NCBI RefSeq assembly: GCF_000348785.1
Contig: NC_020520.1
Coordinates: forward strand, 1,302,001-1,366,000
Direction of reading: 5' to 3'
DNA length: 64,000 nt
Origin: Ilumatobacter coccineus YM16-304
Lineage (GTDB): Bacteria > Actinomycetota > Acidimicrobiia > Acidimicrobiales > Ilumatobacteraceae
The position numbers were made by a program, and so were the translations under genes. The notes below the pieces were generated by a model that was given only the letters and a program-made list of their open reading frames with translations, ran no database searches and was not told where the DNA came from. The first letter of the stretch is position 1; the number at the start of each line of letters is the position of its first letter. Positions 1 through 64,000 of the stretch are shown here, in pieces.

Positions 1-646
1 GGTTCCAGACGGGTTCGAGCAACGTGTTCGCGAAGCGGAACACGAGGAGGTCTTCGACGGCTTCCTTGCCGAGGTAGTGGTCGATGCGGAAGATGTGGTC
101 TTCGGGAAACACCGAGTGCAGCGTCTGGTTGAGTTCGACGGCCGAATCGAGATCGCGTCCGAACGGCTTCTCGACCACGATGCGGCCGCGTTCGTTGAGG
201 CCGACCGACGCCAGCTTCTCGGCCACCATCGGGAAGATCGACGGCGGTATCGCCATGTAGAACACCGCGGTCTCCGAGCCATGGCGGTCGAGCGTGTCGC
301 GCAGTTCTTCCCAGGTGGCTTCGTCGGCGTAGTCGCCCTGGATGAGGTCGAGCCGGTCCGACAGCGAGCTGATGATCTCGTCGTCGGCGTCGTCGACGTG
401 GGCCTCGATCGATTCGCGTGCGTGCGTGCGGAAGTCGTCGTCGGTCCAGTCGCTGCGGGCGACGCCGATGACGGGGACGTCGAGTGTGTTGGAGCGTTCG
501 AGTTTGTAGAGCGACGGGAACAGCTTGCGCTTGGCGAGGTCGCCGGTTGCGCCGAACAGCACGAGCGCGTCGGCTTCGGGCTGGTTCGGGTCGATCTGCG
601 CGGTGTCGACGTACGGAACGTCGGTCGTGATGGGCTGCTCGCTCAT
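1..646 (-). CDS. zwf: Glucose-6-phosphate 1-dehydrogenase, N-terminal part (cut by window edge)
   Basis: Oxidises glucose 6-phosphate to 6-phosphogluconolactone with NADP in the cytosolic oxidative pentose-phosphate pathway. Only the first 215 residues lie in the window. The Rossmann nucleotide motif GATGDLAKRK is at residues 32-41 and the substrate-binding signature RIDHYLGKE at 187-195, with EKPFGRDL at about 159-166. Both motifs are diagnostic for the family, which usually has about 500 residues. The ATG at 646 overlaps the gnd stop (ATGA), so zwf is the downstream, translationally coupled partner of gnd. The C-terminal half continues beyond position 1. The identification is very secure. 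Confidence 0.97.
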   Translation of the reverse strand, partial: MSEQPITTDVPYVDTAQIDPNQPEADALVLFGATGDLAKRKLFPSLYKLERSNTLDVPVIGVARSDWTDDDFRTHARESIEAHVDDADDEIISSLSDRLDLIQGDYADEATWEELRDTLDRHGSETAVFYMAIPPSIFPMVAEKLASVGLNERGRIVVEKPFGRDLDSAVELNQTLHSVFPEDHIFRIDHYLGKEAVEDLLVFRFANTLLEPVWN

Positions 647-1665
647 CGGCTGGACTCCTTCTTCTCCTTGTGGCCGCCGAACCCGGCGCGCATCGCCGAC
701 AGCGCCTTGTCGGCCACGTCGGATCGACCGCGCGAGCTGAACCGTTGGAACAGTGCCGCCGACAGCACGGGCACCGGCACGCCTTCGTCGATGGCGGCGT
801 CGATGGTCCAGCGGCCTTCGCCCGAGTCGCTGACGTGGCCGGAGTAGGCGTCGAGGTTCGGGTCGTCGAGGTAGGCCTCGGCGGTGAGGTCGAGCAGCCA
901 CGACGTGATCACCGACCCGCGTCGCCACACTTCGGTGACCTTCGCCAGGTCGATGTCGTACTGGTAGTACTCGGCAGCGTCGAGCGGCGCGGTCTCGGCG
1001 TCGATCTCGTGGTCCTCCTTGCCGATGTTGGCCTTGGCGAGCACGTTGAGGCCTTCGCCCAGGGCGGCCATGAGGCCGTACTCGATGCCGTTGTGCACCA
1101 TCTTCACGAAGTGGCCCGAGCCACTCGGGCCGCAATGGAGCCAACCCTGCTCCTCGGGGGCGATGTCGCCGGTGCGGCCGGGGGTGCGCTCGGCTGCCTC
1201 GACGCCGGGTGCGAGGGTGTCGAAGACCGGTTCCAGGCGCTCGACCGCAGTGTCGTCGCCGCCGATCATCAGGCAGTAGCCGCGCTCGAGTCCGGCGACA
1301 CCACCACTGGTGCCGACGTCGACGTAGTGGATGCCGTCGCCGGCGTACTTCTTCGACCGGTCGACGTCGAGGTGGTACCACGAGTTGCCGCCGTCGATGA
1401 CGGTGTCGTCGGGGTCGAGCAGCGGAATCAGCTGCTCGAGGGTGCCCTCGACGTAGGCCGCGGGGATCATCACCCAGATCGAGCGCGGCGCGTCGAGCGA
1501 GGCGACGAGTTCTTCGAGTGAGTGTGCGCCGGTGAATCCCTCGGCTTCGAGTGCCGTGACGGCGTCGTGGTTCACGTCGAACACGACGCAGTCGTGGCCT
1601 CCTCCCGCGAGTCGTCGCACCATGTTGGCGCCCATCCGGCCGAGTCCGATCATGCCCAGTTGCAT
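643..1665 (-). CDS. gnd: 6-phosphogluconate dehydrogenase, decarboxylating (short form)
   Basis: Converts 6-phosphogluconate to ribulose 5-phosphate and CO2, following Zwf. The 340-residue protein begins with the nucleotide-binding GLGRMG motif (residues 7-12). It carries IDGGNSW in the middle and the catalytic segment HFVKMVHNGIEYG with the family lysine and asparagine. The length fits the short, single-helical-domain type (about 300-340 residues, usually NAD-preferring) rather than the 470-residue E. coli type. The open frame extends 22 codons upstream, but the ATG at 1665 begins right at the Rossmann strand and is chosen. It heads a two-gene operon with zwf, with a 4-base overlap. Confidence 0.93.
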   Translation of the reverse strand: MQLGMIGLGRMGANMVRRLAGGGHDCVVFDVNHDAVTALEAEGFTGAHSLEELVASLDAPRSIWVMIPAAYVEGTLEQLIPLLDPDDTVIDGGNSWYHLDVDRSKKYAGDGIHYVDVGTSGGVAGLERGYCLMIGGDDTAVERLEPVFDTLAPGVEAAERTPGRTGDIAPEEQGWLHCGPSGSGHFVKMVHNGIEYGLMAALGEGLNVLAKANIGKEDHEIDAETAPLDAAEYYQYDIDLAKVTEVWRRGSVITSWLLDLTAEAYLDDPNLDAYSGHVSDSGEGRWTIDAAIDEGVPVPVLSAALFQRFSSRGRSDVADKALSAMRAGFGGHKEKKESSR

Positions 1666-1751
1666 GGGCACAGCCTGCCACGAACGGAGGCGTGTCGGCT
1701 CTCGGTGCTCGTCGGTTTCCCGCGGCGCCACCGGCGTGCTCTGGACGCCGA

Positions 1752-3392
1752 TCAGGTGTCGGGTTCGGACTCTCGACGGTCGAGTTCGCGAATCGATCCG
1801 GTGTCGAGGGCTTCGAGGTGGTCGGCGCCGCCCATCGACTTGACGAGGCGCTGGAGTTCACGCAACCGATCGTCGACGAGGGCTGGTGGAGCGCCGGCGG
1901 CGACGAGGTCGGCGATCTCGGTCGCGGCAGCCCGCGCCTCGCTCAACACGGCGTGGTCGAGCGGGACGGTCGGGTCTCGATGGAGGTCGGGGTCGGCGAG
2001 GAAGGTCTCGCACACGGTGAGCTCGATCAGCGATTCGAGCGTGGCCGACGGGTCGCCGATGCCGGTGTCGTCGGCGCGGATGAGCCGCTCGGCCACGTCG
2101 CCGCCTCCGTTGACGATGCGCGACACGATCGACCGGGTGGCCGAGCTCCACCCTTGCGCCGCCGCCATCGACCCGGCAACGAAGCCGAGGACCACGGTGA
2201 GCTGCTGCACCAGCGTCCGGCTCGCTGCTGCTCGGACTTCGGCTTCGAGACGTTCGTTCTCCGCTCCGTCGGTGAGCGCGAGGGCGAAGTCGCCGACATC
2301 GGACAGGTCGAACGGGGAGCCGGGCAACTGGCTGAGGATCGCCATCGAGCGGACCGCTCCGACCAGGACCTCGGCGGCGTCCGGGTCGTAGAGCAACGCG
2401 CCGAGCAGGTCGATGAACTCCTCGGACGTGACCCGGTGCGGGGGCCGGATCGCCACGTCGTCACCGGGTTCGAGCGAGTCGACGAACGTCGGCAGATACC
2501 GAGCGACACCGGCGGCGATGACGACGGAGAAGGGAGGTGGAAAGCCCTGTTCGAACAGGCGTTGGTTGGCGAAGGCGACGAAGTGCTCCAGCGCCGTGAG
2601 GCCGTCGTCGAGTCGCGACGGGTCGTCGACGGGATGCCTCATGGCGATGTCGATGAACTCGGCGGCGAGGTCGGCGTCGATCAACGGCCACTGGATCAGC
2701 TCGCGGAGTGCGGCGCGGTCGACGACCACGCCGAGTGCCAGATCGGGGTGGGGCAGGAGCGAGCGCAACAGCAGTTCCGCAGCGTGGGCGGCGTAGCGCG
2801 ACTCGAGGTCGTCGACGTGGGAGGTGGCCTGGAGCAGCTCGATCGCCATCGCCTGGATCATCGGCGGTGGGAACGCCGCGCACCCGGCCGCGATGGCGAG
2901 GAGCGGGTTGGCGGGGGCACCCGCGACGATCTCGTCGGCGAGCGCCGGGTCGGCGGTGACACGCGACGCGAGTTCGTCGGCGAGCGCGGCGAACTCGATC
3001 CAGAACGGGTCGTCGAGATCGGGGCGGAGGTCGTCGTCGTGAGGGAGCTTCCTGTCGAGGCGATCGAACTCGGCGAGGAGTTCGGCGATCGACCAGTCGT
3101 CGTAGGGGCCGGGAGCAGCGGGGCCGCCGCCGCGGTCGTTGGGGTGGCGGACCCGGTCGACGGTGACAGTGGGGGTGCGGAGGCCGCCCGACAACGGGTC
3201 GAGCCGCTGGACGGTGGCGATGGCGGGCAGCCAGTGCGCGTCGAGGACGCGGTGCAACGCCCCGATGGCACCCGCCGCTCCGTCGGCGGCCGGATCGGGA
3301 GACCGGAGTCCGAGGAGTGCTCCGACGGCCCAGAGGGTCTCGCACCGGAGTCGTTCGATCCGCGCCGGGTCGTACGACAGTGCGCCGCTCAC
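1752..3392 (-). CDS. Unrecognised 546-residue helical protein, partner of the WXG-like protein
   Basis: I do not recognise a named family with confidence. The sequence is largely alpha-helical and rich in Ala, Leu and Asp. It has no signal peptide and no clear membrane helix. Residues 1-70 look like a helical segment, followed by a Gly/Pro-rich linker near 90-105 and then a long run of helices with repeated hydrophobic stretches. The GTG start at 3392 overlaps the stop of the upstream small WXG-like gene (GTGA), so the two proteins are made together and probably act together. A small WXG-like protein paired with a large helical partner resembles type VII secretion substrate pairs and DUF6571-like proteins; that comparison is by architecture only. 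No secretion machinery is visible in the window. Confidence 0.75.
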   Translation of the reverse strand: MSGALSYDPARIERLRCETLWAVGALLGLRSPDPAADGAAGAIGALHRVLDAHWLPAIATVQRLDPLSGGLRTPTVTVDRVRHPNDRGGGPAAPGPYDDWSIAELLAEFDRLDRKLPHDDDLRPDLDDPFWIEFAALADELASRVTADPALADEIVAGAPANPLLAIAAGCAAFPPPMIQAMAIELLQATSHVDDLESRYAAHAAELLLRSLLPHPDLALGVVVDRAALRELIQWPLIDADLAAEFIDIAMRHPVDDPSRLDDGLTALEHFVAFANQRLFEQGFPPPFSVVIAAGVARYLPTFVDSLEPGDDVAIRPPHRVTSEEFIDLLGALLYDPDAAEVLVGAVRSMAILSQLPGSPFDLSDVGDFALALTDGAENERLEAEVRAAASRTLVQQLTVVLGFVAGSMAAAQGWSSATRSIVSRIVNGGGDVAERLIRADDTGIGDPSATLESLIELTVCETFLADPDLHRDPTVPLDHAVLSEARAAATEIADLVAAGAPPALVDDRLRELQRLVKSMGGADHLEALDTGSIRELDRRESEPDT

Positions 3393-3658
3393 GAGAGGAC
3401 CGCCGCTGCAGCCAGTTCGAGTTCGTCGGCCTGCTGGTCGAGCAGCCAGGCATGGCGACGCAGTTCCTCGGCGGTCTCGTGGATGCGGTGCTGTGCCTGG
3501 TGCAGGAGCTGCAGGCATTCCTCGGGTCTCGGTCCGCGCCAGGTGTCGACGGTCGCGTGGCGTTCGAGCGACATCGCCGGTGTGCATTCGATCTGCTCGG
3601 CGAAGCGGCGGAGGCGGTGCGCTCGTTGGCGCAGTGCGGTCGACTGGTGGTGCGTCAT
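3389..3658 (-). CDS. Small WXG100-like helical hairpin protein (89 residues)
   Basis: This is an 89-residue protein with two predicted amphipathic helices. Between them lies a turn carrying Trp-Arg-Gly (TWRGPRPEEC, near residues 42-51). That layout (about 100 residues, helix, WxG turn, helix) matches ESAT-6/WXG100-type proteins, which form helical hairpin dimers and are often exported by type VII secretion. The C-terminus lacks an obvious YxxxD/E export signal. The start is the ATG at 3658, preceded by GGGAG at SD distance. Its stop overlaps the start of the 546-residue gene downstream. The helical pattern and WxG are visible; a role in secretion or as a chaperone for the large partner is inference. 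Confidence 0.7.
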   Translation of the reverse strand: MTHHQSTALRQRAHRLRRFAEQIECTPAMSLERHATVDTWRGPRPEECLQLLHQAQHRIHETAEELRRHAWLLDQQADELELAAAAVLS

Positions 3659-3732
3659 CGGACTCCCTGGACGGATCGGCGTGGCGGACGGGTGCAGCCA
3701 TCCAGTGGGTCGTCGGACGTCGAGAAGGGAAA

Positions 3733-4152
3733 TCAGGCGAGGTCGAAGGTCGCCAGACGGTGGGGGAGGCCGGTCGCTCCGGTGACGAACTCGGGCCCCG
3801 AGATGACGAAGCCGTGCTTCCGGTAGAAGCCGAGTGCCGTGACCCGAGCGTTGGCCCAGACGTCGGTGGCCCCGATTCGTCGAGCGTGTTCGATCCCGGC
3901 CTCGAGCAGCGCGGACCCCACGCCGCGTCCGGCCTCGTCGGGGTCGGTGGCCATGCCGCGCAACTGCACACGACCGTCGACGAGGAGCCACGTCGACACA
4001 CCGATGACGTTGCCGTCGGCGATCGCAGCGAAGTGCGTCGTGGTCGGCTCGTGGTCGCCCGGCCAGTCGAGGGTCGGGTTCGCCTCGCCGGCCCGCAGTA
4101 CTCGCCGCCGCAGGTCGTGGGTCCGGTCGGAACTCACGGCGACCACCTTCAC
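3733..4152 (-). CDS. GNAT-family N-acetyltransferase, last gene of the thiamine operon
   Basis: This 139-residue GNAT protein probably transfers an acetyl group from acetyl-CoA to an unknown amine. The acetyl-CoA-binding core is visible as LRGMATDPDEAGRGVGSALL (about residues 66-85). The later NARVTALGFYRKHGFV segment, with the conserved aromatic residue, is typical of the family. The GTG start at 4152 overlaps the thiQ stop (GTGA), so it is translationally coupled to the thiamine transporter genes. A GNAT in this position is unusual, and its substrate could be linked to thiamine precursors, but nothing in the sequence shows that. The next gene (WXG-like) starts 74 bases downstream. Confidence 0.85.
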   Translation of the reverse strand: MKVVAVSSDRTHDLRRRVLRAGEANPTLDWPGDHEPTTTHFAAIADGNVIGVSTWLLVDGRVQLRGMATDPDEAGRGVGSALLEAGIEHARRIGATDVWANARVTALGFYRKHGFVISGPEFVTGATGLPHRLATFDLA

Positions 4153-4790
4153 CGCTGGCCTCCCGTCAGCTCGTCGATGGAGACGACGCGGTCGGCGATC
4201 GCATCGGCTTCGTCGACGTCGTGCGTCACGAGGATCGCCGTGGTCTCCGACTCGTGCAGCAGGCGATGGAGATCGACCACGAGTTCGTCGTGGAGTTCGC
4301 GGTCGAGTCCGGTGAGCGGTTCGTCGAGGAGCACGACGCTCGGCTCGGTGACGAGCGTGCGGGCCAGTGCGATGCGTTTCGCCTCGCCGCCCGAGAGTTC
4401 GGTGACCCGCCGCCGTTCGAAGCCGGGCAGGCCGACGCGTTCGAGCCAGTCGGCGGTGCGCGCTCGCTGCTCGGCGGGAGCGATGCCGGCCATCTTGAGA
4501 CCGAACGCGACGTTGGTCGCCACGTCGCGGTGCGGGAACAGTTGGTTGTCCTGAAAGACCATCCCGACACCTCGCCGATGCGTCGGGACCCGGGTGACGT
4601 CGGCGCCGTCGATCAGGACGCGCCCGCTGTCGGGCGGCACGATGCCCGCGATCACCCGCAGCAGGGTGCTCTTGCCGCTGCCTGATCGGCCGAGCATGGC
4701 GATCACCTCGGAACGGTCCGCCGTGAGGGAGACCTCGTCGAGGACCTGGACGCCGTCGAACGACACGGACACGCGATCGACCTCGATCAC
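4149..4790 (-). CDS. thiQ: Thiamine ABC transporter ATP-binding protein
   Basis: ATPase subunit that powers thiamine (or thiamine phosphate) import with ThiP and ThiB. The 213-residue protein has Walker A GRSGSGKST at 34-42, a Q-loop FQDNQLFPH near 79-87, the signature LSGGEAKR at 132-139, Walker B VVLLDEP at 152-158 and an H-loop at VTHDVDEAD. It matches the compact length of ThiQ. The GTG at 4790 overlaps the thiP stop and its own stop overlaps the GNAT start. The thiamine assignment rests on the operon with a TPP riboswitch and thiamine pyrophosphokinase, because the ATPase alone could serve other imports. Confidence 0.9.
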   Translation of the reverse strand: MIEVDRVSVSFDGVQVLDEVSLTADRSEVIAMLGRSGSGKSTLLRVIAGIVPPDSGRVLIDGADVTRVPTHRRGVGMVFQDNQLFPHRDVATNVAFGLKMAGIAPAEQRARTADWLERVGLPGFERRRVTELSGGEAKRIALARTLVTEPSVVLLDEPLTGLDRELHDELVVDLHRLLHESETTAILVTHDVDEADAIADRVVSIDELTGGQR

Positions 4791-6388
4791 TTGCGCCGCC
4801 CGGTCGTGATCTCGTGACTGCGGTCGACGACGAGCACGATGACGACCGTGATCGCAGCGAGCAGCGTCGCCAAGGCGTAGCCCTTGGCCTGGAGCAGCGA
4901 TCCGGTGCGTCCGAGCAGGCGTTCGATGGCGATCGGCAGTGTCTCGCCACCGCTGCGTGACAGGAAGCTGGTGGCGCCGAACTCGCCGAGTGAGATCGCG
5001 GCGGCCAGCGCGGCCGCGACGGCGAGCGGACGCCACAGATGTGGCACCACGATCTCGCGCCACGCCGTGATGGGCGCCGCGCCGAGCGTTGCCGCAGCGT
5101 GGGAGAGTTCGGGATCGACCGACCGCAGGACCCCGAGCGTGGTGCGGACGACGAACGGCGTGGCGACGAGCGCATGGCCGATCGGCACCAGCCACCACGA
5201 TGCCCGCCAGTCGACGGGGTCGGTGTCGAACGTGATCAGCATGCCGAACCCGATGGTGACCGCTGAGGTGCCCAACGGCAACATCAAACCCGCGTCGAGG
5301 AAGCGCCCTGCCCGCCCCGACGCCGCGATCGAGAGACTCGCGAGCGCTCCGATCACCACGGCGAACCCGGTGGCCCAGGCAGCGGTGCGCAGCGAGTTGA
5401 CCAGCGAACCGATCGGGTCGAGGCCGAGGCTGATCCCGGGTCGGATCTCGGCGGAGCCCAGCGTGCGCCACGCTTCGAAGGTCCAGCCGGTCGGTGTTGA
5501 CACCGACTTCACGACGAGCGCGAGGAGGGGGACGACGGCCACGATCGCGGTGGTGGTGGCGATGAGGGCGACCGCTCGCCGCTGCCAACGATGCCGAGGG
5601 CGCGTGGGAGCGGAGAGCGATTCGAGGTCGAGTGCTCGACTGTGCCGACGCTGCACGATCGTCGACCAGGCGGCCAGGAAGCCGAGGATCGTCAACTGGA
5701 GGAGTGCGAGCACGGCGGCTTCACCGATCTCGCCGAGCTGGGTGGCTCGCCGCCACACCTCGACCTCGATCGTGCGAGTGCCGGGAGCGGCCAGGATCCT
5801 CACCACGCCGAACGACGTGAACGTGAAGAGGAACACGACCGATGCGGCGGCGGTGAGGGCGGGGCGGATCAGTGGCAGGGTGACCTCGCGAAACGCTCGG
5901 AGTGGGCTGGCGCCGAGCGTGGCGGCGGCGTGCTCCATGTCGGCGGGGAGTTGTTCCCACACCGCGCCCACGGTGCGGATGACGACGGCGAGGTTGAACA
6001 CGACGTGGGCGGCCAGGACCGCCCAGACGGTTCGGTCGAGCGAGTCGGGAAACAACGCGAGGAACGCCGCGCCCATCACGACCGTCGGCATCACGAAGAT
6101 GGCGGTCAGCACGCTGACGAGTGCCCGGCGGCCAGGGAAGTCGAAGCGCGCCACGGCCCACGCCGGTGCGAGTCCGAGCACGATGGTCACGACGGTCGAC
6201 GCAACGGCCTGCCAGGTGGTGAACCAGAGGATCCGCCAGGTGCGGCCGCGCTCGAACGTCGACCGGATCGACTCGGCGTCGACCGCCTCGATCATGAGGA
6301 CGACGAACGGCCAGATGTAGAAGAGCGCGAGCGCGGCGGCCGGCACGATGCCCAGCGCGAGTGGGTGGAGCCGGCCGCCGCGGGGCAC
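4787..6388 (-). CDS. thiP: Thiamine ABC transporter permease, two-domain
   Basis: Integral membrane channel of the thiamine importer. The 533-residue protein is a tandem fusion of two binding-protein-dependent permease domains, about residues 1-265 and 270-533. Each domain carries an EAA-type loop: EHAAATLGASPLRAFREVTLP in the first half and SHAAATLGAAPITAWREIVVP in the second. About twelve hydrophobic segments are visible. The doubled architecture is typical of ThiP and of Fe3+ permeases such as FbpB. Context (TPP riboswitch, TPK, ThiB) decides for thiamine. The ATG lies 4 bases after the thiB stop. Confidence 0.9.
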   Translation of the reverse strand: MPRGGRLHPLALGIVPAAALALFYIWPFVVLMIEAVDAESIRSTFERGRTWRILWFTTWQAVASTVVTIVLGLAPAWAVARFDFPGRRALVSVLTAIFVMPTVVMGAAFLALFPDSLDRTVWAVLAAHVVFNLAVVIRTVGAVWEQLPADMEHAAATLGASPLRAFREVTLPLIRPALTAAASVVFLFTFTSFGVVRILAAPGTRTIEVEVWRRATQLGEIGEAAVLALLQLTILGFLAAWSTIVQRRHSRALDLESLSAPTRPRHRWQRRAVALIATTTAIVAVVPLLALVVKSVSTPTGWTFEAWRTLGSAEIRPGISLGLDPIGSLVNSLRTAAWATGFAVVIGALASLSIAASGRAGRFLDAGLMLPLGTSAVTIGFGMLITFDTDPVDWRASWWLVPIGHALVATPFVVRTTLGVLRSVDPELSHAAATLGAAPITAWREIVVPHLWRPLAVAAALAAAISLGEFGATSFLSRSGGETLPIAIERLLGRTGSLLQAKGYALATLLAAITVVIVLVVDRSHEITTGRRK

Positions 6389-6392
6389 GTGG

Positions 6393-7544
6393 CTAGCCGA
6401 GCACCAGGTCGGTCCACTCGTCGAGCCACGCCGAACGGTTGGCGTCGACGGCGTCGGGGTCGACGCTGCGGCTCGATTCGGGGATCACGGCGTAGTCGTT
6501 GAACGCCGCGTCGAGTTCGACCTCGCTGTTCGTCGGGAACACGAACACGTTCATCGGCAGTGTGGCCTGGAACTCGGGGGTGATCATGAAGTCGACCAAC
6601 TGACGGGCCTCGTCGGGAGCATCGGTTCCGGCGAGGACACCGGCGAACTCGACCTGACGGAAGCAGGTGTCGTCGATCACGCCGGTCGGGGCAGCGTCGA
6701 GTTCGGTCTCGGCGAACAGCACTTCGAACGGCGGCGACGAGCCGTAGCTCACCACGAGCGGCCGGTCGCCTCCGGCGTAGCTGAACTGCTCGTAGTACGC
6801 CGAGGTCCAGCCGTCGACGACGGCGACACCGTTGTCGACCAGGCTGCTCCAGTAGCTCTGCCAGCCGTCGTCGCCGAACTCGTCGATCGTGGCGAGCAGG
6901 AAGGCGAGGCCAGGCGACGAGGTCGCCGGGTTCTGCACGACGAGCAGGTCCGCGTACGTCGGATCGGCGAGATCGGCGAGGGCCGTCGGCGGGTCGATGC
7001 CGAGCGCCTCGAACGCGCCGATGTCGTAGTTGACGCACACGTCGCCGAAGTCGACCGGGGTCGCCTCGCCGTTCGGAACCAACGCCGTGAACTCGTCGGG
7101 GATCGCATCGAGTCCGGTCGCCACGTGTGGCTCGAAGATCTCGGCGTCGAGTGCGCGTGACAGGAACGAGTTGTCGATGCCCCACATCACGTCGCCTTCG
7201 GGGTTGCCGGCGGTGAGTTCGGCCTTCGAGAGCATCGTGCCGGTGTCGCCGGCGATGAGGATCTCGACGTCGATGCCGGTCGCGGCGGTGAATGCGTCGA
7301 ACTGTTCGACGATCGGGCCTTCGGTCGGGAACGACTCGTAGGCGACGAGGGTCACGCCGGCCGGGTCACTCGCGTCGGTGGCGTCGGTCGTGACGGTCTC
7401 GTCGGCGGTGTCGGTCTCGTCGGTCGTGACGGTCTCGTCGGTCTCGTCGGTGGTGGGGGTGGCGTCGTCGGCGTCGCTGCCGCACGACGCGGCGAGCAGT
7501 CCGGTGGCGACGAGCGCTGCGGTCAGCCTGGGGAGGTGGGTCAT
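6393..7544 (-). CDS. thiB: Thiamine ABC transporter substrate-binding lipoprotein
   Basis: Extracytoplasmic thiamine-binding protein, membrane-anchored. Residues 1-21 form a lipoprotein signal peptide ending in the lipobox LAASC (Cys21). Residues 22-62 are a low-complexity Thr/Asp/Glu linker with repeated DETVTT units. The periplasmic-binding fold follows, including VTLVAYESFP, GDVMWGIDNSFLSRA, VDFGDVCVNYD and WTSAYYEQFSYAGGDRPLVVSY segments characteristic of ThiB. The 383 residues are slightly long because of the linker. The ATG at 7544 is preceded by an AGGAAC Shine-Dalgarno. It lies 49 bases downstream of the pyrophosphokinase, in the same riboswitch-controlled transcript. Confidence 0.92.
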   Translation of the reverse strand: MTHLPRLTAALVATGLLAASCGSDADDATPTTDETDETVTTDETDTADETVTTDATDASDPAGVTLVAYESFPTEGPIVEQFDAFTAATGIDVEILIAGDTGTMLSKAELTAGNPEGDVMWGIDNSFLSRALDAEIFEPHVATGLDAIPDEFTALVPNGEATPVDFGDVCVNYDIGAFEALGIDPPTALADLADPTYADLLVVQNPATSSPGLAFLLATIDEFGDDGWQSYWSSLVDNGVAVVDGWTSAYYEQFSYAGGDRPLVVSYGSSPPFEVLFAETELDAAPTGVIDDTCFRQVEFAGVLAGTDAPDEARQLVDFMITPEFQATLPMNVFVFPTNSEVELDAAFNDYAVIPESSRSVDPDAVDANRSAWLDEWTDLVLG

Positions 7545-7593
7545 CGTGTTCCTGTCGTTGTTGCTGGTCGGGGGAATGGGAGTGGCAGAGCGT

Positions 7594-8259
7594 TCAGTCG
7601 GTCGTGGACTCGACCAGGGGATGGTCGAAGACGCTCAGCACGCCGCTCGAGATGGAGATCGAGACGTCGCCGGCGGCGTCGGTGACCTCGTTGCTCACGC
7701 CGAGCCCGACGACGGGTTCGAGTCGGATGCCGTCGAGGGGCCAGCGGACGCCACTGATCGACACGCCGTCACACGGGCGGCCGAGCACGAGGAGCGAGAG
7801 AGTCGATTCGGGTGTGAGCGAGAGTGTCCGGCGGCTCGGGCCGTGCATCACCTCGATGTGCTGGCCGTTCCACCAGGCGTCGATCCGGGGGATCGAGGTG
7901 GCGGCCGGCGCGGCGAGTGAGCCGATGGCGGCGATGGTGTGATCGAGGCGGTCGCCGCCACCGATCATGGTCAGCCAGGCGGGTGCCATCCCAGCGGCGA
8001 ACGCCACGGCGAGTTCGGTGTCGGTCTCGTTCTTGTCGGCGGGATGGCGGGAGATCGTGGCGTGCTCCTCGGCCCACGCCCGACCGTCGTCGCTGACCGA
8101 GTCGAGGTCACCGATCAGTCCGTTGGGTCGGAGACCGGCGGCGAGCGCGTGGTCGAATCCGCTGTCGACACCGAGCACGATGGCCGCGTCGGGGACGAGT
8201 GCGGCGACGCGCTCGGGGATCGGTGTGGCCCCGGTGACGATGACGATGTGGTCGTTCAC
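7594..8259 (-). CDS. thiN: Thiamine pyrophosphokinase
   Basis: Transfers pyrophosphate from ATP to thiamine to make thiamine diphosphate (EC 2.7.6.2), the final step of thiamine salvage. The 221-residue protein has the TPK signature GDLDSVS (residues 50-56) with metal-binding aspartates. It also has DKNETDTE (75-82) and GGGDRLDHTIA, all hallmarks of the catalytic domain. The C-terminal part is the beta-sandwich B1-binding domain. The GTG at 8259 follows an AGGAAG Shine-Dalgarno that sits at the 3' edge of the TPP riboswitch. It is the first gene of the uptake operon, so imported thiamine is trapped as the cofactor. Confidence 0.93.
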   Translation of the reverse strand: MNDHIVIVTGATPIPERVAALVPDAAIVLGVDSGFDHALAAGLRPNGLIGDLDSVSDDGRAWAEEHATISRHPADKNETDTELAVAFAAGMAPAWLTMIGGGDRLDHTIAAIGSLAAPAATSIPRIDAWWNGQHIEVMHGPSRRTLSLTPESTLSLLVLGRPCDGVSISGVRWPLDGIRLEPVVGLGVSNEVTDAAGDVSISISSGVLSVFDHPLVESTTD

Positions 8260-8267
8260 GTGCTTCT

Positions 8268-8368
8268 CGACTTCCTACGCCGGCATGATCCGGATCAGGT
8301 TCTCGGGTCGGTGACAGCGTGTCACCCTCTCAGCTCGTCGTTCCACGAACTCCCCGTCGGTTGGTTCT
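8268..8368 (-). promoter_or_regulatory. TPP (thi-box) riboswitch
   Basis: Read on the minus strand, the conserved TPP aptamer segments are in order. A P1/P2 strand with ACGGGGAG lies near 8359-8350, then CTGAGAGGG at 8333-8325, then a variable stem (TGACACGCTGTCA), then CCTGATCCGGATCATGCC at 8299-8282, followed by GGCGTAGGAAG. These match the thi-box consensus (CTGAGA, ACCTGATCTGGATAATGCCAGCG). The final AGGAAG is the Shine-Dalgarno of the pyrophosphokinase gene and forms part of the closing P1 region, much as in E. coli thiM. Control is therefore likely at translation initiation. The aptamer begins right after the TauE stop codon. Confidence 0.95.
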
Positions 8369-8375
8369 CTGAACG

Positions 8376-9116
8376 CTACCCGCTGAACGTCTTGACCGAC
8401 AGTGCGACGATCGAGACGCAGAGCATCGCGATGATCGCACGGTCGAACCCGGCCGACGAGACCCGGTCGCGGATGCGGGTGCCGAGGGGGATCGCGGCGA
8501 GCACGGGAATGCACGCGAGGAGTGAGGGTGCGACTCGGCCGGACAGTTCGCCACTCGCCACGAGCACGGCGAACTGGGCGGAGCCGCTGACGAGGAACAG
8601 TGAGGTGACCGACACGATGTGCGCTCCGCGGCTCAGCCGGTAGCTGTGGATCCACGACCCGACGATCGGGCCCGAGATGCCGATCGCGCCTTGGAAGATG
8701 CCGGCGACGCCTCCCGCGATGGGAGCGAAGCGTTTCGATCGAGCCGGTTCGATTCGGAAGTCGGGACGGGCGAAGAAGTTGACGATGTAGGCGACCGTCG
8801 CCACGATCAACATGATCACGAGCGGTTCGTCGGGCAGTCTGATGAACGCGATGGCGCCGACGATCGCGCCGCCGACTCCCGCCACCGCCAGGATCGGGAG
8901 GTCTCTCGTCTCGGGGAGGTGTTCGCGTTCGCGGACGGCGAGGACTCCGTTCGCGAGCATGTTGGCCAAGGCGATCGTCACCACCGCGTCGTCGAGGTCG
9001 ACGAAGAGGGCGGCGATCGGAATCGAGATCAGCGGGAGCCCCATGCCGGTGATCGCCTTCACGGTCGAGCCGACGACCACCGCGGCGAGCACGATCGCCA
9101 GTTCCGTTCCGGTCAT
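8376..9116 (-). CDS. TauE/SafE-family membrane transporter
   Basis: A 246-residue integral membrane protein with about eight hydrophobic helices and the two repeated glycine-rich segments of the TauE/SafE (DUF81) family: VVVGSTVKAITGMGLP at residues 14-29 and GGVAGIFQGAIGISGPIVGS in the second half. Members export sulfite, sulfoacetate or related anions, but the substrate cannot be read from sequence. The ATG at 9116 has TACGCT ending 7 bases upstream and no Shine-Dalgarno, which suggests a leaderless transcript. The thiamine operon follows on the same strand after its stop, so the riboswitch insulates the two units. Confidence 0.88.
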   Translation of the reverse strand: MTGTELAIVLAAVVVGSTVKAITGMGLPLISIPIAALFVDLDDAVVTIALANMLANGVLAVREREHLPETRDLPILAVAGVGGAIVGAIAFIRLPDEPLVIMLIVATVAYIVNFFARPDFRIEPARSKRFAPIAGGVAGIFQGAIGISGPIVGSWIHSYRLSRGAHIVSVTSLFLVSGSAQFAVLVASGELSGRVAPSLLACIPVLAAIPLGTRIRDRVSSAGFDRAIIAMLCVSIVALSVKTFSG

Positions 9117-9177
9117 CGGCGGCAGCGTAGGGCCGCTCGTTCACGACGTGTTGATGTTGCTGTGCGACACTCGTTTC

Positions 9178-9987
9178 GTGGCTCTGATCGGACAGCTGAC
9201 CGACACGCACGTGCTTGCGCGCGACGACCAGGAAACGGAGGTGTTCGTCGACAACAACGCTCGGCTCGTCGACGCGGTGGCGTCGATTCGCGCCGAGACG
9301 ACACCGGTCGATGTGCTGATCGGAACAGGTGATCTGGCCAACAGCGGCCATCCGGCCGAGTACGAGGCGCTGTTGGAGTTGCTCGAGCCGCTCGACGTGC
9401 CGTTTCTCGCGCTCGGCGGCAACCACGACGTGCGCGAACTCCTCCGGTCGTCGTTCCCCGGCACGCCGTGGGTCGACGCCGAACACGCCAGTTGGTCGAC
9501 CGTCGTCGCCGGTGTGCGGCTCGTCGGGCTCGACTCGACGACGCCCGGTGAGCACGGGGGCCGTCTCGACGAGGAGCGTTGCGACTGGCTCGACGGCGTG
9601 TTGCGTGCCCCGTTCGACGGCCCGACCTTGTTGGCGATGCATCATCCACCGTTCGCATCGGGCATCCGGTGGATGGACATGCACGGCTTCCCGGGCCTCG
9701 ACCTGCTCGACGAGGTGCTCACGGCGCATCCGGTCGACCGAATCCTCTGTGGGCATCTGCATCGACCGATGGCGTCGACGTTCGCCGGTGCGCCGGCGCA
9801 GGTCGGCATGTCGACAGTGCAGCACGTCGCGCTCGATCTGCGTCCCGACGCGCCGGTCGCGGTGATCGACAACCCGGTCGGGTACCAGCTGATCGACGTG
9901 CGCCCCGACTCGATCGTCGCCCACTCGCGCTACATCCGCACCGCCGCGCCCGTCATCCCGGCGTGGGCCTCGGAGTTCGACCAGTGA
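9178..9987 (+). CDS. Metallophosphoesterase, Icc/CpdA-like
   Basis: A 269-residue calcineurin-like phosphoesterase. The five-motif binuclear metal site is visible: QLTDTHV (residues 5-11, Asp and His), GTGDLAN (about 49-55), GGNHDVR (about 79-85), MHHPP and CGHLHRP. The order and spacing match class III cyclic-nucleotide phosphodiesterases (CpdA/Rv0805), which hydrolyse 2',3'- or 3',5'-cNMP in vitro; the substrate is not certain. The GTG at 9178 is chosen because the family starts directly with the first metal strand. An in-frame ATG lies at 9154. GACACT ends 6 bases before the GTG, again suggesting a leaderless start. Confidence 0.85.
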   Translation: MALIGQLTDTHVLARDDQETEVFVDNNARLVDAVASIRAETTPVDVLIGTGDLANSGHPAEYEALLELLEPLDVPFLALGGNHDVRELLRSSFPGTPWVDAEHASWSTVVAGVRLVGLDSTTPGEHGGRLDEERCDWLDGVLRAPFDGPTLLAMHHPPFASGIRWMDMHGFPGLDLLDEVLTAHPVDRILCGHLHRPMASTFAGAPAQVGMSTVQHVALDLRPDAPVAVIDNPVGYQLIDVRPDSIVAHSRYIRTAAPVIPAWASEFDQ

Positions 9988-9992
9988 ACGCA

Positions 9993-10029
9993 ACCTGGTT
10001 ATTTCCATCCGGGATGGAAATAACCAGGT
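9993..10029. terminator. Perfect 18-bp palindrome between convergent genes
   Basis: Arms 9993-10010 and 10012-10029 are exact reverse complements around a single central base. They begin ACCTGGTTATTTCC on each strand. The structure fills nearly the whole 45-base gap between the phosphodiesterase stop (9987) and the amidase stop (10033). There is no flanking T-tract; the A/T-rich part is inside the stem. A bidirectional transcription terminator is the most likely role, because it would work equally on both convergent transcripts. Confidence 0.7.
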
Positions 10030-10032
10030 CGG

Positions 10033-11466
10033 TCAGGCGGGTGGGGTGCGGTGCGCCCAGGGGTGGGCGTGTTCGAGTTGGGCCGCCACGTTGAGGAGGA
10101 GGTCTTCTCGGCCGTAGGCGGCGACGAGTTGGACGCCGATCGGCAGGCCGGAGTCGTTCCAGTGCAGGGGCAGGCTGATGGCCGGTTGTCCGCTGGCATT
10201 GAACGGCGGCGTGAACGACACGAACGCTCCAGCTCGTCGCATGCCGGCGAGCGGATCGCCGGGCTGGGCATCGTGTTCGCCGATGCGGACCGGGGGTTCG
10301 GACAGCGTCGGCGTGAGCAGGAGGTCCCAGCCGTCGGCCCACCACGACTGGATCGTGCGGCGGTACTGCGCGACGGCTCCGAGCGCGGCGCCGTACTCGA
10401 CGCCCGACACCCGTGCGGCGTACTCGGCCTGCACCCAGTTGACGGGCTCGACCTCGTCGGCGGTGAGCTCTCGGCCGAGTGCGTCGCCGAGACGGGCGAT
10501 GCCGAGCGCCATGTTGGTCGCCCACATCGCCATGAAGCGCGCCGAGAACGACGCGTCGGACAGCGCGTCGGGGAACCCCGGCTCGACGTGATGGCCGAGG
10601 CCGTCGAGCATCGTGGCCGCGGACCGGACCGCGTCGATGCAGTCGGCGTGCAGCGGCTGCCCGAGCGGGTGGGTGTCGAGCAGCCCGATGCGGAGCTTCG
10701 GAACGTCGTTGCCGACCTCGTCGGCGTACGGGCGGGTGGGAGCCGGGGCGATGACGTTGTCGCCGACGCCCGGGCCGGCCACGGCGTCGAGCAGTCGAGC
10801 CGAGTCGCGGACCGACCGGCTGACGGCGAAGTGCACGCTCAGCCCGGATTCGTCGCGCTCGGGACCCATCGTGATGCGCCCGGCCGACGGCTTGAGGCCG
10901 ACGAGGCCGCAGCACGATGCCGGGATGCGGATCGACCCGCCGCCGTCGGACGCGTTGGCGACCGGCACCATGCCCGATGCCACGGCAGCCGCGGCACCGC
11001 CGCTCGAACCTCCGGGCGTGTGGTCGGTCGACCAGGGGTTGCGGCTCGGCCCCCACGCGACCGGCTCGGTCACCGGGAGCGAGCCGAGTTCGGGGCTGTT
11101 GGTGCGGCCGAGCGTGACGAGCCCGGCATCACGGAACCGGGCGACGAGTTCGGTGTCGTGATCGGAGATCGGCATCGCCTCGCGCAGTGCGGCGTTGCCG
11201 TTGGTCATCGGGTGCCCTTCGGAGTGGGCCCACAGATCCTTGAGCAGGGTCGGCACCCCGGCGAACGGTCCGGAGAGTTCGCCGGCGGCGGCCGAGCGAG
11301 CATCGTCGAACCATCGGATGTTGACCGCGTTGAGCGGGCCGTCGAGTTGCTCGATGCGCTCGATCGCCGCGTCGACCAACTCGATGGCGCTCACTTCTCC
11401 ATCGGCGACGAGCCGAGCCTGCTCGGTCGCGTCCATCCATCGGGTCTCGTTCGCAATCTCTGACAT
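10033..11466 (-). CDS. Amidase-signature family amidase
   Basis: A 477-residue amidase that hydrolyses a carboxamide bond; the substrate is unknown. The Ser-cisSer-Lys triad is intact: Lys76 in TLLKDLW, Ser154 in the GGSSGG loop and the nucleophile Ser178 in DGGGSIRIPA. Residues 150-190 form the amidase signature. The length and lack of a GatA-specific context (no gatB or gatC nearby) favour a stand-alone amidase over the tRNA amidotransferase subunit. The start ATG at 11466 gives the usual N-terminal helix before residue 50. It converges with the phosphodiesterase gene across a palindrome. Confidence 0.92.
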   Translation of the reverse strand: MSEIANETRWMDATEQARLVADGEVSAIELVDAAIERIEQLDGPLNAVNIRWFDDARSAAAGELSGPFAGVPTLLKDLWAHSEGHPMTNGNAALREAMPISDHDTELVARFRDAGLVTLGRTNSPELGSLPVTEPVAWGPSRNPWSTDHTPGGSSGGAAAAVASGMVPVANASDGGGSIRIPASCCGLVGLKPSAGRITMGPERDESGLSVHFAVSRSVRDSARLLDAVAGPGVGDNVIAPAPTRPYADEVGNDVPKLRIGLLDTHPLGQPLHADCIDAVRSAATMLDGLGHHVEPGFPDALSDASFSARFMAMWATNMALGIARLGDALGRELTADEVEPVNWVQAEYAARVSGVEYGAALGAVAQYRRTIQSWWADGWDLLLTPTLSEPPVRIGEHDAQPGDPLAGMRRAGAFVSFTPPFNASGQPAISLPLHWNDSGLPIGVQLVAAYGREDLLLNVAAQLEHAHPWAHRTPPA

Positions 11467-11496
11467 GCGAACTGGTTAGCAGACCGCCGAGGGGTC

Positions 11497-11904
11497 TCAG
11501 GCCGCCGTGCGGTACGACCGGGAGCGGACCAGCGTGCCATGACGCTCGACGATCGTGCCGACGGTGAACGTGCGACAGATCTCGTCGATCGCCTCGACGT
11601 GCTCGTCGATGATCTCGTCGATCTCGGCGGCATCGGGGCCGAGGAGGTCGAGCCATCCGTCGCGCTCGAGCGAGTCGCGAACGACGTCGCGCAGATCGTC
11701 GAGCGTGATGAACGGGCGATCGACGACCATGGCCGTGGTGGTGGCACGGCTGCTCGCCAGACCGGGAAAGCCGCGGCTGCATCCGCAGTCGTCGGGAGTG
11801 TGGCACTGCGCCACGATCGGGGTGACCAGTTCGCCTTCGACGGTGAAGGAGTAGTCGCCGTCGGCGGTGGACTGCAGTTCGTTGGTGGCAATGAGGACTC
11901 GCAT
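11497..11904 (-). CDS. Conserved actinobacterial protein, DUF7715-like
   Basis: A 135-residue protein beginning MRVLIATNELQ, with a cysteine cluster CHTPDDCGCSRGFPG (about residues 36-50) followed by ASSRATTTAMV. I associate this pattern with an actinobacterial family of unknown function (DUF7715), whose members share the N-terminal strand, the CGCxRxFxGL motif and the RATTTA motif. The cysteines could bind metal. No catalytic motif is recognised. The ATG at 11904 is the natural start. It lies 30 bases upstream of the amidase, on the same strand, and may be co-transcribed. Confidence 0.72.
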   Translation of the reverse strand: MRVLIATNELQSTADGDYSFTVEGELVTPIVAQCHTPDDCGCSRGFPGLASSRATTTAMVVDRPFITLDDLRDVVRDSLERDGWLDLLGPDAAEIDEIIDEHVEAIDEICRTFTVGTIVERHGTLVRSRSYRTAA

Positions 11905-11943
11905 GGCTCGATGATGCGCAGAGCCCTGTGACAGGGTTGCGGA

Positions 11944-12513
11944 ATGGCCGCTGACGAGGGACTTCACGACAATCCACTGCAACGGGGAGACATCGTGTTC
12001 GAACACGGCGTGATCTTCCAGTACGCGTATCTGGTCAACGACCTGCGCGCCACGATCGAGGAGTGGGACGCGCTGTTCGGTGCCGGCCCGTTCGTCATCA
12101 CCGAGCATCACAAGACCGACACGTTCGACTACCGCGGCACCACCCACGAGGCCGACGTGTCGTACGCGTTCGGTTACCTCGGCGACATGATGATCCAGTT
12201 CATCGTGCAGCACGACGACACCCCGTCGATCTACCGCGACATGTACGCGGCGGGCGAGACCGGCTACCACCATCTCGGCATTCTCTGCACCGATGTGCGG
12301 GCGGAGGTCGATCGCCTCGGGGCCGCCGGTTTCGAGTGCGGTACCTTCCTCCACGCCGACGGTGTCGACGCGGCCTACGTCGACACGCGCTCCGTCAACG
12401 GGGGCTTCACCGAGTTCCACGGCACGCCGCCGCGCATCATCGACGCCTTCGCGGCGTGGCGCACCGCCCACGCCAACCGCAAGCCGGGCGACTCGCCCTT
12501 CCTGGTTCGCTGA
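11944..12513 (+). CDS. Glyoxalase/VOC-like protein
   Basis: A 189-residue protein of the vicinal-oxygen-chelate superfamily. It has the paired beta-alpha-beta-beta-beta modules, with FQYAYLVNDLRATIEEW at residues 25-41 as the first strand/helix and YHHLGILCTDVRAEVDRL as the second. Putative metal ligands are His in GYHHLG and the Glu of GGFTEFHGTP near the C-terminus. Members include glyoxalases, dioxygenases and isomerases, so the reaction is open. Its stop lies 4 bases from the convergent pirin stop. Confidence 0.75.
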   Translation: MAADEGLHDNPLQRGDIVFEHGVIFQYAYLVNDLRATIEEWDALFGAGPFVITEHHKTDTFDYRGTTHEADVSYAFGYLGDMMIQFIVQHDDTPSIYRDMYAAGETGYHHLGILCTDVRAEVDRLGAAGFECGTFLHADGVDAAYVDTRSVNGGFTEFHGTPPRIIDAFAAWRTAHANRKPGDSPFLVR

Positions 12514-12517
12514 ACCG

Positions 12518-13543
12518 TCAGACGGTGACGGCCTTCTCGACCCGGCCGTCGGCGTGGCGGGCGAAGCGTTCGCCGTCGTGGCCGTGCGTCGGGTCGGGCC
12601 GATCCCACGGCCAACCACCGAACTGCGTCGCCCGGTAGTCGGCGAAGGCTTGGCGGATCTCGGCCTCGTCGTTCATCACGAACGGACCCTGTTGCGCCAC
12701 GGGCTCACCGATCGGTCGGCCCTGCATCATCAGCAGTTCGACGTGACCGGTCGACCGCAGCGAGATGGCTCGCTGTGCGTCGACGACGGCGCCGGTCGAC
12801 CCGTCGACCGATTCGTCGTCGATGGTGAGTCCGTCGCCGTCGAACACGTAGAGCACACGCACGGTGTCGGCACCGGCGGCTGCGGGCATCGTCCACTCCG
12901 AGCCGGGCTCGAGCACCACGTGCCAGAGTGCCACGTCGGCCTCGGGGCGCGACGCCCACGACGAGGGCGGCGGCGACGGCGGTGTGTGCCCGTCGAGCTC
13001 GCCGGCGATCACCGTGATCGTGGCCGCGGGTGAGTTGGAGTCCTTCTGCACGACGACGCGGGGGATCTCGTGGTCCCAGAGCATCGCGAAGTGCGGCTCG
13101 ACCATCTTGTCGCTGGCGGGAAGGTTGATCCAGATCTGGAACATCTCCATCGTGTTCGGGCCGTCGGGGTCGACGAGCGGGAACATCTCGGCGTGCTGGA
13201 TGCCGGCACCGGCCGTCATCCACTGGACGTCACCACGTCCGTAGCGGGCGGCTGCGCCGAGGGAGTCGGCGTGGTCGATCAGACCCTGGCGGACGAACGA
13301 GATCGTCTCGAAGCCACGATGCGGGTGCTGCGGGAAGCCGGGCACCTTCGAGCCGTGGTACATGCGCCAGCCGTCGGTGGGTTCGAAGTCGTTGCCGATG
13401 CTTCGGCCCGAGAGGTCGGCAGCGGGTCCGAGTTCACCATCGGACGCGGGGTAGTGGTCGAGATGGTGGACGCAGAAGAGGAAGGGATCGACGGTCGCCC
13501 ATTGGAAGCCCAGGGGGACGGTCTGCAGGATCGGCGATGTCAT
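12518..13543 (-). CDS. Pirin-family protein
   Basis: A 341-residue bicupin of the pirin family. The iron-binding N-terminal cupin has FPQHPHRGFET (near residues 70-80) with the two histidines, and AGAGIQHAEMF with the third histidine and glutamate. The C-terminal cupin has EPGSEWTMPA and LLMMQGRPIGEPVAQQGPFV, the second being the family's closing signature. Bacterial pirins act as redox sensors or quercetinase-like dioxygenases; which applies here is not visible. The ATG at 13543 overlaps the EcsC-like stop (ATGA), so the two are coupled. Confidence 0.92.
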   Translation of the reverse strand: MTSPILQTVPLGFQWATVDPFLFCVHHLDHYPASDGELGPAADLSGRSIGNDFEPTDGWRMYHGSKVPGFPQHPHRGFETISFVRQGLIDHADSLGAAARYGRGDVQWMTAGAGIQHAEMFPLVDPDGPNTMEMFQIWINLPASDKMVEPHFAMLWDHEIPRVVVQKDSNSPAATITVIAGELDGHTPPSPPPSSWASRPEADVALWHVVLEPGSEWTMPAAAGADTVRVLYVFDGDGLTIDDESVDGSTGAVVDAQRAISLRSTGHVELLMMQGRPIGEPVAQQGPFVMNDEAEIRQAFADYRATQFGGWPWDRPDPTHGHDGERFARHADGRVEKAVTV

Positions 13544-14226
13544 GACTCAATGATACTTGCGGGCGCAAGCTTTTGCACGCGCGTCGGGAGTTCGCCGAAG
13601 TAGCGGTGAGCGTGGCGGGCGGTCGACTTCACGACGTAGGCGTTGAGGCCGTAGCCGAGCGCGGCGCCGATGCCGAACGGCACCATGCGCCCGAGCGCCA
13701 GCGCCCCTCGGCGTGTGCCGTAGCGGGAGAGGATCATGTAGCCGAGGCGATTGTTCATTCGGCGCACGGTCTCGGCCGGGATCCGCTGCGACGACGACGA
13801 GTTGACCTTGACGCCCATGTCGCGGGCGAGTCGTGCGACCTTCGACGCCGCGCTGTCGCCGTACGTGAGGATCGACAGCACCCACAGTCGACGCTCGTCG
13901 GTCGGGGCGTCGTGGTGGCCGTGGAGCGCGGCGATCGTGAGGATCAGGTCGGACAGGCGAACCGTCGACCAACCGAGTTCGGCGACGAACGCCGCGGTCG
14001 ACGTGGCCACGCCGACGCCGGGCACCGCCGCGGTGCCGCCCGCCGCCGCGCCGGCCAGGCCGAGTTCTCGTCGGAACGACTGCGTGACCTCGACGACTCG
14101 TTCGTCGGGCGTCGCTCCCGTCGCTCTGCTGGCCCGCTCGACCGCCGGCCCCCAACGCTTCTCGACGCCCTCGTCGACGGCATCGAGCACTCGCTGCCCG
14201 AGCTTCGCTTCGGCCGGTGACGCCAT
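13540..14226 (-). CDS. EcsC-like protein
   Basis: A 228-residue protein whose central part (residues 55-130) has a Gly/Ala-rich stretch GAAAGGTAAVPGVGVATS, then LSDLILTIAALHG and an RRLWVLSILTYGD segment. This is the pattern of EcsC-family proteins, which in Bacillus are linked to the EcsAB transporter but have unknown chemistry. A second hydrophobic Gly/Ala stretch is near residue 195. The start ATG at 14226 is preceded by GTGAGGAG; the open frame upstream is not credible because it runs into the triplet repeat. Coupled to pirin by a 4-base overlap. Confidence 0.65.
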   Translation of the reverse strand: MASPAEAKLGQRVLDAVDEGVEKRWGPAVERASRATGATPDERVVEVTQSFRRELGLAGAAAGGTAAVPGVGVATSTAAFVAELGWSTVRLSDLILTIAALHGHHDAPTDERRLWVLSILTYGDSAASKVARLARDMGVKVNSSSSQRIPAETVRRMNNRLGYMILSRYGTRRGALALGRMVPFGIGAALGYGLNAYVVKSTARHAHRYFGELPTRVQKLAPASIIES

Positions 14227-14335
14227 CTCCTCACCGTATCTGCGCACCGACACCGGATTCTCGGTCGCTCGCGGGTGTTCCACAGGTGCTGCGCCGACTG
14301 ATCCGGTCGCTCGACCCGGATGCCCAGCACGCCGC

Positions 14336-14371
14336 ATCATGATCATCATCGTCATCGTCATCGTCATCATC
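14336..14371. repeat. ATC/GTC trinucleotide repeat
   Basis: Twelve consecutive triplets, mostly ATC alternating with GTC and one ATG. They lie just upstream of the ArsR-operon promoter (its -35 begins at 14388) and in the divergent region between the EcsC-like gene and the SRPBCC operon. Such slippage-prone tracts can change length between strains. An influence on promoter activity is possible but unproven. Confidence 0.85.
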
Positions 14372-14376
14372 GACGC

Positions 14377-14435
14377 GCAACTAAAGGTTGCATCGGGGTG
14401 TCGCCTGTGCGACAATGACGCAACCAAAGGTTGCA
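14377..14435 (+). promoter_or_regulatory. Promoter with two tandem ArsR-type operators
   Basis: Two near-identical 16-base palindromic sites, GCAACTAAAGGTTGCA (14377-14392) and GCAACCAAAGGTTGCA (14420-14435), lie 43 bases apart, about four helical turns. A promoter is embedded: -35 TTGCAT at 14388-14393 and -10 GACAAT at 14411-14416 with a 17-base spacer. The first operator therefore covers the -35 and the second covers the expected start site. The AAAGGAG Shine-Dalgarno of the first gene follows at once. The encoded ArsR regulator is the obvious ligand, giving autorepression. Confidence 0.85.
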
Positions 14436-14450
14436 CAAAGGAGCACACGC

Positions 14451-14915
14451 ATGAATCACGAGACGATCGAGCGGTACGTCGAGATCGACGCCACGCCGGA
14501 GACGGTGTTCGAGGTGATCACCGACCCCGAGCACGTCCGGCAGTGGTGGCCCGACGACGCGAACTTCGAGCCTGCGCCGGGAAGCACCGGCCATCTGGTC
14601 TTCGGCGACCCGTCGTCGCCCGATGCTCAAGTCCCGCAGATCACGATCGTCGCCGTCGAGGCCCCGCGCCTGTTCTCGTTCCGCTGGGTGTACCCCGACG
14701 GTGAGGCTGCGATCCCCGGCAACTCGCTGCTCGTCACGTTCGAGCTGTCGCCTCGGGGGTCGGGCACGGTCCTGCACCTGAGCGAGACCGGCTTTGCCGA
14801 CAAGGGTTGGGAGCCGGAGGTGGCCGAGGCCGAGTACGGCGACCACTGCGCGGGCTGGGATCACTTCCTCCCGCAACTCGTCGACTATGCCCCCACGGTC
14901 GGGGCGAGGGCATGA
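14451..14915 (+). CDS. SRPBCC (AHSA1-type) protein
   Basis: A 154-residue START/SRPBCC protein beginning HETIERYVEIDATPETVFEV, then WWPDDANFEP and the C-terminal helix CAGWDHFLPQLVDY. This is the AHSA1/CalC-like fold, which binds hydrophobic ligands in a deep cavity. The ATG at 14451 has AAAGGAG 8 bases upstream; an in-frame start 63 bases earlier would cover the operator and is rejected. It is the first gene of an ArsR-controlled trio joined by ATGA overlaps. Pairs of ArsR and AHSA1 genes are common in actinobacteria; the ligand is unknown. Confidence 0.88.
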   Translation: MNHETIERYVEIDATPETVFEVITDPEHVRQWWPDDANFEPAPGSTGHLVFGDPSSPDAQVPQITIVAVEAPRLFSFRWVYPDGEAAIPGNSLLVTFELSPRGSGTVLHLSETGFADKGWEPEVAEAEYGDHCAGWDHFLPQLVDYAPTVGARA

Positions 14916-15295
14916 CCACCGACATCGACGACGACCTGTGGTCGGCGATCGGCGAACCGACACGTCGGCGCATGCTCGACCTCCTGCTCGCCGATGGCTC
15001 CGCAACAGCGACGAGTCTCAGCGAACGGCTCCCGGTCACTCGCCAAGCGGTCGCCAAACACCTGGGTGTGCTCGACCGCGCCGGCATCGTCCGCAGTGTT
15101 GCCGAAGGACGTGAACGCCGGTTCCGAATCGACGACCGCCAGTTCGCTCGAGCGGTCGACCAGCTCACCACCGTCGGTCACGCCTGGGACGGCCGACTCC
15201 GACGGATCGCACGGATCGCCGAGCAGGTCGAACGCGAGAAACACACCGACACCCCGACAGACCACGAACAGACCAACGAAGGAGACATCCCATGA
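14912..15295 (+). CDS. ArsR-family transcriptional regulator
   Basis: A 127-residue winged-helix repressor. LWSAIGEPTRRRMLDLLL is the first helix pair, ATSLSERLPVTRQAVAKHLGVLDRAG (residues 33-58) contains the recognition helix, and GRERRFRID forms the wing. There are no CxC-type metal-binding cysteines, which agrees with the SRPBCC-associated ArsR group that sense something other than metal. It overlaps both neighbours (ATGA at 14912 and 15292), so all three proteins are made together. It most likely represses its own operon at the two upstream palindromes. Confidence 0.93.
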   Translation: MTTDIDDDLWSAIGEPTRRRMLDLLLADGSATATSLSERLPVTRQAVAKHLGVLDRAGIVRSVAEGRERRFRIDDRQFARAVDQLTTVGHAWDGRLRRIARIAEQVEREKHTDTPTDHEQTNEGDIP

Positions 15296-15735
15296 ACACC
15301 ATTCATCACCGCATCGGAGCGCTCACCGAGAGCACCGAACCCGTCTACGAGGCCTTGACCACCATCGACGGACTCGCGAACTGGTGGACCGTCGACACCA
15401 CCGGCGATGCATCGATCGGCGGGAAGATCGAGTTCCGGTTTCCGCCCGGCGGCTTCGACATGGAGGTCGTCGAGCTCGAGCCAGGAGCCTTCGTCCGCTG
15501 GCGGGTGGTCGACGGACCACCGGAGTGGATCGGGACCCACATCGAGTTTCGGCTGTCCCGCAGCGACGGGTACACCATCGTGAACTTCGCCCACACCGGT
15601 TGGGCCGAGCCCGTCGAGTTCCTCTCCCACTGCAGCACGAAGTGGGCGACGTACCTGCTCAGCCTCAAGCAATACGCGGAGACCGGCACCGGCTCCCCGT
15701 CGCCAGACGACGTCCAGATCAGCGACTGGGACTGA
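15292..15735 (+). CDS. SRPBCC-family protein, third gene of the ArsR operon
   Basis: A 147-residue SRPBCC protein: YEALTTIDGLANWWT at residues 19-33, GGKIEFRFPPGGFD, then VRWRVVDGPPEWIGTHIEF and a C-terminal helix around FLSHCSTKWATYLLSLKQYAE. The fold is a ligand-binding START-like cavity, as in the first gene of the operon, but sequence similarity between the two is low, so they probably bind different ligands or form a heteromer. The ATG overlaps the ArsR stop. Confidence 0.87.
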   Translation: MNTIHHRIGALTESTEPVYEALTTIDGLANWWTVDTTGDASIGGKIEFRFPPGGFDMEVVELEPGAFVRWRVVDGPPEWIGTHIEFRLSRSDGYTIVNFAHTGWAEPVEFLSHCSTKWATYLLSLKQYAETGTGSPSPDDVQISDWD

Positions 15736-15798
15736 GCGCATGGTGCTGGCAGATCGCAGAGGTGTTCCGGCTGGGTCGGGTGGTTTTGTGCGTGGTGT

Positions 15799-16368
15799 TC
15801 AGGCGGTCGCTGCTCGGTTGGTCGGTCGGTAGCGGAGGTTGATCTCCTCGACGCGATCGCCGTTGACGAACTCGAGCGGAACCGGCGACCCCGCCGGATT
15901 GTCGTGGAGTCGGATGCCGTCGCCGAGCAGCACCGGGAGGACGTGGAGGTCGATCTCGTCGAGCAGGCCACGTTCGAGAAGCTGGCGGCCGATCGTCGGG
16001 GACAGGACCTCGACGTTCTTTCCGTCCGCGGCCCGACGGGCGATGTCGACGGCCTCGGCGACGTCGCAGTCCAGGAACGTCACCCCTTCCGCAGGTTCGG
16101 CATCGTCGGGATGATGTGTGAGCACGAAGATCGGCCCGGTCCATTCGCCGCCGTACACGCCGCCGGGGTCCGGGAACATGTCCCAGCCGGTTCGCCCACC
16201 GAGCACCGCTCCGGTCGTCGACGTGTACTCGGCGATGAGACCGGCTCGGTTGGTTGCGTCGGGCATCCAGTCCATTCGATGACCCGGGCCGGCGACGAAG
16301 CCGTCGAGAGACATCGAGAAGTGCCACAGCACCTTGCCGGTGGCGGATTGCGGGGTCGTGTCATGCAC
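15799..16368 (-). CDS. Dihydrofolate-reductase-like RibD C-terminal domain protein
   Basis: A 189-residue NADPH-dependent reductase-like protein of the RibD_C/DHFR superfamily. The N-terminal strand WHFSMSLDGFVAGP (about residues 14-27) and GAVLGGRTGWDMF are typical, as is the C-terminal LLERGLLDEIDLHVLPVLLGDG. These stand-alone proteins are widespread in actinobacteria and have no settled substrate. The GTG at 16368 is chosen because AGGAG lies 6 bases upstream. It is transcribed towards the ArsR operon and lies 93 bases after the VOC-SRPBCC gene. Confidence 0.85.
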   Translation of the reverse strand: MHDTTPQSATGKVLWHFSMSLDGFVAGPGHRMDWMPDATNRAGLIAEYTSTTGAVLGGRTGWDMFPDPGGVYGGEWTGPIFVLTHHPDDAEPAEGVTFLDCDVAEAVDIARRAADGKNVEVLSPTIGRQLLERGLLDEIDLHVLPVLLGDGIRLHDNPAGSPVPLEFVNGDRVEEINLRYRPTNRAATA

Positions 16369-16461
16369 GGCGTACTCCTGTTCGTGTGGTGAGGATCTGG
16401 TGTGGACGCGAGACGCGCTGTATCGCAGCACGTCTCGCAGGAACTCGCGACGTGTGGATGG

Positions 16462-17262
16462 TCATGCGAGGAACTCTTGGAGGTGGTCGAGGGTGCGTTC
16501 GTGGCCGTTGCGGTAGCCGTCGAGCATGGCCGCGCCGACGAGCGAGGTGACCTGGACGTCGATCGACACGGTCGTCGTGAGGCCGTCGGTCTCGAGGCGC
16601 CAGCAGGTCGTGTCGACCGCCACGGGCGTGTCGTCGCGGTCGATCTCGTTCGTCGTGACGAACGAGTGAGGTGCGTGGATTGCGCGGTATCGAGTCGTGA
16701 CGCGATTGGCGAGATCGTCGGGCGGCCCGCATCGGTACTCGTCGATGCCACCGGCCACGAAGTCGTTGGCGCCGTACTCGACGACCTCACCCTTCGGGAC
16801 CGACCACACGGAGCGCTGGGCGACGTCGGCGTAGGCGTCCCACACCCGCTCGAGTGAGGCGTCGAGGACGCGCTCGATGTGGAAGGTCGCGCCGACGACG
16901 GAGCCGTCACCAACCGGATTCCGGGCAGCGTCGGGGTCGAGGAGGATGACCTGGTTGCCGTCGGGGTCGGTGGCGATCGCCAAGCGGCCGCCGCCGCCGT
17001 CCTGGATGCCGCTGTGTTCGATGGCTTCCCGGTCGAGACGCTCGACCTCGTTGTCCAGATCGGTGAGCCCGAGAATGACGGTGGACGTACCCGCTCGATC
17101 GGAGTCGTGGAACACCTGGAGGCCGTGGGTGGGGCCGAAGCGCCACTCGATCAGGCCGTCCATCGGTCGGGTACTCGGCGCTGCGGCGAGCAGTCGCGCG
17201 TACCACGCCTCCGCGGTGGGCAAGTCGGTCACCGCCGCCTGGGCCAGCGTGAGGCTGATCAT
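16462..17262 (-). CDS. VOC-SRPBCC fusion protein
   Basis: A 266-residue two-domain protein. Residues 1-113 are a glyoxalase/VOC module: SLTLAQAAVTDLPTAEAWYARLL, then LIEWRF, and RLAIATDPDGNQVILLDP as the closing strand. Residues 123-266 are an AHSA1-type SRPBCC domain: FHIERVLDASLERVWDAYAD, then VTTRYRAIHAPHSFVTTNEI and GYRNGHERTLDHLQEFLA. The fusion implies that the two cavities act on one compound. The ATG at 17262 has GAGAGGAA upstream. The divergent HxlR gene 79 bases away is the likely regulator, with palindromes between them. Confidence 0.85.
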   Translation of the reverse strand: MISLTLAQAAVTDLPTAEAWYARLLAAAPSTRPMDGLIEWRFGPTHGLQVFHDSDRAGTSTVILGLTDLDNEVERLDREAIEHSGIQDGGGGRLAIATDPDGNQVILLDPDAARNPVGDGSVVGATFHIERVLDASLERVWDAYADVAQRSVWSVPKGEVVEYGANDFVAGGIDEYRCGPPDDLANRVTTRYRAIHAPHSFVTTNEIDRDDTPVAVDTTCWRLETDGLTTTVSIDVQVTSLVGAAMLDGYRNGHERTLDHLQEFLA

Positions 17263-17286
17263 GTGGGAGTTCCTCTCGATCCGGAC

Positions 17287-17321
17287 TGATTGCGAATTGC
17301 AATCACCTCAAGTTAGTGAGG
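17287..17321. promoter_or_regulatory. Palindromic operator region between VOC-SRPBCC and HxlR genes
   Basis: Two adjacent inverted repeats lie in the 79-base divergent gap: TGATTGC-N5-GCAATCA at 17287-17305 and CCTCA-N6-TGAGG at 17306-17321. The first is a good candidate HxlR-family operator. It is A/T-richer than the surroundings and sits where promoters for both genes must be. The assignment to the HxlR protein is by position only. Confidence 0.6.
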
Positions 17322-17341
17322 CTGGTGGTACTTTGCAAGCA

Positions 17342-17836
17342 GTGAGTGTGACGAGAAAGGATCCACGTTCGGGCTGTGCGATCAACGCCGCCGTCGAAGT
17401 GATCGGCGACCGATGGAGTCTGATCGTGCTCCGCGACATCATGTTCGGCGACCGCCGACACTTCCGAGAGTTGCAGCGCAACAACGAAGAGGGAATCGCG
17501 TCGAACATCCTCGCCAGTCGCCTTCGCGACCTCGTCGACCACGGACTGCTCACCCGCGACGACCCCGGCCGAGGTCGAGCCGTCACGTACTCCCTGACCG
17601 ATCCGGCGATCGAACTCGTCCCGGTGCTCGCCGAACTCGGCTGGTGGGGTCTCCGGCACCGCCCGACGACCGACGCCCTGCGAATCCGAGCCCAACTCCT
17701 CTATGAAGGTGGCCGACCGATGTGGATCGACTTCATGAGCGAACTCCGCACGCGCCACCTCGGAGCGCCGCCGACCGTCGACGGCGCACCGTCGATCGTC
17801 GAGCGACTGAATCGCGCCGCCGAAGACCTGGCCTGA
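17342..17836 (+). CDS. HxlR-family transcriptional regulator
   Basis: A 164-residue winged-helix protein: CAINAAVEVIGDRWSLIVLRDIMFG (residues 12-36) is the HxlR signature with the conserved N-terminal Cys. FRELQRNNEEGIASNILASRLRDL contains the recognition helix, and VTYSLTDPAIELVPVLAELGWWG ends the domain. HxlR proteins sense aldehydes, quinones or oxidants, often through that cysteine. The GTG at 17342 starts the family-length protein. The divergent VOC-SRPBCC fusion is the likely target. Confidence 0.92.
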   Translation: MSVTRKDPRSGCAINAAVEVIGDRWSLIVLRDIMFGDRRHFRELQRNNEEGIASNILASRLRDLVDHGLLTRDDPGRGRAVTYSLTDPAIELVPVLAELGWWGLRHRPTTDALRIRAQLLYEGGRPMWIDFMSELRTRHLGAPPTVDGAPSIVERLNRAAEDLA

Positions 17837-17930
17837 ACCGACGGCGGAGAGGCGATCGCCCGATCCAGCGTGAAGTCTGGGGTGTCGGCCTCGATGCTCG
17901 CAGAAATCCCCGATCTGCCAGCAAGATGTC

Positions 17931-17959
17931 TGGACAAACGAACAGGTGTTCGATAGAAT
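17931..17959 (+). promoter_or_regulatory. SOS-type promoter: LexA box inside the -35/-10 spacer
   Basis: TGGACA (17931-17936) and TAGAAT (17954-17959) are separated by 17 bases. In the spacer lies CGAAC-AGGT-GTTCG (17939-17952), which matches the actinobacterial LexA consensus of GAAC and GTTC separated by four bases. The -10 ends 6 bases before the ATG at 17966, so the transcript is probably leaderless. DUF222-HNH (13E12-type) genes in mycobacteria are known to carry SOS boxes, which agrees with this reading. Confidence 0.85.
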
Positions 17960-17965
17960 GGGGCC

Positions 17966-19390
17966 ATGTTCTCCTCCCGGATCGAGTGCTTGGTCGGCAT
18001 GTCCGACGGCGGCCTCGACCAGCGGCTGCGGGAGCTCGAACTCGAACGGCGAGCCCACGACGCCGAGCTCATCGCAGCGATCCTCGTCGCCGAACAGCGA
18101 GGCCTCTACGGCCGGGACGGGCACCGCACCATGAACGCCTACCTGCGGGCCACGTTCAACTGGTCGAACACCGAAGCCGGGCGGTGGCGGGCACAGGCCC
18201 GGGCCGTCGGTGCCATCGCCGGCGTCGGCGACGCTGTGCTCACCGGTCGAATCGGAGCACCACAGGTGAGCGAGTTCGCCAAAGCGCACTCGAACCAGAG
18301 AGTGCGCGACGCGCTCGACGAACTCGCACCGTCACTGATCGAGCACGCCGAGCAACTCTCGTTCCGCGACTTCCAGATCGTGATGCAACACGTCGTGAGG
18401 CTCGCCGACGCCGACGGCGCCGAACGAGACGACGCCGAGGCGATCGACGGGCGCACCGCAACGATGGCGGAGGTCGACGGGTCGCTCTACCTGCAGGCGA
18501 CCGGCGGCGATGCGATGAGCACCGCCGAGATGCTCGCCATCCTCGATCGATTCGTCGAGCGCGAGTTCCGTGCCGATGTCGAGCGCTCGCCCGAGGGAGG
18601 CGAGCTGCCGCGCACCGGTCGGCAACGGCGCTTCGATGCGATTCGCACCATCTTCCTCACCGCGAACGAAGCACTCGACGCAGGCCTGCCGGCGGGCCGA
18701 TCCCCCGAACCACTCGTCAACATCGTGATCGACGACGCCACCTGGGCCCGCATGCTCGCCGACGAACGCATCTCGGCCGACACCGCCATCGACGGTCAAC
18801 CGGTCGACCCGTTCACCGGCCTGGCCAACCCGAGCGGGCTGCTCGCCGAACTGATGAACGACCCCGACGAGCTGCTCGCCCGGCGCTGCGAAACCACGAC
18901 CGGCGTGCGAGTCAGCGCCGAACACGTCCTCAGAGCAGCACTCGCCGGCCACGTCCGCCGAGCGGTGGTCGACGCCCGGAACGTCACCGTCGACTTCGGA
19001 CGCAAGCAGCGACTCTTCACCGGGCCGGCACGCGATGCGGCGTTGCTACTGCTTCGCTCCTGCGAGCACCCCGGCTGTCTCGTCGCAGCCGACGTGTGCC
19101 AGGTCGACCACTCGACCGAATGGGCCGACGGTGGCAGCACCGATCAGCGCAACGGCGGAAGCCGATGCGGCAGCCACAACCGAGAACGACATCGTCGACG
19201 ATGGCCGGTGCGGCGGGCCACGAACGGCCGCAACTACACGCTGCGCGACGACGGCACCGTGATGCTGCCGGTCGGCTGCCGAATCCCCAGGTTTCCGCGA
19301 ACCAGCGACGACGAAGCTGACGACGCGGGTGACGACATGGTCGCGATCCCGATGTTCCGAACACACATCGATCTGGTCATCGGCAGATGA
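17966..19390 (+). CDS. DUF222/HNH endonuclease-domain protein (13E12-type)
   Basis: A 474-residue protein with an N-terminal DUF222 domain (about residues 15-330), including RTMNAYLRATFNWSNTEAGRW and the helical regions after it. The C-terminal HNH nuclease module has CEHPGC, then CQVDHSTEW (Cys378-His382) and SRCGSHNRERH, supplying the zinc cysteines and catalytic histidines. These proteins occur in several copies in many actinobacterial genomes; their role, perhaps DNA repair or mobility, is unsettled. The ATG at 17966 sits 6 bases after a TAGAAT -10. Its 3' end overlaps the convergent methyltransferase gene by 14 bases. Confidence 0.92.
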   Translation: MFSSRIECLVGMSDGGLDQRLRELELERRAHDAELIAAILVAEQRGLYGRDGHRTMNAYLRATFNWSNTEAGRWRAQARAVGAIAGVGDAVLTGRIGAPQVSEFAKAHSNQRVRDALDELAPSLIEHAEQLSFRDFQIVMQHVVRLADADGAERDDAEAIDGRTATMAEVDGSLYLQATGGDAMSTAEMLAILDRFVEREFRADVERSPEGGELPRTGRQRRFDAIRTIFLTANEALDAGLPAGRSPEPLVNIVIDDATWARMLADERISADTAIDGQPVDPFTGLANPSGLLAELMNDPDELLARRCETTTGVRVSAEHVLRAALAGHVRRAVVDARNVTVDFGRKQRLFTGPARDAALLLLRSCEHPGCLVAADVCQVDHSTEWADGGSTDQRNGGSRCGSHNRERHRRRWPVRRATNGRNYTLRDDGTVMLPVGCRIPRFPRTSDDEADDAGDDMVAIPMFRTHIDLVIGR

Positions 19391-20195
19391 AGAGACCCGT
19401 GTCCTTGGTGATCGTCATCACGTCGTCGTTCGCGGCGAACACGTCGGCGATCGCCGTTCGGAGTGCATCGAGCGTCTCGGCGTCGGCGCTCTCGCCCGGC
19501 GGCGTCGAGCACATGTAGTCGACGACGTGTTGCGGCTCGGTGCAGCGCAACTCGTCGTGATGCTGCAACCATCGCACGTCGTCGAACCGGGCCCGCAGCA
19601 GTGCGAAGCCCGAGTCGGCGCCGAACACTTCGGTCGTCAGATCGGTCGTCGCCTCCCCGAACACCTCGGCGCGAATCGCCCGGACCTCACGCATGTGGCG
19701 CACGCCGTTGGTCGCAGCGACCACCACACCGTCCGGCGCCACCACGCGACCGAGTTCGGCCACACCGGCCGACGGATCAGGAAGGTGGTACAGCATGTGA
19801 TTGGCGACGACGAGGTGCTTGCTGCCGTCGTCGAACGGCAGGCGTTGCAGGTCGGCGACGCGACCCGAGACCGAGCTGAACAAGCCGGTGGACGACACCC
19901 GCTCGACCGCTTCGTCAACCATTCCCTGCGACAGATCGGTGAGCTCGATCGAGACGCCGGACGGCACGGTGTGGTCGCCCTGTGCCCACAACCAGCCGGC
20001 ACCGCAACCGACCTCCAACACGCTGGCACCAGCGGGGATGTCGAGGCGTTCGGCGACCCAGTCGAACCACGGGACCTCGGCCGTGCTGTAACGCTCGTGG
20101 AGTCGGGCGCGGAGCGCCAACTTCGAGGCGTCGGCGTACTGCTCGGTGCGGAGGTAGTGCTGGTCGCCGCCGGCGAAACTCGATGGTGTTGCCAT
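19377..20195 (-). CDS. Class I SAM-dependent methyltransferase
   Basis: A 272-residue methyltransferase. Motif I is VLEVGCGAGWLWAQ (about residues 60-73), followed by SIELTDLSQGMV with the acidic residue for SAM ribose. LVVANHMLYHLPDP is motif IV and GRVVAPDGVVVAATNG motif VI, all in the order of the Methyltransf_11 fold. The substrate is unknown. An open frame reads upstream into the AAA gene on the opposite strand; the ATG at 20195 fits the family start (SSFAGGDQHYLRTEQYAD). It is divergent from the AAA ATPase gene, with 45 bases between starts. Confidence 0.88.
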   Translation of the reverse strand: MATPSSFAGGDQHYLRTEQYADASKLALRARLHERYSTAEVPWFDWVAERLDIPAGASVLEVGCGAGWLWAQGDHTVPSGVSIELTDLSQGMVDEAVERVSSTGLFSSVSGRVADLQRLPFDDGSKHLVVANHMLYHLPDPSAGVAELGRVVAPDGVVVAATNGVRHMREVRAIRAEVFGEATTDLTTEVFGADSGFALLRARFDDVRWLQHHDELRCTEPQHVVDYMCSTPPGESADAETLDALRTAIADVFAANDDVMTITKDTGLFICR

Positions 20196-20240
20196 GCGGC
20201 CATCCTCGCAGGGCCATATTCTCCAGAGCATGATTGCGGT

Positions 20241-20975
20241 GTGCCGTTCCTGAAGACGCTGTCGATCGCGCCGAAGCCGTGGGCGAAGCTGGGAGAGCAT
20301 CCCTTCGACGTGCCGTCGATCGCGTCGATGCTCGAGTCGTCGATGTCGATGCGGTTCCACCCGAACGTCACGTTCTTCGTCGGCGACAACGGATCGGGGA
20401 AGTCGACGCTGCTCGAAGCGCTGGCGGTGCACCAGGGGATGAACGCCGAGGGCGGCACGAAAGGCATGCAGTTCTCCAACCGTGACGACACCGTGTCGCC
20501 GCTGCGTCATCACCTCAAGGTTCGCAAGAGCCATCACACCCCAGAAGATGCGTTTTTCCTGCGCGCCGAGAGCTTCTTCAACGTGGCGACGGCGATCGAG
20601 GAGTACGGCACGTTGAAGTGGTACGGCGGGACGTCGATGCACGACCGGTCGCACGGAGAATCGTTCATCGACCTGCTCGTCGAGCGCTTCCAGCCTCGCG
20701 GCCTGTACCTCCTCGACGAACCCGAGGCGGCGCTGTCGGTGCACGGCCAACTCCAGTTCCTGGTGCGGCTGCACGACCTCGTCGAGCAGGGGTGTCAGTT
20801 CGTCATCGCGACGCACTCACCGCTGTTGATGGCCTACCCCGACGCGACGATCTACGAGTTCGACGACGACGGTCCGGCGCCCGCCGCGTGGTCGGAGATC
20901 GACACGGTGCACGTCACCAAAGACTTCCTCGACGACCCGCAGGGCTTCATGGCCGAGCTGCTCGCCGACGAGTGA
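20241..20975 (+). CDS. Stand-alone ABC/AAA-type ATPase (COG3910-like)
   Basis: A 244-residue soluble ATPase with Walker A GDNGSGKST at 48-56, an ABC-like SHGES signature near residue 136, Walker B GLYLLDEPEAALS and a switch-histidine region ATHSPLLMAYPDA. No transporter domain is present. Proteins of this group (COG3910) resemble SMC/Rad50 heads and have no established function. The GTG at 20241 is the chosen start. A TATTCT hexamer ends 7 bases before an ATG at 20230 that opens a 7-codon frame overlapping this start, so either a mini-leader or a frameshifted true start is possible. Confidence 0.87.
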   Translation: MPFLKTLSIAPKPWAKLGEHPFDVPSIASMLESSMSMRFHPNVTFFVGDNGSGKSTLLEALAVHQGMNAEGGTKGMQFSNRDDTVSPLRHHLKVRKSHHTPEDAFFLRAESFFNVATAIEEYGTLKWYGGTSMHDRSHGESFIDLLVERFQPRGLYLLDEPEAALSVHGQLQFLVRLHDLVEQGCQFVIATHSPLLMAYPDATIYEFDDDGPAPAAWSEIDTVHVTKDFLDDPQGFMAELLADE

Positions 20976-21026
20976 ACGTACCCTTTCAATCCACCACCCG
21001 ACAGCAGAAAGAACGAGGTGCACACA

Positions 21027-21512
21027 GTGCATGACGACCAGAACGGCGAGGTGACCGAATCGAACGGGCGGCGCGTGCTGCGGTTCGTGCGACGCTTCCC
21101 CGCAGCGCCGACCGAGGTGTGGTCGGCCATCACCGAGCCCGAACGGATGGCGCGTTGGGCCTATCCGGGCACCATCGAGCTCCGAGTCGGCGGCGCGGTG
21201 AGGTTCGACTACGGCGAGCAGGGCGAAGGAAACGGCGTCGTGCTGGCCTGCGTCGAGCACTCGCTGCTCGAGTACGAGTGGGGCGAGGGCAGCGACCAGT
21301 GGCACATCCGCTACGAACTCGTCGACGACGGCGAGGGTGGAACCGTGCTCACCTTCGATCACTTCCTTCCCGACCCGTCGAACGCCGAGTTCGCCGCGGG
21401 ATGGCACTGGCATCTCGAACGCCTCGGTGAGATCGTGGTCGGTCGAGAAACCGCCGACGTCCAGTCGGACGACCGCTTCCTCGCCCTGATGGAGATGTAC
21501 TCGTCGCGCTAG
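21027..21512 (+). CDS. SRPBCC (AHSA1-type) protein
   Basis: A 161-residue protein: VLRFVRRFPAAPTEVWSAITEPERMARWAYPG is the SRPBCC N-terminal signature (about residues 17-48). GGAVRFDYGEQ and VLTFDHFLPDPSNAEFAAGWHWHLERL, with the C-terminal helix, complete the fold. The ligand is unknown. The GTG at 21027 has GAGG 8 bases upstream; a GTG nine bases earlier overlaps that SD and is rejected. It lies 51 bases after the AAA gene on the same strand and converges with recQ by a 4-base overlap at 21509-21512. Confidence 0.85.
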   Translation: MHDDQNGEVTESNGRRVLRFVRRFPAAPTEVWSAITEPERMARWAYPGTIELRVGGAVRFDYGEQGEGNGVVLACVEHSLLEYEWGEGSDQWHIRYELVDDGEGGTVLTFDHFLPDPSNAEFAAGWHWHLERLGEIVVGRETADVQSDDRFLALMEMYSSR

Positions 21513-23578
21513 CCCGGCCGACCGCTGGTCTGGACGAGCGCGATGGGATACACGGCCGAGGCGCCGGCGCGTCGGAGTTGAGCGCCGACCTCTGCGAACG
21601 TCCACCCCGAGGCCGAGGCGTCGTCGACGAGGAGGCCGGGCGACGGCGGTGTGTTGCCGGTGGCCATGAACGCGCCGCGCACATTCGACTTCTGATAGGC
21701 GAAGTTCTGCATGTCGGCCTGCGGCGGGCGGTCGTCGATGCGTTCGAGCACGTCGACGAACTGGACGCCCAGGCGCTCCGCGAGACGCTGGCCCAACGAC
21801 GGCACCAACTCACCGGTGCGCCACGACGGGACGGCGGCCACCCACTCGGGCGCGGGCACCGGGTTCCAGTTGGCGAGCAGCGACTCCAGCGCGTCGACCA
21901 TGTCGTCGCCGAACTGGCCGGCTTCTTTCTGGCGCATGACCACATCGCCCCAGCCCCCGTCGCCCCAGCGGCTCAAGATGCGCCCGACCTCGTTGCGTTC
22001 GTTCTTGCCGACGCCCTGCTTCTTCGGTTCGAGGATGATCGGCCGCTGCTTCAAGAACAGCTCGGCTCGCTCGACGAGCGCCTGGTCGACGCCGGTGGCG
22101 GCGATCTGCTCGGCGAGTTCGGCTGAGCAGTTGTCGCACTCGCCGCACGGTCGACCGAGCTCGTCGTCGAGCTGGTCGGTCAGATACTGCATGCGACACT
22201 GCTCGGTGGCGAGGTAGTCGATCATCAACTGTTGCTCGCGTTCGCGCGCGGAGGTGACGTTGCGCACCCGCTCGGCCGGATACGCCCACGGCGTGCCGGT
22301 GCGCTGGTACGTCTGCCCCTTCACCCGCTCGACGGCACCTTCGACGTCGAGTTGCTTGAGCGCCAGCTCGATCTGCCCCCACGACAGGTCGACGGCCTCG
22401 GCGATCTTGCGCAGGGTGAGTGGCTCGTCGTCGGCGGCGTCGAGTGCCGCCAGGATCTGATCGATCGCCGACTCGCTCGGGAACGCGTTGTCGCGGAAGT
22501 GGTCGAGGATGCGCACGTCTTCGGAGCCGCTGAGCAGGATCGCCCGGCTCTCGTCGATGGCGCGGCCGGCGCGACCGACCTGTTGGTAGTAGCCGATGGG
22601 CGAACCGGGCATCTGGAAGTGGACGACGTAGCCCAGGTCGGGCTTGTCGTACCCCATGCCGAGCGCGGTGGTGGCGACCAGTGCCTTGATCTCGTTGTGC
22701 TGCAGCTTGCGTTCGAGTTCTTCACGGTCTTCGGTGTCGGTCTGGCCCGAGTACGACTCGGCGCTCACACCGTTGGTGCGGAGCCAGTCGGCGACGATCT
22801 CGGTGTCACGGATGGTGAGGCAGTAGACGATGCCGGAGCCGGGCATCGTGTCGAGGTGCTGCGCCAGCCAGGCGAGCCGCTGCGCGCGGCGCGGGAGGTC
22901 GACCACGCCGAGGCCGAGCCCGTCGCGCCCGAGCCGACCGCGCACCACGGTGAGGTTGGTGCCGAGTTGCTCGGCGACGTCCGCGACCACACGGTCGTTC
23001 GCCGTGGCGGTGCACCCGAGCACGGGCACGTCGTCACCGAACTCCTGGATCATGCGGCCGATCCGGCGGTAGTCGGGGCGGAAGTCGTGACCCCAGTCGG
23101 AGATGCAGTGCACCTCGTCGATCACGACCAGGCCCGGACGCTCGCGCAGGATCGGCATGACCGCGCGAGCGAACTCCGGGTTGGCGAGCCGCTCCGGCGA
23201 CACGAGCACCAGGTCGATCGAGTCGGATCGCACGGCGGTGGCGAGTTCGTCGACGGTGGTCGCCGCCGACGAGTTGACCGTCATGCAGCGCAGTCCGAGA
23301 CGTTCGGCGGCGTCGATCTGGTTGCGCATCAACGCGAGCAGTGGCGAGATGAGCAATGTCGGGCCGAGCCCGCGCGAGCGCAACACGCTGGTCGCGACGA
23401 AGTACACGGCGCTCTTGCCCCAGCCGGTTCGCTGCACGACCAGCGCTCGCTCTCGTCGATCGGCCAGTGCCTCGATCGCCTCGCGTTGCCCATCGCGGAA
23501 CTCGGCGTCGGCGCGTCCGGTCAACGCGCGCAGCGCGGCCAGGAGATCGGTGGGGGAGTCGGGAGCAGAATCCGTCAT
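21509..23578 (-). CDS. recQ: RecQ-family DNA helicase with phosphoribosyltransferase-like tail
   Basis: A 689-residue 3'-5' superfamily 2 DNA helicase for recombination and repair. It has motif I TGWGKS (51-56), the RecQ DEVH box (154-157) with ISDWGHDFRPDYRRI, motif III CTATAND, motif V/VI ATTALGMGYDKPD and QQVGRAGR. The zinc domain is CRMQYL...CGECDNC (about residues 465-490). After a winged-helix stretch, the last 45 residues contain GLLVDDASASGWTFAEV and AGASAVYPIAL, which resemble a PRPP-binding loop of type I phosphoribosyltransferases. I have seen similar tails in other actinobacterial RecQ proteins. The ATG at 23578 is family-typical, 54 bases from the divergent MT0933-like gene. Confidence 0.93.
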   Translation of the reverse strand: MTDSAPDSPTDLLAALRALTGRADAEFRDGQREAIEALADRRERALVVQRTGWGKSAVYFVATSVLRSRGLGPTLLISPLLALMRNQIDAAERLGLRCMTVNSSAATTVDELATAVRSDSIDLVLVSPERLANPEFARAVMPILRERPGLVVIDEVHCISDWGHDFRPDYRRIGRMIQEFGDDVPVLGCTATANDRVVADVAEQLGTNLTVVRGRLGRDGLGLGVVDLPRRAQRLAWLAQHLDTMPGSGIVYCLTIRDTEIVADWLRTNGVSAESYSGQTDTEDREELERKLQHNEIKALVATTALGMGYDKPDLGYVVHFQMPGSPIGYYQQVGRAGRAIDESRAILLSGSEDVRILDHFRDNAFPSESAIDQILAALDAADDEPLTLRKIAEAVDLSWGQIELALKQLDVEGAVERVKGQTYQRTGTPWAYPAERVRNVTSAREREQQLMIDYLATEQCRMQYLTDQLDDELGRPCGECDNCSAELAEQIAATGVDQALVERAELFLKQRPIILEPKKQGVGKNERNEVGRILSRWGDGGWGDVVMRQKEAGQFGDDMVDALESLLANWNPVPAPEWVAAVPSWRTGELVPSLGQRLAERLGVQFVDVLERIDDRPPQADMQNFAYQKSNVRGAFMATGNTPPSPGLLVDDASASGWTFAEVGAQLRRAGASAVYPIALVQTSGRPG

Positions 23579-23632
23579 GCCTGCCCAGTATCGCCCAGCA
23601 CTGTCACAGAGTTCCGCGGTAAGTTGACCTGT

Positions 23633-24106
23633 ATGGGATTGCTCAACGCTCGAAACCTGCGCAAAGCCAAGAGTCTGCTCGAGAAGAACCGCCACAAGGT
23701 CGGCGACATCGCCGAGAAGGCCGGGGCCAAGCTCGACAAGGTGAGCGGCGGGAAGACCGCCAACGTCACCTCGAAGGCCGCTGAGGCCGCCAAGAAGTAC
23801 TCGGCCGGCGGTACGAGCAACTACAGCACGCAAGTGCCCGTCGACAGCTCGAGTTTCCACGCCGGAGCACCGGTCGACCCGTCGGTGTCGCAGGCGCAGG
23901 CCAACGCGGCGGGCGCCGCCGCGGCCAACGCCATCGCCAACATGGCCAACGCCGCCACCAACATGATGAACAACGCCGCGGTGCAGGCACAGATCGCACA
24001 GGCGCAGCAAGAGGGTGGCAAGAACCCCAAGGTCCAGGCCACGCACGACCCGACCGGCGGCAAGAACGACGGCGCCGACTGGGCCGACGACCAGCCGACC
24101 AGCTGA
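23633..24106 (+). CDS. MT0933-like antitoxin-family protein with long Ala/Asn-rich tail
   Basis: A 157-residue protein. Residues 1-50 (LRKAKSLLEKNRHKVGDIAEK, then AGAKLDKVSGGKTANVTSKA) match the Rv0909/MT0933-like antitoxin family, with its repeated K-V-G-D/K-A-G pattern. The remainder is a low-complexity Ala/Asn/Gln-rich tail containing ANAAGAAAANAIANMANAAT, then a Gly/Asp-rich end. The usual family member has about 60-90 residues, so the tail is an extension. No toxin gene lies alongside, since the neighbours are recQ and an ABC transporter. TAAGTT ends 7 bases before the ATG, consistent with a leaderless start. Confidence 0.75.
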   Translation: MGLLNARNLRKAKSLLEKNRHKVGDIAEKAGAKLDKVSGGKTANVTSKAAEAAKKYSAGGTSNYSTQVPVDSSSFHAGAPVDPSVSQAQANAAGAAAANAIANMANAATNMMNNAAVQAQIAQAQQEGGKNPKVQATHDPTGGKNDGADWADDQPTS

Positions 24107-24158
24107 CCGTTCCGCCCCCGCCTGGTTGCTCGAGCGGGGCGCTCGATAGCGTCGCAGC

Positions 24159-25895
24159 GTGAATCTGCGGCAACTGTTACGGCAACACCTGGGGCCGTAC
24201 CGCAACCGATTGCTGCTGGTCGTCGTGCTGCAGGCGGTCCAGACCGCCGCCTCGCTGATCCTGCCGACGCTCAACGCCGACATCATCGACAAGGGTGTGC
24301 TGCGCGACGACGACGGGTTCATCCTCACCACCGGCGCCGTCATGCTCGGCTTCTCGATCGTGCAGATCGTGTTCGGCGCCGCAGCGGTCTGGTTCGGCGC
24401 TCAGGTCGCGATGGGGTTCGGCCGTGACATCCGCGGCGCGCTCTTCCACACCGTCACCGGCTACTCGGCGCGCGAAGTCGGCCGGTTCGGTGCGCCGTCG
24501 CTGATCACCCGGCTGACCAACGACGTGCAGCAGGTGCAGATCCTGCTCGTCACGGTCTGCACGATGATGATCACCGCGCCGATGATGCTCACGTTCGGCG
24601 TCATCATGGCCGTGCGCGAAGACGTCGGGCTGTCGATCGTTCTCGTGTTCGCCATTCCGATCGCCATCGCGATCCTCAGTCAGGTCGTCATCCGCATGGT
24701 GCCCGCGTTCCAGCGCATGCAGATCCGCGTCGACCGGGTGAACTCGGTGCTGCGCGAGCAGATCACCGGCATGCGCGTCGTTCGCGCGTTCGTTCGTGAA
24801 CCCGAAGAGGTCGCCCGTTTCGAACAGGCCAACGACGAGTTGACCGACACGGCTCTGCGAGCCGGCCGCCTCATGGCGTTCATGTTCCCGTCGATCAACG
24901 CGATCATCAACATCTCGGTCATCGGCGTCCTGTGGATCGGTGCCGGCCGGATCGACGACGGTGACATGCAACTCGGGTCGCTCATCGCGTACATCAGCTA
25001 CCTCGCGCAGATCCTGATCGCCGTCGTCATGGTCACCTTCATGACGTCGATGGTGCCGCGAGCCGCGGTCGCAGCCGACCGCATCGTCGAGGTGCTCGAC
25101 ACGCCATCGTCGGTCGTCGCGCCGAGCAACCCGGTCACGGTCACGCCCGAGCGGGGCACGCTCGAGATGCGCAACGTCGGGTTCTCGTACGCCGGCGCCG
25201 ACAAGGCGGTCCTCTCCGACGTCAGCTTCCGCGTCGAGGCCGGCCAGACCACGGCCATCATCGGGTCGACCGGTTCGGGCAAGACCACGCTCGTCAACCT
25301 CGTCCCGCGCCTGTTCGACGTCAGCGACGGCGCCGTGCTCATCGACGGGGTCGACGTGCGCGAACTCGATCTCGATCTGCTGTGGGGCAAGATCGGCTAC
25401 GTCTCGCAGAAGTCGTACCTCTTCTCCGGCACGGTGGCGAGCAACCTGCGTTTCGGCCGTCCCGACGCCACCGACGACGAACTCTGGGAAGCCCTCGACG
25501 TCGCGCAGGCAGCCGACTTCGTACGCGCCATGCCCGACGAGCTCGACAGCGAGATCAAGCAGGGCGGTTCCAACGTGTCGGGCGGGCAACGCCAACGCCT
25601 GGCGATCGCCCGAGCGCTCGTCGTGAAACCCGAGATCTACGTGTTCGACGACTCGTTCTCGGCGCTCGACCTCTCGACCGACGCCCGGCTTCGCGCCGCG
25701 CTCGCCCCGCACACGGTCGATTCGGCGCTGCTGATCGTGGCGCAGCGCGTGTCGACCATCGCCGACGCCGACCAGATCCTGGTCCTCGACGACGGCCGCA
25801 TCATCGGGCGGGGCACCCACGACGAGTTGATCGCCGACTGCCCGACGTACGCCGAGATCGTCGAATCGCAGCAGGGCGCAGGAGCGGTCTCGTGA
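24159..25895 (+). CDS. ABC exporter half-transporter, degenerate NBD
   Basis: A 578-residue half-transporter with six membrane helices (about residues 1-310) and an ATPase domain (335-578). Walker A is GSTGSGKTT (369-377), the signature VSGGQ (473-477) and the D-loop SALD. Walker B reads VFDDSF, with Asp in place of the catalytic Glu. Together with the partner's weak signature this predicts a heterodimer with one inactive site, as in TM287/288-type exporters. The GTG at 24159 follows TAGCGT by 6 bases (leaderless). It is coupled to the next half-transporter by a GTGA overlap. Confidence 0.93.
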   Translation: MNLRQLLRQHLGPYRNRLLLVVVLQAVQTAASLILPTLNADIIDKGVLRDDDGFILTTGAVMLGFSIVQIVFGAAAVWFGAQVAMGFGRDIRGALFHTVTGYSAREVGRFGAPSLITRLTNDVQQVQILLVTVCTMMITAPMMLTFGVIMAVREDVGLSIVLVFAIPIAIAILSQVVIRMVPAFQRMQIRVDRVNSVLREQITGMRVVRAFVREPEEVARFEQANDELTDTALRAGRLMAFMFPSINAIINISVIGVLWIGAGRIDDGDMQLGSLIAYISYLAQILIAVVMVTFMTSMVPRAAVAADRIVEVLDTPSSVVAPSNPVTVTPERGTLEMRNVGFSYAGADKAVLSDVSFRVEAGQTTAIIGSTGSGKTTLVNLVPRLFDVSDGAVLIDGVDVRELDLDLLWGKIGYVSQKSYLFSGTVASNLRFGRPDATDDELWEALDVAQAADFVRAMPDELDSEIKQGGSNVSGGQRQRLAIARALVVKPEIYVFDDSFSALDLSTDARLRAALAPHTVDSALLIVAQRVSTIADADQILVLDDGRIIGRGTHDELIADCPTYAEIVESQQGAGAVS

Positions 25896-27769
25896 GCAAC
25901 GACACGCCAGACCAGGGCAACGACGAAGCCGAACTGATCAAGACGACCGGCAACGAAGCGCGCCGATCGAGCTTCGGGCCCGGCGGTGGCATCGGCATGC
26001 CGACCGAGCGGAGCGACAACTTCCGCGACAGCGTTCGGCGCCTCGGCGAGATCCTCGGCCGCGAGAAGCGACTGCTGTTCGTCGTGTTCGCCATCACGCT
26101 CGTCAGCGTGGTGCTGATCGTCATCGGACCGCGCCTGCTCGGCCAGGCCACCGACGAGATCGTCGGCGGCGTGATCGGCGACGGCATCGACTTCGGCGCG
26201 CTCCACGCCAAGCTGCTCCTGATCGTCGGCTTGTACGTTGCGGCCTGGCTGCTCGGCTACGTGCAGGCGTACATGCTCGCCGGCGTGCTGCAGCGCTCGA
26301 TGTTCGGCCTGCGCGCGTCGGTCGAACAGAAGCTCAACCGGTTGCCGCTCAGCTACGTCGACAGCCAGCCACGGGGCGACCTGCTGAGCCGGGTCACCAA
26401 CGACATCGACAACCTGGCGCAGAGCCTCCAACAGACGATCAGTCAGATCCTCACGTCGCTGCTCACGCTGATCGGCGTGATGGTGATGATGTTCGTCATC
26501 TCGCCGCTCATGGCCGCGGTTGCGCTCGTCACCGTGCCCACCTCGGTGTTCCTGATGAAACTGATCGGCGGCAAGGCGCGGCCGCGGTTCCTCGCACAGT
26601 GGGGGCACACCGGAGCGCTCAACGCACAGGCCGAGGAGGTGTTCACCGGGCACGCGGTGGTCAAGGCCTTCGGTCGCCAGCGTGAAGTCGAGCAGCGCTT
26701 CAGCGACGAGAACGACGACCTCTACGAGGCGAGCTTCCGAGCGCAGTTCATGGCCAGTCTCATCCAGCCGATGATGACCTTCATGGGCAACATCCAGTAC
26801 CTGCTCATCGCGGTCGTCGGTGGACTGCGGATCTCGAGTGGAGCACTGTCGATCGGCGAGATGCAGGCACTGATCCAGTACGCCCGCCAGTTCTCCGGCC
26901 CGTTGACGCACCTGGCGTCGATGGCCGCCACGTTCCAGTCGGGCATCGCCTCGCTCGAACGGGTGCTCGAACTCCTCGACGCCGACGAGGAATCGGTCGA
27001 ACAGGCCGACACCGTCGACCCGCCGCCGATCCGCGGCCGGATCGTGTTCGACGACGTCCACTTCTCGTACTCACCCGACAAGCCGCTCATCGAAGGCCTC
27101 GACGTGGTGGCCGAGCCGGGCCAGACCATCGCCATCGTCGGGCCGACCGGTGCCGGCAAGACCACGCTCGTCAACCTGCTCATGCGGTTCTACGACCTGG
27201 ATTCGGGTGCGATCCTGCTCGACGGTCGTGACATCGCGTCGTTCCCCCGCCGAGAACTACGTCGGCGCGTCGGCATGGTGCTGCAGGACACCTGGCTGTT
27301 CGGCGGCACCATCCGCGACAACCTCGCCTACGGCAACCCGTCGGCCACCGACGAACAGATCATGGAAGCCGCACGGGTCACGTTCGTCGATCGTTTCGTG
27401 CGCTCGTTGCCCGACGGCTACGACACGGTCATCAACGACGAGGGCGACAACATCTCGGTGGGGGAGAAGCAGCTCATCACCATCGCCCGAGCGTTCCTCG
27501 CCGACCCGTCGATCCTCATCCTCGACGAAGCGACGAGCTCGGTCGACACGCGAACCGAAGTGCTCATCCAGGAGGCGATGAACGCGCTGCGTGCGCACCG
27601 CACGAGCTTCGTCATCGCCCACCGCCTCTCCACCATCCGTGGCGCCGACGTGATCCTGGTGATGGAAGACGGCAAGATCGTCGAGCAGGGCAGCCACGCC
27701 GAACTGCTCGCGCTCGACGGCGCATACGCCCGCCTCCACAACGCTCAGTTCGCCGGCCAGTCGACCTAG
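25892..27769 (+). CDS. ABC exporter half-transporter, consensus Walker B
   Basis: A 625-residue half-transporter. An N-terminal extension of about 50 polar residues precedes six membrane helices (about 65-360) and the ATPase domain. Walker A is GPTGAGKTT (417-425). The signature is SVGEKQ instead of SGGQ, and Walker B is ILILDEATSSVD with the catalytic Glu. It complements the first half-transporter: the consensus catalytic site is formed by this Walker A/B and the partner's VSGGQ. Substrate unknown; lipids or drugs are typical for this group. The GTG at 25892 overlaps the upstream stop. Confidence 0.93.
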   Translation: MSNDTPDQGNDEAELIKTTGNEARRSSFGPGGGIGMPTERSDNFRDSVRRLGEILGREKRLLFVVFAITLVSVVLIVIGPRLLGQATDEIVGGVIGDGIDFGALHAKLLLIVGLYVAAWLLGYVQAYMLAGVLQRSMFGLRASVEQKLNRLPLSYVDSQPRGDLLSRVTNDIDNLAQSLQQTISQILTSLLTLIGVMVMMFVISPLMAAVALVTVPTSVFLMKLIGGKARPRFLAQWGHTGALNAQAEEVFTGHAVVKAFGRQREVEQRFSDENDDLYEASFRAQFMASLIQPMMTFMGNIQYLLIAVVGGLRISSGALSIGEMQALIQYARQFSGPLTHLASMAATFQSGIASLERVLELLDADEESVEQADTVDPPPIRGRIVFDDVHFSYSPDKPLIEGLDVVAEPGQTIAIVGPTGAGKTTLVNLLMRFYDLDSGAILLDGRDIASFPRRELRRRVGMVLQDTWLFGGTIRDNLAYGNPSATDEQIMEAARVTFVDRFVRSLPDGYDTVINDEGDNISVGEKQLITIARAFLADPSILILDEATSSVDTRTEVLIQEAMNALRAHRTSFVIAHRLSTIRGADVILVMEDGKIVEQGSHAELLALDGAYARLHNAQFAGQST

Positions 27770-27781
27770 AACGTCGTCGGG

Positions 27782-29197
27782 CTAGCCGGCGGCGGGAGCG
27801 AGGCCGCGGGTGGCGGCGACGTCGTCGTCGTTGACGAACCAGCTGGCGAACGCGGCGGGCAGCATCACGATGCCCATCGCCAGGAAGCCCCACTGGTAGG
27901 CGGGCAGTCGGTCGATCGCCGGTGCGGCGTCACCCCCGACCGACGACACCTTGGCGGCGATGACGCTGGCCGCGAGCGCGACGCCCGTGGCGAACGAGAT
28001 CTGGCGTTGCGTGTTGAACACCGAGGTGGCTCGGCCGGTGTCGGCGTTCGACACCGTGGCGTAGACGGCGGTCTGGATCGACACGAACACCATGCCGATG
28101 GAGGCGCCGCGCATGAACGCCGTGGCGGCGATGACGCCGATCGGCGTGTCGAGGTCGAACAGTGCCGACGACCCCGTGAACAACGCGGTGGCGGCCGAGC
28201 CGACGATCATCAGGCGGCGTGGGCCGACCGCCCGGTACAACCGCTTGCCGAGCAGGTTCGACACGACGAACACGGCGGCGGCCTGAGGCGCCTGCGCCAG
28301 CCCCGACTCGGTGGCGGTGAACCCGCGCAGCGTCTGCATGTAGAGCGGCAGGACGAAGATCCATCCGAAGAAGCCCATGTAGATCATCGACGACGCGATG
28401 TTGACCGAGCGGAACAGGCGGTCGCGGTAGAGCCGCAGCTTGAGCATCGGCTCGCGCACCCGCAGCTCGACGACGACCATCGCGATGAACGAACACGCGC
28501 CGATCGCAGCGGCGGTCAGCGTCGAGCCCGACAGCCAGCCCTTCTCCGGTCCGGTCGACAACGCGTAGATCAGCAGCGACACGCCGGTCGCCGACAGGAC
28601 GAAACCGGCGACGTCGAACCGACCGGCGGCCGGCTGCGACTCCTCGTTCAGCCACAGCAGGGCGAGCAGGAGGGCGATGGCGCCGATCGGCAGGTTGACG
28701 AGGAAGATCCAGTGCCACGAGATGTTGTCGACGATGACACCGCCGAGGACCGGGCCGACCGCCGGGGCCACGATCGCCACGCTGAGCACGCCGACGCTCG
28801 CCGTCGAACGCTCCTCGAGTGGAAACGCGCGGAACAGCATCGCGCTGCCGATCGGAGTGATGAGTCCGCCGCCGATGCCCTGCACCACGCGGAACACGAT
28901 CAACGTCTCGAGGCTCTGCGAGATGCCGCACAGCAGCGACCCGAACACGAAGAACACCAGCGAGATCACGAACATGCGCTTCGTGCCGAAACGATCGCCG
29001 AGCCATCCGGCGACGGGGATGACCGAGGCGAGCGCGAGGAGGTACGAGATCGACACCCACTCGATGTCGGTCGACGGCACGTCGAACTCCCGGGCCAGCG
29101 TGGGCAGGGCCACGTTGACGATCGTGCCGTCGATGATGGTCATCACGAGTCCGACGATGTACACCGCCATGACGCGGTACTTGTAGGCGATCGGCAC
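27782..29197 (-). CDS. MFS drug exporter, DHA2 (EmrB/QacA) family
   Basis: A 471-residue, about 14-helix major facilitator transporter. The proton-driven DHA2 signature is visible: GLVMTIIDGTIVNVALPTLAREF near the N-terminus (motif D1), the A motif GWLGDRFGTKRMF, and motif C GPVLGGVIVDNISWHWIFLVN. It likely expels drugs or lipophilic compounds. The frame is open to a GTG at 29221, but the GTG at 29197 has TAGCGT ending 7 bases upstream (leaderless) and is preferred. It converges with the ABC exporter, leaving 12 bases between stops. Confidence 0.92.
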   Translation of the reverse strand: MPIAYKYRVMAVYIVGLVMTIIDGTIVNVALPTLAREFDVPSTDIEWVSISYLLALASVIPVAGWLGDRFGTKRMFVISLVFFVFGSLLCGISQSLETLIVFRVVQGIGGGLITPIGSAMLFRAFPLEERSTASVGVLSVAIVAPAVGPVLGGVIVDNISWHWIFLVNLPIGAIALLLALLWLNEESQPAAGRFDVAGFVLSATGVSLLIYALSTGPEKGWLSGSTLTAAAIGACSFIAMVVVELRVREPMLKLRLYRDRLFRSVNIASSMIYMGFFGWIFVLPLYMQTLRGFTATESGLAQAPQAAAVFVVSNLLGKRLYRAVGPRRLMIVGSAATALFTGSSALFDLDTPIGVIAATAFMRGASIGMVFVSIQTAVYATVSNADTGRATSVFNTQRQISFATGVALAASVIAAKVSSVGGDAAPAIDRLPAYQWGFLAMGIVMLPAAFASWFVNDDDVAATRGLAPAAG

Positions 29198-29242
29198 TAA
29201 CGAGACGCTACTGTCGATCACGACGAGTTCTGGGAGGGACGC

Positions 29243-29341
29243 ATGACGGGTTCGGTGTTGGTGTGGTCGGCGATGTCACTCGTCGTGGTCGTGGCCGCGG
29301 TCGTGGCCTACGTTCGGCATCGCAGGAATCTGCGCTGGTGA
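29243..29341 (+). CDS. Small single-pass membrane peptide (32 residues)
   Basis: A 32-codon frame from ATG 29243 to TGA 29341, preceded by an excellent GGGAGGG Shine-Dalgarno 5 bases upstream. The product has one hydrophobic helix (LVWSAMSLVVVVAAVVAYV) and a basic end, RHRRNLRW. It lies 40 bases before the LPXTG surface protein. The last residues of that protein (RRRSNMRW) resemble the end of this peptide. Such small proteins are often missed by gene callers. Function unknown; an accessory role in envelope display is only a guess. Confidence 0.6.
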   Translation: MTGSVLVWSAMSLVVVVAAVVAYVRHRRNLRW

Positions 29342-29381
29342 TCGCCTACGGTGTGTCCCGACAAGCACGGGAGGCATGTTG

Positions 29382-31325
29382 ATGGGTGGAGCGGTGAGGC
29401 GAGTCGTACTCGCGACGTTGATGGCGATGAGCGGTGTGGCGCTGAGTGTCGGCTCGCCGGCCGAGGCAGGTGAGGAGTCGCCCACGGGCACGTTCATCGT
29501 GGTGAGCCAGATGATCGGGGCCGACGCGCTCGACGTCCTCGAGGGAGTCGACTTCGAGTTGTACCCCCTCGTCGCGCCCGATGCGTACGGCTCGGAGATG
29601 AGGTCGGCGCTGACCGACGACTGCTTCCGGCGTGACTCGTCGTTGTCCGGGTCCCTGGCGATCTCGTTCGAAGGGTGCGAACTGGTCAGCGGCTCGTACC
29701 GGCTCGGGTTGACGGGCGTCCCCGATGGCGTCGAGGTCGAGGTGGCGTGCACCGACGAGTTCGGGTTCTTCCCGTTCTTCGGTCCGTTCGGTGGCGGAGG
29801 CGTCGAGTTGGCCGAGTTGGCCGGTTCCGCCTCGTTCGGCGGTGCGGAGATCCTGACGCCGTCGCCGTTCTCCGAGCCCGATTTCACGATGAGTGGCGAG
29901 GATCCGGAGGTCACCTGCTTCGTCCAGATGTACGACGACGCACCGCTCACCGTCGACATCTTCAGCTACGGAGTGGGACATCTCGACGCGCAGGCGGAGA
30001 TGTCGATCGAGGCGTGGGAGGACCTGAGCACGTTCGAGGAGACCATCGTCGGCGAGAACGTCCTCGACGACGCGAGCTGTGCCGACCGATCGACCGTGGT
30101 CGGCGGGTCGTTGTTCTTCTTCGGTGGCGAGCAACTCGCCTCGACGACCACGTCGTTCGACTGCGAGATCGACGAGGGTGAATATCTCCTCGGAGCCGAC
30201 GGGGTACCGGACGGGTACGAGATCGGCGAAGCGTTCTGCCAGCCCCGCAACTGGAACGTGTTGTTCGGCTTCGACGAGGTGATCGACGAAGGCGACCCCT
30301 ACTTCGAGATCGACGTCGCCCCCACCGAGCTCGGCGATCCGTACGGGGCGTGGTGCGGCATCTTCCTCGATGCGCCGCCCACCTTGTATCTCGACGCGAT
30401 CGTCAACGGCGGCACCGCATCGCCGAGCGACTTCGAACTCGAGGTGTTCACCGACGCCGGATCGCTGCTCGCGAGCGCGACCGACCCCGACGAGTCGCTG
30501 TGCGAGGCCGCGACCGAGTACCCCGATCCGTTCCCCATCCCGTTGCTCTCGTTCGACCCGTCGTCGTGCGCCGGCGTGGCGCTGCCCGACGGCGACTACC
30601 AGCTCGGCGCCAGCGTGCCCGACTACGGCTACGTCCCGACCGGTGTCGATTGCATCCCGCTCGACTACGACATCGAGGTCGACGACAACGAGATCATCGA
30701 CGGGTCCGGCGTGCTCAGCCACCCGCTTCCCGACAGCGACCTCTACAGCGAGCCGGCGACGCTCTGCGCGCTCGAGTTCACCTATGTCGAGCAGTCGATC
30801 GGTGCGTCGCTGACCGTCGACAACGCGTTCGGCGGTGACGCCGAGGCGAGCGACTTCGTCATCGAGGTGTACGAACTCGACGGTGACACGCCGGGTGCCC
30901 TCGTGGCGTCGGCAGCATCGCCGGCGTCGTTCACGTTGCCGGTTGGCAACTACGTGTTCGGCGTGTCGGGTCCCGACGGCTACGAGTACACGATCGACAT
31001 CTCGATCGTCGTTGCCGGCGAAGCGCTCGATCCCGCCGACGCGTCGTTCGTGCTCGAGCAGGCAGCCACCGTGAACGCGACGCTCATCGCCGCCCAGACC
31101 GCGCCGCCCACCACGACCACCACAACGACCACCACGACCACCACCACCACCACGACGACGACGGTTGCGCCGACGACCGCTGCGCCGACGACCGCGGCGC
31201 CGGTCACCCAGTTGCCGGCCACGGGTTCCGAGAACCGATCGGTCGTCTGGTGGGCCGCTGCACTGCTCGTGCTCGGCGCCGGGGCGATGATGGCCGCTCG
31301 ACGCCGTAGCAACATGCGCTGGTGA
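29382..31325 (+). CDS. LPXTG-anchored surface protein with repeated Cys-containing modules
   Basis: A 647-residue secreted wall-type protein. A signal peptide (residues 1-29, ending AEA) precedes four related modules. Each ends in an SpaA/prealbumin-like strand pattern: GSYRLGLTGVPDG, GEYLLGADGVPDG, GDYQLGASVPDYG and GNYVFGVSGPDG. The first three are preceded by paired Cys that could form disulfides. A run of about 18 threonines and a TTAAPTTAAP linker leads to LPATG (611-615), a hydrophobic helix and an RRRSNMRW tail, so sortase anchoring is expected. No sortase gene is in the window. The ATG at 29382 has GGGAGG 7 bases upstream. Confidence 0.85.
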   Translation: MGGAVRRVVLATLMAMSGVALSVGSPAEAGEESPTGTFIVVSQMIGADALDVLEGVDFELYPLVAPDAYGSEMRSALTDDCFRRDSSLSGSLAISFEGCELVSGSYRLGLTGVPDGVEVEVACTDEFGFFPFFGPFGGGGVELAELAGSASFGGAEILTPSPFSEPDFTMSGEDPEVTCFVQMYDDAPLTVDIFSYGVGHLDAQAEMSIEAWEDLSTFEETIVGENVLDDASCADRSTVVGGSLFFFGGEQLASTTTSFDCEIDEGEYLLGADGVPDGYEIGEAFCQPRNWNVLFGFDEVIDEGDPYFEIDVAPTELGDPYGAWCGIFLDAPPTLYLDAIVNGGTASPSDFELEVFTDAGSLLASATDPDESLCEAATEYPDPFPIPLLSFDPSSCAGVALPDGDYQLGASVPDYGYVPTGVDCIPLDYDIEVDDNEIIDGSGVLSHPLPDSDLYSEPATLCALEFTYVEQSIGASLTVDNAFGGDAEASDFVIEVYELDGDTPGALVASAASPASFTLPVGNYVFGVSGPDGYEYTIDISIVVAGEALDPADASFVLEQAATVNATLIAAQTAPPTTTTTTTTTTTTTTTTTTVAPTTAAPTTAAPVTQLPATGSENRSVVWWAAALLVLGAGAMMAARRRSNMRW

Positions 31326-31384
31326 CGCGTTGAACGAAACCGACTGACGCAAACCACGCGGCGGCCGCCATCCTGTTGAGCGGA

Positions 31385-34300
31385 ATGGAGACCACCGAAC
31401 GCGCTGCCGCTGCTGCGGCGATCCTCGACACGGGTCGCTTGCGCTACCCCGAGTCGCTTCCGATCACCGAGCGACACGACGAACTCCTCGAGATCATCCG
31501 AGATCACCAGGTCGTGATCGTCGCCGGCGAGACCGGCTCGGGAAAGAGCACCCAGATCCCGAAGCTCTGCATCGAGGCGGGACGCGGTGCCGACGGCGTG
31601 ATCGGCCACACCCAACCCCGACGCGTCGCGGCGCGGACCATCGCCGAACGCATCGCCGACGAGATCGGCTCCGAACTCGGCGCCGACGTCGGCTACTCCG
31701 TCCGGTTCAACGACAACATCAGCGACGGCACGCTCGTCAGAGTCATGACCGACGGCATCCTGCTCGCCGAGATCCAACGCGACCGGATGTTGAGCCGCTA
31801 CGACACCTTGATCATCGACGAGGCGCACGAGCGCAGCCTCAACATCGACTTCATCCTCGGCTACCTGAAGCAGTTGCTGCCGCGCCGGCGCGACCTCAAG
31901 GTGATCGTGACCTCGGCGACCATCGACACCGAGCGGTTCGCCGAGCACTTCGCGAGCGACGACGGTGAACCCGCCCCCATCGTCACGGTGTCGGGACGCA
32001 CCTTCCCCGTCGAAACGCGCTACCGCCCGTTCGGCGCCGACAACCCCGACGACGAGCACGACCGGCGCGACCAGGTCGACGCGATCGTCGACGCGTGCAA
32101 GGAACTGAAGTCGGAAGGCGACGGCGACGTGCTCGTGTTCCTGTCGGGGGAGCGGGAGATCCACGACGCCGCCGATGCGCTCAAACGTCTCGACGAGCCG
32201 AGCCTCGAAGTCCTCCCGTTGTACGCCCGGCTCTCGTCGCAGGAGCAACAGCGCATCTGGAAGCCGCACGCCGGTCGACGCATCGTGCTCTCCACCAACG
32301 TCGCCGAGACCTCGATCACGGTGCCCGGCGTGCGCTACGTGATCGATGCCGGCACCGCACGTATCTCGCGGTACTCGCGGCGCCTCAAGGTGCAGCGACT
32401 CCCGATCGAGGAGGTGTCGAAGGCGTCGGCCAACCAGCGCGCCGGGCGTTGCGGTCGCGTCGCCCCCGGCATCTGCATCCGGCTCTACTCGGAGGAGAAC
32501 TTCGAGGAACGCCCCGACTTCACCGAACCCGAGATCCTGCGCACCAACCTCGGCTCGGTCATCTTGCAGATGGCCAACATCGGCCTCGGCGACATCGCAC
32601 GGTTCCCGTTCGTCGAGCCGCCCGACCATCGTTCGATCCGTGACGGCGAGATGCTGCTCGACGAACTCGGCGCGATCCGCACCCGCCCGTCGCCGTCCGG
32701 TGACGGCAACACGGTGCGGCTGACCAAGATCGGGCAGCGGCTCGCTCGGCTCCCCGTCGACCCGCGGTTGGCGCGCATGGTCATCGAGGCGGAGCGCCTC
32801 AACTGCGTTCGCGAGGTGCTCATCATCGTGTCGGCGTTGTCGATCCAAGACGTCCGCGAGCGCCCCGACGACAAGCGCGAACAGGCCGCCGAGATGCACA
32901 ACCGCTTCAAGGTCAAGGGCTCCGACCTGCTGTCGCTGGTGAAACTCTGGGACTACACGCGAGAGAAGCAGCGCGAACTGTCGGGCAACCAGTTCCGGCG
33001 GATGTGCCGCAGCGAGTTCATCCACTTCCTGCGTCTCCGCGAGTGGATGGACCTGCACAGCCAACTCAAACGCGCCGCCGGTGTGAAGATCAAGAACGCC
33101 GAAGCGCATCCCGACCACATCCATCAGGCGCTGCTCGCCGGGCTGCTCTCCCACGTCGGCATGCGAGACCGCGACCGCCGGGCGTTCAAGGGCGCACGGC
33201 AGGCCGAGTTCGTCATCGCCCCCGGCTCGGTGCTCACGAAGAAGCCGCCCGACTGGGTGATGGCCGCCGAGCTCGTCGAGACCAACCAGATCTACGCCCG
33301 CCGAGTCGCCGAGATCGATCCGCGCTGGGCCGAGAAAGCAGGCGCGCACCTCGTCAAGCGCTCGTACGGCGAGCCGCGTTGGGACCCGAAGGGCGGCCGA
33401 GCGGTGGTGACCGAACAGGTGACGCTCTACGGGCTGCCGCTCGTGAGCGACCGCCTGATCGGACTCGATCGCGTCGACCCCGACGCGGCGCGGGCCTGGT
33501 TCATCACGAAGGCGTTCGTCGAAGGTGACGTGGCCGAACACTGGTCGAACAAGCATCGCTTCTTCGAGTTCAACGACGGGGTCAGGCGCCGCGTCAGTTC
33601 GATGAGCGCTCGCATGCGCGGTGTCGAACTCCTCGACGACCAGACGCTGTTCGACTTCTACGACGAACGCATCGACGACGACGTCACGAGCGCACAGCAC
33701 TTCGACCGGTGGTGGAAGCAGGAACGCCAGAAGGACGGCAAGCTGCTCGACCTCACCGACCGAGCGCTCGCACGACTGCTCTCCGGCAGTGGCGGAGCCG
33801 GCGGCGCGCTGGGCGTGACCGAGTCGTTCCCCGACGTGTGGCGACAGGGCGACATCGAACTGCCGCTGACGTACCGGTACGCACCGGGCGAACCGCTCGA
33901 CGGCGTCACCGTGCACCTGCCACTCTCCGGGCTCAACCAGATCACCGACGACGGCTTCGACTGGCACGTGCCGGGCAATCGTGACGACGTCGTCGAACAG
34001 CTCATGCGGTCACTGCCCAAGCCGATCCGACGCGAACTGGTGCCGTTCAACGACACCGTCGACCTGGTCCTCGACCGACTCGGCGCGCCGAACGGCCGCC
34101 TCGTCGATCGGCTCGCCGAGATCGTCAGCGAGATCTCCGACGTGCGCGTCAGCGGTGCCGATTTCGACCCCACGGTGCTCGACCCGCACCTCCGGCTCAA
34201 CATCGTCGTGTCCGACGACGCCGGCGAGGTCCACGACGTCGGCACCGACCTGGCCGCGATCAAGGCCCGTCTCGTCAGCGCCACCCGGGAGTCGGTCGCC

Positions 34301-35179
34301 GCAGCCGCGCCGATCGAGGAACGGCGGGGCATCACCTCCTGGGATGTCGGCGACATCCCTCGGGTGGTGGAGTCGAGCGACCGCGGCTTCGACGTTCGGG
34401 CCTATCCGACGTTGCTCGACGTGGGCGACAGCGTGGCGCTGCGCGTCGTCACCACGCCCGAACTCCAGGAGCGGGCGATGAAGGGCGGCGTCCGACGACT
34501 CCTGCTGCTCGACGGAGCGCCGACCCGTGCGTCGATCGAACGGCTCGTGACCACGGCCGGTCGGTTCGCGCTCACCGGTGCCGACATCGACGTGTCGACA
34601 CTCGTCGACGACTGCATCGCCGCGGCCGTCGATCAGCTCATGGCCGAGCACGGCGTCGTGCCGTTCACCGAGTCGGGTTTCCGCGAACTCCGAGCCGAGG
34701 TCAAGGCCAAGGCGGCCAACCGCGCCGGTGTGGCACTCGGCAAGGCCGTCGCCGTGGTGGCCGCCGCCAACACGGTGAGCCAGCGACTCGCCGATCTGCG
34801 CGCCCCCGCCGTCCGATCGTCGGTCGACGATGCCAACATGCACGTCGGTCGCCTCGTACGACCCGGCTTCGTCTCGGCGCACGGCGTCGACCGCCTCGAC
34901 GACGTCGAGCGATACGTCCGGGCGATCTCGTATCGCCTCGAACACCTCGCCGGCGCCGCGGCGCGCGATCAGCAGCGCATGCTCGAGATCCTGCCGCTGG
35001 AGCAACGATTCGCCTCGTTCGTCGACCGATTGCCACCCGGTGCAGCGACCGCCGAGGTCGCCGAAGTGCGCTGGCTGCTCGAGGAACTGCGGGTACAGAT
35101 CTTCGCCCAACCGGTCGGGACGCGCGGCAAGGTCAGCCCCAAGAAGGTCGCCCAACGTCTCGCTACGATCGGGGCCTGA
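31385..35179 (+). CDS. hrpA: ATP-dependent RNA helicase HrpA
   Basis: A 1264-residue DEAH-box RNA helicase. Walker A GETGSGKST is at 48-56, DEAHERS at 145-151, SAT in VTSATIDTERF, and motif VI QRAGRCGRV. After the helicase core come the ratchet and OB-type helicase-associated domains, then the long C-terminal region characteristic of HrpA (DUF3418), which distinguishes it from HrpB and from yeast Prp proteins. HrpA rescues stalled ribosomes in E. coli. The length is that of the family (about 1300). The ATG at 31385 is chosen over a TTG 9 bases earlier. The stop overlaps the lipase ATG (TGATG). Confidence 0.96.
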   Translation: METTERAAAAAAILDTGRLRYPESLPITERHDELLEIIRDHQVVIVAGETGSGKSTQIPKLCIEAGRGADGVIGHTQPRRVAARTIAERIADEIGSELGADVGYSVRFNDNISDGTLVRVMTDGILLAEIQRDRMLSRYDTLIIDEAHERSLNIDFILGYLKQLLPRRRDLKVIVTSATIDTERFAEHFASDDGEPAPIVTVSGRTFPVETRYRPFGADNPDDEHDRRDQVDAIVDACKELKSEGDGDVLVFLSGEREIHDAADALKRLDEPSLEVLPLYARLSSQEQQRIWKPHAGRRIVLSTNVAETSITVPGVRYVIDAGTARISRYSRRLKVQRLPIEEVSKASANQRAGRCGRVAPGICIRLYSEENFEERPDFTEPEILRTNLGSVILQMANIGLGDIARFPFVEPPDHRSIRDGEMLLDELGAIRTRPSPSGDGNTVRLTKIGQRLARLPVDPRLARMVIEAERLNCVREVLIIVSALSIQDVRERPDDKREQAAEMHNRFKVKGSDLLSLVKLWDYTREKQRELSGNQFRRMCRSEFIHFLRLREWMDLHSQLKRAAGVKIKNAEAHPDHIHQALLAGLLSHVGMRDRDRRAFKGARQAEFVIAPGSVLTKKPPDWVMAAELVETNQIYARRVAEIDPRWAEKAGAHLVKRSYGEPRWDPKGGRAVVTEQVTLYGLPLVSDRLIGLDRVDPDAARAWFITKAFVEGDVAEHWSNKHRFFEFNDGVRRRVSSMSARMRGVELLDDQTLFDFYDERIDDDVTSAQHFDRWWKQERQKDGKLLDLTDRALARLLSGSGGAGGALGVTESFPDVWRQGDIELPLTYRYAPGEPLDGVTVHLPLSGLNQITDDGFDWHVPGNRDDVVEQLMRSLPKPIRRELVPFNDTVDLVLDRLGAPNGRLVDRLAEIVSEISDVRVSGADFDPTVLDPHLRLNIVVSDDAGEVHDVGTDLAAIKARLVSATRESVAAAAPIEERRGITSWDVGDIPRVVESSDRGFDVRAYPTLLDVGDSVALRVVTTPELQERAMKGGVRRLLLLDGAPTRASIERLVTTAGRFALTGADIDVSTLVDDCIAAAVDQLMAEHGVVPFTESGFRELRAEVKAKAANRAGVALGKAVAVVAAANTVSQRLADLRAPAVRSSVDDANMHVGRLVRPGFVSAHGVDRLDDVERYVRAISYRLEHLAGAAARDQQRMLEILPLEQRFASFVDRLPPGAATAEVAEVRWLLEELRVQIFAQPVGTRGKVSPKKVAQRLATIGA

Positions 35180-36018
35180 TGAGCAAGCGCACCGGCGTCC
35201 GCAACCCGGATCCGATCTCACTCAAGGTCGCGTCCGAGATCGACATCGCGTCGAAGATCGACTCGGCGATCCATCGGCTGAGCCCCATCGAGCAGTCACT
35301 GCTGTTTGCCGAGATCTCGATGCTGGCCTACCTGCCCGATTCCGAGGCGACGCCCGTCTTCGAGAAGGTCGGCTTCACCGACGTTCGCTACATCGAGAAA
35401 GACGGCTCCCAGGCCTACGAACTCTCGACCGAGACCGATGTGGTCGTCGCCTGCCGGGGCACCGAACCCAACGAGTGGAACGACATCAAGGCCGATGCCA
35501 ACGCCTTCACCGACCTCGCCGAAACGGTCGGTCGCGTGCACCGCGGCTTCAAGCGAGAGGTCGACGACATCTGGCCCACGCTCGAAGAGACGCTGCGCGA
35601 CGAATCGCGTGACGTGTGGTTCTGCGGCCACTCGCTCGGCGGGGCCATGGCCCAGATCTGTGCCGGACGGTGCCAACTGTCCGACATCGCCGCCGTGCCC
35701 CGCTCGGTCACCACGTTCGGGAGCCCACGAGTCGGCACCAAGCGCTACATCCAGCACGCCAACGTCCGCCACGTCCGCTGGGTCAACAACAACGACGTCG
35801 TCACCCGGGTGCCGCCCCGATGGCTGCGGTACCGGCACACCGGCGTGCTGCACTACATCGACCGTCACGGCGAGGTGAACCGCATGTCGAAGAGCAAGCG
35901 CGCCGCCGACCGATCGGCCGGCTTCTGGGCGGGGTTGAAGCAACGCAAGTTCGACCACTTCTCCGACCACGCCATCGCCGGCTACGTCACGGCACTCCGC
36001 CGCGCCACCAACCGCTGA
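35179..36018 (+). CDS. Lipase class 3 family protein
   Basis: A 279-residue alpha/beta hydrolase of the fungal-type lipase (class 3) family. The nucleophile is Ser152 in FCGHSLGGAMA. ACRGTEPNEWNDIKAD supplies the oxyanion region, and VNNNDVVTRVPP with RYRHTG gives Asp206 and probably His220. No signal peptide is present, so it acts inside the cell unless exported otherwise. The ATG overlaps the hrpA stop, which suggests co-translation with the helicase, an odd pairing. The substrate (lipid or other ester) is not visible. Confidence 0.88.
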   Translation: MSKRTGVRNPDPISLKVASEIDIASKIDSAIHRLSPIEQSLLFAEISMLAYLPDSEATPVFEKVGFTDVRYIEKDGSQAYELSTETDVVVACRGTEPNEWNDIKADANAFTDLAETVGRVHRGFKREVDDIWPTLEETLRDESRDVWFCGHSLGGAMAQICAGRCQLSDIAAVPRSVTTFGSPRVGTKRYIQHANVRHVRWVNNNDVVTRVPPRWLRYRHTGVLHYIDRHGEVNRMSKSKRAADRSAGFWAGLKQRKFDHFSDHAIAGYVTALRRATNR

Positions 36019-36020
36019 CT

Positions 36021-36070
36021 CGTTTTGCCCCGCAGATCCGTCACCGGTGACCGCTTCCAGGGGTAAAACG
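36021..36070. terminator. Nested stem-loop between lipase and M20 genes
   Basis: Outer arms CGTTTTGCCCC (36021-36031) and GGGGTAAAACG (36060-36070) pair over 11 bases, with one G-U in RNA. The loop holds a perfect 12-base palindrome GTCACCGGTGAC (36040-36051). The structure begins 3 bases after the lipase stop and ends 22 bases before the M20 start. A terminator or processing site is likely; there is no T-tract. Confidence 0.6.
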
Positions 36071-36091
36071 CCGTTGTGCGAAGCTGGGTCG

Positions 36092-37456
36092 ATGGACGAC
36101 ACCCAGCTCGGTCGACTCACCGACGAGACCGTCGAGCTCCTCCAGACGATGATCCGCAACGAGTGCGTCAACGACGGCACTCGCGAGTCCGGCTTCGAAT
36201 CACGCAACGCCGACGTGTTGCAGCAGATCATCTCCGTGCCCGGCGTCGACGTCGAACGCTTCGAGCCCGTCGAGGGTCGAGCGTCGATCGTCGGCCGCAT
36301 CGCCGGGTCCGATCCCGACGCACCGAGCCTGTGCCTGATGGGGCACACCGACGTGGTGCCGGTCCACCCGGAGGGATGGGTCAACGACCCGTTCGGTGGC
36401 GAACTCATCGACGGTGAGGTGTGGGGGCGCGGCGCGGTCGACATGCTCAACCTCACCGCGTCGATGGCCGTTGCGTTCCGCGAACTGGCCCGCGAGGCCG
36501 CAGCCGGGCGATTCCGACCGACCGGCGATCTCGTCTACTTCGGTGTCGCCGATGAGGAGTCGGGGAGCGCGCACGGGGCCCGCTGGATGGCCGACAACCA
36601 TCCCGACGCGATCCGCGCCGACTACGTGCTCACCGAGAACGGCGGCCTCCACTCCGGTCCGTCCGACGCCCCGTACGTCGGGGTCAACGTCGCCGAGAAG
36701 GGCGTCGCCTGGCGCAAGCTCACCGTGCGCGGCGAACCCGGCCACGGCTCCATGCCGTTCCGCAAAGACAACGCACTGATCAAGGCAGCAGGCGTCGTGC
36801 AGCGTCTCGCCGACTACCGCCCGGCACCGCGCTTCACCGAACTCTGGCGAACTCGGGTCGACACGCTCGGCCTGCCCGACGACATGAAGCAGCTCCTGCT
36901 CGACGAATCGGCCATCGACCAGTTCCTCGACGACCTGCCGTCGGCGCCCGCTGCCGCGCACCTGCACGCCTGCACGCACACCACGTTCTCGCCCAACCTC
37001 CTCGACGGCGGACACATGAAGACCAACGTGATCCCCGACCACGTCGAGATCAACGTCGACATCCGCACGCTCCCCGGCGACGGCCCCGAGGAGGTCGACG
37101 CCCACCTGCGTGATGCACTCGGCGACCTCGCCGACCACGTCGAGGTCGAGATCATCATCGACGACCCGGCATCGACGAGCCGCGTCGACACGCCGCTGTG
37201 GGACTCGATCGCCAAGGCCGTCAACGTGCCGTTCCCCACCGCCCGCCTCACCCCGCAATTGGTCGTCGGGTTCACCGACGCGCGCATCTACCGCGAGATG
37301 GGCGCCGTGGCCTACGGGGCCGGGCTGTTCAGCCCGTCACTCGACGCCGGGGAGTTCGGCAGCCGCTTCCACGGCCACAACGAACGCATCGACGTCGAGT
37401 CGCTCGCCCTCACCACCCGCCTCTGGCTCCACACCGCCACCGACCTCCTCACCTGA
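36092..37456 (+). CDS. M20-family metallopeptidase
   Basis: A 454-residue zinc peptidase or deacylase related to ArgE, DapE and dipeptidases. His85 and Asp87 lie in LMGHTDVVP, followed by the second metal Asp in EVWGRGAVDM, the general base Glu in GVADEESGS, and a C-terminal histidine in RFHGHNERID. The dimerisation domain includes VRGEPGHGSMPF. The substrate class (amino-acid acyl or dipeptide) cannot be decided. The ATG at 36092 begins right before the first helix; an upstream frame through the stem-loop is rejected. Confidence 0.9.
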   Translation: MDDTQLGRLTDETVELLQTMIRNECVNDGTRESGFESRNADVLQQIISVPGVDVERFEPVEGRASIVGRIAGSDPDAPSLCLMGHTDVVPVHPEGWVNDPFGGELIDGEVWGRGAVDMLNLTASMAVAFRELAREAAAGRFRPTGDLVYFGVADEESGSAHGARWMADNHPDAIRADYVLTENGGLHSGPSDAPYVGVNVAEKGVAWRKLTVRGEPGHGSMPFRKDNALIKAAGVVQRLADYRPAPRFTELWRTRVDTLGLPDDMKQLLLDESAIDQFLDDLPSAPAAAHLHACTHTTFSPNLLDGGHMKTNVIPDHVEINVDIRTLPGDGPEEVDAHLRDALGDLADHVEVEIIIDDPASTSRVDTPLWDSIAKAVNVPFPTARLTPQLVVGFTDARIYREMGAVAYGAGLFSPSLDAGEFGSRFHGHNERIDVESLALTTRLWLHTATDLLT

Positions 37457-37462
37457 GGCCGC

Positions 37463-37570
37463 ACAGGAACGCCGATGGCTGCGTTCCGTGAACTCGTCGT
37501 GTACGGCCCAGTACACGTCCTCGTCACGCGCCTTGCCCTCGGCGCCCCTGAGCAGCCTCAGCAAGCTGAC
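37463..37570 (+). repeat. Dispersed intergenic repeat, copy A
   Basis: This intergenic stretch resembles the element at 46504-46613. Shared blocks in the same order are CAGGAACGCCG, GCTGCGTTCCGTG, CTCGTCG, CCCAGT, GCGCCCCTGA and AGCAAGCTGA. A first hairpin GGAACGC...GCGTTCC and a second CTTGC...GCAAG are both kept, while the loops differ. It lies between the M20 stop (37456) and the stop of the minus-strand MBL gene (37620). As in the other copies, it is downstream of a minus-strand gene. The rest of the gap (37571-37619) shows nothing clear. Confidence 0.75.
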
Positions 37571-37619
37571 TCTTTGACGTTGGTGAGGTGGCTCCGGGAG
37601 CGATGTGATCGACCGCGGT

Positions 37620-38525
37620 TCAGGTGGCTTGGTATCGGGCGGGGGCGACTTCTTGGGCTTCGCCTCGGTGGAGCATGCGGGCGACGTGCATCTCGGCGCT
37701 GCGGGTCTCGACCGACACCAGGAACGGCATTTCGACGTGCGGACGGTAGATGAACCGGTGCTCGGCCATCTCGGCGATCGAACGCGGTTCGCTCAAGAAA
37801 TCGAGCATCGCGGCATGGCGCCGACCGATCACCGCGTGGAACCCGTCGAGCATCTGGAGAAACGTCTCGCGACCCTCGATCACACCCTTGTGGTGGAACG
37901 TGACGTAGAACTCCGCTTCCTCCTCCCGCACGCGCACCAGGCTCTCCTCGAACTGTTCGAGGTCGCTCCACACGTCGCCGTAGTACGGGCCGAACCCGGT
38001 CAGATCGATGTCGGAGAGGAAGAACACCCCGTTCATCCTGAACCCGCTGTGGCCACGAGTGTGACCCGGCAGATGCACCGCCTCCACCGTCGTCCCGCCA
38101 CCGAGATCGAAGACGTGACCGTCACCGAAGCCCTGGGCATCCGGCCGGGGCGTGTAGTGGAACTCGTCGTAGACCTGCTGTTCGAACACGCGCCGAGCCT
38201 CGCCGTCGAGCCCGTAGACCGCCATCAGCCCGTCCATCGACGTGACGCCGGGAAGGTCGTCGTGATGCACGTGCACCCGAGCGTCGGCGAAGAAGCCGTT
38301 GCCCGCCACATGGTCTTCGTGGCTGTGGCTGTTGATCACCGCATCGATCGGCACCGGCGCCCCGCCCCGAGCCACGACGTCGATCGACGGGTCGATCAGA
38401 ACCGTTTCGCCGGCCCCACGGATCAGCAACGAGTTGCCGGACGGATACCCGCCCTTGTTCGCCCCCACGAGCACGCTGATGTCATTGGTCAGTCTGCGTT
38501 CGTCGGCGCCCCAGTCTGCGATCAC
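37620..38525 (-). CDS. Metallo-beta-lactamase-fold hydrolase
   Basis: A 301-residue MBL-fold protein with NSHSHEDHVAGN (the HxHxDH zinc motif, about residues 76-87), LPGHTRGHSGF with the third zinc His, and FFLSDIDLTGFGPYY with the bridging Asp. Such proteins hydrolyse thioesters, lactones or phosphodiesters; the substrate is open. The GTG at 38525 is used. The frame stays open further upstream into the divergent lipoprotein gene, so a longer start cannot be excluded. Repeat copy A follows its 3' end. Confidence 0.87.
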   Translation of the reverse strand: MIADWGADERRLTNDISVLVGANKGGYPSGNSLLIRGAGETVLIDPSIDVVARGGAPVPIDAVINSHSHEDHVAGNGFFADARVHVHHDDLPGVTSMDGLMAVYGLDGEARRVFEQQVYDEFHYTPRPDAQGFGDGHVFDLGGGTTVEAVHLPGHTRGHSGFRMNGVFFLSDIDLTGFGPYYGDVWSDLEQFEESLVRVREEEAEFYVTFHHKGVIEGRETFLQMLDGFHAVIGRRHAAMLDFLSEPRSIAEMAEHRFIYRPHVEMPFLVSVETRSAEMHVARMLHRGEAQEVAPARYQAT

Positions 38526-38618
38526 GCCATCGAGTCTGGCGCACCGAACGCCAGCGCGACGACACGCCGATTCCGACCATGCCTTCAGTCGCGACGCGAT
38601 TCGGCCGATAATCGAGAC

Positions 38619-39158
38619 ATGCAACCCACGCCCCCTGCACGCGCCCGCCGACGCTCGGCGATCGCCTGCGCGCTCACGATCGCCGCACTCGCCGGGTGCA
38701 GCGGCGGTTCCGACGCCAGCGACACGACCGTCGCCACCACCGAACCTCCGGCCGTCGAAGCCGTTGGCCCGAACGGAACCACCGACGTCACAATGGTCGT
38801 GACGCTGAACGAGTCGCCGTTCTTCATCACCGAAGACACGCGAGTCGGCTCGCTGTGCGGCGGCGACCAGGGCGCCGGCACCGCCGTCGAGAGCTCACGG
38901 GTCGACCTCTTCCGGGAGGAGCAAGAACTCATCGAGAGTCTCACCGGGCCGGGCGTGGTCGACGAGATCGTGCTCGATGACGAGGGCCGTGTGGCAGCGA
39001 TCACCTGCTCGTTCGGTGTCGAGTTGAACCTCGAAGGAACCGACGCCGAGCCCTACGACCTGATCTTCACCAGCGGTCGAACGGCCGATGCGGTCTCGAT
39101 CACGCTGCCGGGAATCACGACCGACGAACTCACCGGCGACCTCGAACTCGCGAACTGA
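38619..39158 (+). CDS. Putative lipoprotein of unknown function
   Basis: A 179-residue protein with a twin-Arg/Lys-rich N-terminus, a hydrophobic stretch and the lipobox ALAGC (Cys27), followed by a Ser/Thr linker. The mature part has one Cys pair candidate (GSLCGGDQG and AITCSFG) and a beta-rich pattern. I recognise no family. GATAAT ends 6 bases before the ATG, so the transcript is probably leaderless. It converges with the PEP-mutase-like gene, 6 bases apart. Confidence 0.75.
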   Translation: MQPTPPARARRRSAIACALTIAALAGCSGGSDASDTTVATTEPPAVEAVGPNGTTDVTMVVTLNESPFFITEDTRVGSLCGGDQGAGTAVESSRVDLFREEQELIESLTGPGVVDEIVLDDEGRVAAITCSFGVELNLEGTDAEPYDLIFTSGRTADAVSITLPGITTDELTGDLELAN

Positions 39159-39164
39159 GTTCGC

Positions 39165-39962
39165 TCAACCGAACGCGGCGTCGCGGATCGACCCCGGCAG
39201 GGCTCGTTCGGCATACGTGCTCGTGCCGGCACCGAACAGTTCGGTCGCCATGTCGACGACCGCGCCGTAGGCCGCCCACGCCGTCAGGCTGCCGACCGAG
39301 ACCCGCGCCACACCGAGTGCCGCAAGCTCTGGAATCGTCGGCGTGCCCGGCAACGCGAGCACGTTGACCGGCGCCTCGACCGCCGCGACCACCCGCTCGA
39401 TCTCGCCGGGCGTCATCAGGCCGGGGGCGTACAGCACATCGGCACCGGCGTCGCGATACGCGACGAGGCGAGCGATCGTGTCGTCGAGATCGCCGGCCCC
39501 GTACAGGTGGTTCTCGGCACGCGCGGTGAGGACCAGATCGGCACCGCCCGACTTCGCCGCGGCGACTCGCTCGGCAGCGTCGGCGACCGGACGAACGCGA
39601 GCCACGCGCGGGTCGTAGTCCTCGATCGAGAAGCCGGCCGCGTCGGTGTGCGCCAGCAACCGTGCCGTGTCGGCGACGCCATCGGGCGTGTCGGCGAAAC
39701 AGTCCTCGCTGTCGACGTTCAGCGGCAGACCGGTGGCCGCCGCCATCACCTCGGCGTGCGCGAGCACTTCGTCTCGGGTGACGTGCTGGTCGAGGCGACC
39801 CATCGTGGCGGCGTGACCCGAGCTGGTCGTGGCGAGTGCCCGGGCGCCCACCTCGGCCAGCAACTTCGCCGACCCGACGTCGAACGGGTTCGGCATGACG
39901 AGGATCTCGTCGGCATGATGCAGTTCGAGGAACCGGGAGCGGAGGTCGGAAGCACGAGTCAT
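39165..39962 (-). CDS. Isocitrate lyase/PEP mutase-family lyase
   Basis: A 265-residue TIM-barrel protein of the PEP mutase/isocitrate lyase superfamily: LVMPNPFDVGSAKLLAEVGARALATTS at the N-terminus, LPLNVDSEDCFAD with metal-binding acids, GFSIEDYD, and LVLTARAENHLYG. The C-terminus has VNVLALPGTPTIPELAALGVARVSVG. Relatives cleave C-C or C-P bonds (2-methylisocitrate, oxaloacetate, phosphonopyruvate). The usual KKCGH motif of true isocitrate lyases is missing, so a phosphonomutase-like or oxaloacetase-like lyase is more likely. Confidence 0.87.
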   Translation of the reverse strand: MTRASDLRSRFLELHHADEILVMPNPFDVGSAKLLAEVGARALATTSSGHAATMGRLDQHVTRDEVLAHAEVMAAATGLPLNVDSEDCFADTPDGVADTARLLAHTDAAGFSIEDYDPRVARVRPVADAAERVAAAKSGGADLVLTARAENHLYGAGDLDDTIARLVAYRDAGADVLYAPGLMTPGEIERVVAAVEAPVNVLALPGTPTIPELAALGVARVSVGSLTAWAAYGAVVDMATELFGAGTSTYAERALPGSIRDAAFG

Positions 39963-40051
39963 GCCCCCGTGTCTACTCCCGCTCGGTCAGCGTGTCTGGC
40001 GGAAATCGGGTGTCGACGCCACCACGCCGCCACGCCACCACCGCACCACGG

Positions 40052-40459
40052 TCAGGCGTCGGCGTCGTCCTGCTTCAGGTCGAGGCTCGCTGAGTTCATG
40101 CAGAACCGAGTTCCCGACGGACCGGGCCCGTCGGGGAAGACGTGACCGAGGTGCGCGCCGCAGTTCGCACACACCGCTTCGGTGCGCACCATGCCGTGCG
40201 AGCGGTCTTCGCGGACCGTGACCTTCTCGGGGTCGACGGCATCGGTGAACGACGGCCAACCCGAACCCGAGTCGTACTTGGTGTCGGAGGAGAACAGCAC
40301 CTCGTCACAGACGATGCAGTGATACATCCCCTGCTCTTTGGTGTCGTGGTAGATGCCGGTGAACGGTCGTTCGGTGCCGGCGTTCTGGGTCACTTCGTAC
40401 TGCTCGGGGGTGAGGCGCTCGCGGAGCTCGGCGTCGGTGGGGATGCTCGTGTCACTCAT
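40052..40459 (-). CDS. msrB: Peptide-methionine (R)-S-oxide reductase
   Basis: Repairs methionine-R-sulfoxide in proteins after oxidative damage. The 135-residue protein has zinc ligands Cys48/Cys51 (CIVC) and Cys97/Cys100 (CANC), and the catalytic Cys120 in RFCMNSASL. SGSGWPSF and HLGHVFPDGP are the family signatures. The length is typical for MsrB; no MsrA is fused. It stands alone here, with an 89-base gap to the lyase gene downstream. Confidence 0.97.
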   Translation of the reverse strand: MSDTSIPTDAELRERLTPEQYEVTQNAGTERPFTGIYHDTKEQGMYHCIVCDEVLFSSDTKYDSGSGWPSFTDAVDPEKVTVREDRSHGMVRTEAVCANCGAHLGHVFPDGPGPSGTRFCMNSASLDLKQDDADA

Positions 40460-40559
40460 GGATACAGCTTGCCGCAGTCGACGGCCCTTCGCTCGTGTTT
40501 CGGGGTTGTTGTGCGGGGTGTTCGCAGGCGGCTATCGACCGATTCGTACGCTCGCAGCC

Positions 40560-41990
40560 ATGAGACGCTCCGTTGCTTCCGTCACGCTCGCCGCATCGAT
40601 GACCGTGACCGCATGCACGTCGGGAGGCGGCTCCACCAGCGACAACACCGTCACCGACACGGCGGTACAACCCATCGACACGACGGTCGCTGCGGCGCCG
40701 AGTCGATTCGTCTACCCCGACCCGCCGGCGACGCCCGTTGCCACCGAACCCAACCCCGAGGCCGACGCCGCCATCGCTCGCCTCGTCGAGGGCGTGGAGA
40801 ACGGCTTCTTCGACGCCGGTGGCGTCACCGAACTGAACGGCGTCGGCGATGCGCGGTACGCGTGGTTCGTCGCCGACCTGCTGCGTTTCTTCGGAGGTGA
40901 CGACGCCGAGGTGCTGGTCGACTCGTTCGAGACCCTGACCGGTGTTGCGATCGACGACGACCCCGACGCTGCCCGCAGCCCCTGGATGAGCGTCACCAAC
41001 CATCTCATCGCCTGGGACACGCCCGACTATCCCCGCTACCAGGCCGACAAGGGCGGCGTGTTCACGCTGCTGGAGGAGGGCTGGGAGCCGTTCTTCGACG
41101 ATGCCGACGCCGAGATCGACTGGCGGCACCTGAGCTGGGGCGGCGTGTTCATCGACGATCGCCCGCTCGGCGCGAACAACAACTGCCCGGGAGGGTGCAT
41201 CCCGGCGCTCGACGACCCGGCGACCACCGACGCCGCCGGCGGAAGCTGGTACCCCGGCGAGCGCATCGTCTTCGGCATCGAACTCGACGGTGACGCGCTC
41301 GCGATCCCGCTCAACATCGCCGAGATCCACGAGATGTTCAACCTCACGCTCGGCGGGCGTCGACTCGGCATCCCGTACTGCACGCTGTGCGGGTCGGCAC
41401 AGGCGTACTTCACCGACACGATCGACACGCTCGACGAGCCGGGGGTGCTGCGCACCTCCGGCCTCCTCGTCCGGTCGAACAAGGTGATGTACGAACTCAC
41501 CACCCAGTCGGTCTTCGACACGTTCACCGGAGATGCGGTGTCTGGCCCCTTGCAAGAGGCCGACGTGATGCTGGAGGAGACCACGGTGGTGCGCACCACC
41601 TGGGACGACTGGCGTGCCGAGCATCCCGACACGCGCATCATCGCCGAGGACGGCGGGATCGGTCGCAGCTACCAACTCGACCCGCTCGGCGGACGCGACG
41701 ACGACGGACCGATCTTCCCGATCGGCGATGCCGACGCTCGCCTCGACCTGCAAGAACTCGTCGTCGGCGTGATCACCGCCGACGGAACCCCGCTCGCGTT
41801 CTCGTCGAGTGCTGCCAAGGCGGCGCTCGACGAGGGCGACGACGTCGTGCTCGCGGGGGTCGCACTCCGGTCATCGGGCGGCGGGCTCGTCGCCGTCGAC
41901 GCCGACAGCGGTGAGCCGATCGCTGCCCACGAGGCCTTCTGGTTCGCGTGGAGCCAGTTCCATCCCGACACGCTCCTGTGGGAACGGTGA
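40560..41990 (+). CDS. DUF3179 lipoprotein
   Basis: A 476-residue lipoprotein. The signal peptide ends in the lipobox VTAC (Cys19), followed by a Thr/Ser/Pro linker. The mature region matches DUF3179: GERIVFGIELDGDALAIPLNI, then the cysteine motif IPYCTLCGSAQAY, then LRTSGLLVRSNKVMYEL and the terminal AFWFAWSQFHPDTLLW. The CxxC suggests a metal or redox site outside the cell. The function is unknown. TACGCT ends 7 bases before the ATG at 40560, fitting a leaderless start. It converges with the SnoaL-like gene. Confidence 0.88.
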   Translation: MRRSVASVTLAASMTVTACTSGGGSTSDNTVTDTAVQPIDTTVAAAPSRFVYPDPPATPVATEPNPEADAAIARLVEGVENGFFDAGGVTELNGVGDARYAWFVADLLRFFGGDDAEVLVDSFETLTGVAIDDDPDAARSPWMSVTNHLIAWDTPDYPRYQADKGGVFTLLEEGWEPFFDDADAEIDWRHLSWGGVFIDDRPLGANNNCPGGCIPALDDPATTDAAGGSWYPGERIVFGIELDGDALAIPLNIAEIHEMFNLTLGGRRLGIPYCTLCGSAQAYFTDTIDTLDEPGVLRTSGLLVRSNKVMYELTTQSVFDTFTGDAVSGPLQEADVMLEETTVVRTTWDDWRAEHPDTRIIAEDGGIGRSYQLDPLGGRDDDGPIFPIGDADARLDLQELVVGVITADGTPLAFSSSAAKAALDEGDDVVLAGVALRSSGGGLVAVDADSGEPIAAHEAFWFAWSQFHPDTLLWER

Positions 41991-42023
41991 CCGGCCGGGG
42001 CCGGGCGGCGGGGCCAGGTGATG

Positions 42024-42431
42024 TCAGGCGGTCGGGTCGGCGCCGATCTGGCGCAGGAACGTGAGCGAGTCCCAGGTGTCGGTGCGCTGCAAAATCTGAC
42101 CGTCGGCGATGCTGAACCACATGGTGCCGGGGATCTCGATGCGGCAGTCGGTGTCGGCGTGGGTCGCCTGGAACTGGTACTTCACGACGACCTCGGTCGT
42201 GGCCTGGCGCTTCATCTCGACGATGTCTTGCACCGAGTACTTCCGATCGGTGAACGTCGCCATGAAGTGGGGGAGTCGCCGCCGGTACTCCTCACGTCCG
42301 CAGCAGCCCGATCCGAGTTCGCTCATGTGCTCGTTGCGGAAGCCTTCGGCGACGAAGCCGGCGATCTCGTCGGGGTCGCTCCGAGTGAACGCTTCGAGGT
42401 ATCCGGTGGCGACGTTGATCGGGGTGTACAT
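42024..42431 (-). CDS. SnoaL-like (NTF2-fold) protein
   Basis: A 135-residue small alpha+beta-barrel protein: NVATGYLEAFTRSDPDEIAGFVAEGFRNEHMSEL is the NTF2/SnoaL N-terminal helix pair, followed by the beta-sheet stretch with WFSIADGQILQRTDTWD. The family includes polyketide cyclases, ketosteroid isomerases and non-enzymatic proteins; the active-site residues are not diagnostic here. The ATG at 42431 is chosen over an upstream start because TACGGT ends 8 bases before it. It is divergent to the small membrane protein gene, with 49 bases between starts. Confidence 0.8.
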   Translation of the reverse strand: MYTPINVATGYLEAFTRSDPDEIAGFVAEGFRNEHMSELGSGCCGREEYRRRLPHFMATFTDRKYSVQDIVEMKRQATTEVVVKYQFQATHADTDCRIEIPGTMWFSIADGQILQRTDTWDSLTFLRQIGADPTA

Positions 42432-42480
42432 CGATCGTGACCGTATCCGGTGCCCGCGCGTGTGTTCCAATGGCGGTGCT

Positions 42481-42738
42481 GTGACTCACGACGACACATC
42501 GACCGACTGGGACCCCGAAGTCGACGACACCGAATGGTGGCGAGACGATCACCTGCCCGATGCCGCCGCCGGCGCAGGTCATCATCGTGGCCGGAGGCGA
42601 CTGGTGACGATCGTCGGGCTGCTGACGGTGCTGGGCTTCGGCGCAGCCACCGTGGTGAGCACCGGCGGCACCGACCAGCCGGCGGTCACGACACCGACGT
42701 CGACGACGACGATCGCGACGCCTGAGTCGGACGTCTGA
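42481..42738 (+). CDS. Small membrane-anchored protein, acidic N-terminus, Thr-rich tail
   Basis: An 85-residue protein with an acidic, Trp-containing N-terminal part (DWDPEVDDTEWWRDDHLPD), a basic RGRRR stop-transfer region, one membrane helix LVTIVGLLTVLGFGAATVV (about residues 41-59), and an external Thr/Pro-rich tail. The GTG at 42481 is used; no clear Shine-Dalgarno is present. No family is recognised. The stop abuts the convergent surE stop with a single base between. Confidence 0.6.
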   Translation: MTHDDTSTDWDPEVDDTEWWRDDHLPDAAAGAGHHRGRRRLVTIVGLLTVLGFGAATVVSTGGTDQPAVTTPTSTTTIATPESDV

Positions 42739-42739
42739 A

Positions 42740-43573
42740 TCAGTCGAGCAGCGCGGCCAACGCCTTGTCGGCGTGGGCGACGTCGGGGCGATCCTCGTGC
42801 TCGATGCGCGACAGGTAGCTCACCGACACGAAGCCCTCTTCGACCGTCCCGGCGTCGGTCTCCGACGGCAGGTCGAGCTTCTCGCCCCACTGCATCGTGA
42901 CCTTGAAGGCACCGACGCGACCCTCGATCGGTTCGAGTTCGGCGGTGGCGACCGAGCGCGGCGGTTGCAGCCCGATCTCCGCGTGACGCCATCCCTTGAT
43001 CTCGTCGATCGGCAGGTCGGGCACGTTGAGGTTGACGATCACGGTCTCGGACGGCATGTCGTCGACCAGCGACTGCGCCATGACCTTGGCGCACTCGGCG
43101 GCCGACTCCCACTGCTGGTTCAAGATGAGGTCGGACCACGCCTGGCCCTCGACGCCCCAGCCGCTCACCGCCTGGCTCACGGCGATGCCCGACACGTGAC
43201 CGTTGCGGCCGGTGAGGCAGGCGCCGATCGTGCCCGAGTGGTACACCGCTCGGCCCACGTTCGCCCCCGGGTTGATACCCGACACGATCAGGTCGAACGG
43301 ACCGCCGAACGCGCCGAGACGCGAGAACATGACGCAGAGTCCGGGCGGGCCGTTGACGGTCCACGCTTCGGCGTCGCAGTCGGGGATCGAGGCCCGCACG
43401 ATCTCGGGCTGGATCTGGAACAGCGCACCGAGCGCCGCGCCCGCACCGGAGTACTCGGTGTCGGGGGCGACGACCACGATCTCGTGATCGCCGCGCAGGT
43501 CGCACATGGCTCGGACCAGGACGTGGAGCCCCACCGAGTCGATGCCGTCGTCGTTGGTCACCAGAATCCGCAT
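42740..43573 (-). CDS. surE: 5'/3'-nucleotidase SurE
   Basis: Survival protein E, a metal-dependent phosphatase acting on nucleoside monophosphates. The 277-residue protein begins RILVTNDDGIDSVG with the metal Asp8-Asp9. It continues with EIVVVAPDTEYSGAGAAL, then NGPPGLCVMF and VSGINPGANVGRAVYHSGTIGA, which holds the asparagine metal ligand and anion-binding loop. The length is typical. The ATG at 43573 starts exactly at the first strand. It is the last of a close run of minus-strand genes (TIGR03083, EamA, GNAT, SurE). Confidence 0.95.
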   Translation of the reverse strand: MRILVTNDDGIDSVGLHVLVRAMCDLRGDHEIVVVAPDTEYSGAGAALGALFQIQPEIVRASIPDCDAEAWTVNGPPGLCVMFSRLGAFGGPFDLIVSGINPGANVGRAVYHSGTIGACLTGRNGHVSGIAVSQAVSGWGVEGQAWSDLILNQQWESAAECAKVMAQSLVDDMPSETVIVNLNVPDLPIDEIKGWRHAEIGLQPPRSVATAELEPIEGRVGAFKVTMQWGEKLDLPSETDAGTVEEGFVSVSYLSRIEHEDRPDVAHADKALAALLD

Positions 43574-43598
43574 GAGCGCATCCTGCCAGTTCGTCGCG

Positions 43599-44132
43599 TC
43601 AAATCGACAGTTCGTGACCGAGATCGAGCTGCATGATGACAAAATCTCGCCACTGGCTGAACGTGTAGCCAACGGCGGGTAAACGGCCGGTTTCCACATA
43701 GCCACGGCGAGCGTGGAAACGGATCGATGGCTCGTTCGTGCCGTCGATCGTGGCGAGCATCATGCGGATCCCCGCGTGGCGCGCGTGCGCCTCCAACGCG
43801 TCCATCAAGAGGTCGGCGGCGCCCGATCCCTTCGCCGACTCGTCGAGGTAAACGGAGTGCTCGGCCGTGAAGCGGAAGCCCTCGCGGCACGTGCTGTCGC
43901 GGAAGTCGCCGTAGCTCGCGACGCCGATCACCTCGGGCGTCGTGCCGTCGGTGCGGACGGCCACGAACACCGGACGACCGGATGCGACGCGGCCTCGCCA
44001 CCAGTCGAGTCGCTCGTCGACCGAGTGCAGTTGCTCGGTCCACTCGGCGTTGCCCGCCGGGATCGCCTGATTGAAGATGTCGGTGATCTTCTCGAGGTCG
44101 TCGTGCGCCGCATCGCGGATCTCGATCGTCAT
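43599..44132 (-). CDS. GNAT-family acetyltransferase, phosphinothricin/methionine-sulfone type
   Basis: A 177-residue acetyltransferase: IEIRDAAHDDLEKITDIFNQAI at the N-terminus, VIGVASYGDFRDSTCREGFRFTAEHSVYLDESAKGSGAADLLM for the acetyl-CoA site, and GTNEPSIRFHARRGYVETGRL with WRDFVIMQLDL at the end. This is the pattern of the phosphinothricin acetyltransferase group, whose housekeeping members acetylate methionine sulfone or sulfoximine. The true substrate is unknown. The ATG at 44132 is 23 bases downstream of the EamA stop and the stop is 25 bases before surE. Confidence 0.9.
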   Translation of the reverse strand: MTIEIRDAAHDDLEKITDIFNQAIPAGNAEWTEQLHSVDERLDWWRGRVASGRPVFVAVRTDGTTPEVIGVASYGDFRDSTCREGFRFTAEHSVYLDESAKGSGAADLLMDALEAHARHAGIRMMLATIDGTNEPSIRFHARRGYVETGRLPAVGYTFSQWRDFVIMQLDLGHELSI

Positions 44133-44155
44133 CGGCTCATCGTGCCACGGCGACG

Positions 44156-45025
44156 TCACGGACGAGGCGATCGATTTCGTTGGCTCGCCAACGTGAAGAG
44201 CGTGATGCCGATGGTCACCAGCGCCATGCCGATCACCTGCGGCCAGCGAACCTGCTCGCTGAGGAGGAAGAACGCGAACAGAACGGCCAGTGCCGGTTGT
44301 GCGGTCTGCATGACGGTGATGGTCTGGATCGGCAGGTGTTGCTGGGCGAACGCGATGCAGCCGTGCGCGACCATGCCGGTCAGCACCGCGAGCAGCGCGG
44401 CCACCATCCAGCCGCGCGGCTGCAGCGAGAAGATCTGATCGCCTTCGAGCACCACTGCCATCGGCACGGTGGTGAGCAACCCGGCGGGCACCATGCACGC
44501 CATGAACGTGACCGTGTCGACGCCTCGGGCACGAGCGCGTTTCGTGAACATGAGGTAGCAGGTCCAGATGCCGACGACGAGGAGGACGAGCAGGTCGCCG
44601 CTCAACGACGAGGTGCCCGACGACGGGCCGAAGAACAAAACGAGCGCGACGCCGACGAGCGAGATCACCCCGAACTTCATCGGTGCGAAATCGGGCCGCT
44701 CCTTGAACAGCAGGGCACTCGCGGGCACCGCGACGAGCGGCGTCAGCGACGAGATGAACTCGAGGTGAGCGATGCTCGTGCGCGTGACCGCGGTGAACAG
44801 CGTCGAGATGTTGAGCCCGAACAGCAGGCCGGCCGGCGCGACGAGCTTCCAGGTGCGAGCGTCGGGAAACGGGCGCCGCGTGGCGACCATGACGACCCAC
44901 CAGAGTCCGAGCGCGAACCACATGCGCCAGAACGCGATGACCACGCCCGGCTCGCCCGACCACTTCACGATCGGTGTGCTCAACGCGAAGCTGACGATGG
45001 CCGCGGCGATTGCCACGACACCCAC
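44156..45025 (-). CDS. EamA/DMT-family permease
   Basis: A 289-residue membrane protein with ten hydrophobic helices and two EamA repeats: FALSTPIVKWSGEPGVVIAFWRMWFALGLWW with HLEFISSLTPLVAVPASALLFKERP, and later AQQHLPIQTITVMQTAQPALAVLFAFFLLSEQV. It may move amino acids or metabolites across the membrane; the substrate is not readable. The GTG at 45025 gives a short N-terminal lead before helix 1. A TTG at 45067 that overlaps the upstream stop (TTGA) is an alternative start. Confidence 0.88.
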   Translation of the reverse strand: MGVVAIAAAIVSFALSTPIVKWSGEPGVVIAFWRMWFALGLWWVVMVATRRPFPDARTWKLVAPAGLLFGLNISTLFTAVTRTSIAHLEFISSLTPLVAVPASALLFKERPDFAPMKFGVISLVGVALVLFFGPSSGTSSLSGDLLVLLVVGIWTCYLMFTKRARARGVDTVTFMACMVPAGLLTTVPMAVVLEGDQIFSLQPRGWMVAALLAVLTGMVAHGCIAFAQQHLPIQTITVMQTAQPALAVLFAFFLLSEQVRWPQVIGMALVTIGITLFTLASQRNRSPRP

Positions 45026-45063
45026 CGGCGCCGGGCTCGCCCCCGCCGCTGGTCTCGACCGGC

Positions 45064-45828
45064 TCAAAGGCCGGGGAGTGCGAACCAGGCGTCGACCGCG
45101 CCCTGATCGCCGCGCAGGTCGACGGTGGACACGTCGGCGCGTCCCATCATCACGAGCAGCAGATCGCTCGACGTCCCCCGCAGTGCGGCGTCGCCGTGGC
45201 GGTGCACCGCCTCCATGCGGTACTCGCCGCCTTCGCCCCACACGATCCACTCACCGGCGCCACCCGGGACGTCGTCGTTGGTGCAGTGCAGGTGCAGGCT
45301 GACGTCCGGGACCGTCGCCTGCTCGCGGATCAACACCCGCGGCAGCATCATCTCGAAGAACTCACCGAGGCCCGCCGTGGCGAGCGTCGGGTCGAGCGAC
45401 GACTCGCCCGCCGTGGCGACTTCGGCGTCCCAGCGGTGGATCATCGTCTCGATGGCCAGACGTCGAGGCCACACCCACGCCTGTTGTTCGGCGGGGAACG
45501 GATGCCACGTGTCGTCGTCGGGCTTCGTCGCCCCGACCGCCTCGGCCAGGGCGTCGGCACCGTCTCGCAGCCAGGCTGCCAGGTCGTCGCCCGACGCATC
45601 GGGTTGCGGTTTCGGGCCGTCGAGCGAGGTCGGGGGAGCAGCGTGTCGAATCGCCTGCGTGGCCCACCGATGCACGCCGCCGGTGTGCACCAGCAGCGCG
45701 CGCAGATCCCAGTCGGGGCACGCCGTGATCGGTGCATCGAGCGGGCCGGATTCGGCGCAGGCAGCGAGCCGATCGACGTCGTCACGAAGCGCGGCGACGT
45801 ACTCGGCGGGGGACACATCAGGGTTCAC
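45064..45828 (-). CDS. TIGR03083-type (maleylpyruvate isomerase-like, DinB fold) protein
   Basis: A 254-residue protein: PAEYVAALRDDVDRLAACAES and CPDWDLRALLVHTGGVHRWATQAI with the metal-binding His, then WPRRLAIETMIHRWDAE with the second His. These are the marks of the actinobacterial TIGR03083/MDMPI family, a DinB-like four-helix bundle that in some members uses mycothiol. The longer ATG start at 45855 would run into the divergent nfuA start. The GTG at 45828, with TACCGT ending 8 bases upstream, is preferred. Confidence 0.87.
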   Translation of the reverse strand: MNPDVSPAEYVAALRDDVDRLAACAESGPLDAPITACPDWDLRALLVHTGGVHRWATQAIRHAAPPTSLDGPKPQPDASGDDLAAWLRDGADALAEAVGATKPDDDTWHPFPAEQQAWVWPRRLAIETMIHRWDAEVATAGESSLDPTLATAGLGEFFEMMLPRVLIREQATVPDVSLHLHCTNDDVPGGAGEWIVWGEGGEYRMEAVHRHGDAALRGTSSDLLLVMMGRADVSTVDLRGDQGAVDAWFALPGL

Positions 45829-45836
45829 AGTTCGCG

Positions 45837-45846
45837 ACGGTAGCCT
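45837..45846. promoter_or_regulatory. Divergent promoter with overlapping -10 elements
   Basis: The ten bases ACGGTAGCCT contain a plus-strand -10 (TAGCCT, 45841-45846, 7 bases before the nfuA ATG at 45854). They also contain a minus-strand -10 (TACCGT, 45842-45837, 8 bases before the TIGR03083 GTG at 45828). Both use the same central TA. With only 25 bases between the start codons, the two genes must be transcribed from this shared element as leaderless messages. Overlapping bidirectional promoters of this kind are known in other bacteria. Confidence 0.7.
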
Positions 45847-45853
45847 TTTCACC

Positions 45854-46498
45854 ATGAGTCCTCTCGAAGCATTGGCGGCGGAATCTGGTGACTCCAACCA
45901 GAGTGAGCCGATCATCTCGGTCACGCCCGAGGCCATCGAGAACCTGCGCGAACTCCGTGACGACGAGCCCGACGGCGACCAGCTCGGCCTGCGTCTCGCG
46001 ATCGCCTCGAAGCCCGGCGAAGACTTCCGCTACGACCTGTCGTTCGAAGAATTCCTCAAAGCGGCGTTCACCGACGAGGTCCGCACGCACGACGGCATGA
46101 AGATCATCATTCCTGGTGACGACGTCGAACTGCTCACCGGCGCCACGCTCGACTACTCCACGGCGCAGGGTCTGGTCATCCGCAACCCGAACCGTCCCTC
46201 CGCCCCGAGCGTCGAAGGTCTCACCAGCGACGACGAACTCTCGGCCGAAGTCGAAGCGCTCGTCTCGACCGAGGTCAACCCGGCGCTCGCCGCGCACGGC
46301 GGGTTCGTCACCTACGTCGGCCACGACGGCGAAGGCACCGCCTACCTCACCATGGGCGGCGGCTGCCACGGCTGCTCGATGAGCAAGATGACCATGCTCG
46401 ACGGCGTGCAGACCATGCTCGTCGACGCCATCGAAGCGATCGAACGAGTCAAAGACCTCACCGATCACTCCACCGGCGAATCCCCCTTCTATTCGTGA
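45854..46498 (+). CDS. nfuA: NfuA-like iron-sulfur carrier
   Basis: Scaffold/carrier that delivers Fe-S clusters. The 214-residue protein has an N-terminal A-type-like domain (VTPEAIENLRELRDDEPD, then GLRLAI and KIIIPGDDVELLTGATLDY) lacking the usual three cysteines. The C-terminal NifU domain carries the CHGC motif (Cys171, Cys174) and VKDLTDHSTGESPFYS at the end, which is the classic NfuA terminus. The degenerate A-domain plus NifU domain is the NfuA architecture. TAGCCT ends 7 bases before the ATG at 45854, fitting a leaderless start. Confidence 0.93.
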   Translation: MSPLEALAAESGDSNQSEPIISVTPEAIENLRELRDDEPDGDQLGLRLAIASKPGEDFRYDLSFEEFLKAAFTDEVRTHDGMKIIIPGDDVELLTGATLDYSTAQGLVIRNPNRPSAPSVEGLTSDDELSAEVEALVSTEVNPALAAHGGFVTYVGHDGEGTAYLTMGGGCHGCSMSKMTMLDGVQTMLVDAIEAIERVKDLTDHSTGESPFYS

Positions 46499-46503
46499 CG
46501 ACG

Positions 46504-46690
46504 ACCAGGAACGCCGCTCGCTGCGTTCCGTGTGCTCGTCGCTGACGCCCAGTCACTCTCCCTCGCAACGCTCCTTGCGAGCGACGCCCCTGATCGCCGT
46601 CAGCAAGCTGAACCGACGCGCCGAGCGTGAGTCGTCGCGGGTGAGTTGTCGAGGGGGAGTTCTGGACCGGCCGGGTTTTACCTCTTGACC
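46504..46690 (+). repeat. Dispersed intergenic repeat, copy B
   Basis: The longest copy of the element. It starts with a hairpin GGAACGC...GCGTTCC and contains a 41-base block at 46573-46613 identical to 47362-47402 (copy C). The second stem CTTGC...GCAAG has an inner GACG/CGTC. Similarity with copy C continues through CCGAGCGTGAGTCG, GAGTTCTGG and CGGCC up to ACCTCTTG, which encodes the last residues Lys-Arg and the stop of the minus-strand gene. It fills the whole 179-base gap after nfuA. Confidence 0.85.
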
Positions 46691-47298
46691 GAACCTTGGG
46701 AACGGACCTGCTCCTGACACCAATCGAGTCGGCTTTGCAAGTCGATCTTGAGCTCGGATTCCTTCTCGGCGAGGCTGGCTTCGGTGCGTTCAAGAAGACT
46801 CTCCAAGTGATCGACGACGGGGGTCAGAGCTATGCCCGTCGGCGGGAGCTCTTCGAGGGTGGAAAGACTGACTACGACGGGTTCAGAATCTGACCGTCCC
46901 GAGAGCAGGATGTTCACCTCTCCGCCGAAGCCATCGTGGTCGGCACGGTGAGCGATCCGCCTGCTCGCGTGGCGAAGGAGTTCCTGGTGCATCGCATCGG
47001 ACCCGTAGTCCCAGCCGTCGAGTAGATCGTGGAGCCGAGCGCGTTGTCCCGTTCCCGTAGCCGCTTTCCCGGAAGTGAACGATCGGCGATATCTAATGAG
47101 TCCGCTTGTCCAGATGGAGCCGACGAGCAGTTCGCGATCGAGTCCCGGTAGCCCGTCGGGCCATTCGGCGTCGAGGGCTTCGCATGACTCCAGCCATCGA
47201 AAACAGCCGTGGCTCTCAATCAGGTCGGACTGCATAGCGAACAGATCGAGCAACTCCGCCGCCCTTGGCCCGTCGTACTCGAACATCTCGCCGGTCAC
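46678..47298 (-). CDS. Accessory protein of unknown function between repeat copies
   Basis: A 206-residue protein with no family I recognise. It has a mixed N-terminal part with several Trp and Tyr residues (HGCFRWLESCEALDAEWPDG) and a C-terminal coiled-coil-like helix, HLESLLERTEASLAEKESEL. The base composition is poorer in G+C than its neighbours, and codon third positions include many A/T. It is bounded on both sides by repeats B and C, and its last codons (Lys-Arg-stop) belong to the repeat. Start GTG 47298 or ATG 47286; neither has a good Shine-Dalgarno. Confidence 0.65.
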   Translation of the reverse strand: MTGEMFEYDGPRAAELLDLFAMQSDLIESHGCFRWLESCEALDAEWPDGLPGLDRELLVGSIWTSGLIRYRRSFTSGKAATGTGQRARLHDLLDGWDYGSDAMHQELLRHASRRIAHRADHDGFGGEVNILLSGRSDSEPVVVSLSTLEELPPTGIALTPVVDHLESLLERTEASLAEKESELKIDLQSRLDWCQEQVRSQGSVKR

Positions 47299-47350
47299 GA
47301 TCGAACGGTATCAGTGTCATTCTCTGCCGGAACCCAGATGTTCGCTAGTC

Positions 47351-47463
47351 AGTCTCTCGCGCCTTGCGAGCGACGCCCCTGATCGCCGTCAGCAAGCTGA
47401 ACTGACGAGCCGAGCGTGAGTCGGCGAGGGCGAATTCTGGGCTGGCCGAACATCACCTCTTGG
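47351..47463 (+). repeat. Dispersed intergenic repeat, copy C
   Basis: A partial copy lacking the first hairpin. It begins near 47351, shares a perfect 41-base block (47362-47402) with copy B, then diverges gradually while keeping CCGAGCGTGAGTCG, a GAATTCTGG/GAGTTCTGG block and CGGCC/TGGCC to the CACCTCTTG that encodes the Lys-Arg-stop end of the DUF2277 gene. It is in the same orientation as copies A and B. The rest of the gap between 47299 and 47350 shows nothing clear. Confidence 0.82.
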
Positions 47464-47701
47464 CGAGGCGACGCAGCGGTGGTTCGGTCTTGGGTGGTTG
47501 TTTGCGGGGCGGGAGTTCGGCGAGCAGGCGTGTGGAGATCGCGGTGATCTCGGCGACGGCTCGCTCGAAGGCCTCCTCGGTCGCCGCCGACGTCTTCTGC
47601 ACACCGCTGATCTTGCGGACGTACTGACGAGCCCCGGCCTCGATCTCTTCTGCCGTTGCGGCCGGCTCGAGGCCTCGCAACGTCGTGATGTTGCGGCACA
47701 T
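47453..47701 (-). CDS. DUF2277-family protein
   Basis: An 82-residue protein beginning MCRNITTLRGLEPAATAEEI, followed by GARQYVRKISGVQKTS and an AVAEITAISTRLLAEL helix. This matches DUF2277, a small helical family of actinobacteria and some other phyla with no known function. The ATG at 47701 is the family start. It follows the small GNAT gene by 2 bases, so they form an operon. Its 3' end is embedded in repeat copy C. Confidence 0.9.
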   Translation of the reverse strand: MCRNITTLRGLEPAATAEEIEAGARQYVRKISGVQKTSAATEEAFERAVAEITAISTRLLAELPPRKQPPKTEPPLRRLAKR

Positions 47702-47703
47702 GA

Positions 47704-47994
47704 TCAGCCGGCGAGCAGATCGTGGTGTGCCGGGTCGGCGTCCATGTGTGCCGCGGCGAACGGGCACAGCGGACGCACGAGGAGTTGTCGCTGGCGCACG
47801 TCGTCGAGGATGCCGCGCATCAACGTGTCGGCGAAACCCTTGCCGCGGTGTTTGGGTGACGTCTCGACGTGGGGGATGGTGATGACGCCGTCGGCGAGGC
47901 GATACGTCGCGAGTCCGACGGTGTCGCCGTCGAGTCGGAGTTCGTAGCGCCCGTCGTCCGGGACGTCGACGACGGTGAGTTCTGGATCGGCCAT
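47704..47994 (-). CDS. Small GNAT-like acetyltransferase (YjdJ type)
   Basis: A 96-residue protein with GRYELRLDGDTVGLATYR, then ITIPHVETSPKHRGKGFADTLMRGIL (the pyrophosphate-binding R/Q-x-x-G-x-G/A loop is HRGKG), and a CPFAAAHMDADPAHHDLL end. It is the short, single-core GNAT form found in the YjdJ/GtNAT family. Substrate unknown. It shares an operon with DUF2277, 2 bases apart. The gene begins 36 bases from the CDF start on the other strand. Confidence 0.88.
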   Translation of the reverse strand: MADPELTVVDVPDDGRYELRLDGDTVGLATYRLADGVITIPHVETSPKHRGKGFADTLMRGILDDVRQRQLLVRPLCPFAAAHMDADPAHHDLLAG

Positions 47995-48023
47995 GGCAAC
48001 AGTCTACCGAACCCGCTACCCTC

Positions 48024-48042
48024 ATTCTCAATGAGTGAGAAT
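48024..48042. promoter_or_regulatory. Palindrome over the CDF start codon
   Basis: ATTCTCA-ATGAG-TGAGAAT is a perfect 7-base inverted repeat spaced by five bases that include the ATG at 48031. A TACCCT hexamer at 48017-48022 ends 8 bases before that ATG. A repressor bound here would cover the transcription start of a leaderless message. The gene exports a divalent metal, so a metal-responsive regulator (Fur/Zur-like or ArsR-like) is the natural candidate; none is encoded nearby. Confidence 0.55.
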
Positions 48043-48948
48043 CACGGCGAGCGCGAGCGCGAGCATCAGCACCGGTCCAGCGGTGCGCGCCTCGGCGTCG
48101 CTGCGGCCGCCAACACCGCGTTCGCCGTGGTGCAAGTGGTCGTCGGCATCGCCATCGGCTCCGTCGTGGTGCTCGCCGATGCCGCGCACCAGGCCGTCGA
48201 CGCGCTCGGGCTGATCACCGCGTGGATCGCGCTGCGCATCGCCCGTCGTCCGGCATCCGACGACTGGTCGTACGGGCTGGGCAAGGCCGATGCGCTCGGC
48301 GGGTTCATGTCGGGGATCTTCCTCGTGGGTTCGGTCGTGTGGATCGTCGTCGAATCGATTCGTCGACTCGTCGAACCCGAAGCGGTCGAAGGTGGCGGTG
48401 TGGTCCTGATCGGACTCATCGCGATCGCGGTCAACGGCGCGGGGGTGCTGCTCGTCGGCCACTCGCACGGCGACGAGGCGATCTCGATGCGCGCCGCCCG
48501 GCTGCATCTGCTGGCCGATCTCGCCGGCTCGGTCGTGGTGGTCGTCACCGGCGTGCTGCTGGTCGTCACCGATGCGGCATGGCTCGACCCCACCGCGTCG
48601 CTGCTCGTGTCGCTCGCTGTGCTGTGGTCGACCTGGCATCTGCTCGGTGCCGCCGTCGACGTCCTGCTCGACCGTCGACCGAGCGGCATCGGCGCATCCG
48701 ACCTGTCGATGTTGTTGATCGGGCATCCCGATGTCGACGACGCCCACCACGTCCACATCCGCTCGTTGGGCGGCGGTCGACATGCCGCGTCTGCGCACGT
48801 CGTGGTCGACGGTGCCGTGTCGGCACACCGGTCGCAGGAGATCAGCGGTGAACTGTCGGTCGCGGTCGAGACGACGCTCGGGATCGAACACCTGACGTTG
48901 CAGGTCGAGTGTGAGCACGGCTGTGCCGACGCCGGTGCTCTACGCTGA
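48031..48948 (+). CDS. Cation diffusion facilitator metal exporter
   Basis: A 305-residue six-helix transporter exporting divalent cations such as Zn2+ in exchange for protons. The metal site is formed by DAAHQAVDAL in helix 2 and HLLADLAGS in helix 5 (HxxxD in both). A His-rich N-terminus (HGEREREHQH) and a cytoplasmic domain with DDAHHVHIR and a His-rich loop follow. The open frame extends upstream, but ATG 48031 with the upstream TACCCT fits a leaderless start. The metal is probably zinc; not proven. Confidence 0.93.
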   Translation: MSENHGEREREHQHRSSGARLGVAAAANTAFAVVQVVVGIAIGSVVVLADAAHQAVDALGLITAWIALRIARRPASDDWSYGLGKADALGGFMSGIFLVGSVVWIVVESIRRLVEPEAVEGGGVVLIGLIAIAVNGAGVLLVGHSHGDEAISMRAARLHLLADLAGSVVVVVTGVLLVVTDAAWLDPTASLLVSLAVLWSTWHLLGAAVDVLLDRRPSGIGASDLSMLLIGHPDVDDAHHVHIRSLGGGRHAASAHVVVDGAVSAHRSQEISGELSVAVETTLGIEHLTLQVECEHGCADAGALR

Positions 48949-48953
48949 CGGCG

Positions 48954-49040
48954 ATGTCACGGGAAATGCAACGACGACTGGTGTTGTTCGGCGTCGCGCT
49001 CGTGGTGCTCACCATGGTGATCGCCACGATGCCCCTCTGA
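48954..49040 (+). CDS. Small single-pass membrane peptide (28 residues)
   Basis: A 28-codon frame, ATG 48954 to TGA 49040, encoding MSREMQRRLVLFGVALVVLT followed by MVIATMPL, one hydrophobic helix with a basic N-terminus. TACGCT (48941-48946) ends 7 bases upstream, the same leaderless promoter pattern as the larger genes here, and it lies inside the last codons of the CDF gene. It is the only coding explanation for this gap. Function unknown; the position suggests a role linked to the metal exporter, but that is inference. Confidence 0.55.
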   Translation: MSREMQRRLVLFGVALVVLTMVIATMPL

Positions 49041-49046
49041 TCCGCC

Positions 49047-49079
49047 CCGGACGGTTTGTCTCAGAGACAAAGCGTCCGG
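49047..49079. terminator. Strong stem-loop after the small membrane peptide gene
   Basis: CCGGACG-G-TTTGTCT (49047-49061) pairs with AGACAAA-G-CGTCCGG (49065-49079), fourteen base pairs with a single G-G mismatch and a CAG loop. It starts 7 bases after the stop of the 28-residue gene and ends 44 bases before the HMG-CoA-synthase-like gene. A terminator separating the two units is likely; no T-tract follows. Confidence 0.65.
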
Positions 49080-49122
49080 CTTCGAGGCGTCGGCGGGCTG
49101 GGCCGTCTGCAACGCTGGACGG

Positions 49123-50523
49123 ATGAACGGGATCGTTTCGTACGGCGTCCACCTTCCCTACTGGCGACTCGACCGGTCGAAGATCACGCAGACGCTCGGC
49201 CAGGGTGGCGGGCGCGGCACGCGCAGCGTCGCCTCGTTCGACGAAGACGCCACGTCGATGGGCGTCGAAGCCGGGCGGCGAGCACTCGCCGCCGCGGCTC
49301 CCGGCTACGGCGGTCCCGGCATCCTGGCCTACGCCACCACTGCGCCCGGCTACCTCGACAAGACCAATGCCACCGCGATCCACGCTGCGCTGCGCCTCGA
49401 CGACTGCGTACCGGCCTTCGACGTGGGCGGCGCCGCGAAGTCGGGCACGGCAGCGACGATCATGGCGCACAACGGCGGGATCGCCGTGCTCTCCGACGTG
49501 CGGACGGGCCGACCGGGTTCGGCCGACGAGGCCGCTGGTGGGGACGCCGCGGTCGCGCTGATCTTCGGCGACGACGCCGTCATCGCCGAGCCGGTCGGCT
49601 ACGCGCCGGTCACCGCCGAGTTCGTCGACCGGTGGCGCGTGCCGGGGGAGTCGTACTCGCGGCAGTGGGAGGAACGCTTCGGCGAGCACGCGTACGTTCC
49701 GCTCGCGACCCAGGCGGTCGGCGACGTGCTCAAGCAAGCCGATGTACAGATCGGCGATGTCGATCACGCGATCGTCGCCGGGCTGCACACTCGGTCGGTC
49801 AAGGCGGTGTCGAAGCAGTTGGGGTGCGCTCCCGAGCGACTCGCCGACGATCTGCTGGACACGATCGGCAACACCGGCACCGCGCACTGGGCGCTCATGC
49901 TCGCCAACGTGCTCGACCAGGCGTCACCCGGTGACCTGGTCCTCGTCGCGCATCTCGCCGACGGATGCGACGCGTCGTTGCTGCGCGTCACCGACGAGAT
50001 CGTGGCGTTCCGCGAGCGCCAGCGCTCGACCGCCGCCGAGCAGCTCGCCGCGACGACCACCGAGCTCGACTACTCGTCGTTCATGACCTGGCGCGGATTT
50101 CTCGAGCGCGAGCCGCCGCGACGCCCCGAGCCCGACCGGCCCGCATCGCCACCGAGTCTGCGCGGCAACGCGTGGAAGTACGGCTTCGTCGGCGGGCAGG
50201 ACGACGGTGGCTTCATCCACCTGCCACCCGGGCGGGTCAGCGTCGAATCGGGCGCGATCGACGAGATGACGCCGGTGCCGATGGCCGACCGCCGGGCGAC
50301 GATCGCGACGTTCACCATCGACCGGCTGGCGTACAGCCTCGCTCCGCCCGTCGTGGCGGCGATCGTCGACTTCGACGGCGGTGGGCGCATGCAGGTCGAA
50401 CTCACCGACGTCGACCCGGCCGAGGTGAAGATCGGCGATCGAGTCGAGATGACCTTTCGACGGCTCTACACCGTCGACGGCATCCACAACCACTTCTGGA
50501 AAGCGCGACCGGTCAGGTCCTGA
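49123..50523 (+). CDS. HMG-CoA synthase-like protein fused to an OB-fold domain, catalytic Cys replaced
   Basis: A 466-residue protein. Residues 1-345 have the thiolase-superfamily fold of archaeal HMG-CoA synthase (GIVSYGVHLPYWRLDRS, then GILAYATTAPGYLDKTNATA). Where those enzymes have ACKAGTAA, this protein has AAKSGTAA, so the acylated Cys is Ala (residue 105). Residues 350-466 form a DUF35-like OB domain without the zinc-ribbon cysteines. The paired thiolase gene starts 29 bases downstream. This parallels archaeal thiolase/HMGS/DUF35 complexes, with the parts rearranged. It is probably a non-catalytic partner or carrier, or uses another chemistry. Confidence 0.85.
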   Translation: MNGIVSYGVHLPYWRLDRSKITQTLGQGGGRGTRSVASFDEDATSMGVEAGRRALAAAAPGYGGPGILAYATTAPGYLDKTNATAIHAALRLDDCVPAFDVGGAAKSGTAATIMAHNGGIAVLSDVRTGRPGSADEAAGGDAAVALIFGDDAVIAEPVGYAPVTAEFVDRWRVPGESYSRQWEERFGEHAYVPLATQAVGDVLKQADVQIGDVDHAIVAGLHTRSVKAVSKQLGCAPERLADDLLDTIGNTGTAHWALMLANVLDQASPGDLVLVAHLADGCDASLLRVTDEIVAFRERQRSTAAEQLAATTTELDYSSFMTWRGFLEREPPRRPEPDRPASPPSLRGNAWKYGFVGGQDDGGFIHLPPGRVSVESGAIDEMTPVPMADRRATIATFTIDRLAYSLAPPVVAAIVDFDGGGRMQVELTDVDPAEVKIGDRVEMTFRRLYTVDGIHNHFWKARPVRS

Positions 50524-50552
50524 ACAGCGAAGGATTCGAGAGGGAACACATC

Positions 50553-51761
50553 ATGGCAAGTCATGGCATCAGAGATCAGGTGGCGATCGTCGGAATGGGC
50601 TGCACCCCGTTCGGCGAGCACTGGGACAAGAGCGTCGACGACATGCTCGTCGAATCGTCGTCGGCGGCCACGGCCTCGGCGGGCGTCGACCTCGACGACG
50701 TCGACGCGTTCTGGCTCGGCACCATGGGGTCGGGGCTGTCGGGTCTCACGCTCAGCCGTCCGCTCAAGGTCGACCACAAGCCGGTCACCCACGTCGAGAA
50801 CTACTGCGCCACCGGCTCGGAGGCGTTCCGCAATGCGTGCTACGCGGTGGCGTCGGGCGCGTACGACGTGGCGATGGCGATCGGCGTCGAGAAGCTGAAG
50901 GACTCGGGATACTCGGGCCTCGTCGTCCCCAACGTCGCGCACGACGGTTCGTCGGCCCAGCTCACGGCCCCCGCTGCGTTCAGCTTCCTCGCCCCGGCAT
51001 ACGGCGAGAAGTACGGGGTCGACAGCCAGGAGATGAAAGACGTGATGACGCGCATCGCCTGGAAGAACCACAAGAACGGTGCGCTCAACCCGAGAGCGCA
51101 GTTCCAGAAGGAGGTCTCGAAGGAGACCATCGAGTGCGCGCCGCTCATCGCCGGGCCGCTCGGCATCTTCGACTGTTCGGGTGTGAGCGACGGGTCGGCG
51201 GCGGCGATCATCGTCCGCGCCGAAGACGCCTACGACTACACCGATCATCCGATCTTCGTGAAGGCGCTGTCGTTCGTGGCGGGCCCGGCGACCGGAACGG
51301 TCGACCCCGACTACGACTACACGTCGTTCACCGAGGTGGTGCACTCCGCGACCGATGCGTACCGCCAGGCCGGGATCGAGCACCCGCGCGACGAGCTCGC
51401 GATGGCCGAGGTGCACGACTGCTTCACCCCGACCGAACTCGTGCTGATGGAAGACCTCGGTTTCGCCGAACGCGGCATGGGGTGGAAGGAAGTGCTCGCC
51501 GGCACCTTCGACCTCGACGGCGAACTGCCCGTCAACCCCGATGGGGGTCTCAAGTCGTTCGGTCACCCGATCGGGGCGTCCGGCCTCCGGATGCTGTTCG
51601 AAGCATGGCTGCAACTGCGCGGTGAGGCGGGCGATCGGCAGATCTCGTCGATCGGCCTCGACGGTGCGCCGGGCAAGACCAAGGCGCTCACGCACAACCT
51701 CGGCGGGTCGCCCGGGTCGTGCGTCAGCTTCGTGTCGATCGTCGGGAGTCGTCTCGACTGA
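50553..51761 (+). CDS. Thiolase (SCP2/acetyl-CoA acetyltransferase type)
   Basis: A 402-residue thiolase-family enzyme: QVAIVGMGCTPFGEHWDKS at the N-terminus, NYCATGSEA with the catalytic Cys85, EVHDCFTPTE with His288, and KSFGHPIGASG with His338. The terminal GGSPGSCVSF region is of the SCP2-thiolase type. It likely condenses or cleaves acyl-CoA. The ATG at 50553 has GAGAGGGA upstream. It is encoded with the OB-fused HMGS-like protein, so a two-protein complex is likely. Its end overlaps the convergent PLP-enzyme gene by 38 bases. Confidence 0.93.
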   Translation: MASHGIRDQVAIVGMGCTPFGEHWDKSVDDMLVESSSAATASAGVDLDDVDAFWLGTMGSGLSGLTLSRPLKVDHKPVTHVENYCATGSEAFRNACYAVASGAYDVAMAIGVEKLKDSGYSGLVVPNVAHDGSSAQLTAPAAFSFLAPAYGEKYGVDSQEMKDVMTRIAWKNHKNGALNPRAQFQKEVSKETIECAPLIAGPLGIFDCSGVSDGSAAAIIVRAEDAYDYTDHPIFVKALSFVAGPATGTVDPDYDYTSFTEVVHSATDAYRQAGIEHPRDELAMAEVHDCFTPTELVLMEDLGFAERGMGWKEVLAGTFDLDGELPVNPDGGLKSFGHPIGASGLRMLFEAWLQLRGEAGDRQISSIGLDGAPGKTKALTHNLGGSPGSCVSFVSIVGSRLD

Positions 51762-52914
51762 GGGCCTGCTCGATGTCGGCCAAGAGGTCGGTGGTCTCCT
51801 CCAACCCGACCGACATGCGGACGAGCCCGTCGGTCACGCCTGCCGCATCCATCTCCGCGGCGGTGAGGCTGGCGTGCGTCGACGTGGCCGGATGGCACAC
51901 GAGGGTCTCGGGTCCGCCGAGCGAGGTCGCCACGCGGCACACCGTCACGCGCTCGAAGAACTCCGACACGGCCTCGCGTGTGCCGAGGTCGAACGACAAC
52001 GTGGTGCCGTACTGCAGGAGTTGACGCGCGGCGATGTCGTACTGCGGGTGCTCGTTGAGGCCGGGATAGTGCGTGGCGCTCACCGCGTGGTGATCGGCGA
52101 GCAGCACCGCGATCGAACGGGCCGACTCGTTCTGCTGGCGGGTGCGCACGGCGAGAGTGCGCACGCCGCGGAGCGCGTTGAGCGCGTCGAACGGTGACGG
52201 CGTGGCGCCGTGGAGGACGGAGTACGCCCAGATCTCGGCGAGCAGATCGGCATCGCCCGAGATGACGCCGAGCGTCGCGTCGTTGTGGCCGGCGATGCCC
52301 TTGGTGGCCGAATGCAGCGAGATGTCGACGCCGTGGTCGAGTGGACGTTGCCCGAGCGGCGTGGCGAACGTGGAGTCGACGACGGTGAAGGGTCCCTTGA
52401 TCGCTCCGAGTTCGTCGAGGTCGGCGAGTTCGAGCCGCGGGTTCGACGGGGTCTCGGCGAGCACCACCATCGTTCTGCCGGGTTGCACCGCGGCCGCGAA
52501 CGCTCCGGGCTCGGCCACGTCGACGAACGTGGTCTCGATGCCCAGGCGTGCGCACGGACCTTGCAGGAATGCGAGCGTGCCGGCGTAGAGCTGGCGCTGC
52601 GCGACGACGTGGCTTCCGGACGAACACAACGCGAGCACGGTCGAGGCGATGGCCCCCATGCCCGACGCGAAGGCGAGCGACTCCTCGGCGCCTTCGAGGT
52701 CGCGGATCGCTTCTTCGAACGACCGCACCGTCGGGTTGCAGTAGCGGCTGTAGAAGTCGCCCTGCCGGATCGACGTGGCCCGCCGGTTGGCATCGTCGAG
52801 CGATTCCGACTCCCAGGTCGACGACGCCCACAGTGCCGGAGCGAGCGACCGTCCGGAGGCGGCGCGGCCGGCGGTGATGGCCCGGGTCGAAGGGGAGTGC
52901 TGATCGTCGGTCAC
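51724..52914 (-). CDS. Cys/Met-metabolism PLP enzyme (cystathionine gamma-synthase-like)
   Basis: A 396-residue fold-type I PLP enzyme. Lys205 in DISLHSATKGIAGHND binds the cofactor; YSRYCNPT (55-62) and ASGMGAIASTV (83-93) bind the phosphate, and AETPSNPRL is the substrate-carboxylate region. The end has SLGGPETLVCHPATSTHASL. The family includes cystathionine synthases, lyases and O-acylhomoserine sulfhydrylases, so the exact reaction is not settled. The GTG at 52914 follows TATCGT by 8 bases (leaderless). Confidence 0.9.
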   Translation of the reverse strand: MTDDQHSPSTRAITAGRAASGRSLAPALWASSTWESESLDDANRRATSIRQGDFYSRYCNPTVRSFEEAIRDLEGAEESLAFASGMGAIASTVLALCSSGSHVVAQRQLYAGTLAFLQGPCARLGIETTFVDVAEPGAFAAAVQPGRTMVVLAETPSNPRLELADLDELGAIKGPFTVVDSTFATPLGQRPLDHGVDISLHSATKGIAGHNDATLGVISGDADLLAEIWAYSVLHGATPSPFDALNALRGVRTLAVRTRQQNESARSIAVLLADHHAVSATHYPGLNEHPQYDIAARQLLQYGTTLSFDLGTREAVSEFFERVTVCRVATSLGGPETLVCHPATSTHASLTAAEMDAAGVTDGLVRMSVGLEETTDLLADIEQALSRDDSRRSTRS

Positions 52915-52942
52915 GACGCAGCACGATACCCGACCTCAGGGG

Positions 52943-53863
52943 TCAACAATTCGTGGTTTGTGTTTCTGCACGTCTTGACGACGTCGACACGTGCTGCGTC
53001 GCAGCAGGGTCGATCAGCTCGGACGTGATCGCGTCGATGAGTGCAGCGGCCACCTCGGGGGTCTCGCCGGGAACGGTGCGGACGATCTGGTGGACGATCG
53101 GAAGTGGGGGGAGGGCGTCGCCGGGCAGCCAGGCGATGATCGTGTCGTCGAGGTATCGCGAACCGAGCACGCCCACGCCGAGGCCGGCCTCGACGGCCGC
53201 ACGTACGCCGTTCATCGACGATGCGGAGAAGGCGACGGCGTGGCCGATGTCGGCGTCGTCGAGGAGCGGTTCGCTCAGCGTCCGGTAGAAGCAGTGTTCG
53301 CCGAAGGAGATCAGCGGGACGACATCGTCGGTGGAGAACGTCGATTCGCAGCACGCGACCCAGCGCAGTTGGTCACTCCAGAGGACCGTGTCGGTGTCGA
53401 GGAGTTGGTCATCGCTCACCTGGATGATCGCGAGGTCGATCGCGCCCGAGGCGAGCGCGTCGTCGAGGTGAGCGGAGTGGTCGATGACGAATTCGATGAC
53501 CGCGCCGGGGTGCGTGCGCTTGAACCGGCCGAGCACGGCCGCCATGCGCGACGCGTCGACCTCCTCGTTGGACCCGAGCTTGACCGTGCCGGTCAGTTCG
53601 CTGCTGGCGAGCCGTGCCGCAGCGCGATCGTGGAGGTCGACGATGGTCCGCGCGTCGTCGAGCAGCGCTCGCGTGTCGCGCGTGGGTCGCAGGCGGTGTC
53701 CGTCGCGGATGAGCAGCGGCCGGCCCACTCGCTCCTCGAGTCGTTTGATCTTCCAGCTGACGGCGGACTGCGACAGGTGGAGGTGCTCGGCAGCGCGGGT
53801 CATCCCGCCGTGGTCGAGCACGGCGATCAGTGTGCGGAGCGATTCGACGTCGAGGTGCAGCAC
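52943..53863 (-). CDS. LysR-family transcriptional regulator
   Basis: A 306-residue LysR protein: LDVESLRTLIAVLDHGGMTRAAEHLHLSQSAVSWKIKRLEE (residues 4-44) is the winged-helix DNA-binding domain, followed by the linker helix and a periplasmic-binding-like effector domain (90-295). The GTG at 53863 has TACGGT ending 6 bases upstream (leaderless). The effector is unknown. The divergent small Arg-rich gene and the downstream PLP enzyme on the same strand are candidate targets. TTCGACATGAA in the divergent region (53905-53915) could be a binding half-site. Confidence 0.92.
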   Translation of the reverse strand: MLHLDVESLRTLIAVLDHGGMTRAAEHLHLSQSAVSWKIKRLEERVGRPLLIRDGHRLRPTRDTRALLDDARTIVDLHDRAAARLASSELTGTVKLGSNEEVDASRMAAVLGRFKRTHPGAVIEFVIDHSAHLDDALASGAIDLAIIQVSDDQLLDTDTVLWSDQLRWVACCESTFSTDDVVPLISFGEHCFYRTLSEPLLDDADIGHAVAFSASSMNGVRAAVEAGLGVGVLGSRYLDDTIIAWLPGDALPPLPIVHQIVRTVPGETPEVAAALIDAITSELIDPAATQHVSTSSRRAETQTTNC

Positions 53864-53969
53864 GAGCCCACCGTAGACCGAACCCGACCGACCGAGCATG
53901 ACGGTTCGACATGAAAAGCACCGAATTGTGTTGCTTGTGCCATGGTCGCGATGGGCGCATGGTGGAGTC

Positions 53970-54167
53970 ATGACCACGATCCAGTTCGCCGCCACCCGCC
54001 CCACACGACCCACACGGCGCACACGCCTCGCTGCCAGGCGACGGCGTCCGTCGCCGCGACGCGTCGTTGCACAACTGCGACGACTGGCTCGCCCGCCGCG
54101 CCCGTTCACCACGCCCACCGATCACGTGTTGCGAGACCTGCCCGAAGCTCGTTCGATGCAGCGGTGA
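53970..54167 (+). CDS. Small Arg/Pro-rich protein
   Basis: A 65-residue very basic protein: a TRPTRPTRRTRLAARRRR start, then PSPRRVVAQLRRLARPPRPF and a less basic end. It could be a nucleic-acid-binding peptide, or a non-coding stretch read by chance, since GC-rich DNA yields Arg/Pro frames easily. Support is its position divergent to a LysR regulator and a GGAG sequence just upstream of the ATG at 53970; the frame stays open to 53898. No family is recognised. Confidence 0.35.
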   Translation: MTTIQFAATRPTRPTRRTRLAARRRRPSPRRVVAQLRRLARPPRPFTTPTDHVLRDLPEARSMQR

Positions 54168-54191
54168 TGGTGTGACCGGGTTGCGGTCGTG

Positions 54192-54995
54192 TCAGGCGAG
54201 CAGGTCGATGACCGTGCGGTGCAAGCGACCGTTGGAGCTGACCGCCGAGTCGTGTTGGTGCGTCACCTCGCCGAACCGATCGGTGAACGTGCCGCCCGCT
54301 GCTTCGACGATCGGCTTGACCGCGGCCAGGTCGTACGGCGCGACGCCGATGGCGTCGACCGCCACGTCCATCGAGCCTTCGGCGACGAGCATGTGTTGCC
54401 AGAAGTCGCCCATGCCGCGGCTGCGGCGGGCGCGCTGTTGGAGGGCGACCAGGTTCGGCGTGCGGCCCACGTCGTCCCATCCGGGACTGTGGGTCACGCT
54501 GACCTGCGCTTCGGCGAGATCGTCGACGGTCGACACGCCGAGTTCGCGCTCGACGATCGGTGAGCGCATGTGCGCGCCGAGGCCGACGCCGCCCCACCAT
54601 CGCGTGCCGATCGCCGGGGCCGACACCACGCCCATCACGGCGTCGCCCTGGTACGTGAGCGCGATCAGCGTGGCCCAGACCGGGATCCCGCGTACGAACC
54701 CGGAGGTGCCGTCGATCGGATCGATGACCCAACGCCACGGCGCGTCGTGGTCGCCGGCGAGTCCGTGCTCCTCGCCGAAGACACCGTGACCCGGCCGAGC
54801 GGCGACGAGCGCCTCGACGATGAGCGACTCGGCGCCTCGATCGATCTCGGTCACTTCGGTGGCGTTCGTCTTCCAGTCGACGCTGAAGTCGCGATCGACG
54901 AAGTGCGGAAGCGTGTAGGCGTCGGCGGCATCGGCCACCTCGAGGGCGAGGGCGAGCTCGGCGGCGAGTTCGAGCGGCGTGTCGGACATGGTCAT
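54192..54995 (-). CDS. Inositol monophosphatase-family phosphatase (HisN-like)
   Basis: A 267-residue phosphatase of the inositol-monophosphatase superfamily. It has WKTNATEVTEIDRGAES, FGEEHG (Glu75/Glu76), DPIDGTSGFVRGIPVW (Asp92 and Asp95), and APYDLAAVKPIVEAAGG near the end with the last metal Asp. The actinobacterial version with DGTSGFVRG is often histidinol-phosphatase (HisN); inositol-1-phosphatase is an alternative. The ATG at 54995 overlaps the enoyl-CoA hydratase stop (ATGA). Confidence 0.88.
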   Translation of the reverse strand: MTMSDTPLELAAELALALEVADAADAYTLPHFVDRDFSVDWKTNATEVTEIDRGAESLIVEALVAARPGHGVFGEEHGLAGDHDAPWRWVIDPIDGTSGFVRGIPVWATLIALTYQGDAVMGVVSAPAIGTRWWGGVGLGAHMRSPIVERELGVSTVDDLAEAQVSVTHSPGWDDVGRTPNLVALQQRARRSRGMGDFWQHMLVAEGSMDVAVDAIGVAPYDLAAVKPIVEAAGGTFTDRFGEVTHQHDSAVSSNGRLHRTVIDLLA

Positions 54996-55804
54996 GCGGG
55001 CGGCTGGAAGTCGGGGCTGCGCTTCTCCTGCAGGGCTGCGAGCCCTTCGGCGGCGTCGGGCCCGAGGAAGTTGAGCATCTCGTAGGCGAGCGATGCCTCG
55101 AAGTTCGGGAGGGCCTGGCGCAGCCAGTGATTGAGCGCCCGCTTCGTCATCTGCGTGGCGTGCACCGGGCCGGCCGCCAGCTTCTCGGCCACGCCCAACG
55201 CCGTCGACAGCACGTCGTCCTTCGGCACGGCCTTCGACACGAGCCCGATCCGTTCGGCCTCGCGTCCGTCGAGGAAGTCGGCGGTGAGCAGGTAGTACTT
55301 CGCTTTGGCCATGCCGCACAGCAGCGGCCAGATCGCCACGGCGTGGTCGCCGGCGCCGACGCCGAGCCGGATGTGACCGTCGGTGAGCTTCGCGTCTTCG
55401 TTGATGATGCTGACGTCGGCCATCAGCGCGACGGCGAGTCCGGCACCCACGGCGACGCCGTTGATCGCCGACACGATGGGCGTGTCGCAGTCGATCATCG
55501 TGCGCACGATGTCGCCCGCCTCCTTCATCACCCGCATGGTCTGCGCGTAGTCGCCGACCTGTTCGGCGATCCAGTCGAGGTCGCCACCGGCCGAGAACGC
55601 TCGCCCGGCGCCGGTGACCACGACGGCGCGCACCGAATCGTCGTCGCCGATCGTGCGGAACACCCGTGACAGCTGCAGGTGCATGTCGGCACCCGTTGCA
55701 TTCATCTTGTCGGGGTCGTCGAGCTTGATGAGCAGCACACCGTCGGTGCCGTCGGGACGCTCGAATCGCAGGCGGTCGTACTCTCGGTATCGGTCGTCGC
55801 TCAC
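54992..55804 (-). CDS. Enoyl-CoA hydratase/isomerase-family protein
   Basis: A 270-residue crotonase-fold protein: VLLIKLDDPDKMNATGADMH, GRAFSAGGDLDWI (oxyanion hole), then VSAINGVAVGAGLAVALMADVSI, with IRLGVGAGDHAVAIWPLL after it. In typical hydratases two Glu act; here the second site reads GAGDH, so the precise activity is uncertain and may be another crotonase reaction. The GTG at 55804 has TAGTCT ending 7 bases upstream (leaderless). It is coupled to the HisN-like gene by a 4-base overlap. Confidence 0.9.
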   Translation of the reverse strand: MSDDRYREYDRLRFERPDGTDGVLLIKLDDPDKMNATGADMHLQLSRVFRTIGDDDSVRAVVVTGAGRAFSAGGDLDWIAEQVGDYAQTMRVMKEAGDIVRTMIDCDTPIVSAINGVAVGAGLAVALMADVSIINEDAKLTDGHIRLGVGAGDHAVAIWPLLCGMAKAKYYLLTADFLDGREAERIGLVSKAVPKDDVLSTALGVAEKLAAGPVHATQMTKRALNHWLRQALPNFEASLAYEMLNFLGPDAAEGLAALQEKRSPDFQPPA

Positions 55805-55837
55805 CGAGCCGAGACTAACCGCCAGGCCGGCGGCAGC

Positions 55838-57367
55838 TCAGTGCCCTGCGCCGACGCGGCCGGAGGTGTCGCTGTGCAGCTTCTCGGCGTGGCGGTTCAG
55901 GCCGATCAACTCGGCTTCGATGCCGCGCTCCGCGAACTTCGCGACGACGGTGTCGAGCGCGACGATCGCGGAGGTGTCCCAGATGCGGGCGTCGGTGCAG
56001 TCGATCTCGACCCGGGGCACCTTGACGGCGTCGTAGTCGAACGCGTGGACGAGGTCGTTGGTCGAGGCGAAGAACAGCTGCCCCGTGACCGCGTAGAGCC
56101 GTGCGTGGTTGTCGGGGTCGACGACGCTGGTGACGTTGACGAGGTGCGACACGTGGCGCACGAAGAACACCGCCGAGAGGAGCACGCCGGCGGCGACGCC
56201 GTAGGCGAGGTTGTGGGTGACCACGACGATCGCCACGGTCGTGATCATCACGGCCGTCTCGGTCTTCGGCATGAGCTTCAGCGTCGACGGCTTGATCGAG
56301 CTCCAGCTGAACGTGCCGACCGAGACCATGATCATCACCGCGACCAGCGCGGCCATCGGGATCTGGGCGACGAGGTCGCCGAGCGTGAGGATCAAGATGA
56401 GCAGGAACACGCCCGACGCCAGCGTCGACAGGCGAGTGCGGCCCCCCGATCGGTGGTTGATCATCGACTGGCCGATCATGGCGCAACCGGCCATGCCGCC
56501 GAGGAACCCGGTGGCGACGTTGGCGATGCCCTGACCGCGCGACTCGCGGTTCTTGTCGGAATCGGTGTCGGTCAGGTCGTCGAGCAGCTGCGCGGTGAGC
56601 AGCGATTCGAGCAGGCCGACGAATGCCAGCGTGAGCGAGTAGGGGAGGATGATGCCGAGCATCTCGAAGGTGAACGGGACGTCGGGCAGCGCCAGGAACG
56701 GCAGCGTGTCGGGCAGTTCGCCCATGTCACCGACGGTCGGGAGCTGCAGGTCGAAGGCGATGGCGTACGCGGCGATCGCTGCGATGGCGACCAGCGGCGA
56801 CGGAATCGCCTTCGTGATGCGCGGGAGTCCGTAGATCACGGCCAGGCCGATGGCGATGAACAGCAGGTTCAGCATCAACTGGCTGTCGCGCACGGCCGAG
56901 GTCTCGTCGGAGAGGAGGATGTGCGGCACCTGTGCCAGGAAGATGAGGATGGCCAGCGCGTTGACGAAGCCGAGCATCACGGTGCGTGGGACGAACCGCA
57001 TCAGTGCGCCGACGCCGAGATAGCCGAAACCGATCTGCAGCAGACCGGCGAGGATCGTGGCGGCGAACAGGTAGCCGACGCCGTATTCCTCGACGAGGTC
57101 GACGATGACGAGTGCCATCGCACCGGTTGCCGCCGAGATCATGCCCATGCGGCCGCCGGCCATCGAGATGATGATGGCGATCGAGAACGACGCGTACAGG
57201 CCGACCTTCGGATCGACGCCGGCGATGATCGAGAACGAGATCGCTTCCGGGATCAGTGCGAGTGCGACGACGAGGCCCGACAGCAGGTCGGTCTTCGGGT
57301 TCGACCACCAGGCCATCTTGAGGGACTCGCTACGCGAGGGGCGAGTGAGCGTTGCCGCATCAGTCAT
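55838..57367 (-). CDS. SulP-family anion transporter with STAS domain
   Basis: A 509-residue membrane protein. Residues 1-400 hold the SulP transport domain: DLLSGLVVALALIPEAISFSIIAGVDPKVGLYAS at the start and NVATGFLGGMAGCAMIGQS as the sulfate-transporter signature. The C-terminal STAS domain (about 420-500) has DTSAIVALDTVVAKFAERG. Bacterial SulP proteins carry bicarbonate, dicarboxylates or sulfate; the anion is not decidable. The ATG at 57367 has a GGTGGA sequence upstream. Between it and the next gene lies a 151-base gap with no clear feature. Confidence 0.92.
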   Translation of the reverse strand: MTDAATLTRPSRSESLKMAWWSNPKTDLLSGLVVALALIPEAISFSIIAGVDPKVGLYASFSIAIIISMAGGRMGMISAATGAMALVIVDLVEEYGVGYLFAATILAGLLQIGFGYLGVGALMRFVPRTVMLGFVNALAILIFLAQVPHILLSDETSAVRDSQLMLNLLFIAIGLAVIYGLPRITKAIPSPLVAIAAIAAYAIAFDLQLPTVGDMGELPDTLPFLALPDVPFTFEMLGIILPYSLTLAFVGLLESLLTAQLLDDLTDTDSDKNRESRGQGIANVATGFLGGMAGCAMIGQSMINHRSGGRTRLSTLASGVFLLILILTLGDLVAQIPMAALVAVMIMVSVGTFSWSSIKPSTLKLMPKTETAVMITTVAIVVVTHNLAYGVAAGVLLSAVFFVRHVSHLVNVTSVVDPDNHARLYAVTGQLFFASTNDLVHAFDYDAVKVPRVEIDCTDARIWDTSAIVALDTVVAKFAERGIEAELIGLNRHAEKLHSDTSGRVGAGH

Positions 57368-57518
57368 GTTCGTTCCACCGTCATCTTCCAGAGGTCTCGG
57401 ACGTTCCGGACCACCGTCTGCGATGGGTGGGCCACGAATTCAGCTGTTCGACATCACGTATCGGCAGCAAAACCACGGTAGGTGAGGATCTCAGCGAAAT
57501 CGCGACACGTCGCACATG

Positions 57519-59117
57519 TCACGTCGGCGCGGGTGCCGGCCAGCGGATCTCGGCGCGGTCGAGCGTGTCGGCTGCGTGTGACACGCGGTTGCGGCCGAGT
57601 CGCTTCGCATCGAGGAGCGCATCGTCGGCGCTCACGAGCAGTTGTTTGATCTCGGAGCGCGGCCCGCTCGCCACGCCGCAGCTCACGGTGAGGTCGATGC
57701 CGGGGGCGATGCTCTCCCAGTCGTGCGTCGCGGTGCTGAGCCGGATCTGTTCGGCGAAGTTGGTGCCGGCCTCGACGTCGCCGGCGACCGACCGGATGAT
57801 GACGACGAACTCTTCGCCGCCGAACCTGGCGATGGCGGTCGACGTGCCGGCAGCGGCATGGAGCAACGTGCCGAAACGCGCGAGGACCTCGTCGCCGACG
57901 TGATGACCGTAGGTGTCGTTGATGATCTTGAACCGGTCGAGGTCGAACATGAGCGCCCAGGCGGTGCCGTCCTCGCGCTCGATCTCGTCGAGCACTCGGT
58001 CGAGCCAGCGGCGCGACCGGACACCGGTCGTCGGATCGGAGTCGATGTCGTCGGCGAGCTTCTGAGCGGTGTGCTGCCATGCCGAGCTGGCCCGTTCGAG
58101 TTCGGCGCGGCGAGCCACCTGGCCGGCGAGTTCACCGATCTGGTCGAGGTGCCAATGGCGCGTCATCGTCGCGAGTCGCGACGCGTCGGCGTATGCATCG
58201 TCGAACGCGCCCAGCGCGGCGTGCGCCCGGCCTCGCTGTTCGATCGCCCGGACGAGACAGTGATTGTCGGAGCTGGCCTCGAGCCCGGGAATCGCGACGT
58301 CGAGGAGTTCGATGGCGAGCATCGGGTCGCCGTTGCTCAAGGCGGCCATCCCGCGCACGGAGCGGTGCCAGGCGACGAGGTCGGGTGCGGCATCGTCGTA
58401 GAGCGGTTCGGACGCGGCGAGGCCCGCCGAGTCGGGGAGCACGCCGTTGGCGAGGTCGATCTCGCCGAACAGGCCACTGGCGAGTAGGTCGCGGGCGACG
58501 GGATCGCAGCCGCGGTCGCGGAGGTGGCTGGCTGCGTCGGTGGCGTGATCGAGACGGAAGCGGCGCACCTGTTCGTCGGTGGTGACATGCCCGCCTTCGG
58601 CGGCGATGTACCCGAACGAGAAGGCGACCAGATCGGCCGGGACACCCTCGACCAGGCAGGCGCCGTCGAAGGCGCGGCGGCCGACCTCCACCGCCAGGTC
58701 GAAGGCGCCGAGACGCATGAAGAAACCCGAGACCGCGAGCGAGGCGCGAACCGCTTCGACTTCGTCGACCTCGACGTCGCTGAGCATGATCAGCGCGTCG
58801 ACCGCGTGCTCCATCGCATTGTGGAGCTCGCCGGTCTGATCGAGGAAGACGGCGGCCATCGACGAGGCGAACGCGGCGATGGGGAGGTCGCCGGCGGCCC
58901 GGCTGTGCGTCGCTGCGGCCTGCGCGGCGAGGGCCGGCTCGGTCGCGTCACCGCGTCCCTGGAGCGAGAGCGCCCGGGCGACGAGGAGTCGCCCGATCTC
59001 GTGGGAGTCGTCGGTCGCGTCGAGCGCCGCGGTGATGAGGTCGTTGAGCTCCGAATCGTGGCCGAAGGCCTTGCTTCGAGCTCGTGCGAGAAGTTCCTCG
59101 CTTGACAACACCTTCAC
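57519..59117 (-). CDS. Diguanylate cyclase with N-terminal helical-repeat region
   Basis: A 532-residue signalling protein. The C-terminal GGDEF domain (about 365-525) begins DPTTGVRSRRWLDRVL and has DLDRFKIINDTYGHHVGDEVL, with an active GGEEF motif at 433-437. The usual RxxD inhibitory site before it is missing. The first 350 residues are helical with repeated Ala-rich motifs, compatible with TPR-like repeats that sense a partner. No membrane segment is present, so the enzyme is cytosolic. The start is uncertain: GTG 59117 is used, GTG 59111 and 59147 are alternatives. Confidence 0.9.
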   Translation of the reverse strand: MKVLSSEELLARARSKAFGHDSELNDLITAALDATDDSHEIGRLLVARALSLQGRGDATEPALAAQAAATHSRAAGDLPIAAFASSMAAVFLDQTGELHNAMEHAVDALIMLSDVEVDEVEAVRASLAVSGFFMRLGAFDLAVEVGRRAFDGACLVEGVPADLVAFSFGYIAAEGGHVTTDEQVRRFRLDHATDAASHLRDRGCDPVARDLLASGLFGEIDLANGVLPDSAGLAASEPLYDDAAPDLVAWHRSVRGMAALSNGDPMLAIELLDVAIPGLEASSDNHCLVRAIEQRGRAHAALGAFDDAYADASRLATMTRHWHLDQIGELAGQVARRAELERASSAWQHTAQKLADDIDSDPTTGVRSRRWLDRVLDEIEREDGTAWALMFDLDRFKIINDTYGHHVGDEVLARFGTLLHAAAGTSTAIARFGGEEFVVIIRSVAGDVEAGTNFAEQIRLSTATHDWESIAPGIDLTVSCGVASGPRSEIKQLLVSADDALLDAKRLGRNRVSHAADTLDRAEIRWPAPAPT

Positions 59118-59189
59118 ACGAACGTATTCGGCTGGGGCCAGACACAACTCAAGGTCAGCGGCGCGCCTTTGACAGAGACTTGAGAGTCG

Positions 59190-61130
59190 TCAGCCGCGGA
59201 TGACGTCGACCAGCGACGCGACGTCGAGGCCGAAACGAGCGTGGATGTTGCCCGGCTTCGGATCGTGCGGCATGAAGGTCGTGGGAAGACCGAGCACGTC
59301 GACCTGTCTGGTCGGATCGATGTCGGTGATCTGGTCGGCGATCGTCATGCCGATGCCGCCGGCGCGGATGCCGTCTTCGATGGTGACGACGCGAGCGTGG
59401 CGGGCCGCGTCGGCGATCATGTCGGGGTCGAGCGGTGCCACACAGCGCGCATCCCACACCGCCACGTTCGTGTTGGAGTCGGCCAGCTTCGCGGCGGCCT
59501 TCTCCGCGGTCTCGAGCATCTTGCCGACCGCGATGACACACACCGACGCGGACGGGTCGTCGGCCTCGACGACCTTGCGTGCGTGCATCCCGACGCCGAC
59601 CTCGTGTTCGCTCACCTGGCGGGCGGCACCGCGGGCGTAGCGGATGGCGACGGGCCCGGCGTCGGTGAGGGAGGTCGCGTCGTGCAGCATCTGTGCGAGG
59701 TCTTGCGCCGACGAGGGGGCGAACACGCGCATGCCGGGCACCTTCGACAGCAGCGCCATGTCGTACACACCGTGGTGACTCGCGCCGTCGGGGCCGGTGA
59801 CCCCGGCGCGGTCGAGGCAGAAGATGACCGGAAGGCGGTGCATGGCGACGTCGTACACGACCTGGTCCCACGCTCGGTTGAGGAAGGTGGCGTACACGGC
59901 GACCACGGGGCGGAGCCCGCCCATCGCCATGCCGGCGGCCAACGTGACGGCGTGCTGCTCGGCGATGCCGACGTCGAAGCAGCGATCGGGGAATCGAGCC
60001 TGGAACGGCAGGAGCCCGGTCGGGCCGGGCATGGCCGCGGTGATCGTGCACAGGCGCGGGTCGGCCTCGGCCTCCTTGATGATCGAGTCGGCGAAGGCCT
60101 GTGTGTAGCCGGTGGTGACGGCTTTGGGTGGGCCGACGGCCAAGTCGAACACCGGAGCGTCGTGCAGGTTCTTCTCGTCGTCGTCTTCGGCCGGCGAGTA
60201 GCCGCGGCCCTTCTGCGTGAGCATGTGCACCACGATCGGGCCTTCGTCGGAGAGTTCGATCGCGTTGAGGAGCGCGTGCTCCATCTCTTCGATGTTGTGA
60301 CCGTCGAACGGGCCGATGTAGCGAGCACCGAGCGCCTCGAAGAACGAGGGCGGTTGCAAGAACTCGCGGACGCCGGCCTTGAACGCATCCATGGCCGAAC
60401 CCGCCTGGTTGCCGACGACGGGCAGACCGCCGAGGAACTCCTCGATGCGGCGCTGGCGTCGGACGTACACGGGATTCTGGCGGATGTCGGTGAGCGCGTG
60501 CGAGAGGCGACCGGTGATGCGATCGGTGACCGACGGGTGATGGGAGCGCTCGTCGGTGCCCTGGGAGTTGGCCGACAGGTTGGAGATCGTGGGTGCGTAC
60601 GAGCGGCCGTTGTCGTTGAGTACGACGATGACGCGTCGTGAATGGTGTCCGAGGTTGTTGAGCGCTTCGTAGGCCATGCCACCGGTCATCGCGCCGTCGC
60701 CGATCACGGCGACGATGTGGCGGCGGTCGTTGGTGCCCAGTTCGCGGGCGACGGCGAGCCCGTCGGCGTACGACAGCACCGTCGAGGCGTGGCTGTTCTC
60801 GATGACGTCGTGCTCGGACTCCTCGCGCGACGGATAGCCCGAGAGGCCGCCGGCCTGGCGCAGCGTCTCGAACGCCTTCTGCCGGCCGGTGACGATCTTG
60901 TGGACGTAGGCCTGGTGGCCGGTGTCCCAGAGGATCGCGTCGGTCGGCGAGTCGAACACGCGGTGGAGGGCGAGCGTCAGTTCGACGGCGCCGAGGTTGG
61001 AGCCGAGGTGACCGCCCACTTCCGACACCGCCGAGACGATGAAATCGCGGATCTCGCCTCCGAGGTCGTTCAGTTGGTCGTAGGAGAGGCCCCGCAGGTC
61101 CTCTGGTCCTCGAACACTCTCCAACAGCAC
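59190..61130 (-). CDS. dxs: 1-deoxy-D-xylulose-5-phosphate synthase
   Basis: Condenses pyruvate and glyceraldehyde 3-phosphate, the first step of the MEP isoprenoid pathway, using TPP. The 646-residue protein has GGHLGSNLGAVELT (His41) at the N-terminus, the TPP motif GDGAMTGG (144-151) with NDNGRS, and the transketolase Glu in VGIAEQHAVTLAAG. The length equals that of the family. The GTG at 61130 has TAGCGT ending 7 bases upstream, which gives a leaderless start. The enzyme needs the cofactor supplied by the thiamine operon of this window. Confidence 0.97.
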   Translation of the reverse strand: MLLESVRGPEDLRGLSYDQLNDLGGEIRDFIVSAVSEVGGHLGSNLGAVELTLALHRVFDSPTDAILWDTGHQAYVHKIVTGRQKAFETLRQAGGLSGYPSREESEHDVIENSHASTVLSYADGLAVARELGTNDRRHIVAVIGDGAMTGGMAYEALNNLGHHSRRVIVVLNDNGRSYAPTISNLSANSQGTDERSHHPSVTDRITGRLSHALTDIRQNPVYVRRQRRIEEFLGGLPVVGNQAGSAMDAFKAGVREFLQPPSFFEALGARYIGPFDGHNIEEMEHALLNAIELSDEGPIVVHMLTQKGRGYSPAEDDDEKNLHDAPVFDLAVGPPKAVTTGYTQAFADSIIKEAEADPRLCTITAAMPGPTGLLPFQARFPDRCFDVGIAEQHAVTLAAGMAMGGLRPVVAVYATFLNRAWDQVVYDVAMHRLPVIFCLDRAGVTGPDGASHHGVYDMALLSKVPGMRVFAPSSAQDLAQMLHDATSLTDAGPVAIRYARGAARQVSEHEVGVGMHARKVVEADDPSASVCVIAVGKMLETAEKAAAKLADSNTNVAVWDARCVAPLDPDMIADAARHARVVTIEDGIRAGGIGMTIADQITDIDPTRQVDVLGLPTTFMPHDPKPGNIHARFGLDVASLVDVIRG

Positions 61131-61164
61131 GCTTGGGACGCTATCCCGATTCGGCGACCGGGGT

Positions 61165-61914
61165 TCAGCGGGGCGCGCGATACACCGAAACGTGCTGGGT
61201 GCTGTGCTCGTCGAACTCGTCGCCGGCCATGTTGGCGAAGCGGGTGTCGAGGGCCAGACCGGCGCTGGCCGCCATGGCGTCGAGGTCGTCGACCGAGGCC
61301 CACCTGATCGACCACGGACGCAGTCGTACGCCGCCCGACTCGGTGAACTCGACGAACTGACCGCTGGTGCGACGTTGGTCGGGGCGATGATCCGACACCG
61401 ACAGCACCACCCGGTCGACGGCCATCGACCGCACCGACACGTCGCTGCCGGCCTGCGCGGTCTCGTCGGGAACGACCGCTTCGACGATGAACGCGCCGCC
61501 GGGGGCGAGCCGCTCGGCCACCGCATGGAAGCACGCTTGCTGCTCACCGTCGCCGAGGAGGTTGAACAGCGTGTTGTACGCGACGAGCGCCACGTCGAAC
61601 GGGCCGTCGGGGAGTTCGGTGGCCATGTCGCCGCAGACCGCCGTGACCCGATGCGGTCGATCTCGCTGCCGGTCGGCGAGACGGTCGAGCATCGCCTGGC
61701 TCGAATCGACACCGACGACGTCGATGTTGCGGTCGGCGAGGGGGAGGGCGAGCCTGCCGGTGCCGACGCCGAGTTCGAGCACTCGGCCGGCGTCGCTGCC
61801 CAGCGTGGCGACGACCCGTGCGGTCGTGGCGTCGACGTCGGTGACCTCGGCGTACCAGTCGTCGTACACGTCGGCGAATCCGTCCCCGTAGGAGGTCGAG
61901 TCGTAGCCGCGCAT
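61165..61914 (-). CDS. Class I SAM-dependent methyltransferase
   Basis: A 249-residue methyltransferase: YGDGFADVYDDWYAE at the start, motif I VLELGVGTGRLALPLAD, then VVGVDSSQAMLDRL, DVALVAYNTLFNLL and RLAPGGAFIVEAVVP. This is the Methyltransf_25 pattern; the substrate is unknown. The ATG at 61914 is preferred over the GTG 9 bases earlier because TATCGT ends 7 bases before it (leaderless). It is 34 bases upstream of dxs on the same strand, but dxs has its own promoter sequence. Confidence 0.9.
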   Translation of the reverse strand: MRGYDSTSYGDGFADVYDDWYAEVTDVDATTARVVATLGSDAGRVLELGVGTGRLALPLADRNIDVVGVDSSQAMLDRLADRQRDRPHRVTAVCGDMATELPDGPFDVALVAYNTLFNLLGDGEQQACFHAVAERLAPGGAFIVEAVVPDETAQAGSDVSVRSMAVDRVVLSVSDHRPDQRRTSGQFVEFTESGGVRLRPWSIRWASVDDLDAMAASAGLALDTRFANMAGDEFDEHSTQHVSVYRAPR

Positions 61915-61954
61915 CGCCGCCACGATACGGCGCCGTCGTGGCAGGATGGCAGCG

Positions 61955-62845
61955 ATGAGCGACCGCCGCGCACCGTCGACGTTGCGTCGCAGCCGTCACC
62001 CGGCCGTCGGAGCGCTCGATCGAGGGGGTGCGTTGCTGCAAGCGCGTCTGCGCGACGTGCTGGTCGGCTCGGCGATCATTCTTGTCCCGGCGATCGCGCT
62101 CAATCTGTGGATGACCGTGGTGGCGTTCGACCGGTTCGATTCCGACGACGCGCTGCTGCCGTCGTTCGCGGGCGGCACGACCGGCTCGGGCGTCGAGGAC
62201 GTGTCGGCGTGGATGGCGATCTGGTTCGTGTCGTTCGTGACGACCCTCGTCGGGGCCTTCGCTGCGCAGATCCTCCTCGGGCAGCGATTCGGCACGGTCG
62301 TGACGATGCGGCGGGCGATGACCCAGACCCTCAAGCGATTTCCGGCAGTGGCGTGGTTGTGGCTGCTCACGCACTGGTGGGTGCCGGTGTTCACGCTCGT
62401 GATCGTCAGCTCGCAGGATGCCGACGTGGGCGGCCTGATCTTCATGTACGCGGTGTTCGCGCTCTTCGCGTCGACGTTCACGCTGCTCGCCGTGCCGGCC
62501 ATGGTCGGCGAACGCATCGGCGCGTTCGCCGCAGCGAAACGGGCGTTCCGACTGGCTCGGCTCCGGTTCGGCGCGTGCATGATGTTCGTCGTGTTGGCCA
62601 CGCTGTTGGCGTCGGCGTTCCTCGTCGGCCTCGCCACGCTCGCGCCGCTGCTCGAAGTGAGCGGTTTCGTCCGCTTCGGTGGCCTGACCTGGCTCGTCCA
62701 GGGTGTGTTGGTGCAGATCGGGGTGCTCGCGGTGGTGCCGCTGGTCGCGCTGGCCACCGCGCAGATGTACGTCGAGGTGCGTCTCGACGCCGAAGGGCTC
62801 GACCTGGTGATCGAGGCCGACGCCGCGTTCGGAGCGGTTCGGTGA
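61955..62845 (+). CDS. Polytopic membrane protein of the DUF4129 operon
   Basis: A 296-residue membrane protein with about six hydrophobic segments (for example SAIILVPAIALNLWMTVVAF and LLTHWWVPVFTLVIVSS) and a polar Arg-rich N-terminus. I recognise no specific family. It is coupled to the DUF4129 gene by a GTGA overlap, which places it in the DUF4129/DUF4350 cluster common in actinobacteria, often with MoxR and DUF58 genes. The ATG at 61955 is favoured by GGCAGG upstream; ATG 61946 is the alternative. Confidence 0.8.
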   Translation: MSDRRAPSTLRRSRHPAVGALDRGGALLQARLRDVLVGSAIILVPAIALNLWMTVVAFDRFDSDDALLPSFAGGTTGSGVEDVSAWMAIWFVSFVTTLVGAFAAQILLGQRFGTVVTMRRAMTQTLKRFPAVAWLWLLTHWWVPVFTLVIVSSQDADVGGLIFMYAVFALFASTFTLLAVPAMVGERIGAFAAAKRAFRLARLRFGACMMFVVLATLLASAFLVGLATLAPLLEVSGFVRFGGLTWLVQGVLVQIGVLAVVPLVALATAQMYVEVRLDAEGLDLVIEADAAFGAVR

Positions 62846-63474
62846 GTCTCGACCCCGACGAGGTGCGTGACGTCGCATGCTCGGTCACCGCGGGGAGCGA
62901 CGTGTGCGAAACGGCCGCGCCGCGCGACATCGAGCCGGTCGACTTCGACCCGCCGAGCGTCGGCGGCGGTGGAGGTGGAGGTGGCGGGATCGTGCTCGTC
63001 GTGCTGCTGGTCGCGGTGGTCGTCGCGGGGCTCGTCTGGCTCGTCAGGGCGTGGTTTGCCGGGCGGTCGACGGCGAACGACGACGGTGATTCCGGCCATG
63101 ACGATCTCGACGAGGATCTCGACGAGGAGGTGGCGGAGCGGATCATCGACCACGAGACGCCGCCCGACCGGTGGCGCCGTTCGGCCGCCGAGCATCGGGC
63201 AGCCGGGCGGTTTCGCGACGCCATCCGCTGCGAGTACCGCGGTCTCGTCGGCGATCTGGCCCGCGCCGGGTTCGTCGACGAGATCCCGGGGCGAACCTCG
63301 GGAGAGGAGCGAGCCCAGATCGCCGAGCTCGCACCGCACGTGCTCCACGACTTCGGTACGGCCGCCGACCTGTTCGACCAGGCGTGGTTCAACGACGACG
63401 CCGTGGTCGCCGAGCACGACGAACGCTTCGTGACCGCGTCGACGGCCGTCCTCGGATCGGTGCGCGTCCGATGA
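62842..63474 (+). CDS. DUF4129-domain protein
   Basis: A 210-residue protein: an acidic N-terminal region with a Gly9 run, a membrane helix GIVLVVLLVAVVVAGLVWLV (about 49-68), an acidic spacer and a C-terminal helical DUF4129 domain, RWRRSAAEHRAAGRFRDAIRCEYRGLVGDLARAG. The DUF4129 domain lies inside the cell and occurs with MoxR/DUF58 proteins. Function unknown. It overlaps the previous gene (GTGA) and the next (ATGA), so all three are co-translated. Confidence 0.85.
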   Translation: MSLDPDEVRDVACSVTAGSDVCETAAPRDIEPVDFDPPSVGGGGGGGGGIVLVVLLVAVVVAGLVWLVRAWFAGRSTANDDGDSGHDDLDEDLDEEVAERIIDHETPPDRWRRSAAEHRAAGRFRDAIRCEYRGLVGDLARAGFVDEIPGRTSGEERAQIAELAPHVLHDFGTAADLFDQAWFNDDAVVAEHDERFVTASTAVLGSVRVR

Positions 63475-64000
63475 GTCGCACTGCGGTCCGAGCCGAGGGC
63501 ACCTCCTCCGGGGTGAAGGTGGTCGGCTCGATGCTGTTCGTGCTGGTCATGGCGGTGGTGGTGCTGCTCCTCGTGCGTGCTCGCCCGGCGCCGGAGCCGT
63601 TCGATCCGCGCTCGGGTCGACCCGACGGCGCGCGCGGCCTGGTGTTGACCCTCGAGCGTCTCGGCGCAGTGGTCGACGACACGCGTGACGTGCCGGTCGA
63701 CGGATCCGACACGACGGTGATCGTCCTCGACGACCGACTCGACGACGAGCAGCGAGTGCGTCTCGTCGAGTTCGCCGAGGCGGGCGGCGTGGTGGTCGTC
63801 GCCGATCCGATGAGTTCGTTGCACGGCGGCGCCGGACTCGACGGGGGAGCGGTGGAGATCGTCGGGCCCGATCTTCCCGAGCAGCGGTTCGACGCCGCTC
63901 GGGAGGCCAACCTCACGGTCGGTACCTGCACGTATCCGACACTGCTCGGCTCGCGGGGGATCCTGGTGCCCGAGGGCGTGCTCTTCCCGGTCGGACCCAC
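63471..64000 (+). CDS. DUF4350-domain membrane protein, N-terminal part
   Basis: The first 176 residues of a protein running beyond the window. A membrane helix VVGSMLFVLVMAVVVLLLV (about 16-34) is followed by DPRSGRPDGARGLVLTLERLGAVVDD and VIVLDDRLDDEQRVRLVEFAEAGGVVVVADP, the DUF4350 pattern of a Rossmann-like glutamine-amidotransferase-fold domain lacking catalytic residues. It belongs to the same operon as DUF4129. The next genes outside the window are expected to be MoxR and DUF58 genes. Confidence 0.85.
   Translation, partial: MSRTAVRAEGTSSGVKVVGSMLFVLVMAVVVLLLVRARPAPEPFDPRSGRPDGARGLVLTLERLGAVVDDTRDVPVDGSDTTVIVLDDRLDDEQRVRLVEFAEAGGVVVVADPMSSLHGGAGLDGGAVEIVGPDLPEQRFDAAREANLTVGTCTYPTLLGSRGILVPEGVLFPVGP

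Follow-up and report, generated by a model that had tools for sequence, protein, structure and literature searches.

Three similar stretches, here called A, B and C, recur within the 64,000 nucleotides of the Ilumatobacter coccineus YM16-304 genome analysed in this study (the window), which raises the question of what kind of element they represent and how it came to lie at the ends of genes. The reading we favour, to which we give a rough probability of 0.45 as a whole and which we offer tentatively, is that A and B belong to a family of non-autonomous, strand-specific mobile hairpins inserting by a logic like that of IS200 and REP elements, with C a half copy.

Copies of the element and their fold

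A first-pass annotation of the sequence described three copies in the same orientation. Similar stretches in minus orientation do lie at about these places, however C comprises only half of the element, duplicated together with the flank of B (Table 1). The perfect 41-nt block reported as common to B and C is present, and the duplication (B 46569–46647 against C 47358–47436) carries about 36 nt of the B flank along with the half element. Distal half copies cut mid-core, alone or in tandem with full copies, were seen at L002 (window 47358–47400), L006 and L009, and in the upstream flanks of L026, L058, L061, L077 and L095.

Table 1. Features of the repeat in the window (numbered from its first nucleotide), and loci holding the TIR-bordered form of the core.
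Feature	Position or loci	Strand	Basis
Copy A, full hairpin element	37451..37560	- (folding strand is minus)	R2 99.3 bits, E 1.9e-25; R1 112.6 bits
A distal border, TCAG-CTTG-CTGA on the folding strand (TCAG, 4-nt linker, CTGA arm)	37558..37569	-	motif search (match at 37558) and spacing test
Open frame, M20-peptidase-like by reading; TGA stop 37454-37456 inside A outer stem	36047..37456	+	ORF list, stop offset
Copy B, full hairpin element	46493..46602	-	R2 85.3 bits, E 1.7e-21; R1 97.1 bits
B distal border, TCAG-CTTG-CTGA on the folding strand	46600..46611	-	motif search and spacing test
Open frame with a C-terminus read as NifU-like, its true start probably further downstream; TGA stop 46496-46498 inside B outer stem	45125..46498	+	ORF list, stop offset
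Copy C, distal half of the element only	about 47358..47400	-	sequence comparison; no R2 match at E<=1
C flank common to the B flank (46612-46647), piece of a local duplication	47401..47436	.	91% over 79 nt, 789 nt apart
TIR-bordered MITE form	L039, L041, L042, L052, L054, L084, L086, L285-L301, L303-L309		

In the genome holding the window (4,830,181 bases, one contig) a DNA search found the repeat at 12 places, and R1, a model built from eight full copies, matched 17 places at E≤1 and 13 at E below 1e-7. A and B sit in the alignments behind both R1 and a second model, R2, hence their scores are partly by construction; R1 also detects copies outside its own training set, and the similarity of A and B to the model is far above chance. 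With R2 the plus strand reached only 16.0 bits at A and 17.2 bits at B, against the minus-strand scores of Table 1. Copies inside this genome have diverged from each other, except for one near-identical pair (L026 and L027).

The search of the genome and its relatives that had been proposed at the outset thus recovered more than the original three copies, with covariation among them. Matches at E≤0.001 occurred in 15 of 60 related genomes, comprising nine of the ten of the genus (all but G007), four others of the family and two others of the order. With R2, matches were found in at least 47 of 395 genomes of the class, and at least 29 of 396 genomes of the phylum carry a related core, mostly within inverted-repeat MITEs; the genus and family, class and phylum counts are all lower bounds, owing to stricter filters and, for class and phylum, to scoring with nine candidates each. 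Relatives of the core occur across the actinobacterial phylum. Core-pattern matches in named genomes came to 13 stretches, all from Ilumatobacter or Ilumatobacteraceae MAGs. Counts given below per 73 copies refer to 90 matches minus 12 TIR-form loci and 5 duplicates or half-chimeras; 72 copies had enough flank for the terminator count, and the left-hairpin count kept 74.

The element, about 110 nt long, folds as one long interrupted hairpin. In order, this consists of an outer stem, an internal loop, an inner stem, an AAG/A loop, a short stem bearing two bulges (GAA and a single base), a symmetric GA-N-GA/GA-N-GA loop and an apical hairpin, with the core conserved and the base of the stem variable. 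Two hairpins drawn earlier as the conserved fold, GGAACGC/GCGTTCC and CTTGC/GCAAG, do not describe the family, and the first pairing is present only in some copies. Those hairpins had been taken to suggest selection on structure; such selection is supported, though for the long hairpin and not for them.

Covariation in the stems is strong. In an alignment of 88 distinct sequences, fitted to R1 and thereby favouring structure, 92.0% of cells pair in the hairpin structure (shuffled mean 63.2%), two-sided changes fill 818 cells versus 247.4 when shuffled, and the covariation score of 0.653 (0.166 shuffled) is lowered to 0.051–0.099 by sliding the partners. Counting the pairs that show any two-sided change says little, since shuffles reach 29.5 against the 33 of 37 observed. 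A MAFFT alignment of eight copies, not fitted to R1, has two-sided changes in 21 of 35 predicted pairs.

Cells of the symmetric loop read G·A (68 of 90), A·G (69), then C-G (66) or G-C (21), then G·A (78) and A·G (69). Over the stems scored there are 221 G·T versus 40 A·C cells, a count which leaves out two structure pairs (columns 16–167 and 27–151). The core helix alone reverses this trend (17 G·T, 25 A·C); 15 of these A·C cells fall at a single position, at which the pair gives way to a second loop type (CAAGGAA...TGACGCAG). Together, the tandem G·A mismatches and the excess of G·T over A·C point to the strand reading CAAGG...AACGCAG as the folding strand, as RNA or single-stranded DNA alike.

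The covariation, the tandem G·A motif and the G·T excess on one strand would also suit a structured non-coding RNA, antisense to the touched gene and carried by several kinds of mobile element, in which the core serves a role of the RNA itself (protein binding, RNA stability or control of the element), and a core kept in two element types with different borders (see below) fits such an RNA as well. Single-stranded DNA would, however, give identical signs, and the folding strand has no constant upstream gene or spacing, such a gene being either absent or at varying distance. Rfam offers no counterpart either: the only match in the window is a TPP riboswitch (8255–8365, minus strand, 60.5 bits) away from A, B and C, two sets of eight loci searched at permissive thresholds gave chance-level matches only, and an Rfam family was rejected since no copy matched at a gathering score. 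We regard an RNA of this kind as a minority explanation, and an unlikely one.

Stop codons, empty sites and insertion borders

All copies had been described as lying after the stop of a minus-strand gene. The nearest minus-strand stop to A is about 60 nt away, and the fixed neighbour is instead the stop codon of a plus-strand gene, located in the outer stem at both A and B (Table 1). The folding strand is antisense to the touched gene, and this opposite-strand stop codon is constant across the family: of 73 TIR-less copies, 65 have the end of a coding-like opposite-strand frame no more than 40 nt from the element edge and 55 no more than 6 nt, and in 24 the stop codon starts on the first paired base itself (coding status was judged solely from codon-position GC). 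The genes touched are unrelated to each other. Convergent genes can each bear their own copy, as inverted element pairs lie about 80–100 nt apart between such genes in G005:C461, G002:C96, G005:C366 and G004:C159 (L033, L032, L045 and L035).

In 24 of 72 copies a separate terminator-like hairpin with a T tract lies no more than 160 nt beyond the element, versus 2 in a within-gene control that some loci were too short to enter, hence the element is not itself a terminator. An intrinsic terminator was also rejected on the T tract adjoining the element, as T4 occurs within 12 nt in only 1 of 73 copies in gene sense and 2 of 73 on the folding strand.

Among the matches listed, the element was present at one of 14 purH orthologues (35 genomes matched) and one of 13 rplO orthologues (37 genomes matched), the carrier being the window's genome in both cases. 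At 14 further genes, including those at A and B, relatives among the matches listed mostly lacked the insertion and kept an intact stop codon. One exact full/empty pair was read. On the folding strand the empty site in G004 reads ...CAACCCCTCAGACGCG..., and the full site in G006 reads ...CAGCCCCTCAG TT CTGAGGCC-(hairpin)-GCGGCCTCAG ACGCG..., so that the element lies between two CCTCAG copies and begins TT-CTGAGG. This pair shows insertion at TCAG. Its target is CTGAG along the gene, inside an open frame, where the element brings a new stop codon. With the empty sites in relatives and this exact pair, the REP-like mobile element suggested by the first-pass annotation is the closest of its readings to the evidence.

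The borders of that one pair fit insertion of the IS200/IS605 type, 3' of a fixed short site which is kept, and the TCAG spacing given below suggests the same for part of the other copies. Many other copies read TCAG-N4-CTGA...hairpin...TCAG, and the near-identical stretch of L026 and L027 runs from TCAG to CTCAGC. In 14 of the 37 CTGA-armed copies TCAG precedes the arm by exactly 4 nt (other linker lengths, 0–2); these 14 come from five genomes, nine from the window's genome and five from G009, G005, G002 and G027, and the remaining 23 have no TCAG at 4 nt. Left hairpins of at least 5 bp were found in 16 of 74 copies versus about 4.8 with swapped flanks, and of at least 4 bp in 23 of 74 (swapped-flank mean 12.3, maximum 19, 200 draws).

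Insertion into a pre-existing terminator hairpin was rejected, as no matching hairpin was seen by eye at the stop codon of the listed purH and rplO empty sites, except rplO of G009. At that locus (L141, rplO 3' end) the sequence reads TGATTCGACTCGAATCA and then turns AT-rich near the contig end; it was not trusted, and the contig is possibly chimeric.

The tight spacing to stop codons could alternatively reflect a host-useful 3'-UTR element placed there by selection, for example one slowing ribosomes at the gene end or blocking convergent transcription, and a reduction of translation by REPs is reported where the stop codon is no more than 15 nt away, according to the accessible part of PMC12306157. 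Against this, most relatives have no element at the same genes, the touched genes are unrelated, the element is not a terminator on either count above, and the insertion of the exact pair fell inside an open frame. We consider a host function of this sort improbable.

Known mobile hairpins, Y1 genes and the TIR-bordered form

Nothing describing this element was returned by a literature search whose coverage excluded most subscription papers, and it is apparently uncatalogued. In our view it belongs with the hairpin-type non-autonomous mobile elements, as a new form of them. Like IS200/IS605 elements such as IS608, it has a one-strand hairpin, keeps its site in the left flank and carries, on the 5' side of the hairpin, a sequence which pairs with both the target and the right end; a guide in this position recognises the IS608 site, which is not lost from the left flank (PMC5934647, accessible part). 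In contrast to these elements, no transposase was found with the element described here, its arm and site are fully complementary, often over more than 4 nt and varying by copy, and its hairpin of about 100 nt has a conserved, elaborate core.

REPs are 20–40-nt palindromes with a GTAG or CGTC tag at one end, as defined in the accessible part of PMC3733652. Like the REPs of REP/RAYT (TnpA_REP) systems, the element is palindromic, lies near gene ends and forms inverted pairs between convergent genes, and Y1 proteins of the REP-associated kind are encoded by 8 of the 11 family genomes that have TIR-less copies. It differs in its length of about 110 nt (model length 110–112), in having no consistent tag (GTAG at the folding-strand 5' foot in 2 of 73 copies, CGTC in 7 of 73) and in that the Y1 genes read are flanked by other palindromes, not by this repeat.

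Y1 (PF01797) matches were found in 11 of 36 family genomes searched, including the eight just mentioned, however this association is confounded by the kinship of the genomes. G008, G009 and G025 have the element and no Y1, and G007 and G024 have Y1 with no element found. Y1 genes were rejected as carriers, as 20 regions around them held no element (best R2 match 16.7 bits, E 0.037) and those read by eye, 14 among the matches listed, are bordered by other palindromes.

These palindromes are simple and perfect (cores such as GTGTCAGACAC, GGTGCCAGGCACC and GGGGTCAGGCCCC) and border Y1/RAYT-type genes at L312, L317, L318, L319, L321, L325 and L326, with the TGA stop of the RAYT gene itself inside the palindrome in several cases. 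Such palindromes also follow housekeeping stop codons at empty sites (L200, L206, L241, L250 and L262). Two Y1-type genes, L310 (G000:3742074-3742403) and L315 (G002:C235:830-1114), lie near the 3' end of a gene whose orthologues in G001, G004 and G006 carry the element (L062, L047 and L036), a gene end which is possibly a shared hot spot.

Most loci read outside the family hold the core within inverted repeats starting (C)TAGTG (Table 1); the exceptions are L387, where none was seen, L302, truncated by the end of its contig, and the TIR-less L284 (G198, same family). With its (C)TAGTG...CACTA(G) inverted repeats this form in other actinobacteria resembles TA-target MITEs with IS630/Tc1-like borders. 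Of 35 such loci, 16 have an end at the stop codon of a gene (the right side in 11, the left in 7), thus without the fixed orientation of the TIR-less form. As the borders begin TA-GTG, an element entering a TAG stop codon at its TA would recreate the stop. The copies in the window and other TIR-less copies differ in having no such borders, and no parent transposon was found: among the matches listed there was no end pair about a kilobase apart in G260, G212, G016 or G048, and the frames of three TIR-form loci read by eye contained none. Phage and plasmid records gave no match to one MITE-form query.

An attC-like recombination site had also been suggested. Integron attC sites carry R''/R' boxes (RYYYAAC...GTTRRRY) at the base of the stem. 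The element shares with them a long imperfect hairpin after genes and one special strand, but its conserved core and variable base are the reverse of attC, and attC was rejected, with R-box-like boxes at both ends in 1 of 73 copies on each strand. A selenocysteine or readthrough element was rejected, as the distance from stop codon to core and the frame both vary.

A possible route of insertion

If A and B are mobile hairpins, the element would move as single-stranded DNA and insert 3' of a TCAG-like tetranucleotide that pairs with its CTGA arm, following the guide and cleavage-site logic of IS200/IS605 and REP elements, and the terminal TCAG would pair with the same arm to form the outer stem. 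For REPs, the enzyme acts on one hairpin strand and the tag is proposed as the guide (PMC8266576, accessible part). Along the touched gene the target would read CTGA, and insertions would survive mainly where CTGA holds the stop codon, so that TGA stop codons would be tolerated, in one orientation only. Where most stops are TGA, harmless CTGA sites are stop codons, which would account for both the abutment to stop codons and the fixed orientation without any host function.

Distal arms matching gene-specific coding sequence would be made at insertion, or later by hairpin-templated correction. At L072 (serS of G005) the distal arm is complementary to native coding sequence, and L036 and L060 combine similar cores with unrelated arms. 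Both observations count against a fixed guide and suggest that the arms must be fitted to the target. Counting against the insertion model as a whole are the three element-bearing genomes with no Y1 gene, the two with Y1 and no element found, the Y1 regions in which no element was found, the single exact full/empty pair, the 23 CTGA-armed copies with no TCAG at 4 nt, the same core kept in TIR-bordered MITEs and a core larger and more elaborate than a Y1 substrate would seem to need.

It is quite improbable that the paired changes themselves arose mainly from hairpin-templated mutation (quasi-palindrome correction) and not from selection on the fold, since conserved internal mismatches and bulges, which such a process would remove, persist across genera and the asymmetry of wobble pairs is specific to one strand, although outer arms tracking gene-specific coding sequence (L072, L059, L081 and L053) and half copies or partial repeats beside full copies are in its favour, and templated mutation may explain the outer arms, not the core.

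It may also be that a folded single strand, DNA or RNA, is the unit conserved phylum-wide, with an arm complementary to the gene end it entered, insertion being guided by the target or copying it and the CTGA target making stop codons a safe harbour. We think this proposal unlikely to hold in full.

The related core in inverted-repeat MITEs over the phylum raises the question of the role of the core and of the enzyme that reads it, and if the folded strand is an RNA, it would be a widespread unannotated one. If A and B are instead mobile hairpins of the kind we favour, they would add a large class with an elaborate fold to the bacterial mobile elements of hairpin type, and a target reading CTGA along the gene would give a simple reason for such elements at stop codons. 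Their arms would then log target complementarity copy by copy, a natural series for the base-pair-guided insertion that has been re-programmed by hand in IS608.
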